From positions 1-29,543 of IMG/VR virus record IMGVR_UViG_3300009008_000182: a DNA stretch of 29,543 bases. One strand, given 5' to 3'. Origin of the DNA: a virus. Under the pieces are notes generated by a model, which ran no database searches, was not told the DNA's origin, and was given only the letters and a program-made list of their open reading frames with translations. Position numbers and translations under genes: made by a program. Of the stretch, positions 1-29,543 are shown piece after piece (positions within the stretch are counted from its first letter, which is position 1; each line of letters starts with the position of its first letter).

Positions 1-591
1 CGCGTCCTTTGGGCACCCCCCTCCGTCGCTGCCCTTGGAACGATGGCTTCTTCAACAAAGAAATCAGAACTTTGGTTTGCCCCAGCAGGGTTCACCCGAG
101 GTGGATTGACTGACGGAGCCGCTGGAATTCCAGTTAACGGCGTTCGTCTGCGACTCAACTCTAAGGAGCGTGACAAGCTTTATGAAGCAAACATTAACCC
201 GATTGCTCAGTTCCCCGCAGAAGGAATTGTTATCTTCGGACAGAAGACACTTCAACTAACCGCATCTGCTCTCGATAGAATCAATGTCCGTCGCCTGATG
301 ATTTACTTGAAGAAAGAAATCTCTCGCATGGCGAAGACAATTCTATTCGACCAGAACGTCAAGACCACATGGGTTAGGTTTATTAGTCAGGCAGACCCAT
401 TCTTGGCTTCGGTTAAGGGTCGCTTCGGGTTGACAGAGTACAAGATTATTCTTGACGAAACGACAACCACACCAGATTTGATTGATAGAAATATCATGTA
501 TGCAAAGATTCTTCTCAAGCCTGCAAAGGCAATTGAGTACATTGCGATTGACTTCGTGATTACTGATAGTGGAGCGTCTTTTGACGACTAG
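1..591 (+). CDS. Tail sheath protein, C-terminal part (partial at window start)
   Basis: This is the C-terminal ~196 residues of a contractile-tail sheath subunit, which polymerises around the tail tube and contracts during DNA injection. The frame is open from base 1, so the gene begins upstream. The ATG at 43 is internal. The in-frame residues before it (APPSVAALG) continue into WFAPAG, a junction typical of gp18-like sheaths. The block from about residue 62 (NINPIAQFPAEGIVIFG) to DRINVRRL is the conserved sheath C-terminal domain (INPI..FPG.G.v.wG...l.., NVRRL). The tail tube gene follows, as in T4 (18 then 19). The family call is firm; the N-terminal half cannot be assessed. Confidence 0.9.
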   Translation, partial: RVLWAPPSVAALGTMASSTKKSELWFAPAGFTRGGLTDGAAGIPVNGVRLRLNSKERDKLYEANINPIAQFPAEGIVIFGQKTLQLTASALDRINVRRLMIYLKKEISRMAKTILFDQNVKTTWVRFISQADPFLASVKGRFGLTEYKIILDETTTTPDLIDRNIMYAKILLKPAKAIEYIAIDFVITDSGASFDD

Positions 592-605
592 AGAATAAAA
601 TAGAG

Positions 606-631
606 TCGGGGGAGATTTTCTTCTCCCCCGA
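606..631 (+). other. Strong RNA hairpin between sheath and tube genes
   Basis: A perfect 10-bp inverted repeat (606-615 with 622-631, five G-C pairs in a row) closes a T-rich 6-nt loop just after the sheath stop codon. What follows is ACTATTTAAAAA rather than a T-run, so it is not a classic intrinsic terminator. It could be an mRNA processing or stability element that sets sheath against tube expression, or a partial attenuator. Confidence 0.6.
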
Positions 632-702
632 ACTATTTAAAAATAGAGAGAAAGCAAAAGCTACTTCAATGTAGTAAAGTTATTTTAAGGAGAAATTAAA
701 AA

Positions 703-1275
703 ATGAGTTCAGGAACTTTTTGGTCAGATGCTTCGACGGGTGTACGCGACCCTAAGAGACAATTTAGGTGGGTGTTGTATAATGACAACATTCCAATGTT
801 TACGCTAAAGAAGGTGGCGAAGCCCAGTTTTACTGTTCAAGAGTCCACACACAAATATATTAACCACACGTTTTACTACCCCGGTCGCGTAGAGTGGAAC
901 ACCATCGCTATGACTTTGGCAGACCCCGTTGACCCAGATGGCGCAGCAACAATGGTTGATATTATTCAGGCAGGCGGTTATTCACCAGCGATGGACGAGA
1001 CAATGACCAGCACTATGTCAAAGTCCAAGGCTACCAACGCTCTTGGTCGAATTCAGATTGAGCAGATTGACTCAGACGGAAACATGATTGAGCGATGGGT
1101 TCTTTGGAACGCTTGGATTAAAGATGTTAAGTTTGGTGACCTTGATTATGATGGCGATGATTTGACCGATATCGAGATTGAACTTCGTTATGATTGGGCT
1201 TATCTTGAAACAGATAAAAATTCTAATGCCTCTACGACTGGCACTACGGCTACTAACAAATACTGGACGCCATAG
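703..1275 (+). CDS. Tail tube protein (gp19-like)
   Basis: The 190-residue product fits the tail tube subunit of contractile-tailed phages, which stacks in hexameric rings inside the sheath and forms the DNA channel. The N-terminal half carries the conserved pattern RQFRWVL...I....LKKVAKPSF..QE..H.YINHTFYYPGRVEWN.I.MTL.DP, characteristic of gp19-like tubes. The ~190-residue length is close to T4 gp19 (163). The start has a clear AAGGAGA Shine-Dalgarno with an A-rich spacer. Its place right after the sheath gene supports the call. The C-terminal ~20 residues are Thr/Asn/Ser-rich. Confidence 0.88.
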   Translation: MSSGTFWSDASTGVRDPKRQFRWVLYNDNIPMFTLKKVAKPSFTVQESTHKYINHTFYYPGRVEWNTIAMTLADPVDPDGAATMVDIIQAGGYSPAMDETMTSTMSKSKATNALGRIQIEQIDSDGNMIERWVLWNAWIKDVKFGDLDYDGDDLTDIEIELRYDWAYLETDKNSNASTTGTTATNKYWTP

Positions 1276-1310
1276 AATTACGCTCACAGGCTATAAAACT
1301 GAAAAAAATA

Positions 1311-1339
1311 TTAACAAGAACTACTTATTAGTGTAAGAT
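1311..1339 (+). promoter_or_regulatory. Weak sigma70-like promoter candidate upstream of the gp26-like gene
   Basis: TTAACA at 1311-1316 is 17 bp from TAAGAT at 1334-1339. It sits in the 107-bp gap before the gp26-like gene. The match is moderate (one mismatch in the -35, two in the -10). No other plausible promoter is visible in the tail module, where a late sigma with a different consensus may be used. Confidence 0.3.
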
Positions 1340-1382
1340 GCTAATGCATTATGCACTCACAAAACAAGAAACGAGGTGATTG

Positions 1383-2261
1383 ATGAGTAGAAATGAAGAC
1401 CGTCTTGGCGGGGGTAGTAAAAATATTAACACCCCTTCCACGGCAGCAACCACAGTAGGGGCATCCAACACGAATGTCTCTTCTTCACCATCTCCGTTAG
1501 AATTTGTCCGACCAACATCTTTGGTAGCTTTACCATCTGGCGGCAATTTCTATCCAGAGGGTCATCCCCTTTGCGGAGTAGGTGAAATTGAAGTACGGCA
1601 CATGACAACGGCAGAGGAAGATATCCTCACCAGTCGTGTTCTATTGAAGAAGGGAACGGCTATTGATAAATTCTTGGAAAAGATTATTCAAGCACCCGTC
1701 CACCCCAATGACTTGCTCTTGGGCGATAAGTCGGCTCTGATTGTACAGGCGCGTATTGATGGATACGGACCCGAATATACAACTCAGGTGGCATGTCCTG
1801 CATGTCAGGCGAGGCTGAAGCACACGTTTGATTTGACCACCTATCAGTTGGTCGAGGGTCATGACTGTGCCGATATTGACGGAGCATCAGCAACGGATAG
1901 AAATACCTTTATTATTTCTCTTGAGAACGGCTGGGAAGTCGAGGTTCGTGCGCTTAATGGCCACGATGAGAAGCGGATGACCAAGGCGATGAACCAACGT
2001 CAAAAAGCAGGGCTTCCTGATTCTGGCATTCAAGAACAATTGCGCTCTATGATTGTCTCTATCTCGGGACACACCGACAAGGGTACAATTAATAAGGCAG
2101 TTCAACATATGACAGGTAAGCAGTCACGGAAGATTCGTGAAACCTATGGTAAGATTATCCCTAACATTGACATGAAGCAGTCAATCACTTGCCATGAATG
2201 TCTATCGACTTCGGACATGGAGGTGCCGCTTACCAGCGACTTTTTTTGGCCTAAGCAATGA
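1383..2261 (+). CDS. T4-type baseplate hub/assembly protein (gp26-like) with zinc ribbon
   Basis: The 292-residue product has a Ser/Thr/Asn-rich, probably disordered N-terminus (~1-40). Then comes the core PTSLVALPSGGNFY...G....GVGEIEVRHMTTAEEDIL, which I recognise as the T4 baseplate (gp26-type) family. Paired cysteines CPAC (~138) and CHEC (~270) suggest a zinc ribbon. The ATG at 1383 is preferred over the in-frame TTG at 1380, because GAGGTG (1373-1378) leaves proper spacing only for the ATG. The gene lies between tube and tape measure genes, the usual site of tail-assembly chaperones. Its end overlaps a second reading frame at a run of seven T's, suggesting a gpG/gpGT-like arrangement. 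The exact role, hub component or tape-measure chaperone, is inferred. Confidence 0.7.
   Translation: MSRNEDRLGGGSKNINTPSTAATTVGASNTNVSSSPSPLEFVRPTSLVALPSGGNFYPEGHPLCGVGEIEVRHMTTAEEDILTSRVLLKKGTAIDKFLEKIIQAPVHPNDLLLGDKSALIVQARIDGYGPEYTTQVACPACQARLKHTFDLTTYQLVEGHDCADIDGASATDRNTFIISLENGWEVEVRALNGHDEKRMTKAMNQRQKAGLPDSGIQEQLRSMIVSISGHTDKGTINKAVQHMTGKQSRKIRETYGKIIPNIDMKQSITCHECLSTSDMEVPLTSDFFWPKQ
2241..2247 (+). other. Candidate programmed frameshift site (T7 run)
   Basis: The gp26-like gene reads GAC TTT TTT TGG, with seven consecutive T's, 15 nt before its stop codon. A +1 (or -2) slip of tRNA-Phe on this run would move ribosomes into the frame of the downstream small ORF. That frame is open across the site and on to 2508. 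The downstream ORF's own ATG (2266) has no visible Shine-Dalgarno, unlike nearly every other gene here. Confidence 0.45.
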
Positions 2262-2265
2262 ATAT

Positions 2266-2508
2266 ATGAAGAACGTCTATGAGGTGTTCTTCTTTATGAA
2301 ATACTTTGGTGGTTGGAGTTTCTTTGAAGCATACAATTTACCAGTTGGGTTGAGAAAGTGGTTTGCCGAGCGGTTAGCGGAGCAGCTAAAGAAAGAATCT
2401 GAAGCAATGGACGGCAAGGGAGGCGGCAATCGAACCCCAAGTCGCCCATCAATGCCATCCAGACCTTCGATGTCCAGACCATCCATGCCTTCAAAGCCTT
2501 CAAGGTAA
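2266..2508 (+). CDS. Small tail-assembly protein overlapping or following the gp26-like gene
   Basis: From the ATG at 2266 this encodes 80 residues. The first half is conserved-looking (FFFMKYFGGWSFFEAYNLPVG then LRKWFAERLAEQL). The tail has repeated Pro-Ser-Met/Arg units (RPSMPSRPSM) and is basic and probably disordered. I have the impression of similar small proteins beside gp26-type genes in marine T4-like phages but cannot name a family. No ribosome-binding site precedes the ATG. Expression is therefore likely by translational coupling (the upstream stop is 5 bp before) or by frameshifting at 2241-2247, which would make it the T part of a gpG/gpGT-like chaperone pair. It ends just before a strong terminator. 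Confidence 0.6.
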   Translation: MKNVYEVFFFMKYFGGWSFFEAYNLPVGLRKWFAERLAEQLKKESEAMDGKGGGNRTPSRPSMPSRPSMSRPSMPSKPSR

Positions 2509-2534
2509 GAAGCGCAGAAAAAGCAAATTAATTT

Positions 2535-2570
2535 AAAGACCGAGACTAGTTCTCGGTCTTTTTATTTTTT
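2535..2570 (+). terminator. Rho-independent terminator closing the tail-tube operon
   Basis: An 11-bp perfect stem (2535-2545 with 2551-2561, AAAGACCGAGA and its complement) with a 5-nt loop is followed by TTTTATTTTTT. This is a textbook intrinsic terminator. It isolates the tail genes upstream from the lipoprotein genes downstream. Confidence 0.92.
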
Positions 2571-2601
2571 GAAACCTACCTAATTTAAGGGAGGAAGAAA
2601 T

Positions 2602-3207
2602 GTGCGACTATTTATTACATTGTTTTCGCTGATTCTGGCTGCGTGCCCAGCCTCCCTTGAAACACACACAGACGAGACAGATTCGGTCGCAGTAGAAGAA
2701 CCTTCCCCGATTACTTGGGAAGAATGCGGTGGAGCCTTGGGCGACCACGCTTGCGACTTTACATTTAAAGACCAAGCTGACGAAGAATGGAATTTGTACG
2801 ACCATTATGGTAGTATTATTGTTTTAGACTTTTCCGTCATGTGGTGTGGTCCTTGCCAATCTGCTGCAAGCCAAGTTGCGGCGCATGTATCAAAATATTC
2901 AAGTGATGATGTTATATGGGTAACCGTATTATTGCAGAATACGGCAGGGGGAAGTGTATCCTTGGAAGATGTGCAAGGCTGGCAAAACCTTTATGGAATT
3001 CCATCCCAGTCGCCAATCCTTCAGGGGAACAACAGCATCGTTGACTCAACAGCAGTAAGCGGATACCCCGTCATGAGTTACCCCACGATTGTGGTGGTTG
3101 ACCGTGATATGGTGATGTATCAGGGCTTGCATGGTTGGAGTCAAGAAATGGTTGAGGGATGGATTGATGAATTGTTATTATTAGACGCGGAGGAAACAAG
3201 CGGATAA
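2602..3207 (+). CDS. Thioredoxin-fold (TlpA-like) lipoprotein
   Basis: The 201-residue product starts with a lipoprotein signal peptide (lipobox LAAC, acylated Cys15) and an acidic Asp/Thr/Ser/Glu linker (~20-35). A thioredoxin/TlpA-like domain follows. Its redox motif is WCGPC (81-85), after the LDFSVMW strand, with a cis-proline segment YPTIVVVD (~161-168). It should sit on the membrane facing the periplasm and carry out thiol-disulfide exchange. The start is the GTG at 2602 behind GGGAGGAAG. The overlapping ATG at 2600 is out of frame and stops after 10 codons. A redox lipoprotein inside a tail gene cluster, behind a terminator, looks like an acquired accessory (moron) gene. Envelope remodelling, protection of the VWA lipoprotein's disulfides, or superinfection exclusion are possible but unproven roles. 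Confidence 0.82.
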   Translation: MRLFITLFSLILAACPASLETHTDETDSVAVEEPSPITWEECGGALGDHACDFTFKDQADEEWNLYDHYGSIIVLDFSVMWCGPCQSAASQVAAHVSKYSSDDVIWVTVLLQNTAGGSVSLEDVQGWQNLYGIPSQSPILQGNNSIVDSTAVSGYPVMSYPTIVVVDRDMVMYQGLHGWSQEMVEGWIDELLLLDAEETSG

Positions 3208-3261
3208 GTTTCATTCAGATTTGGTTCGGCTTCATTCATAGTTTTTGGGAGGATACAATGA

Positions 3262-4272
3262 ATGTTAAAGAAAATTTTTTATGGAATATTGGCAACAGTA
3301 GCAGCCACGGGTTGTTATACTGATTACCAAGTAGTTTACAGCAATAGGGACGCTGGGACTGGAACTGAATATATAGAGGTAGTAGAGGTTCCAATATATG
3401 TCGAAGTAGAGGTGCCATCTGACCCCGGTCTAATTTGGGTTGACTCATTCACCCAGCCACAAAGTGTAGATGGCGTAGACATTCTGTGGGTTATCGACAC
3501 TTCCGGCTCAATGAACCGTTTCGACCCACAATTGATGGCTGGTATTGAGGCTATGATGGAGGCATTGCCTGAATCGGGGTGGAGACTCGCCATGATGAGC
3601 AACGACCCGTCACAGGCTTCCATCGAAGCGCAATTCCCCCTTGTACCCGGCGATGATATAGATGATGCCATGGACATGTATACTGCAATGGGCAGAGGGC
3701 ACAGGGAAGAAGGCTTCGACGCTGCCTATGAATACATTGTTAACAACTCTTATGCTCAGACTTGGATGAGGCATGATGCTGCTTTATTAATTGTTATGGT
3801 TTCCGACGAGGAAGACCAATCAGATGACCATTTCCCAGTTGTCGATGATTTTATTAGTTGGTATGGAATCCAGCGCAGTGGCTCTGCGTTTATAGCGAGC
3901 ATTGTCAATGTGGCGCAGGCAGATTCGGTTTGTGCCACACCACCTAATGCTATTGATATTGGCGACAGATATGTGGAAGCCACAAACTGGTTCGCAGGCA
4001 CAGTGGTTGACATTTGTTCAGAAGATTGGTCACCCGGCGTTACCGATGCCTCTAGTCAGTTGGAACCATACGAGTCCATCACGCTCACCCATGAGGCAAT
4101 CGCCGATTCAATTAGAGTGTTTGCTAACGGCTCGTTATATCACGATTGGTACTATGTATCAACCGATAATACGGTTTATTTTTCGGTGATTCCAGACTCA
4201 GGCGCTTTGGTTGAGGTTGGGTATCGCTATCATGAAGAAGAACAGGACACCGGCATGGACACGGGCCCATAA
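3262..4272 (+). CDS. VWA-domain lipoprotein
   Basis: The 336-residue product has a short signal peptide with lipobox-like ATGC (Cys18). A Val/Glu/Tyr-rich stretch (~38-52) comes next, then a von Willebrand factor A domain. Its metal-ion (MIDAS) motif is intact: DTSGS (Asp79, Ser81, Ser83) after the strand VDILWVI, with a second acidic cluster VSDEED at ~183. The C-terminal ~60 residues look like a beta-sandwich, ending in an EEQDTGMDTGP tail typical of Myxococcota-type surface lipoproteins. VWA domains bind protein ligands through a divalent metal. The start is ATG 3262 behind GGGAGG; an ATG at 3258 is out of frame. It lies between a thioredoxin lipoprotein and small tail genes. It could be an infected-cell surface factor (exclusion, aggregation) or a captured host gene. 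A virion role is less likely given the lipobox. Confidence 0.82.
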   Translation: MLKKIFYGILATVAATGCYTDYQVVYSNRDAGTGTEYIEVVEVPIYVEVEVPSDPGLIWVDSFTQPQSVDGVDILWVIDTSGSMNRFDPQLMAGIEAMMEALPESGWRLAMMSNDPSQASIEAQFPLVPGDDIDDAMDMYTAMGRGHREEGFDAAYEYIVNNSYAQTWMRHDAALLIVMVSDEEDQSDDHFPVVDDFISWYGIQRSGSAFIASIVNVAQADSVCATPPNAIDIGDRYVEATNWFAGTVVDICSEDWSPGVTDASSQLEPYESITLTHEAIADSIRVFANGSLYHDWYYVSTDNTVYFSVIPDSGALVEVGYRYHEEEQDTGMDTGP

Positions 4273-4302
4273 AGAAGGAAATATGCAACGGAGAACAATA
4301 AA

Positions 4303-4488
4303 ATGTATGACAAGTATTCTAAAAAGAAAAAGTTGGCACAACTCCGCATGTACCTTGAGCAGCGTGAAGAAAGATTAAAAAGAACCCAAGAAGTTCGGCA
4401 GCGACGGGCAACCATCAAAAGGTATTTTTGGCGGCTGTCCGTTTCTGCATTAATTGCAGCAACGATTGTTGTGGCGCTATACTTATAA
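4303..4488 (+). CDS. Small C-terminally anchored membrane protein, unknown function
   Basis: The 61-residue product has a very basic, probably helical/coiled N-terminal part (KKKKLAQLRMYLEQREERLKR). One C-terminal transmembrane segment follows (~44-60, SVSALIAATIVVALY). The topology suggests a cytoplasmic basic domain anchored in the inner membrane. GGAGAA precedes the ATG. No family is recognised. Size and charge could fit a lysis-associated or membrane-binding accessory protein, but nothing in the sequence decides this. Confidence 0.55.
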   Translation: MYDKYSKKKKLAQLRMYLEQREERLKRTQEVRQRRATIKRYFWRLSVSALIAATIVVALYL

Positions 4489-4513
4489 CACAATTACTGG
4501 GAGGTAAAAATGG

Positions 4514-4732
4514 ATGGAAAAGAAAGATGAAATAAAAAAATTTCTTTTGGAGCAGTTCGCTGGTCGATTCCGCACGGAAACTGAACTAGACGAATTTGCA
4601 GAAGAATTACTCAAATCGGCAGAGAAGCAGGACGCACTAGAACGCGCTCGTTATGCCAAAGTGTGGAAAAAGGAGGAAATTGAACAGTTGGGTATTGAAG
4701 TCAAGCCTGTTGATTGGCAGCAATTTGATTGA
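4514..4732 (+). CDS. Small charged helical protein, unknown function
   Basis: A 72-residue, Glu/Lys-rich, helix-favouring protein with no signal peptide or membrane segment. The start is ATG 4514. GGAGG is at 4499-4503, and an ATG at 4510 is out of frame and meets a stop after six codons. It sits between a small membrane protein and the gene before the tape measure. Good ribosome-binding site and codon use make it likely real; function is not recognised. Confidence 0.6.
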   Translation: MEKKDEIKKFLLEQFAGRFRTETELDEFAEELLKSAEKQDALERARYAKVWKKEEIEQLGIEVKPVDWQQFD

Positions 4733-4818
4733 TGCTGCTGGTTTAGTCTGTCAAAATCGCTTATCAAACTATTTATATTATGCTGTACGTTGCGGCGTAA
4801 TAAATGGAGTATATTATC

Positions 4819-5160
4819 ATGAATGAGCAAGAGCGCGAGAGAGAAGAAATTGTTATTGACCTTGGAGCCGCGAGGCGTGGAGAGTTGAATGAAATTTTCT
4901 TCCGTGCGTTTGGTTGGGGTGTGCAAAAGTTGCTCGGGATGATGTTCGGCAGTTCAGCCGCCATCCCCGTCAAAATCAAAGGGAACCAGCAGGAGATTGC
5001 TGCTTTTTCATCTGCGATTGGCAAAGAAAAAAGATACATGAAAACTGCTGCCAAATACGGACTCAACAACCCCAAGACTTATAAAGATAAGTATGCTTTG
5101 AGAAAAGCCGCAGCGAATTTTGAAAAGAAAACAGGCATCAAATGGCCCTTTAAAGGTTAA
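4819..5160 (+). CDS. Hypothetical protein upstream of the tape measure gene
   Basis: The 113-residue product begins MNEQERERE. ATG 4819 is preferred over the in-frame ATG 4804, because GGAG at 4806-4809 is correctly placed only for 4819. The N-terminal part is acidic/arginine-rich. A short hydrophobic stretch (FFRAFGWGVQKLLGMMFGSSAAIPV) precedes a lysine-rich C-terminus (NPKTYKDKYALRKA..NFEKKTGIKWPFKG) that could bind nucleic acid or an acidic partner. I do not recognise a family with certainty. Position directly before the tape measure gene suggests a tail-assembly or virion role. Confidence 0.6.
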   Translation: MNEQEREREEIVIDLGAARRGELNEIFFRAFGWGVQKLLGMMFGSSAAIPVKIKGNQQEIAAFSSAIGKEKRYMKTAAKYGLNNPKTYKDKYALRKAAANFEKKTGIKWPFKG

Positions 5161-5189
5161 CTGATAGTCATAAACGGAGAACCATTTGA

Positions 5190-8100
5190 ATGGCAGGTAA
5201 CGGACCAAGCGTAAGCCCAGAACAACTAGCAATGATGGACCAGCTTAATCAAAAGCTGGCAAGTGCAGAAGTTACCGCAGCCGAGTACGCTGAAGCTGTA
5301 AAGCAAGGCGGGCTTGAGACTGCTCATGCGGTAACTCAACTGGATGCGATGATAGCCAAGTTCCAGACTCTTCTGGACAACGCTAACAAGCTGGGTATTT
5401 CCCTCGGGCAAATCCAGACGCTTCAGGGTAGCCTTAATGATGCCCAAGCTGAATCAAATTCTCTGAAAAACGGCGAGTTAACCCTTCAAGAATCCACAAG
5501 CGCCAAGATAGCACAAAAGAAGGCAAAGCAGGATAAGCTAACCGCCGCCCAGAAAGCGTTCAATAAAGAAATTGAAGGTGCGAATGTTTGGGGTCAAGAT
5601 TTCTTAATGAAACTCGCCCAAGGCGAGACTGCCATGGAAGCCCTTATTGGCAAAGGTGCCAACCTTAACAGTGTAATGGATAAAATCGGCGCAGGCGCGA
5701 TGTTAGCCATGCGAGATTCATTCCTTGCAACGATTGGAACTGCCGACAACATGCAAGCCTCGTTCAACGCAATGTCGGGGCAAGCAGGTGCGATGAATGA
5801 CACCATCCTGAGCGCCCACCGTGGTGTTGGCTCGCTTGGCGTCAGTATGGAAAAATCAGGCGCAGCAGCGCAAGCACTTTATTCAGATTTTAATCAGTTC
5901 TCCAGCATGAATTCTAGCCTGCAAACAGAAATGATTCAAACAACTGCTTCGTTGGAAAACTTGGGTATTTCTTCTGCCACCACCGCAGGCAATATCGCTT
6001 TGGCAACAAATGCATTTGGAATGACGGCAACAGAATCGGTTGCACTACAGGATGACCTAGCAAAAACCGCAATGGCTATTGGTATGCCCCCTGCAACGCT
6101 TGCAGCCGAATTCGCCAAAGCCGCTCCGCAGCTTTCAGTATACGGCGCAAAGGGCATCGAGGTCTTCAAGAACATGGCAGCAGCCTCCAAGGGCTTGGGC
6201 ATGGAAATGGGAACCCTCCTTAATCTGACTTCACAATTTGATACGTTTGAGGGCGCAGCCAATGCCGCTGGCAGCTTGAACTCAATCCTCGGAGGCGACT
6301 TGCTCAACTCCATGGATATGCTCAATGCCACGGAAGACGAAAGAATTAGAATGATTCTTCAGGCGACAGATGCTTCTGGTAAGCAGTGGTCAACCATGGG
6401 CAAGTTTGAGAAGATGGCGGTTGCTAATGCTGCTGGCATCACAGACATGGCTGAGGCAAATAAATTATTTGGCGGCGGGCTTAAAGGCTACGACGATGCT
6501 CAGAAGGCAATGGCAGACAACGCTGTAGCTGAAGCTGAACTGGCTGAGGCTAAAGCAGCAGCAGTCTCCATGGGCGAAAAGATGAAGATTATGATGCAGC
6601 AACTTGCGGTCGCAATACAACCTGCAATTAATTTTGTTCATGCAATGTTGAACGGTGTCTTGAAACTTAATGATGCTTTCGGCGGCGTGTTGCTTCCGGT
6701 TCTGGTTGGCGGCATCGCGGTAATTTGGGCGGGTGTCAACGCTTTTCAGTTTTATCAGAAAGCGCAAAAAGCAGTCGCCATCGGCAAAGCTTTGCTCGCT
6801 GGCGAATCCCTAAAAGAAGTAGCTGCATCAGGTGCGAGTGCCGCTGCTAAAGGAACAGAAGGCGTAGCCTGTGGCGCATTAGCGACATGCAAGAAATTTG
6901 AAAAAGCAGCCACGGACTCAAGCACTCGTTCCACAAATATGGGCGTCTTGGCACACATTCGGTCAGGCGCTATCAAAGTAGCCAATACCGCTAGGACTTG
7001 GGCTTTGCTCGCCGCAGAAAGGGCACTCACAGCAGTGAGATGGCTCGGGGCGAAAGCGTCAGCGTTCATGGCTTGGGCACTTGGTGGTCAGGCTTCTGCT
7101 CAAACCCTCGTCGCCAGAACAGCCAAACCAGCCGCTGCTGCATCAGGGAGTTTCGGGAAAGCGATGCAGACGCTCGGTCATCCAAAAGTCCTCATCGGCA
7201 TCGCTGCCATTGCCCTCCTTGCCCTCGGGCTAGGAGTTCTGGCTCACGGTGTTGCAAAGATTATTGGGGGGCTGACTGAAATGCTTCGGCTTTTTATGTC
7301 GGCACCGGACGCAATCATCCCCGCAGTTCTTGGGCTGGCAATGGTCGCTGCTGTAGTTTATGGCATCGCATGGGCTTTCGCTACGCTCGCTCCAATCGCA
7401 CCCCTCGCGATGATGGCTATGATTCAGATTGGTATCGGCATGATGTTTCTTGCGGTTCCCATAATGCTGTTGTCTGTGGGCATAGCGATGATGGGTAACG
7501 CACTGGCATTGATGGATACAGCGACGATGTTACAGTTCGCAATGGTGTTGCCAATCTTTGCGTGGGCTTTGATGGCTTCTATTGTTCCAATGATGATTGC
7601 CGCAGCATTCTTTGCACCCGCCGCTTTCGCCATCGGTCTTGGTTTAGCATTTATTGGTCTTGGTCTTCAATTAATTGCACCTAATGTTTCTAGTATGCCC
7701 ATGCTCGCCATCGGCTTGATGGCTCTCGGATGGGGCTTGCTCGCTGCCGCTTTCCCAATGTGGCTTGCGTCAATCTTTTTTGCGCCCGCTGCGGTTCTTG
7801 TCGGCATCGGCTTGGCTGCACTTGGTCTGGGCTTGAATCTTATTGCCCCCAATGTTGGTGCCATGCCGGGTGTTGCTCTGGGCTTGGTCGCGCTTGGTTG
7901 TGGCTTATACGCCGCAGCCTTCCCAATGTGGCTCGCCTCAATCTTTTTTGCACCCGCAGCGATTTTTGTCGGCATTGGTTTGGCTGCGCTGGGTCTGGGC
8001 TTAAAATTAATCGTACCACATGTACCAGCAATGGCAATGCTAGGTCCAAACTTGATTCTTCTCGCCATTGGTCTTTATTTTGCAGTGCCACTACTTCTCG

Positions 8101-10010
8101 CTGTTGGTATTCCTTTGGTCATCGCAGGCATACTTATTGGATATGGTGGGTTGATGTTGGGGCTGGGTCTGGGTGCCCTTGGTTTGGGCGTCGGAAAGTT
8201 AATGCCGCATCTTCCAAACATGGGCTTGCTTGCTATAATGTTGCCGCTCCTTGCTGCTGCTCTGATGTGGTCAGCTACCCCGCTTCTTATTGCAGGCGTC
8301 TTGCTGCTCGCCGCTGGCGTGCCATTTGGTTTGGGCGCAGCGATGATTGGCATCGGACTCTGGGCACTTACAGCTACGTCCGCAGATTGGCCAACATTAT
8401 TGATTTTGCCTGCCGTCGCCATGGCATTGATGATGGCTGCTCCGATGTTATTCTGGGCGGGGCTTGCGATGCTCAACGCAGGACCGGGATTTATTGTTGG
8501 CGCAATTTTGATTGGAATTGGTATGGCGATTCTTGCGAATCCGTTGATGCAATTTGCTCAGGCGATTGCGGTTCTAGGTCCGTTTATTCCCGCACTGCCA
8601 GCTTTGGCAATGGGTCTAATCATGCTCGGCTTTGCCTTGCCAATCTTTGGATTTGGATTGTTGATGCTTGGCATCGTTGCTTCACTGCCGTTCTTCTCTA
8701 CGGGGCTTGATGTTTTAACTGAGGCACTTTATGTGTTTGCAGACGCAATGTCTGGAATTCCAACAGAGAAAGCTGTGGCGCTTGGACAAATTTTCCAAGG
8801 CTTGGGCGGGCTGACTGACATGGCTGGCGTCGGCTCTGCGCTGATGGATTTCTCTTGGGGTGTTATGTTCTTGGGCTATGCCCTGACCTTCATGCCCGAT
8901 GGTGCCGACTTGATGGCGATGGCAGAAGGACTCAAGATGTTCGCGGAGACAGGCGCAAAACATGTTCTACCTGTATCCATTGCTCTTTATTCAGCCGCAC
9001 CTTATCTACTCGCAGCAGCATTTTTACTGGCACCAGCAGCCTTCTGGCTTGCAGTCGCTGGTCCACCTCTTGCATGGGCGATGTTCTGGATATCGACAGC
9101 ATTCGGCTTCATGGGCGAGGGGCCAGCGAAGGCTGGCATGGAAGCGGTTAACCAGAATTTCTTGGGAGCAGCAATTGGATTGTTTATTGGTGCGCCTTTG
9201 TTATTCTTTGCTTCTATATGGTTATTCTTTGCTGCACCGCTGTTCTTTATCGCCGCCTTCTTTATTGCCTTGGGAATGTCGATGCTGAACGAGCCGCTGT
9301 TGCAGTTTACGATGACCATGCTGTTATTGGCACCCATCGCGGGAGCCTTACCTGCGCTAGCGTATGGTTTGTTCTTGCTGGGACTCGCTTTGCCTGTCTT
9401 TGGGTGGGGATTGTTTATGCTCGGCATCTTTGCTTCTCTACCATTCTTCCGTACAGGGCTTAGTGTACTCACTGAAGCACTTTATATATTCGCTGATGCC
9501 ATGTCTACAATTCCAGTTGAGAAGGCGGTCGCTCTTGGGCAGATTTTCACGGGTCTTGCTGCAATGACAGATATGGATGCGATGGCTGACGGGCTATACA
9601 CTGTTGCCGGGGCAATCTGGTTCCTGTCTTGGATTATGGGAACCATCCCAGAAGAAACATTAATGAAGATGAAGATGGTCTTTGACACTGCCCTTGACCC
9701 ACTTAATCAATTGGCAACAAACTTGACCCCAGAGGTGGTTACAAACGCCAGCGGTCTGGTAACAGAGGCTGAACGGTATGGTATCGCTCAGGCGTCGATG
9801 AAGGGCTTTGACCAAGATGCATTTGCTCAGGCTGTTGTCGGCGCTGCTAAGGCTGCTGGAGGCGGCGAAGGCAGTGGTGAGAAGGGTTCCGGCGGCGGCG
9901 AAGGCGGCGGCGGCAAGGGTCAGGATGTTGTTCTGGTTCTTAACGAGAGAGAATTTGGACGTGCAATTGAAGTTTATATGAACAAGAGAATTCCTTTGGG
10001 AGTGTCCTAA
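5190..10010 (+). CDS. Tail tape measure protein, highly hydrophobic and internally repeated
   Basis: The 1606-residue protein is the longest ORF and lies where a tape measure gene is expected. Tape measure proteins fix tail length and help DNA cross the inner membrane. Residues ~1-140 are coiled-coil-like (Ala/Gln/Lys/Glu). Residues ~140-480 are a soluble helical region rich in Ala, Met and Gly. From ~480 and especially ~670-1450 there are very many hydrophobic segments, including three 56-residue tandem repeats (from ~807) and two copies of a larger module 251 residues apart (~1172 and ~1423). A Gly/Glu-rich linker (~1553-1575) precedes a short conserved C-terminus (DVVLVLNEREFG....VYMNK). 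The ATG at 5190 follows CGGAGA. The amount of transmembrane-like sequence is far above a typical tape measure protein. Confidence 0.85.
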   Translation: MAGNGPSVSPEQLAMMDQLNQKLASAEVTAAEYAEAVKQGGLETAHAVTQLDAMIAKFQTLLDNANKLGISLGQIQTLQGSLNDAQAESNSLKNGELTLQESTSAKIAQKKAKQDKLTAAQKAFNKEIEGANVWGQDFLMKLAQGETAMEALIGKGANLNSVMDKIGAGAMLAMRDSFLATIGTADNMQASFNAMSGQAGAMNDTILSAHRGVGSLGVSMEKSGAAAQALYSDFNQFSSMNSSLQTEMIQTTASLENLGISSATTAGNIALATNAFGMTATESVALQDDLAKTAMAIGMPPATLAAEFAKAAPQLSVYGAKGIEVFKNMAAASKGLGMEMGTLLNLTSQFDTFEGAANAAGSLNSILGGDLLNSMDMLNATEDERIRMILQATDASGKQWSTMGKFEKMAVANAAGITDMAEANKLFGGGLKGYDDAQKAMADNAVAEAELAEAKAAAVSMGEKMKIMMQQLAVAIQPAINFVHAMLNGVLKLNDAFGGVLLPVLVGGIAVIWAGVNAFQFYQKAQKAVAIGKALLAGESLKEVAASGASAAAKGTEGVACGALATCKKFEKAATDSSTRSTNMGVLAHIRSGAIKVANTARTWALLAAERALTAVRWLGAKASAFMAWALGGQASAQTLVARTAKPAAAASGSFGKAMQTLGHPKVLIGIAAIALLALGLGVLAHGVAKIIGGLTEMLRLFMSAPDAIIPAVLGLAMVAAVVYGIAWAFATLAPIAPLAMMAMIQIGIGMMFLAVPIMLLSVGIAMMGNALALMDTATMLQFAMVLPIFAWALMASIVPMMIAAAFFAPAAFAIGLGLAFIGLGLQLIAPNVSSMPMLAIGLMALGWGLLAAAFPMWLASIFFAPAAVLVGIGLAALGLGLNLIAPNVGAMPGVALGLVALGCGLYAAAFPMWLASIFFAPAAIFVGIGLAALGLGLKLIVPHVPAMAMLGPNLILLAIGLYFAVPLLLAVGIPLVIAGILIGYGGLMLGLGLGALGLGVGKLMPHLPNMGLLAIMLPLLAAALMWSATPLLIAGVLLLAAGVPFGLGAAMIGIGLWALTATSADWPTLLILPAVAMALMMAAPMLFWAGLAMLNAGPGFIVGAILIGIGMAILANPLMQFAQAIAVLGPFIPALPALAMGLIMLGFALPIFGFGLLMLGIVASLPFFSTGLDVLTEALYVFADAMSGIPTEKAVALGQIFQGLGGLTDMAGVGSALMDFSWGVMFLGYALTFMPDGADLMAMAEGLKMFAETGAKHVLPVSIALYSAAPYLLAAAFLLAPAAFWLAVAGPPLAWAMFWISTAFGFMGEGPAKAGMEAVNQNFLGAAIGLFIGAPLLFFASIWLFFAAPLFFIAAFFIALGMSMLNEPLLQFTMTMLLLAPIAGALPALAYGLFLLGLALPVFGWGLFMLGIFASLPFFRTGLSVLTEALYIFADAMSTIPVEKAVALGQIFTGLAAMTDMDAMADGLYTVAGAIWFLSWIMGTIPEETLMKMKMVFDTALDPLNQLATNLTPEVVTNASGLVTEAERYGIAQASMKGFDQDAFAQAVVGAAKAAGGGEGSGEKGSGGGEGGGGKGQDVVLVLNEREFGRAIEVYMNKRIPLGVS
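7608..8030 (+). repeat. Tandem 168-bp (56-residue) repeats in the tape measure gene
   Basis: The block starting FFAPAA..(I/L)G(L/I)GLA..GLGL.LI.P.V begins at 7608, 7776 and 7944, spaced exactly 168 bp. The second copy repeats LAAAFPMWLASIFFAPAA almost identically as YAAAFPMWLASIFFAPAA. The third decays after about 28 codons. High DNA similarity between copies 2 and 3 suggests fairly recent duplication, which would lengthen the tail by a fixed step. Confidence 0.85.
8485..8802 (+). repeat. Long tape-measure module, copy 1
   Basis: A module of about 105 residues contains ALPALAMGL...LGFALP(I/V)FG.GL.MLGI.ASLPFF then TGLDVLTEALYVFADAMS.IP.EKAVALGQIF. It recurs 753 bp (251 residues) downstream. 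It pairs a hydrophobic hairpin-like segment with an amphipathic ending. Confidence 0.8.
9238..9555 (+). repeat. Long tape-measure module, copy 2
   Basis: This is the second copy of the module seen at 8485-8802, e.g. TGLSVLTEALYIFADAMS versus TGLDVLTEALYVFADAMS, followed by IPVEKAVALGQIF. The offset is exactly in frame (753 bp). Confidence 0.8.
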
Positions 10011-10033
10011 TTAATATGATGGAGGAAAGATAA

Positions 10034-10828
10034 ATGGCAGACTATGGTTGGTCAGATGGCACGTTTGATAGTGGCATGGAAGGCGATAATACAGACTTGC
10101 TTGCGAATTTAAAAGGTCTTGTTATTGACATTTTTCATATTCCGTCAAAGTCGAATGTTGTCTTTAAGGCGTTTGTTACGTCTTATCAGGATAAGTTTGC
10201 ATCGGAGTATAACACGGAAGATGTTTATGGGCGCATGGACCCCATTCAAACCTTCAAGGCAACCAAAAGAAATATTTCTTTGGGGTGGGACGTTGTTTCT
10301 GCCTCGGCAAAAGAAGCAAAAGAAAACTTAGAGCGTTGTACAAGATTATTCCAGATGCTATACCCGTCGTATGCCGCCACAGGCGCATCATCCGCGCCTA
10401 CTACCGGGTCAGCCGGTGAATCTGTGGCTGGCACAGCAAGTACGATTACTGGTGGACCTATTTTTAGATTAAAGTTTGCCAATCTCATCCAAGATGTATC
10501 GGCTGAGATTAGCGAAGGCTCTGCAACTTCAGCAGAAATTGCTGGGCTTGTTGGGACAATCAGCGGGTTCACTTATGAGCCGGATTTTGACGCTGGCTTT
10601 TTTGATGAAGGTATCGGTACTCTATACCCACAGACAATTAATTTGTCTATGGAATATACTGTCAACCATACTCATGAATTGGGCTGGAAAGCCGAAGGCG
10701 CTGACTCGAAAAACCGTACCCATGCATTCCCGTACAACAATAGTGGCGAAGAACCCGAGGTCGGCACTCCCACAACTGATGACCCCGACGAGGCAGAAGC
10801 AGCGGGCGGCGAAACGACTGGCGCGTGA
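10034..10828 (+). CDS. Probable baseplate/tail-tube-initiator structural protein
   Basis: The 264-residue protein follows the tape measure gene with a GGAGGAAAG ribosome-binding site. Its core (~40-120: FKAFVTSYQDKF.SEY...DVYGRMDPIQTFK.TKR.ISLGWDV...A..A..N...C..L.QMLYP) is of the kind seen in baseplate/tube-junction proteins of contractile phages, but I cannot assign it to a numbered T4 gene with confidence. A Ser/Thr/Gly/Ala linker (~122-145) interrupts the domain. The C-terminal ~30 residues are acidic and disordered (Asp/Glu/Pro/Thr). The next gene is the LysM baseplate protein, supporting a baseplate role. Confidence 0.55.
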   Translation: MADYGWSDGTFDSGMEGDNTDLLANLKGLVIDIFHIPSKSNVVFKAFVTSYQDKFASEYNTEDVYGRMDPIQTFKATKRNISLGWDVVSASAKEAKENLERCTRLFQMLYPSYAATGASSAPTTGSAGESVAGTASTITGGPIFRLKFANLIQDVSAEISEGSATSAEIAGLVGTISGFTYEPDFDAGFFDEGIGTLYPQTINLSMEYTVNHTHELGWKAEGADSKNRTHAFPYNNSGEEPEVGTPTTDDPDEAEAAGGETTGA

Positions 10829-10861
10829 TTCCCGTGGTCAGTATAATATAGGAGATAAATA

Positions 10862-11206
10862 ATGGCAGGCAGCAGATACGACAGCAAAAGACCAAAGGTT
10901 AACACAACCGATGTTTATGAAGAACTTCGGGAAGAACGTGGTGTTTCAAAAATCACTCATTACCAAACTGCCAATCTGACTCATCCGACCGTTGAGCAGC
11001 GACGGCAGCTTGAAAGGATTGGGCATATTTGGAAGGTAGGAGACAGATTCTATAAGCTTGCACATGCTCACTATGGCGACACCCGCTACTGGTGGGTGAT
11101 AGCTTGGTACAATAAGAAACCAACAGAGTCGCATATAAAAATAGGCGACACTATTAAAATTCCTCACCCTCTGCACAAGGTGCTGGGATTCATGAGGAAT
11201 GAATAA
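10862..11206 (+). CDS. Baseplate LysM-domain protein (gp53-like)
   Basis: The 114-residue protein has a C-terminal LysM-like domain with the pattern IWKVGDRFYKLAHAHYGD.RYWWVIAWYN..PTES.IK.GD.IKIP.P, characteristic of phage baseplate wedge proteins (T4 gp53 type) and related tail hub LysM proteins. In baseplates the LysM fold acts as a protein-protein connector and may touch peptidoglycan. The start has GGAGATAA. Its stop overlaps the next gene's ATG (TAATG at 11204-11208), so the two are translationally coupled. Confidence 0.75.
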   Translation: MAGSRYDSKRPKVNTTDVYEELREERGVSKITHYQTANLTHPTVEQRRQLERIGHIWKVGDRFYKLAHAHYGDTRYWWVIAWYNKKPTESHIKIGDTIKIPHPLHKVLGFMRNE

Positions 11207-13566
11207 TGGCAGACCCAGAAGTCATAGAGAATGAAGAAGATGCATTAGAAGCAAGGCGCCTGCAAGAGCAGTGCTTTTTAATTAATAGTTTTGAAGGCTT
11301 TGCTGAGTCCAATATGGAGAAGACATATGAAAATTTTATTCCCATTCAGCATGATAGCCCAATGGAGGTTGTCCAGAAGCTGTTAGCCATCCCAGACCTT
11401 ATGGGGCTGATGTCTATCAAGCCTTATTTACTCTCTGCCTTGGTTCCACAGATACGACTTTATAAAGTTCACTATGAAACTGTCTCAGCCAGCGGTACTC
11501 CAATTGAAATGCCATTTGAAGACTTCTTGAGTGCGTCCATGTTGGAAAATATAACTGCTTCCGGCTCCCAGCGCGGCATGGGCGTCGGCTTAAAAAGTTT
11601 TGAGTGGGAGTTGCTTGGGACAAACCCCGCAGAATCAGATAATAATATTAAAGCAAAATTGAAATTGCACTTCAATACGCTTGAGGATTTCGTTACGCCA
11701 AGAGGATACCATGCGGAGACAGAAACAGAAGTCTCTTACATGAATCTGATTGTCCCAGTCAAAAAGTTTAATCTAGATACCTCCGATAAGTGTGACGATA
11801 AGCAGTCAGAAGGTCAGAGAAGTTATAATAATAAATACTTTCGGTTGAAGGTGTCAGTTGGCTATGGCACACCCGCAGGCTCAATCTGGGATGCAGCCGC
11901 TGAAGGTGCGGCTCTCAAGGGCGCAATTGACAACGCTAGACAGTTTTTTTACTTAACCCTTATTAGCCATTCGTTGGACTTTAGAGAAGACGGCTCGCTG
12001 GACTTGGAAGTTGAGTATGTGGCGGCGATGGAGGGCGCACTTATTCACCCTAAAGCGGATGTGCTGCTGATATCTGACCAAGCTGAAGCTATTATGGAGA
12101 ATATAGAAGAACGTGCTGCCGAAGAAGCCGAGCAGCAGGAAGCGGTCGATGCAGAGACAGAGGCTAATTGCAAGAACGATGACGATGATACCGCAGAAGC
12201 AGATGATTTGGAAAAGCTGGAAGAAGACAACGCAGAAGCCAATGCCGATGACAAAGCTATTTTGTATAAGGCGATTTTATCAGCCTTGGAAGACACAGGG
12301 GGAATTTATTCCTTTTCATTAGATGCTGAAGACGTGGGCGAGTTAAGCGGAGGGCAAGCTGCCAACGCCGATGACATTGAACGACCAACGTGGAGCAAAT
12401 CAGATGTCATCCGCGAAACAAACAACCGTGCATCAGTGTCGGGTTCGACCGCTGAGTTGGGCGATGCTGTTGACAGTGCTGCCGATGATGGGGGTGCCGA
12501 AGCCGCCCAAGCTTCCGCTGCCGCCGAACCGGATGAACAGCAGATTATGTATTTTCACTTCGGCGACTTGTTGGACGTTGCATTGGGGGTCTTATACAAA
12601 AACGGACACCCAAATGAACTTTCTGAAATAAAATGCCTGACGGGACCATATGTCTATTTCAATCCAAATTCAGGAAAACTATCGAGCCAATATAACATGT
12701 GTGATATTCCAATTGCAATGAACTTGTTTTCGGTTTGGTTCATGGACAATGTGGTAAAGCCGCAGCGACTAAAATACCCACTGAAACAATTTATTAAAGA
12801 TGCAGTCACTGGGCTTGTCGGTGCTGCCATGAAACCGCAATGTTTCGGGAGCGACTATGGAGCAGCCCCAGCCTCCCTCAGTATGCAGCTAATAGAGGCA
12901 CCAGCTACCAACGATGGTAAGTGTCGCGTCACCAACACCGACCCCGATGGAGCAGCCATCGGTGGCAAGCGCGTGGGCATCGACGCTATCATGCCCTATC
13001 CCGATGCCATCGACGCAGAAACGGCAAAGGCTTACTCGTATTTGTTCATGTATGTTTCCTCTGCTGGTGCCAATGCGTTTGGTCCACCTCAAGATGGCGA
13101 AGGCACGCGAGAAGAAAGAGATTCTAAGTTGGGCATTTATCATATGAGAATCGGCTCGGACTCTGGGCTGCTCAAGAAAGTTAAATTTAAAAAGAGCGAC
13201 CAACCGTATGCTAGAGAAGCCCGCATGGAACAGGCGGGCGAACTTGATGGCGATTCGTTGAGGGAAAAATACGATGCAGATGTGGAGTTGTTTGGCAACG
13301 CTATATTTAAACCGGGTACACACTGCTATATTGACCCTACAACGGTTGGGGCAGGCGACCCCGCAAGAATTGAAACGCTAGCAAGAAGAATGGGGTTAGG
13401 TGGATACTTTATGGTAACAAAGGTCAAGTCGGCAATTGAAGCAGGAAAGTTTTCAACAGACCTTGAAACGATTTGGGTCGCCAGCGGGTCAGGTAAAGCC
13501 CCCACTGATGCATGTGGCGAGAGCGATGAAGAGTGTTCGGACGGGGCACCGGGTTCACCAGTATAA
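11206..13566 (+). CDS. Large virion structural protein, likely baseplate hub component
   Basis: The 786-residue protein is coupled to the LysM baseplate gene. Its N-terminal domain (~15-290) contains SFEWELLGTNP....NIKAKLKLHFN, and its C-terminal part ends in a domain with LARRMGLGGYFMVTKVKSAIEAG, similar in feel to hub/gp27-like beta domains that close with a conserved strand. A very acidic, Ala/Glu/Asp-rich linker (~290-345) and an Ala/Ser/Asp segment (~380-445) split the protein into domains. No enzymatic motif is seen. Position within the baseplate run supports a structural role; the precise homology is not secure. Confidence 0.55.
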   Translation: MADPEVIENEEDALEARRLQEQCFLINSFEGFAESNMEKTYENFIPIQHDSPMEVVQKLLAIPDLMGLMSIKPYLLSALVPQIRLYKVHYETVSASGTPIEMPFEDFLSASMLENITASGSQRGMGVGLKSFEWELLGTNPAESDNNIKAKLKLHFNTLEDFVTPRGYHAETETEVSYMNLIVPVKKFNLDTSDKCDDKQSEGQRSYNNKYFRLKVSVGYGTPAGSIWDAAAEGAALKGAIDNARQFFYLTLISHSLDFREDGSLDLEVEYVAAMEGALIHPKADVLLISDQAEAIMENIEERAAEEAEQQEAVDAETEANCKNDDDDTAEADDLEKLEEDNAEANADDKAILYKAILSALEDTGGIYSFSLDAEDVGELSGGQAANADDIERPTWSKSDVIRETNNRASVSGSTAELGDAVDSAADDGGAEAAQASAAAEPDEQQIMYFHFGDLLDVALGVLYKNGHPNELSEIKCLTGPYVYFNPNSGKLSSQYNMCDIPIAMNLFSVWFMDNVVKPQRLKYPLKQFIKDAVTGLVGAAMKPQCFGSDYGAAPASLSMQLIEAPATNDGKCRVTNTDPDGAAIGGKRVGIDAIMPYPDAIDAETAKAYSYLFMYVSSAGANAFGPPQDGEGTREERDSKLGIYHMRIGSDSGLLKKVKFKKSDQPYAREARMEQAGELDGDSLREKYDADVELFGNAIFKPGTHCYIDPTTVGAGDPARIETLARRMGLGGYFMVTKVKSAIEAGKFSTDLETIWVASGSGKAPTDACGESDEECSDGAPGSPV

Positions 13567-13581
13567 GGGAGGATATGATTT

Positions 13582-14994
13582 ATGTCAAAGTTAACAGCAA
13601 AGAAAGTTAAGAAACGGATTAAAAGGTACGGTATTAAGAAGGGCAGGGTAGGCGACCCCAGTCTTATCCCAGTTGGCGTCAACGAGTTGGGAGCAAAGGA
13701 CTTGTTTATTCAAAAAGGGCTTTACGCCACCACTTCATATCCAGATTTTGCTCCAACACCGTTGGATACATTTCATAAATATAATAATCTTTATGGCAGA
13801 GTTGATGACAGCATGAATCCAATTTTCTTAGCTGAAGATAATTTAAAACAGTTGCCAATGGGACCGAGTGGGGATACAATGTTCGCTCTGGGTTTTGTTG
13901 CGGAAGCTTTCAAGGACTTGCAAAAATATTTTAAAAATGCCGTCGCCACAGGGCGAGTGTCAGAAGCAGACACCGCTTATCCAACTCCAGAAGCGTTGCA
14001 GGCGTGGAGTACGGACACGGGCGTCCACGCTAAGTATAACCTTTATTGGGAAAGTTTGTATACAACATTTGTTGGAAAATATATGGACTCATTCTTGAAT
14101 CAAAAAATCCGCAATTTTGATGATTTTGTAAAAGTGTTTTTGGGGTACACCACGACGTTGGCTTATTCAAAGCCCGTCACCCGGGTGGCGTTCCTCACTT
14201 CTAATAAGATAGACCCCCGCGCATCTGGTCTTGTGATAGATATGTACTCGGGAGAGCATGATGATGACTATGCCAAGTATACCGGATTCATTCGCGACCA
14301 AAACTTTTCTTTCTTTGCCAGAAGCTGTGAACGCTTCGGCTTTTATGTTAATAAAAATGCTCCTTGGCGCATTTGTGCTGACATTACTAATCCGTACATG
14401 CAAGAAAAACTCAAGCAATTCGGGATGGAATCCGAAAAGGAATTTTTCACCACTTATTACCTGAAGGCGTCAAATTATGAATTAGATAACTTGAAGATAA
14501 GGTTGTTTCAAGTCTACGATTTGTTTTTAAAGCAATATCCAGACGTAACAACCCTTTCTCCCTCAACCGCCCCAGAGATAGCTGCATCGTTTGTGCCGGG
14601 AAGGAAAAAAGATGGGGGTATCAAGACGATTATTACTTATCAGCAACGAGAGACAATGACGTTTGAAGAATTGAACAGGAGGTTCCCAGATGAATATTGG
14701 ATGAGGCTTTATATTTACCTGAGAGCAGTCGAAACCCACAAGACCTATACCCAAATAGAGTTTGATAGAACAGTGAGGGTCGCCTGTGAATATATGAATT
14801 ATGTTGGATTGTGGAGGGCGATTGAATATACTGATGAGGTCTTTCGTCTAACAGACAATGAGATTTACGAACAGCGGACAAGCCCGCTCTATGAAAAAAC
14901 TTTGAAAAAAGACTTGACAGCCGAAGATGAGTGTGTTACATTATCAAGTAATATAAATGAAGTCAGAAGTTCCAGACCCAGTTTCTATTTTTAA
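13582..14994 (+). CDS. Conserved hypothetical protein, probably virion-associated
   Basis: The 470-residue protein begins with a strongly basic segment (SKLTAKKVKKRIKRYGIKKGR), then a long globular region rich in Tyr, Phe and Asn. No signal peptide, transmembrane segment or nucleotide-binding motif is visible. GGGAGG precedes the ATG at 13582; an ATG at 13575 is out of frame and short. It is the last gene of the tail block and its 3' end carries a promoter for the polymerase gene. It could be a structural protein or a nucleic-acid-associated factor. I do not recognise the family. Confidence 0.5.
   Translation: MSKLTAKKVKKRIKRYGIKKGRVGDPSLIPVGVNELGAKDLFIQKGLYATTSYPDFAPTPLDTFHKYNNLYGRVDDSMNPIFLAEDNLKQLPMGPSGDTMFALGFVAEAFKDLQKYFKNAVATGRVSEADTAYPTPEALQAWSTDTGVHAKYNLYWESLYTTFVGKYMDSFLNQKIRNFDDFVKVFLGYTTTLAYSKPVTRVAFLTSNKIDPRASGLVIDMYSGEHDDDYAKYTGFIRDQNFSFFARSCERFGFYVNKNAPWRICADITNPYMQEKLKQFGMESEKEFFTTYYLKASNYELDNLKIRLFQVYDLFLKQYPDVTTLSPSTAPEIAASFVPGRKKDGGIKTIITYQQRETMTFEELNRRFPDEYWMRLYIYLRAVETHKTYTQIEFDRTVRVACEYMNYVGLWRAIEYTDEVFRLTDNEIYEQRTSPLYEKTLKKDLTAEDECVTLSSNINEVRSSRPSFYF
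14914..14942 (+). promoter_or_regulatory. Sigma70-type promoter for the DNA polymerase/tubulin genes
   Basis: TTGACA (14914-14919), a 17-bp spacer and TACATT (14937-14942) with an extended -10 TGT just before it. The promoter lies inside the 3' end of the preceding structural gene, about 60 bp before the family A polymerase start. It marks the switch from tail to replication genes. Confidence 0.7.
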
Positions 14995-15003
14995 AGGTGA
15001 TTA

Positions 15004-16188
15004 ATGCTGTTTCAGACACTTGATGACAAGGCAGAGTGCTTTGGCATATATGCGGATGGTCATGTCTACTATGAGAACCTTCCAAACGACCTGACAAGGA
15101 CGTGGAATTATTCAAGCCACCTCGGTGCGGCACCGATTGAGTACGCTCAGATGCTCTGTGGCGGTCGTTCGCTGGCAGAAGTATGCCCAGCCCACCTCAA
15201 GCCAGAGTGGGAAGCTGTCACTCATCAGATGAGGGCATATTTAAATTCTTTTCGTGAAGCTAAAATTTCGCTCAATGAACATTGCTTCTATAACTTGGTT
15301 CCCGAGCGTTTTCTGGTTGATTTGTGTGAGGCTAAAAATAGTATTTGTGAATTTGTTTTTGAAAATTATCAGAAGCCAGAAAACTATGATTTCATGATGG
15401 ATGTTGTTCGCCTCACCACGGATATAAACAATCATCGCCTCTGTATCGACAAGCATCCCATGCGCTCTCGGCTCGGCACTCATCAGGGTCGCCTCTTGTG
15501 GCGCACCTTGGACGCTATGAGTCGCTATATTAAATACAATGCGTATGGCACCAAGACCGGGCGGCTCTCAACAGTCAAGGGAAGCTTCCCAATACTGACA
15601 TTGAATAAAGATTTTCGCAGCATCTTGGTTCCAAACAATGACTGGCTGGTCGAACTTGATTTCAATGCCGCTGAGTTGAGGACGCTCCTTGGCTTGTCTG
15701 GGCTGCAACAGCCAGTCGATGACATTCACATGTGGAATGTAAAAAACGTATACGCTGGGCAACTCACTAGAGATGAGGCAAAGCAGAAGATATTTGCATG
15801 GCTCTACAACCCCGAGGCGACTGACACTAGATGTAGCAAGGCATACAAGAGGGGCGAAGTCTTGGGAGAGTATTGGGACGGGCAGACAGTTGCGACTCCA
15901 TTTAATAGGAAAATTCCTGCCGACAAGAAACATGCGCTCAACTATTTAATACAAAGCACCTCCAGCGATGTCTTTTTAGACCGAGCGGTGGCTGTTCATG
16001 AATTTCTTAAAGACAAGAAAAGTCATATTTCAATGCTCATTCACGACAGCATTGTTCTTGACTTGGCTGAGTGTGATATGCCCGAGTTGAAAAAAATTGT
16101 TAACATTTTCTCTGAAACGCGGTATGGTAAGTACAAGGTTGGCGTTAGTGCTGGAAAGACCTTTGGTGATTTGCGGAGGATTCGATGA
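15004..16188 (+). CDS. Family A DNA polymerase lacking the exonuclease domain
   Basis: The 394-residue protein holds the polymerase core of family A enzymes. TKTGRLST (183-190) is the template/primer-binding motif. Motif A is LDFNAAELR (218-226), with the catalytic Asp and the usual E-L-R. Motif B is RDEAKQKIFAWLYN (256-269), matching R-x3-K-x3-F-x3-Y with Asn for the final Gly. Motif C is HDS (347-349), with Ser replacing the common Glu of HDE. Residues 1-160 match no exonuclease pattern I can see, so proofreading is absent, and the 5' nuclease is encoded separately at 21302. AAAGGTGAT precedes the ATG. The stop overlaps the tubulin-like gene (ATGA). With a family C polymerase also present at 28618, a repair or gap-filling role is plausible, but the main replicative role is not excluded. 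Confidence 0.85.
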   Translation: MLFQTLDDKAECFGIYADGHVYYENLPNDLTRTWNYSSHLGAAPIEYAQMLCGGRSLAEVCPAHLKPEWEAVTHQMRAYLNSFREAKISLNEHCFYNLVPERFLVDLCEAKNSICEFVFENYQKPENYDFMMDVVRLTTDINNHRLCIDKHPMRSRLGTHQGRLLWRTLDAMSRYIKYNAYGTKTGRLSTVKGSFPILTLNKDFRSILVPNNDWLVELDFNAAELRTLLGLSGLQQPVDDIHMWNVKNVYAGQLTRDEAKQKIFAWLYNPEATDTRCSKAYKRGEVLGEYWDGQTVATPFNRKIPADKKHALNYLIQSTSSDVFLDRAVAVHEFLKDKKSHISMLIHDSIVLDLAECDMPELKKIVNIFSETRYGKYKVGVSAGKTFGDLRRIR

Positions 16189-17057
16189 ATGTTATTGGGC
16201 TTGGTTCTGCTGGCTGTGCTATCGCCGATTCTCTAGATAAATATTCGCAGTACGATATCTATAAGCTTGACAATGGTCTTGAGCGTAAAGGCAATACATA
16301 TCCAATCGCCATTCAACGGACACACGAAGAATATGATAAGGAGCCAATTAAGCTGACTCAGTTTATCTCGCGGATGAAGAAGTCTGATACGTTGCTCTTT
16401 ATTCTTGGCGGCGGCGGTGCCATCTCTGGGGCGTCTTTGCAGGTATTGCGCCAGCTTCATAAGAAGTATCCGAATTCAATTGATATTATGTACATCAAGC
16501 CAGATGTGGAATTGCTTTCTGAACTCGGTCGGCTCAGGGACAGGGTTTGCTTTCGGGTTCTTCAGGAGTATGCAAGGTCAGGTGTCTTTCGTTCGATTTT
16601 GCTGGTGAGCAATCCACACATTGAGGTTGCGATTGGTGATGTGCCAATAAAAAATTATTATGAAAATATGAATAATTTTATCGCCTATGCGTATCATATG
16701 CAGAACGTCTTTAGAAACACCCAGCCAGAGATTTCATCTTTGTCCAGTAGCAAGCCCGAACATGTGCGACTGTGGACGCTTGGAGTTTTGGACGTAGAAA
16801 AAAATGAAGAAAAATTGTTTTTTCCCCTTGACAAGCCCACCGAGAAGTGTTATTATTATGGCATCAATGAAGAAAGGCTGGAAACAGATGGGAAACTACT
16901 AAGAGAAATACGGAAACAGGTTAAGGCTAACTCAGAACAGGCTGGGGCACCGTGTTCGTATGCCATCCACTCTACATCTTATGAAGATGATATGGCATAT
17001 GTAACTTGCTGGTCGAGTCAAATTCAGGCGTACCCTGAAAACTATCAAAGCTTATAA
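16185..17057 (+). CDS. Tubulin/FtsZ-like GTPase (PhuZ/TubZ-like)
   Basis: The 290-residue protein begins with the beta-strand and glycine loop NVIGLGSAGCAIADSL (2-16), like the T1 loop of FtsZ/tubulin. It then carries the signature-type T4 loop LFILGGGGAISGAS (71-84), matching the GGGTGSG tubulin motif with altered last positions. A strand ILLVSNPH (138-145) places the guanine-contacting Asn, followed by a central helix (~157-175) equivalent to H7. The T7 catalytic loop is degenerate (NTQPE). The length is close to phage PhuZ (~315). PhuZ filaments centre and move phage DNA/nuclei in jumbo phages. Here the gene overlaps the polymerase stop by ATGA, so it is coexpressed with replication. I am fairly sure of the superfamily, less of polymerisation or of a PhuZ-type role. 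Confidence 0.75.
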   Translation: MNVIGLGSAGCAIADSLDKYSQYDIYKLDNGLERKGNTYPIAIQRTHEEYDKEPIKLTQFISRMKKSDTLLFILGGGGAISGASLQVLRQLHKKYPNSIDIMYIKPDVELLSELGRLRDRVCFRVLQEYARSGVFRSILLVSNPHIEVAIGDVPIKNYYENMNNFIAYAYHMQNVFRNTQPEISSLSSSKPEHVRLWTLGVLDVEKNEEKLFFPLDKPTEKCYYYGINEERLETDGKLLREIRKQVKANSEQAGAPCSYAIHSTSYEDDMAYVTCWSSQIQAYPENYQSL

Positions 17058-17075
17058 AGCAAAAGGAAGAAGAAA

Positions 17076-17354
17076 ATGAAAATTCTATTGACTAGTATTA
17101 TTATTGCAGCAGGGTTGGCAGCGTCCACTCCCGCAGAGGCACACCCTCCACCAACAGGGCCAAGCGTAGAAGTGCGCCTTGTGTGGGTATGGGTGCCAGC
17201 GTATGTTGAACGAGGCATCCGTGTCCGTGGGCAGTGGCGACACGTCCAGTATGGAAGCAGCGTCCACCTTCGGCACCGTCACCACCGACCAGTGGCTCGC
17301 CACGTCCACGCTCCCCGTGGTCGGCACCACGCTCACCCAAGACGGCACCGATAA
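17076..17354 (+). CDS. Small secreted His/Arg-rich protein
   Basis: The 92-residue protein has a clear Sec signal peptide, likely cut after AEA (residue ~22). A Trp/Val segment VWVWVPAYVERGIRVRGQWR follows, resembling the repeats of WxxGxW/YXWV-type envelope proteins. The C-terminal ~30 residues are almost all His, Arg, Pro and Ala (e.g. HLRHRHHRPVARHVHAPR). The His cluster could bind metals or anionic envelope polymers. It is 18 bp after the tubulin-like gene with an AAGGAAGAAG ribosome-binding site. The last ~100 bp are much more GC-rich than the neighbours, hinting at acquisition. Function unknown. Confidence 0.65.
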   Translation: MKILLTSIIIAAGLAASTPAEAHPPPTGPSVEVRLVWVWVPAYVERGIRVRGQWRHVQYGSSVHLRHRHHRPVARHVHAPRGRHHAHPRRHR

Positions 17355-17381
17355 TTTATTTTAAAAAAGTGAAAAAAGTCC

Positions 17382-17410
17382 TTGACAAGACTTGCAGCAC
17401 ATGTTATATT
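17382..17410 (+). promoter_or_regulatory. Strong sigma70-type promoter for the ssDNA-binding protein operon
   Basis: TTGACA (17382-17387), a 17-bp spacer and TATATT (17405-17410) with an extended TGT before the -10. An A-rich stretch (AAAAAAGT..GAAAAAAGTC) lies upstream like an UP element. Nearly the same upstream sequence (AAAAAAGTCCTTGACAA) occurs at the 26141 promoter. It drives 17446 and probably the whole run to UvsX. Confidence 0.9.
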
Positions 17411-17445
17411 GTTATCACATTCAAACACAAAGAAAGGAGAGTTGA

Positions 17446-17742
17446 ATGATTGCACAGCGCGGAACCTTCGTTAAAGCCAACGGGGAGGAACGACAGATGA
17501 ACTTTGTTCGTCTGGACAACCTGCCAGATAGCTTTATGGATAAGAACACACTTGGGACTGGCACTGCGCCAAGTCTATCAGAGGGGCAAGAGCTTGTCTG
17601 GGACTTGGATGCTAGTGGCTTCCGTGTGTTCAACTGGAAGACAGCTATCGGTGATGTCATCGAATACAGGCTTCCAAACAAGCAAGAAGTTTCTTCAGAA
17701 AATTCTGAGATTCCTCTTAACAACACGACGGAAATCGTGTAA
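17446..17742 (+). CDS. Small SH3/WYL_2-like (DUF2693-type) phage protein
   Basis: The 98-residue protein reads RGTFVKANGEERQMNFVRL..LP..F....L........G...VWDLDASGFRVFNWKTAIG, a pattern I associate with the small beta-barrel DUF2693/WYL_2 family of phages. The fold is known but the function is not. The C-terminal ~25 residues are Ser/Asn/Glu-rich and probably disordered. AAAGGAG precedes the ATG. As first gene after the strong promoter and directly before the ssDNA-binding protein gene, it may modulate replication or host functions early in infection; that is inference from position. Confidence 0.55.
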   Translation: MIAQRGTFVKANGEERQMNFVRLDNLPDSFMDKNTLGTGTAPSLSEGQELVWDLDASGFRVFNWKTAIGDVIEYRLPNKQEVSSENSEIPLNNTTEIV

Positions 17743-17754
17743 AATACAAACCAG

Positions 17755-17797
17755 ATGCTCGGAAGATTTGCCGAGTATACTAAAGGGTAATTTACCC
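17755..17797 (+). promoter_or_regulatory. Two-hairpin leader before the ssDNA-binding protein gene
   Basis: An 8-bp stem (17755-17762 with 17771-17778, one G-T pair) with an 8-nt loop is followed by a 5-bp GGGTA/TACCC hairpin (17785-17797). Both stand upstream of an AAGGAG site for the gene at 17822. T4 gene 32 is autoregulated by gp32 binding in a structured leader, so this is a candidate operator. It does not have the pseudoknot geometry found downstream. Confidence 0.4.
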
Positions 17798-17821
17798 GCC
17801 ATTAACACAAAGGAGAATAAA

Positions 17822-18589
17822 ATGGCTATTGATATGAGCAAAATGAAGTCGAAGCTGAATTCGGTACAAAACCGTGGGAGTTCACGCACTTCACAATTCT
17901 GGCGTCCCTCGGACGGGGACCAGACTATTCGCATCGTTCCAACTGCGGACGGCGACCCCTTCAAGGAGTATTGGTTCCACTATAATGTGGGCAAGAATGC
18001 AGGCTTCTTGAGTCCCAAGAAGAATTTTGGCGAGGATGACCCACTGGATTCATTCGTTCGTCAACTCTTTAATGAGGGCACTGAAGAAAGCATCAAGATG
18101 GCTAAGAACTTGATGGCGCGTCAGCGTTTCTTCTCTCCCGTCATTGTTCGGGGCGAGGAAGCCAAGGGCGTCCGTATCTGGGGCTATGGTAGGACTGTGT
18201 ACGAGCAGCTTCTCAACCTTGTCCTCAATCCAGAGTATGGGGATATTACTGACCCCGATTCTGGCACAGACCTTCACCTAAATTACGGGAAGCCTGCTGG
18301 CGCATCCTTTCCGCAGACTAAGCTGATGCCATCTCGTCGTACTTCTACTATCTGCCCAAATATTACTGAGGCAGAATGTGCGGAGTTGCTTGAGTCTATT
18401 CCAGACTTCGGTACACTCTTTGAGAAGAAGTCTTCAGAAGACGTACAGCGTATGCTGGACGAATATCTGGCTGATGACGAGTCGGCAGAGGACATGTCCA
18501 CTGAAACAAATCGCTATGGCGGCAACACTACCTCCCAAAGCAGCACTGCCAATAGCGTTGAAAGCGCATTCAACGAACTTCTTGGGTGA
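17822..18589 (+). CDS. Single-stranded DNA-binding protein (gp32-like)
   Basis: The 255-residue protein has an N-terminal basic/helical leader. Then comes FWRPSDGDQTIRIVPTADGDPFKEYWFHYNVG (given here in two parts: FWRPSDGDQTIRIVP and FKEYWFHYNVG), typical of T4 gp32-like OB-fold proteins in marine T4-related phages. The rest of the core is helical, with the ending FFSPVIV..EE.KGVRIWGYG. The C-terminal ~45 residues are acidic and Ser/Thr-rich, ending ESAFNELLG, like the regulatory tails that contact helicase and recombinase. No zinc-binding cysteine cluster is visible, unlike T4 gp32. It coats ssDNA in replication and recombination, and its neighbour UvsX is the recombinase. AAGGAG precedes the ATG. 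Confidence 0.82.
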   Translation: MAIDMSKMKSKLNSVQNRGSSRTSQFWRPSDGDQTIRIVPTADGDPFKEYWFHYNVGKNAGFLSPKKNFGEDDPLDSFVRQLFNEGTEESIKMAKNLMARQRFFSPVIVRGEEAKGVRIWGYGRTVYEQLLNLVLNPEYGDITDPDSGTDLHLNYGKPAGASFPQTKLMPSRRTSTICPNITEAECAELLESIPDFGTLFEKKSSEDVQRMLDEYLADDESAEDMSTETNRYGGNTTSQSSTANSVESAFNELLG

Positions 18590-18600
18590 TAGCTTTTATG

Positions 18601-18634
18601 ACCCACGGGGGGGCACAGGGTTATCAGGTGCCCC
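18601..18634 (+). ncRNA. Intergenic H-type RNA pseudoknot, copy 1
   Basis: Helix 1 pairs ACCC (18601-18604) with GGGT (18618-18621). Helix 2 pairs GGGGCAC (18610-18616) with GTGCCCC (18628-18634). The linkers are 5, 1 and 6 nt. Copies 2-4 keep this layout. It lies 11 bp after the ssDNA-binding protein stop and 14 bp before copy 2. Confidence 0.7.
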
Positions 18635-18647
18635 ACACTTTTACAAT

Positions 18648-18681
18648 ACCCACAGGCAGGCACAGGGTTATCAGGTGCCTG
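18648..18681 (+). ncRNA. Intergenic H-type RNA pseudoknot, copy 2 (FKBP leader)
   Basis: Helix 1 is ACCC (18648-18651) with GGGT (18665-18668). Helix 2 is CAGGCAC (18657-18663) with GTGCCTG (18675-18681), so the outer two base pairs differ from copy 1 on both strands. Linkers are 5, 1 and 6 nt. An unstructured A/U-rich stretch with the AAAGGAA site follows before the FKBP start at 18708. Confidence 0.75.
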
Positions 18682-18707
18682 ATTTAACAATAAAGGAATT
18701 TTTTATT

Positions 18708-19166
18708 ATGAACGCAAAAAGCGGAAACTCAGTCACCGTCCACTACACTGGAACACTGGATGATGGCACAGAATTTGATACCTCCCGAGGGAGAGAACCA
18801 GTCACCTTTACTCTAGGCTCTGGGCAGTTGATTTCTGGCTTCGATACTGCTGTCACTGGAATGACAGTGGGTGAGGTCAAGGAGGTTGTTCTGTCGCCAG
18901 CAGAGGCATACGGCGAGACGAACCCAGAGTTGACTCAGACGGTTTCACAGCAAGCCTTCCCAGAGGGCTTTGAGTTTGTCGTTGGTGGACAGGTTATGGG
19001 TCAAAGCCCACAAGGTCCAGTCATGGCGACCATCTTGGAACTTGAGGACAACGAGGTCAAGCTTGATATGAATCATCCGATGGCAGGTAAGAATCTTAAT
19101 TTTAAAATTGAGGTTGTTTCTATCGAAGAATCGGCTGAAGGTGGTGCGGCTGCATCAGAAGAATAA
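18708..19166 (+). CDS. FKBP-type peptidyl-prolyl isomerase, SlyD-like
   Basis: The 152-residue protein opens with the FKBP fold VHYTGTLDDGTEFDTS..REP..F.LGSGQLISGFDTAV.GM.VGE.K...L.P..AYGE. An inserted flap domain follows (~70-125), then LDMNHPMAGK.L.F.IEV, which is the SlyD arrangement. It should catalyse cis-trans prolyl isomerisation and act as a folding chaperone in the cytoplasm. The histidine-rich metal tail of E. coli SlyD is replaced by an acidic/Ala tail. The open frame extends upstream over the ssDNA-binding gene, but ATG 18708 after AAAGGAA is the credible start. Two tandem pseudoknots lie in its leader. Folding phage tail or replication proteins is an inferred role. Confidence 0.88.
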   Translation: MNAKSGNSVTVHYTGTLDDGTEFDTSRGREPVTFTLGSGQLISGFDTAVTGMTVGEVKEVVLSPAEAYGETNPELTQTVSQQAFPEGFEFVVGGQVMGQSPQGPVMATILELEDNEVKLDMNHPMAGKNLNFKIEVVSIEESAEGGAAASEE

Positions 19167-19172
19167 TTTAGA

Positions 19173-19205
19173 TATCCGCAGGGAGGCACGGGATACAGGT
19201 GCCTC
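19173..19205 (+). ncRNA. Intergenic H-type RNA pseudoknot, copy 3 (lipoprotein leader)
   Basis: Helix 1 is TATCC (19173-19177) with GGATA (19191-19195); the other copies have ACCC/GGGT, so both strands changed together. Helix 2 is GAGGCAC (19183-19189) with GTGCCTC (19199-19205), another compensated variant. Linkers are 5, 1 and 3 nt. An A/U-rich stretch with AGGAGA follows before the ATG at 19229. Confidence 0.78.
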
Positions 19206-19228
19206 AAATTCATTAGGAGAAAAATAAA

Positions 19229-19363
19229 ATGATGAAAATGATGAAGGTTGTTACCATCCTACCCCTCGCGCTAATGCTGGCGTGTGGTGATAAGGATGAG
19301 CAAGACAGCGGTTCCGATAGTGGAGTCGTAGAAGAAGGTGGCGACACCGGAGGGGCAGAGTAA
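19229..19363 (+). CDS. Tiny lipoprotein with Asp/Ser/Gly-rich tail
   Basis: This 44-residue protein begins MMKMMK, followed by a hydrophobic h-region and lipobox LMLAC (Cys19). The mature part is only ~26 residues, acidic and disordered (DEQDSGSDSGVVEEGGDTGG). TAGGAGAA precedes the ATG. Its stop overlaps the next ATG (TAATG), so it is coupled to a single-pass membrane protein. Small lipoprotein plus inner-membrane protein is the layout of two-component spanins, though the order is reversed and no coiled coil is seen. The Asp-Ser-Gly tail matches Myxococcota-type lipoproteins. Function unknown. Confidence 0.7.
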   Translation: MMKMMKVVTILPLALMLACGDKDEQDSGSDSGVVEEGGDTGGAE

Positions 19364-19614
19364 TGACTGCAATTTTTACTAATCGTTGGGTTCAGGCAGG
19401 CTTGGCTGTATCAGCAATTATCGTTGGAGTGTTGGTTTTTAACCATAGCGAAGACGCTACTGTTGCTACAACTGAGGCGGCTCAGACACCAGTTACAACC
19501 GTTGCATCGCCAGATAATGCCGATGCAGCAGCAACGACGGAGGCGAGCCTTGAGACTATCGAGCCTGTCACCGAAGATGCTGAAGCGGCTGAAACCACAG
19601 AAGCGACTGAGTAG
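19363..19614 (+). CDS. Single-pass membrane protein with acidic Thr/Ala tail
   Basis: The 83-residue protein has one N-terminal transmembrane segment (~10-26, VQAGLAVSAIIVGVLVF). A ~55-residue low-complexity tail of Ala, Thr, Glu, Val and Pro follows and probably faces the periplasm. It overlaps the lipoprotein gene by one base. The pair could be a spanin-like lysis device or an envelope-exclusion device. The tail lacks an obvious coiled coil or amphipathic helix, so I do not commit. It is in an operon with the ssDNA-binding and recombinase genes, an odd place for a late lysis gene. Confidence 0.6.
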   Translation: MTAIFTNRWVQAGLAVSAIIVGVLVFNHSEDATVATTEAAQTPVTTVASPDNADAAATTEASLETIEPVTEDAEAAETTEATE

Positions 19615-19621
19615 TATATCA

Positions 19622-19657
19622 TAACCCACAGGGGGGCACAGGGTTAACAGGTGTCCC
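19622..19657 (+). ncRNA. Intergenic H-type RNA pseudoknot, copy 4 (recombinase leader)
   Basis: Helix 1 is TAACCC (19622-19627) with GGGTTA (19641-19646), the longest version. Helix 2 is GGGGCAC (19633-19639) with GTGTCCC (19651-19657), keeping pairing through one G-U. Linkers are 5, 1 and 4 nt. An A/U-rich segment and GTGGAG lead to the recombinase start at 19689. Confidence 0.78.
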
Positions 19658-19688
19658 ACTTTCTAATTTTAATAATAGTGGAGATTGC

Positions 19689-20822
19689 ATGATGGCAACG
19701 AAAAAAACAAAGGTTGGCAAACTTTCTATTGCCGATATGCGTAAGATGATTAATAAGCGAGCGGGTCAAGACGTTGCTTACAATCTCACAGAGGATAACC
19801 CAACGGAAGTTAAGCAGTGGATTCCCACTGGTGCCCGTTGGCTTGATAGTATTATCTGTCGAGGGCAATTGGCTGGAATTCCAGTCGGTAAGGTTACTGA
19901 GATTGCGGGGCTTCAGTCTACTGGTAAATCGTACATGGCTGCACAAGTCGCAGCTAACGCTCAAAAGCAAGACATTGATGTGGTGTACTTTGATGCGGAG
20001 TCTGCGATTGACCCCGGCTTCTTAGAGAAGGCTGGCTGCGACTTGGAAAAGATTCTTTATGTTCAAGCCGAGTCGGTCGAGTTCGTCTTGGAGACTATTG
20101 AAGATTTGCTTGGGTCGGCAGAAAATAAACTCTTGTTTATCTGGGACTCGCTGGCGCTGACACCAAGCACTACGGACATCGCAGGAGACTTTAACCCGCT
20201 GAGTTCTATGGCTGTGAAGCCACGAATTCTCTCAAAGGGCATGGCTAAGTTGGTTCAGCCTATTGCCAATGCCGAGGCTACCCTGCTTGTACTCAACCAG
20301 TTGAAGACAAATATTACTAGTAATGTTGCAGAGGCAATGACCACCCCATACTTTACACCGGGCGGCAAGGCGATGCACTATACTTACAGCTTGAGGATTT
20401 GGCTTACGGGTCGCAAGGCTAAGGCATCGTTCATTATGGATGACCATGGCTTTCGGATTGGCTCCGAGGTCAAAGTTAAACTTGAGAAGTCGCGGTTCGG
20501 AACGCAGGGCAGGCAGTGTGCCTTTAAGATTCTCTGGGGCGACGATGTGGGAATTAAGGATAGGGATAGTTGGTTAGAAGCTGTCAAGGGTTCTAAGCAC
20601 TTGACATCTGGCGGTGCGTGGTATACATTGACTCACAAGGACGGCACGACTGAAAAGTTTCAAAGCGCCACTTGGCTCCAGAAACTTGAAAATAAAAAGT
20701 TTTATGACCGTATCTTGGAGTTGATGGACGAAGAAATTATTCTTCGTTTCGACAGTCGAGAAGGTAATGCTTCCGACTTCTACGACATCGCCGACCAAGG
20801 AGGTGATGTATCAAAAAGTTAG
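19689..20822 (+). CDS. RecA/UvsX-type recombinase
   Basis: The 377-residue protein has a RecA-fold ATPase core. Walker A is GLQSTGKS (74-81), the Walker B strand is LLFIWDS (148-154), and a catalytic-type Glu lies in FDAES (~101-105). The L2-region segment FTPGGKAMHYTYSLRI.L is as in phage UvsX/RecA proteins. It forms filaments on ssDNA and drives strand exchange, important for recombination-dependent replication with the gp32-like protein upstream. The C-terminal ~90 residues are family-specific. Expression may be limited by the pseudoknot in its leader, and a terminator/promoter switch lies right after the gene. Confidence 0.88.
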   Translation: MMATKKTKVGKLSIADMRKMINKRAGQDVAYNLTEDNPTEVKQWIPTGARWLDSIICRGQLAGIPVGKVTEIAGLQSTGKSYMAAQVAANAQKQDIDVVYFDAESAIDPGFLEKAGCDLEKILYVQAESVEFVLETIEDLLGSAENKLLFIWDSLALTPSTTDIAGDFNPLSSMAVKPRILSKGMAKLVQPIANAEATLLVLNQLKTNITSNVAEAMTTPYFTPGGKAMHYTYSLRIWLTGRKAKASFIMDDHGFRIGSEVKVKLEKSRFGTQGRQCAFKILWGDDVGIKDRDSWLEAVKGSKHLTSGGAWYTLTHKDGTTEKFQSATWLQKLENKKFYDRILELMDEEIILRFDSREGNASDFYDIADQGGDVSKS

Positions 20823-20835
20823 TGAAAGAAAGTAC

Positions 20836-20865
20836 TTGACAGCTTGCCCTCACTTGTGCTATACT
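20836..20865 (+). promoter_or_regulatory. Sigma70-type promoter for the deaminase gene, nested in a terminator
   Basis: TTGACA (20836-20841), an 18-bp spacer and TATACT (20860-20865) with an extended TGC before it. The -10 falls within the loop of the terminator hairpin at 20847-20883. It should start RNA near 20872, past the 5' arm of that hairpin. Confidence 0.8.
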
Positions 20866-20890
20866 GTTGGTAACAAGTGGGGGTTTTTTT
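20847..20890 (+). terminator. Intrinsic terminator after the recombinase gene, overlapping a promoter
   Basis: CCCTCACTTGT (20847-20857) pairs with ACAAGTGGGGG (20873-20883): 11 bp including one G-T. A 15-nt loop separates the arms and seven T's follow (20884-20890). Read-through RNA from the recombinase would form it. RNA started at the embedded promoter lacks the left arm and would pass. Confidence 0.72.
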
Positions 20891-20934
20891 CTCACTGGGC
20901 GGTAACGGTGTGTAAAGAAACACGGGGCTTGAAG

Positions 20935-21324
20935 ATGGCGGCGAAAGTCGCAGAGCAGTCTGGGTATGAAACATTTCGTCACGGAGCAGTTTTGATTCGG
21001 GGTGGCTCAGTTGTGAATGTCGCAGCGAACAGTGATAATCACACGTCGTTCGGTCAGAGATTTCGTCAGCGTCACCTTGGTCGAGCCACACATCACGCTG
21101 AATTGGCATGTATCTTGGGGCTTGACAAGAGTATAACACAGGGGGGAACAGTCTATGTTGCCCGTATTAATAAAAATGGCGAGTGGAAAAATAGCAAACC
21201 CTGCTCGATGTGTCATGAGGTTATGAGTTATGTTGGCATTAAAAGAGTCGTATACACAGTTGGACCCAATGAATGGGGAACATATAAAATCGAGGATGAA
21301 GATGAAAAGACTATTGGTTATTGA
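20935..21324 (+). CDS. Zinc-dependent cytidine/dCMP deaminase-like protein
   Basis: The 129-residue protein has the deaminase zinc site HAE (in THHAELACILGL) and PCSMC (in SKPCSMCHEV). This is the two-part motif of the cytidine/deoxycytidylate/tRNA-adenosine deaminase superfamily. The most likely role in a phage is nucleotide supply (dCMP to dUMP), but the short length and simple architecture do not exclude a base or tRNA substrate. The frame is open upstream, but the promoter and terminator at 20836-20890 and the homology make ATG 20935 the likely start; its ribosome-binding site is weak (GGGGCTTGAAG). It overlaps the exonuclease gene by 23 bp. A ribonucleotide reductase gene lies in the same block. 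Confidence 0.75.
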   Translation: MAAKVAEQSGYETFRHGAVLIRGGSVVNVAANSDNHTSFGQRFRQRHLGRATHHAELACILGLDKSITQGGTVYVARINKNGEWKNSKPCSMCHEVMSYVGIKRVVYTVGPNEWGTYKIEDEDEKTIGY

Positions 21325-22258
21325 TGCGCTGAACATGTATTTCAGGGCGTATATTGTTGACCCGTCGTTGTCTACTAATGGTCAGCCCATCGGAGGCTTG
21401 AAGGGCTTCCTGAAGATAATGCAGAAGCTGGTGCGGGAAACCAAGCCTGATGGTGTTGTCATCTGTTGGGACGGTGCAGGCGGTTCGCAACGTCGTAAGT
21501 CGATGGTCAAGACATATAAGGAGGGTCGGAAACCCATCCGCTTGAACCGCGATGTTCGGAACATGAGCGAGGCTGAAGAAATCGAAAATAAAATTTGGCA
21601 GCAAACGCGGCTGGTTGAATATATTAATAGTCTTCCGATTATCCAGTTGATGCTGGAAGCGGTTGAGGCAGATGATATTATCTCGCATGTGGTTCAGATG
21701 CCTGCCTACCGAGGCTGGCAGAAGGTGATTGTTTCGTCCGATAAAGATTTCTTTCAGTTGTGCGATGACGAGACTGTGGTGTTTCGTCCGATTCAGAAAG
21801 AAGTTTTGAACAAGCACACAATCACGGAACGTCATGGGGTTCACCCCACAAACTTTGCATTGGCAAGGGCAATAGCTGGTGATAAAAGCGATAACCTACC
21901 CGGTGTCGCTGGCGTAGGACTTCCTACCGTTGCCAAGCGCCTGCCTTTCTTGTCCGAGGATAAGACATATTCGCTCAATGATGTCTATGAACACTGTGCT
22001 AATATTGACAGCAACATTAAAGCGTATTCAAGAATTGTGGAAGAATTTGATAAGGTTAAGCTAAACTATAAGATGATGCAGCTTTATCGACCAGCCATTC
22101 CACCCCAAGGGAAGAAGAAAATTAATTATACCGTAAAAAACTTCGTCAACGAATTCAATAAGACTGAGGTTCGGAAGATGATGATACAGGATGGGTTTGG
22201 TCAAGGCAATTGGGATGATTTATTTCAAACAATGAACCGATTTTCCCTTGACAAATGA
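21302..22258 (+). CDS. 5'-3' exonuclease / flap endonuclease (T4 RNase H-like)
   Basis: The 318-residue protein opens with the FEN strand LLVIDALNMYFRAY. It shows metal-binding acidic clusters in VICWDGAGGS..RK, VEADDIISH and VIVSSDKDF.QL, then the helix-hairpin-helix region AIAGDKSDNLPGV.GVG..TA-like (here AGVGLPTVAKR). These are the classic motifs of PolA N-terminal nucleases and T4 RNase H, which remove RNA primers and flaps. The start is ATG 21302 (GAGG at 21293-21296) within the end of the deaminase gene; an in-frame ATG at 21296 is less well spaced. Together with the exonuclease-less family A polymerase it reconstitutes a split Pol I pair. Confidence 0.88.
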   Translation: MKRLLVIDALNMYFRAYIVDPSLSTNGQPIGGLKGFLKIMQKLVRETKPDGVVICWDGAGGSQRRKSMVKTYKEGRKPIRLNRDVRNMSEAEEIENKIWQQTRLVEYINSLPIIQLMLEAVEADDIISHVVQMPAYRGWQKVIVSSDKDFFQLCDDETVVFRPIQKEVLNKHTITERHGVHPTNFALARAIAGDKSDNLPGVAGVGLPTVAKRLPFLSEDKTYSLNDVYEHCANIDSNIKAYSRIVEEFDKVKLNYKMMQLYRPAIPPQGKKKINYTVKNFVNEFNKTEVRKMMIQDGFGQGNWDDLFQTMNRFSLDK

Positions 22259-22276
22259 CTTGAAATGATATATATT
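22248..22276 (+). promoter_or_regulatory. Sigma70-type promoter for helicase and ribonucleotide reductase
   Basis: TTGACA (22248-22253), a 17-bp spacer and TATATT (22271-22276). It overlaps the exonuclease stop codon, 35 bp before the helicase ATG. Upstream TTTTCCC is shared with the promoter at 28209 (TTTTCCCTTGACAAA). Confidence 0.85.
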
Positions 22277-22310
22277 ATAGATAACATAAAAACACATTAT
22301 CGGGGTAGCA

Positions 22311-23699
22311 ATGGCTGTTGCAATGGCTGAAGAACGTACAGATTTCTCACATTATGGTTCAAAATTTCAAGAAGGCTTGGCACAGCTTATCCTTGATGAC
22401 CGTGTATTCGCTGACCAAATCAGTGAAGTTTTAGATTATCAATATCTTGAAGTCCGATATCTAAAAGAGTTCGTTTCAAAAATATTTGATTACCGCCTGA
22501 AATATGGCACGCACCCATCGCGTGATACCATGGCAACAATCATCCGCGCAGAGTTGGAAGACATTAATGAAGTTGTCCGTCGCCAGATGCGGGATTACTA
22601 TGCGAGGGTCTATGCCTCTCCTACTCAGGTAGATGGTGCCGCACATATCAAAGAGGTGTCGCTTGACTTCTGCCGGAAGCAGAAGTTGAAGGCAGCGATG
22701 CTCAAGTGCGTTGGGCTAATCAAGTCATCTAGTTTTGACGAGATTAGCAAAACTATGAACGACGCTCTTAATATGGGTTCGCCCAACGATGCTGGTTACG
22801 ATTATATTTTGGACTTTGAAAGAAGGTTTGAGATTAAGGCGCGGAACCCTGTGTCCACAGGTTGGCAACAGGTTGATTCTATCTGCCGAGGTGGACTGGG
22901 AGCGGGAGAACTTGGTGTCTGCATCGCACCCACAGGCGCGGGCAAGTCAATGGCATTGGTGCATCTCGGTGCCCAAGGTATTTTAGAGGGTAAGACTGTT
23001 GTCCACTACACTCTTGAACTTGCGGATGTGGTAGTGGCGACACGCTATGACAGTTGCATCACTGGAATTCCGCTGTCATCTACATTTTCTAACAAAGAAA
23101 AGATTTTTGATGCAATCAAGGACATTGAAGGTCAGCTAATCGTCAAGGAATATCCCACCAAGTCGGCTTCGACCAAGACCATCGCCGCACACTTGGATAA
23201 ACTGCATCGTCGCGGCATCGACGTGGGCATGGTAATTGTAGATTATGGAGACTTATTGCGACCAATCAGCATCCAGCGTGAAAAAAGAAATGAACTGGAA
23301 TCTATTTATGAAGAGTTGCGAGCAATTGCTCAAATCTATGAGTGTCCAGTGTGGACTGCTTCTCAGACAAATCGTTCTGGTTTGAATGCAGAGGTCATTA
23401 CGATGGAGTCTATCTCTGAGGCATTCAACAAGTGCTTCGTTGCGGACTTCATCTTCTCCCTTTCACGGACAATCGAAGATAAAAATACCAACGAGGGAAG
23501 GTTCTTCATAGCAAAGAATAGAAACGGTCCAGATGGAATTGTCTATCCAATCTTTATGGATACAGCCAATGTAAAAATTAAGGTTGTAGCTGGCTCAGGT
23601 ATGACACCCAATCAGGCAGTTTCTAAGTCTAGTAAAGAACAGGCTCAGTCACTGAAAGACCGCTACAAGGCGTTCAGGACAAAGAAGAAAGAGGAATAG
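22311..23699 (+). CDS. Replicative DnaB-type DNA helicase (gp41-like)
   Basis: The 462-residue protein has an N-terminal helical domain (~1-170) and a RecA-type motor. STGW...DSICRGGLGAGELGV leads into Walker A APTGAGKS (206-213). Walker B is VIVDYGDLL (~308-316), and SQTNRS with the following ES...ADFIFSL are the DnaB motifs 3-4. It unwinds DNA at the fork as a hexamer. No primase is found in this window. The ATG follows GGGG-type, weak Shine-Dalgarno bases. It ends one base before the reductase gene (TAG then ATG), so the two are cotranslated. Confidence 0.88.
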   Translation: MAVAMAEERTDFSHYGSKFQEGLAQLILDDRVFADQISEVLDYQYLEVRYLKEFVSKIFDYRLKYGTHPSRDTMATIIRAELEDINEVVRRQMRDYYARVYASPTQVDGAAHIKEVSLDFCRKQKLKAAMLKCVGLIKSSSFDEISKTMNDALNMGSPNDAGYDYILDFERRFEIKARNPVSTGWQQVDSICRGGLGAGELGVCIAPTGAGKSMALVHLGAQGILEGKTVVHYTLELADVVVATRYDSCITGIPLSSTFSNKEKIFDAIKDIEGQLIVKEYPTKSASTKTIAAHLDKLHRRGIDVGMVIVDYGDLLRPISIQREKRNELESIYEELRAIAQIYECPVWTASQTNRSGLNAEVITMESISEAFNKCFVADFIFSLSRTIEDKNTNEGRFFIAKNRNGPDGIVYPIFMDTANVKIKVVAGSGMTPNQAVSKSSKEQAQSLKDRYKAFRTKKKEE

Positions 23700-26123
23700 A
23701 TGTACAATGAAGATGAAGTAAGGGAGGCGACCCTTCAATATTTTAATGGTGATGAACTTGCCACAAATGTTTTCATTACCAAGTATTGCCTCCGCGATAA
23801 GCAGGGGAATTTTGTGGAAAAAACTCCAAGAGACATGCACAACCGCATGGCTGCGGAGTTTGCAAGGATTGAGAAGAAGTATGGTGGACCTAGAGCATTA
23901 AGTCAGGATAAGATTGTTGAATATTTCGATAATTTTAAGTACATTGTGCCCCAAGGTTCGCCAATGATGGGGGTTGGAAATGATTATGTTAATGTCTCGC
24001 TATCAAATTGCGTTGTGGTCGAGTCACCAGCAGATAACATTTCCTCAATCATTAACTCTGGTCGAGATTTGGCTAATTTGTTTAAGCGTCGTTGCGGCGT
24101 TGGGCTTGACCTCTCTGATTTGCGACCGGATGGCGCACAGGTAAATAATTCTGCTGGAACAACCACGGGTGCTTGGTCATTCGCAGACCTCTATTCTTAT
24201 GTGTGCCGCATGATTGGTCAGAACGGTCGCCGTGGCGCACTTATGATTACGATGGATGTGCGCCATCCAGATATTGAACAGTTTGTTACCATGAAGCACG
24301 ACTTAACAAAAGTGACAGGAGCAAATGTTTCTGTCAAGATAAGCGATGACTTCATGTCGGCGGTACAAAATAAGCGGTCGTTTACTTTGACTTATCCAGT
24401 CGGCTCTGAAAACCCCAAGTACACAAAAGAGGTTCAAGCCGAAGAACTCTGGAATACCATTGTTGAGTCGGCGACCACCACCGCCGAACCCGGTATTTTA
24501 ATGTGGGACAACATTATTAATAACCTGCCTGCACATTCTTATGCTGAAGATGGGTTTGCTACGATTTGCACGAACCCGTGCGCGGAAATCCCTCTCTCTG
24601 CTTATGACTCTTGCAGGCTGATTTCTATTAATTTAAAAAACTTTGTCACGGGACCGTTCACGGTCCACGCAAAGTTTAAATTTAAAAAGTTTACCGAAGT
24701 TGTCTCAGCCGCAATGAGATTGTCGGATGACTTGGTTGACTTGGAACTTGAAAAGCTACAAACAATTATTGAATTAGCGGACACTCCAGATGAAAAAGAG
24801 TTGTGGAGCAAACTGTACGTTGCAGCCCGAGATGGGCGCAGGACAGGTCTTGGGACTCACGGCTTGGCAGATGCCTTGGCTTGCCTTAACATGGGATACG
24901 ACTCCGACGAAGGGCTTGCGATGATTTCTCGCATCTATGCTTGTCTTCGTGATACCGCTTATCAGGAGAGTGTCAATCTCTCGACCGAGCGAAGCCAATT
25001 CCCCGTATTTTCTTGGAATAAAGAAAGGAACAATGGGTATATCAAAAGGCTTCCCGAGACATTGCAGCGGGCAATCGCACGGCATGGAAGAAGGAACATT
25101 TCTCTTTTGACGAACGCACCCACTGGTTCTGTTTCAATTCTTTCACAAACCTCGTCGGGGCTGGAGCCTGTATTTAGAAACTCTTATGTACGTCGCCGAA
25201 AGATGAGCCATGACGAGAGCGACATCGAACCAGATTTTGTTGATGACCTCGGTGACCGCTGGAAAGAATTTGAAGTGTTCCATCACAACGTGGAGCAGTG
25301 GAGGGCAATGAACGAAGGAAAGGACTTGCCCGCCTTCTTTGTTGAGTCCGACCAGATTGATTGGACACGTCGTGTTGAAATTCAGCAGGCGATTCAAGAC
25401 AACATCGACCACGCAATTAGTTCTACAATTAATTTGCCCGCTGGCACCGAGCCATCGGTTGTGGGCAACTTATATCTTGAGGGCTGGCGTCGAGGGCTGA
25501 AGGGCGTGACTGTGTACGTCGATGGAAGCCGTTCAGGTGTCCTTGTGTCTAATGACGATGCGGCACAAACCACTGGCTTTCCACACCACACCGCACCCAA
25601 GCGTCCAGAGGTTGTCGATTGCGACATCCACCACACCACCATTCAGGGGGAGAAGTGGGTTGTGCTTGTTGGCTTGTTAGATGATAAGCCTTATGAAGTT
25701 TTGGCTGGCGAAGCGAGCCTGATTGAGATTCCAAAGAAATATAATAAAGGAAGCTTGACCAAGCACAGTTACAAAACAAGAAATAACCGATACGATTTAT
25801 CATTTGGATACAACGGCGACACGATTAATATTAAGGATGTGGTCAAGGTATTCGATAACCCCAGCAACGCTTCATTCACCCGCATGATTTCACTTGGGCT
25901 ACGTCATGGCGCACGTCCGAGGTTCATGGTGGAACAGTTGCAGAAAGATAAAAACAGCGACATGTTCAGCTTCGCAAGGTGCATCGCTCGCATCCTAAAG
26001 AATTATATTCAGGATGGCGAGTTGCCCAGCGACAAGGTGTGCGAGGCTTGTGCAGCAGAGACTTTGATTTACCAAGATGGCTGCGTCACTTGTACTTCCT
26101 GCGGCTATGCGAAGTGTGGATAA
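23700..26123 (+). CDS. Class II (B12-dependent) ribonucleotide reductase
   Basis: The 807-residue single-chain reductase makes dNTPs from ribonucleotides. Visible motifs: LSNCVV with the redox cysteine (~104), RCGVGLDLS..RP, SAGTTTGAWSF, the active-site loop NPCAEIPLSAYDSC (292-305) containing the catalytic Asn, Cys and Glu, GLGTHGLADAL, and NAPTGSVSIL..TSSGLEP. The C-terminus has a cysteine-rich zinc ribbon (CEAC...GCVTCTSCGYAKC) typical of class II NrdJ-type enzymes, and no small-subunit gene follows. It should use adenosylcobalamin as radical source and so needs host vitamin B12. Start directly after the helicase stop, with AGAGGAA upstream. Confidence 0.88.
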   Translation: MYNEDEVREATLQYFNGDELATNVFITKYCLRDKQGNFVEKTPRDMHNRMAAEFARIEKKYGGPRALSQDKIVEYFDNFKYIVPQGSPMMGVGNDYVNVSLSNCVVVESPADNISSIINSGRDLANLFKRRCGVGLDLSDLRPDGAQVNNSAGTTTGAWSFADLYSYVCRMIGQNGRRGALMITMDVRHPDIEQFVTMKHDLTKVTGANVSVKISDDFMSAVQNKRSFTLTYPVGSENPKYTKEVQAEELWNTIVESATTTAEPGILMWDNIINNLPAHSYAEDGFATICTNPCAEIPLSAYDSCRLISINLKNFVTGPFTVHAKFKFKKFTEVVSAAMRLSDDLVDLELEKLQTIIELADTPDEKELWSKLYVAARDGRRTGLGTHGLADALACLNMGYDSDEGLAMISRIYACLRDTAYQESVNLSTERSQFPVFSWNKERNNGYIKRLPETLQRAIARHGRRNISLLTNAPTGSVSILSQTSSGLEPVFRNSYVRRRKMSHDESDIEPDFVDDLGDRWKEFEVFHHNVEQWRAMNEGKDLPAFFVESDQIDWTRRVEIQQAIQDNIDHAISSTINLPAGTEPSVVGNLYLEGWRRGLKGVTVYVDGSRSGVLVSNDDAAQTTGFPHHTAPKRPEVVDCDIHHTTIQGEKWVVLVGLLDDKPYEVLAGEASLIEIPKKYNKGSLTKHSYKTRNNRYDLSFGYNGDTINIKDVVKVFDNPSNASFTRMISLGLRHGARPRFMVEQLQKDKNSDMFSFARCIARILKNYIQDGELPSDKVCEACAAETLIYQDGCVTCTSCGYAKCG

Positions 26124-26140
26124 AAAAATAAAAAAAGTCC

Positions 26141-26169
26141 TTGACAAACGGGTCAAGATAGGGTATATT
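26141..26169 (+). promoter_or_regulatory. Strong sigma70-type promoter for the co-chaperonin operon
   Basis: TTGACA (26141-26146), a 17-bp spacer and TATATT (26164-26169), behind A-tracts (TAAAAAAATAAAAAAAGTCC). Its -35 flank matches that of the 17382 promoter over about 15 bases. It lies just after the reductase stop and drives the small gene at 26209. Confidence 0.9.
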
Positions 26170-26208
26170 AGTATAGTAAAACAAACCAACAAACAAAAGG
26201 AGTTTGGT

Positions 26209-26469
26209 ATGAACGAGACAGGTAATGAAATCGTGACGGAGCAAGATGAGCATGTCATCAATTATGTGAAGTCTCTCGCAGCGATTGAAGAAGCTATGGA
26301 GCCGTTTAAGGAACAGAAGCGTGCGCTCAAGGGTAACTACATTGAGAACGGTTGGTTGTCCCGTGAGGATATCAGCTTGGCTGTTAAGGCGTTCCGTATG
26401 ATTCAGAAGAACACTGACCCTGAGCAGTTGATGGATTACTACAACACTGTCAATAAGAAGCTTCGATGA
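26209..26469 (+). CDS. Small helical protein, possibly GapR-like
   Basis: The 86-residue protein starts at ATG 26209 behind AAAAGGAG, downstream of a strong promoter. The longer open frame (26077) crosses that promoter and is not used. It has an acidic N-terminus. The helical core LAAIEEAMEPFKEQKRALKG..IE.GWL.REDI..AVKAF.MI faintly recalls GapR-type DNA-binding proteins (coiled helix then a short helix after Gly). I would not rely on that. It overlaps the GroES-like gene by four bases (ATGA). Confidence 0.5.
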   Translation: MNETGNEIVTEQDEHVINYVKSLAAIEEAMEPFKEQKRALKGNYIENGWLSREDISLAVKAFRMIQKNTDPEQLMDYYNTVNKKLR

Positions 26470-26744
26470 TACCGATGAACAGACATGTCAGGGTTGACAT
26501 CGTACAGCAGGCTCCCTCCGATGCTGCGGGGGGAGTCTTGATGCCAGAGGACTACAAGGCAGTTCAGGAGTGGGAAGTCGGCGTGGTCAAGGAGGTTTCT
26601 TCTGATTGTGAACGCTTCTCTGTGGATGATGTTGGTGGTGTTGTCGTGTTTCGCGGGAACATGCTGGTCTGTGTCGATGCCTTGGGTGGTCAATACCACT
26701 TTGTGCAAGAGAACTATGTGGTCTGCAAGCAGCCCGTTCGTTAA
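26466..26744 (+). CDS. GroES-like co-chaperonin (gp31/phage GroES type)
   Basis: The 92-residue protein matches the GroES beta-barrel: PMNRHVRVDIVQQAP at the N-terminus (as in PLxDRVxVxxxE), GGVLMPEDYK as a mobile-loop region with a hydrophobic tripeptide (VLM, compare IVL), VGVVKEVSSD, GGVVVFRGNM and HFVQENYVVC at the C-terminus (as in VxExDIL). T4 gp31 and cyanophage co-chaperonins replace host GroES to fold the capsid protein in the GroEL cage, so the same job is likely. It is coupled to the preceding small gene. Confidence 0.65.
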   Translation: MIPMNRHVRVDIVQQAPSDAAGGVLMPEDYKAVQEWEVGVVKEVSSDCERFSVDDVGGVVVFRGNMLVCVDALGGQYHFVQENYVVCKQPVR

Positions 26745-26763
26745 TTAAAGGAAGTGAAGTTGT

Positions 26764-27534
26764 ATGCAGGAATTGGTGGTTGGGTGTACCATTGAGGCGT
26801 TGCGCCATGCATTTGAGCGCGACCTTCCACTGGTCTATCTCAACCCCAAGCCGCCCCACCGATTTACTGGTGACACAGAAGAATGGCATCATTTATACTT
26901 TTGTCTTTCCTTGGCAGGACAAATAAAATTTGGCAATAAAATTTCTCAAATCAGAATATCTGACGAAGGACTAAGAATGACTGTTGGGCACCGTGTTCAT
27001 GTTGTTCAGGCTTCTTCGTTTCTTATGTTTGATGATGGGAGTGTCGATGGGTTACCTTCTGCTGAAAGGTCTGACCCGCTCAACGAAGTCTTGGACTGGA
27101 TTGATGTGCGAAGCGGTATGAAGCATGATTTTCATAGAATTCATATATACAATTCGCCATTCATCGTGGGGGTAAATTTTTATCCATCCGAGAGGATTGA
27201 TGGCAATCATGACCTGATGGATGCGTGTACTATAAGCTATCTTACCGACGAACAGTTGCAAGACTTTGAATATTCAGAATTGATAACCAGAATCAAGACA
27301 GAAGAAATAATGAAAGAGGCTGGAATCAAAGGCACTGGCAATGGTGCGGGCAGGTTTTTGCCCTTGAAGTTAGAGTCCCGCGTGAGAGAGGTGTACCCGA
27401 AGGGGGTCAATCTCTATTCAGAATTGCCCGATGGTATTAAGATTATGGGTAGTTCATCAGTCAGGTATCCGCACTCAAAAAGTGGATATCTAAATTATTT
27501 AATTAAAGGTGTGCGGTGTGATAGAGAGCGGTGA
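26764..27534 (+). CDS. Conserved hypothetical protein paired with the nucleotidyltransferase-like gene
   Basis: The 256-residue protein begins with a hydrophobic strand and helix (ELVVGCTIEALRHAFERDLPLVYL), which hints at a nucleotide- or cofactor-binding fold but has no full GxGxxG motif. The middle has NHDLMDACTISYLTDEQLQDFEYSEL and a segment rich in basic residues follows (RFLPLKLESRVREVYP). AAGGAAG precedes the ATG. It overlaps the next gene's start, so they are likely a functional pair. I do not recognise the family. Confidence 0.5.
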   Translation: MQELVVGCTIEALRHAFERDLPLVYLNPKPPHRFTGDTEEWHHLYFCLSLAGQIKFGNKISQIRISDEGLRMTVGHRVHVVQASSFLMFDDGSVDGLPSAERSDPLNEVLDWIDVRSGMKHDFHRIHIYNSPFIVGVNFYPSERIDGNHDLMDACTISYLTDEQLQDFEYSELITRIKTEEIMKEAGIKGTGNGAGRFLPLKLESRVREVYPKGVNLYSELPDGIKIMGSSSVRYPHSKSGYLNYLIKGVRCDRER

Positions 27535-28396
27535 ACAAAACACTTCAGCCTTTCACTTGGCGGGGCTGGTTCCCGTGGCTGGTCAGCCGCTGGACTTCGA
27601 TATGCCGTGGCACGATTCCTTGATGCCGATAGGAAAAAATTATCTGGCAGTGGAGCGAGCAGTGCTGGAATGTGCGTGGGCTGGGTCAGAAACTATCTGG
27701 GTCGTGTGCCATAGGGACATGCAGCCACTAATTAAAGAGCGCATGGGGGAGTGGATTTTTGACCCCAACTCGCTGCTGCAAAAGGGAATCTTTCAATCTG
27801 AGAAGCGCAGGCGCATTCCGATTTACTATGTTCCCGTGCATCCGAAGGACAGAGACAGAAGGGATTGCTTAGGGTGGTCAGCCTTGTACGGTGCGCTCAG
27901 TGCCTATTATATTTCTAAGCGCATCAGTAAGTGGCTCATCCCAGATAAATTTTATTGTGCATTTCCATACGGAATCTATAATCCCGAATTGCTCAAAAAT
28001 TTTCGCCGCAAAATTTCCAGAAACGGAACTTTTTGCTTGACATACAAAGGCGGTTCTGTTATAACAGGTGAGTATTTGGGATTTACCTTCGATGGTGAAG
28101 ATTTCAAGAGATGTAGGAGAAGGGTGCGTGAAGAAGGAACGTCTTTGCACGATTCAGACGGAAATCGCTTGCCAATTGAAAAAAGATGGTCTGCAAGAAA
28201 CTTTTCCCTTGACAAAGTGTTCTCAGATGTTATAATAGATATAGATTCAAAGTTTGAGGTTCCGTGGTATCACAGAGTGGACTCATGGGATGGATTGACT
28301 GAATATTGGTCGGGTGGCGAGTCACTAACAAAGCCCGATTTCTTTAAACCAAAAAAGTGGAATAAAATGGGAGGATTGGGTGCAGAATCAGATTGA
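27518..28396 (+). CDS. Nucleotidyltransferase-like (GT-A fold) protein
   Basis: The ~292-residue protein has an N-terminal region LAGLVPVAGQ..DF..PWHDSLMPIGKNYLAVERAVLECAWAGSETIWVVCH that resembles sugar-nucleotidyltransferase folds (L.pvaG...d....LMPI....L....l......G...I.vv). Later motifs are weaker (Y...H..DRD...GWSALYGAL). Substrate and reaction are not predictable. It may modify sugars, nucleotides or RNA. The start is probably GTG 27518 behind AAAGGT (an in-frame GTG at 27509 is too close to it). Two internal promoters (28037, 28209) lie inside. It overlaps the next gene by 17 bp. Confidence 0.45.
   Translation: MIESGEQNTSAFHLAGLVPVAGQPLDFDMPWHDSLMPIGKNYLAVERAVLECAWAGSETIWVVCHRDMQPLIKERMGEWIFDPNSLLQKGIFQSEKRRRIPIYYVPVHPKDRDRRDCLGWSALYGALSAYYISKRISKWLIPDKFYCAFPYGIYNPELLKNFRRKISRNGTFCLTYKGGSVITGEYLGFTFDGEDFKRCRRRVREEGTSLHDSDGNRLPIEKRWSARNFSLDKVFSDVIIDIDSKFEVPWYHRVDSWDGLTEYWSGGESLTKPDFFKPKKWNKMGGLGAESD
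28037..28065 (+). promoter_or_regulatory. Intragenic sigma70-type promoter (first of two strong ones)
   Basis: TTGACA (28037-28042), a 17-bp spacer and TATAAC (28060-28065) with an extended TGT. It lies inside the nucleotidyltransferase-like gene and points toward the polymerase gene at 28618. Confidence 0.65.
28209..28236 (+). promoter_or_regulatory. Intragenic sigma70-type promoter (second)
   Basis: TTGACA (28209-28214), a 16-bp spacer and consensus TATAAT (28231-28236) with an extended TGT. TTTTCCC upstream is shared with the 22248 promoter. It should feed the small gene at 28380 and the family C polymerase. Confidence 0.78.
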
Positions 28397-28628
28397 GAGA
28401 ACCTTTGACGATATGTCTTATACAGATAAGGAAATGGCGGGGCTACCAGTAAGGTATTTTTTGCTTGACACCAACATAAAATTATTTTTGGAAAATTTCG
28501 TTGAATCACTTGACAAACCCGACCAATCTGATAATATAGAGGATGTCACAATGGCGCGAGAGTTAATGGTTGAGGCGTCCGAGATTTTACTGGTTGCTAT
28601 TAAGAGGATGTGTCCTGATGCGAAATAA
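28380..28628 (+). CDS. Small acidic helical protein, unknown function
   Basis: An 82-residue protein starting at GTG 28380, with GGGAGG five bases upstream. It is acidic, helix-favouring, without membrane segments. It overlaps the previous gene by 17 bp and the polymerase gene by 11 bp, so it is translationally linked to the polymerase. No family is recognised. Confidence 0.55.
   Translation: MQNQIERTFDDMSYTDKEMAGLPVRYFLLDTNIKLFLENFVESLDKPDQSDNIEDVTMARELMVEASEILLVAIKRMCPDAK
28510..28537 (+). promoter_or_regulatory. Weak promoter candidate before the DNA polymerase gene
   Basis: TTGACA (28510-28515) is followed 16 bp later by TAATAT (28532-28537), a poor -10. Its flank (CACTTGACAAACCC) resembles the other promoters here. 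It is kept as a low-confidence candidate about 80 bp before the polymerase ATG. Confidence 0.35.
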
Positions 28629-29543
28629 TTCTACTATTCCATTCGTTGGGCTTCACGCTCACTCTGTGGCGGGTTCTCCGTTCGATGCGCTTGGTTACCC
28701 CCAAGAGCATATGGACTACGCTTATAATAATGGCATGGAAGCCCTTGCGCTAACCGACCACGGCAACTGCAATGGCTTGGCTCATCAAGTCTTGCACACG
28801 AAGAAGATGCGAGCCGAAGGAAAAGAATTTAAGCCGATTTACGGTGTTGAGGCGTATTTCCATCCGTCCATCGCGGGCTGGAAGGACGATTATGATGAAG
28901 CCAAGAAAGTCAAGAAGAATGCTTCTGCACTCAAGGACGGCAGCACAGGCGGCGCAGTGGTCGAAGACGAACAGAGGCACTTCAAGGGGCTGGTGAATCG
29001 TCGCAATCATCTTATTCTGCTGGCTCAGAACCAGACAGGCTTGAATAACATTTTCAAGATGGTGTCAGACTCGTTCTCAGGCGATAACTACTATCGCTTC
29101 CCCCGTGTTGATTATGAATTGCTTGCCAAGCACTCTGAGGGCGTTATCGCCGCCTCTGCGTGCCTTGGTGGGGTTTATGCTGGCTGCATGTGGCGAAACG
29201 CAGTATATGACGATGAGGGCAATCGGACACGCTTCGATGAAGTGGGGATTCTTGCTGATATGCGGGAAACAACAAGCCAGATGCAAGAGATTTTTGGTGA
29301 CCGCTGGTATGGCGAACTTCAGTGGAATAATATTCCAGAGCAGCATCTATTGAACCAGTACATTATTAAAATGTCCGAAGAATTTGGCATGAAGCTGATT
29401 TCTACGGCTGATAGTCACTATCCAAATCCAGATGCATGGAAAGACCGTATTCTTTATAAGAAGCTTGGCTGGCTGGGTCGCAAGGACGAGGTTCCCTCCG
29501 AGTTGCCTGCGGGCTTGGATGAGGTTGGCTATGAGTTGTATCC
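28618..29543 (+). CDS. dnaE-like: DNA polymerase III alpha subunit (family C, DnaE-like), N-terminal PHP part; runs off the window
   Basis: The frame starting ATG 28618 is open to the window end (308 codons). Residues 12-25 read LHAHSVAGSPFDAL (as in LHxHSxxSxxDG), then LALTDHGN.NG, KPIYGVEAYF, HLILLAQNQTGLNNIFKMVS and ASACLGG. These are the PHP domain of bacterial replicative polymerases. GAGGA nine bases upstream supports the start. Residues ~73-110 form an inserted Lys/Asp-rich loop absent from typical DnaE. Most of the metal-site residues of the PHP domain appear present (H-x-H, D-H, E), so proofreading-type phosphodiesterase activity is possible. The catalytic polymerase domain lies beyond the window. 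Family C polymerases are unusual in T4-type phages. Confidence 0.88.
   Translation, partial: MRNNSTIPFVGLHAHSVAGSPFDALGYPQEHMDYAYNNGMEALALTDHGNCNGLAHQVLHTKKMRAEGKEFKPIYGVEAYFHPSIAGWKDDYDEAKKVKKNASALKDGSTGGAVVEDEQRHFKGLVNRRNHLILLAQNQTGLNNIFKMVSDSFSGDNYYRFPRVDYELLAKHSEGVIAASACLGGVYAGCMWRNAVYDDEGNRTRFDEVGILADMRETTSQMQEIFGDRWYGELQWNNIPEQHLLNQYIIKMSEEFGMKLISTADSHYPNPDAWKDRILYKKLGWLGRKDEVPSELPAGLDEVGYELY

Follow-up and report, generated by a model that had tools for sequence, protein, structure and literature searches.

Here, we describe a large family of RNA pseudoknots that is absent from Rfam and that occurs in uncultured, largely marine phages, usually behind the gene for a gp32-like single-stranded-DNA (ssDNA)-binding protein. 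The elements keep a fixed distance from the stop codon in front of them, not from the ribosome-binding site that follows, and the pseudoknot most likely shapes or protects the 3' end of the gp32 mRNA; it less likely serves as a switch that controls the following gene. In bacteria and phages, conserved RNA structures are seldom placed 3' of a gene, and our search of the literature for a pseudoknot linked to gp32 or uvsX found no description of one.

The window that we analyzed is a whole uncultured virus record of 29.5 kb (29,543 nt), in which open reading frames (ORFs) were called by a simple procedure throughout; all features named below are on its plus strand. A sigma-70-like promoter (TTGACA-17-TATATT, 17382 to 17410) lies upstream of a 98-aa ORF and of the gp32-like gene (17822 to 18589, TGA at 18587 to 18589; PF08804, phrog_1192). 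An FKBP-type peptidyl-prolyl isomerase (18708 to 19166, stop codon at 19164 to 19166; PF00254) comes next, followed by a lipoprotein-like ORF of 44 aa (19229 to 19363) and an 83-aa ORF with a membrane anchor (19363 to 19614), both read from the sequence and without a match in family searches. The UvsX/RecA-like recombinase gene (19689 to 20822; PF00154, phrog_97) closes the stretch. This gene content, proposed earlier in a first-pass annotation, agrees with the profile matches and the sequence.

Four pseudoknots stand between these genes, and they are real and nonrandom. Copy 1 (18602 to 18634, type A) begins 12 nt past the gp32 stop codon. Its helix 1 pairs 18602 to 18604 with 18618 to 18620, its helix 2 pairs 18610 to 18616 with 18628 to 18634, and its loops 1, 2, and 3 occupy 18605 to 18609, 18617, and 18621 to 18627, respectively; its tail (18635 to 18643) reads ACACUUUUA. 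Copy 2 (18649 to 18681, type A) follows in tandem, with helix 1 at 18649 to 18651/18665 to 18667, loop 1 at 18652 to 18656, helix 2 at 18657 to 18663/18675 to 18681, and loop 2 at 18664. Copy 3 (19175 to 19205, type G) lies 8 nt past the FKBP stop codon and pairs TCC (19175 to 19177) with GGA (19191 to 19193) in helix 1, with loop 1 at 19178 to 19182, helix 2 at 19183 to 19189/19199 to 19205, and loop 2 at 19190. Copy 4 (19625 to 19657, type A) lies 10 nt past the stop codon of the 83-aa ORF, with helix 1 at 19625 to 19627/19641 to 19643, loop 1 at 19628 to 19632, helix 2 at 19633 to 19639/19651 to 19657, and loop 2 at 19640. The first-pass annotation had reported four copies in these places with this order of arms, and both points hold. 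A search for the layout only, with no fixed letters (3-bp helix 1, 5-nt loop 1, 7-bp helix 2, 1-nt loop 2, and 5- to 7-nt loop 3), returned exactly four matches in the window, all on the plus strand and all identical with these copies. The dinucleotide-shuffled window yielded a mean of 0.15 layout matches over both strands (maximum, 1), and shuffled intergenic sequence yielded none in 2,000 shuffles. Likewise, a covariance model of relatives and the four copies found the same four only, with E values from 4e-12 to 2e-13.

The fold is supported by compensating changes. Helix 2 is paired in 88 of 88 aligned copies, with compensatory changes at 4 of its 7 pairs, in keeping with the matched changes first noticed among the four copies, although the aligned copies were picked partly for pairing and more weight belongs to a test on 232 distinct relatives matched without constraint on the left arm of helix 1. 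Because these sequences are related, counts of copies are not counts of independent events. Among the 232, the left arm of helix 1 has an invariant CC that forms two C-G pairs, and the third pair is formed in 97%, compared with 52.6% after shuffling (0/1,000); CG, AU, UA, GC, and UG were all seen, and most of the seven exceptions pair after a shift of one G. Pairs 4 to 7 are at or below chance. Helix 1 is three pairs. The 4- to 6-bp versions first read from the window (e.g., TAACCC/GGGTTA and TATCC/GGATA) consist of that 3-bp core, which stands, and an accidental extension, which does not. Inner pairs of helix 2 swap from C-G to U-A and from A-U to C-G. At one helix 2 position, G-C occurs 161 times and G-U 71 times (31%), while A-C never occurs. 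The presence of G-U without C-A indicates that the coding-strand RNA is the folding molecule, and with the compensating changes in relatives it strongly supports the original reading of these repeats as RNA structure.

The loops are also conserved. RCRGG and CAG persist though the helix sequences change, and the first nucleotide of loop 1 agrees with the nucleotide of loop 2 in 231 of 232 copies (A/A in 108, G/G in 123, and one exception); in the window, copies 1, 2, and 4 are A/A and copy 3 is G/G. Opposed at the helix junction, these two nucleotides likely make a symmetric homopurine contact. At 31 to 33 nt and with such unusual junction covariation, the element is a potential model pseudoknot. 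Conservation of loops and junction while helices change is what would be seen in an aptamer, and some copies (e.g., in locus L030) tolerate a long hairpin insertion in loop 3 and retain the core, so an element regulated by a ligand or another factor, controlling decay or readthrough at the gp32 3' end, has to be weighed. We consider it very unlikely: several copies precede small genes that are unrelated, there is no conserved alternative fold overlapping the pseudoknot, and Rfam offers no match.

Relatives were gathered through gp32 and UvsX and, independently, by two DNA patterns. Regular-expression surveys of uncultured viral contigs gave at least 269 distinct copies in context and, with helix 2 relaxed, at least 323, a few of which are chance matches. 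Because such patterns fix part of the motif, they somewhat overstate loop conservation, yet the same picture emerges from the covariance-model hits and from the left arm matched without constraint. The covariance model gave 91 matches in 78 gp32 loci, with all 91 on the gp32 strand when both strands were searched. The homologs with compensating changes that the first-pass annotation proposed to look for in related phages are present. No Rfam family matched the pseudoknot at its gathering cutoff. Matches to preQ1-II and other families had E values above 0.08 and scores under gathering, and we took them as chance. Sequenced phage isolates contained no pseudoknot match beyond chance, and in the two nearest isolates the gaps between gp32 and the recombinase are only 8 and 2 nt. 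Among 84,980 species genomes there was one exact match, a gp32-pseudoknot-uvsX segment in a WOR-3 metagenome-assembled chromosome (L369, CP070664.1) that is probably viral DNA.

The position of the elements points to the gene in front. Helix 1 begins a median of 8 nt past the stop codon (10 to 90% range, 6 to 19), and this spacing is the same whether the gene in front is gp32 (median, 9) or another (median, 8). The next start codon lies at a more variable distance (10 to 90% range, 18 to 133). Among 216 gp32-to-uvsX intervals with a pseudoknot, a copy lies no more than 35 nt from the gp32 stop codon in 180 but no more than 60 nt from uvsX in only 110. When the interval holds extra genes (137 cases), the element is on the gp32 side only in 75, on the uvsX side only in 2, on both in 33, and on neither in 27. 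All 79 direct gp32-uvsX intervals with a pseudoknot carry a single copy; tandem copies occur at only some loci (the window, L055, and L065). Long records usually have one pseudoknot cluster per genome, which makes a general, genome-wide terminator unlikely, and 24 of 26 element-bearing long records have a copy behind gp32, within about 0.7 kb and mostly directly behind, even as gp32 identity falls to 45%. The link to the gp32-like gene drawn from the window is thus strongly supported. The downstream gene varies, and frequently it is not uvsX. A readthrough or frameshift signal was rejected: all three phases occur, and a stop codon precedes the end of the element in 33 of 163 cases, the window included. 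A strict early pattern gave chance matches in coding sequence only.

What replaces the pseudoknot is informative as well. We compared 33 intervals without a recognized copy. In most close relatives the same slot is filled by a GC-rich hairpin with a U tract, in other intervals by a long hairpin whose loop is rich in C, and in L014 and L017 by an unrelated, divergent pseudoknot (GGCAGAC/GTCTGCC). The slot behind gp32 needs a stable structure, and the type of structure is free to change. The hairpin with a conserved C-run loop (L098, L099, L103, L105 to L107, L109, L110, L112, L113, L115, and L137) is possibly another RNA family.

Since ordinary hairpin and U-tract terminators occupy the slot in relatives, the element could be a pseudoknotted intrinsic terminator or attenuator, in which helix 2 and the U-rich tail would release part of the polymerases and lower expression of downstream genes relative to gp32. 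Helix 2 does provide a GC-rich stem of 7 bp, and the tail has a mean of 3.9 T's from +1 to +8, with 59 to 73% U at +4 to +7 in relatives compared with about 22% further on. However, no U tract touches the stem: +1 is A in 87% of copies and T in 8%, and the U's do not set in before +3 or +4; in the replacing hairpins, by contrast, +1 is mostly T. In addition, four copies stand in series before uvsX in the window, where no plus-strand promoter-like match above 9/12 was found from the gp32 start to the uvsX start; efficient termination would silence uvsX. Provided that the promoter of gp32 also serves uvsX, the pseudoknots cannot be efficient terminators, and we regard the terminator reading as unlikely. 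Compared with the intrinsic terminators and 3'-stabilizing hairpins that follow phage genes and that share this slot in relatives, the element is pseudoknotted, has strongly conserved loops, and opens its tail with A, not U.

A role at the 3' end is suggested instead by the fixed spacing to the stop codon, the bias to the gp32 side (75 versus 2), the replacement structures in the same slot, and a tail that resembles RN|WUU, the consensus for RNase E (PMC5222698). This motif occurs at +1 to +5 (A-N-W-U-U) in 42% of copies compared with about 3% at most other offsets, and within +0 to +8 in 64% compared with 13% in a control stretch, although the match partly follows from the U tract alone. In T4, RNase E cuts the gene 32 mRNA next to the stop codon (PMC3014915); here, too, a cut would be expected just past the gp32 stop codon, followed by exposure to 3' exonucleases. 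No pseudoknot has been reported at the T4 site, where cleavage is documented, whereas for our family processing is conjectured from RN|WUU. Our tentative but favored explanation, which we judge to have somewhat less than an even chance, is that the compact H-type pseudoknot delimits a cistron, mainly gp32, on its 3' side, as an exonuclease barrier coupled to an RNase E-like cut. The pseudoknot would block 3'-to-5' exonucleases, an RNase E-like nuclease, if the hosts have one, would cut the U-rich tail, and weak transcription termination may contribute. The gp32 mRNA would thereby gain a protected 3' end of its own, and gp32 would be made in larger amounts than the products of the genes that follow. 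As genes were inserted between gp32 and uvsX, the copies would have multiplied, which lets every such cistron finish with a pseudoknot. RNase processing or protection had been listed among the first alternatives, and it fits the stop-linked position, the replacement hairpins, and RN|WUU better than an operator does, with the processing step itself still conjectural. Some observations count against this explanation. Loop conservation is far above the needs of a passive 3' barrier and hints at a protein or other factor that binds specifically or at a tertiary fold with strict sequence demands; moreover, not all copies are near gp32, with a few located elsewhere. The family offers a testable case of how a phage could keep gp32, which is needed stoichiometrically, abundant within an operon.

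The first-pass annotation had favored translational control, with gp32 acting through the pseudoknots on the FKBP, lipoprotein, and UvsX genes. In that scheme, gp32 or another phage protein would bind the pseudoknots, spread over the A/U-rich leader, and repress downstream translation, in the way that gp32 of T4 represses its own message. The linkage to gp32 is nearly exclusive, the loops are conserved, and the H-type fold, confirmed in our family by compensating changes, resembles in size (about 30 nt) the autoregulatory pseudoknot of gene 32 in T4, T2, and RB69; in both, an unstructured stretch rich in A and U lies on the 3' side (PMC535899). The T4-type operator has UUAAA/UAAA repeats that extend over the ribosome-binding site; the tail of our elements is U-rich and then A-rich ahead of the Shine-Dalgarno region. 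The T4-type operator, however, is in the gp32 5' leader, whereas our elements are behind gp32, with a 3-bp helix 1 and a 5-nt loop 1, and are repeated in the operon. Anchoring to the upstream stop codon and not to the downstream start, a varying downstream gene that is often not uvsX, terminator-like replacements in close relatives, and a separate hairpin in the leader of gp32 itself leave the proposal unsupported and make it quite unlikely. The interval analysis likewise took away support for an operator role toward uvsX.

That leader hairpin is conserved, separate from the pseudoknots, and without a match in Rfam. In the window it spans 17755 to 17778, with an 8-bp stem and the loop AAGAUUUG; the RNA reads ATGCTCGG-AAGATTTG-CCGAGTAT, then ACU. 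Across 37 leaders, 99% of cells are paired, compensatory changes occur at 8 of 8 pairs, and the loop follows RANAUUNR; each of 158 distinct copies precedes a gp32-like start as far as can be read. Similar in kind to the operator hairpin of T4 gene 43, it is a better candidate than the pseudoknot for an operator of the gp32 gene. One may imagine a two-ended autogenous circuit, in which free gp32 or a phage partner would bind the leader hairpin, found only with gp32, to stop translation and the 3' pseudoknot to change readthrough or decay. We regard such a circuit as doubtful, but if true, it would let the dosage of ssDNA-binding protein and recombinase track the amount of ssDNA via RNA elements unlike those of T4.

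Repetition raises the question of an element acting as DNA, that is, a recombination or mobile-cassette repeat, or an ssDNA structure, that admits small genes between gp32 and uvsX. The PeSL mobile cassettes of T4-like phages were considered as a parallel and set aside, since the pseudoknots contain no promoter-like match on the coding strand. Inserted genes are flanked by copies, tandem copies occur, and a genome usually has a single cluster. Yet G-U without C-A and the strict gene-wise orientation speak for RNA, and single copies without an insertion are common (the 79 direct intervals), which leaves a DNA-level element extremely unlikely. The STAXI motif also comprises pseudoknots, often repeated, near genes for ssDNA-binding and other DNA-handling proteins (Weinberg 2010, PMC2864571). 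STAXI is tandem, in two or three copies, and often has UUCG loops, whereas our element is usually single, as in every direct interval, and has no UUCG. The locus did not match the STAXI model of Rfam at the gathering cutoff or even with E values of up to 10.

Some other structures deserve mention. Away from gp32, a pseudoknot lies between an AAA_5 ATPase gene and the gene downstream in L401 (1789 to 1832) and L255 (3386 to 3431); in L255 the latter encodes a DUF2201 VWA-like protein, placing the element at an AAA ATPase to VWA-domain junction. In the window, a GC-rich hairpin (CGGGGGAG-ATTTTCTT-CTCCCCCG, 607 to 630), without a U tract, stands soon after the stop codon of the ORF at 43 to 591. 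Finally, a terminator-like hairpin read by eye (20847 to 20890; 11-bp stem, 15-nt loop, T7) follows uvsX, and a promoter-like TTGACA-18-TATACT overlaps it (20836 to 20890).
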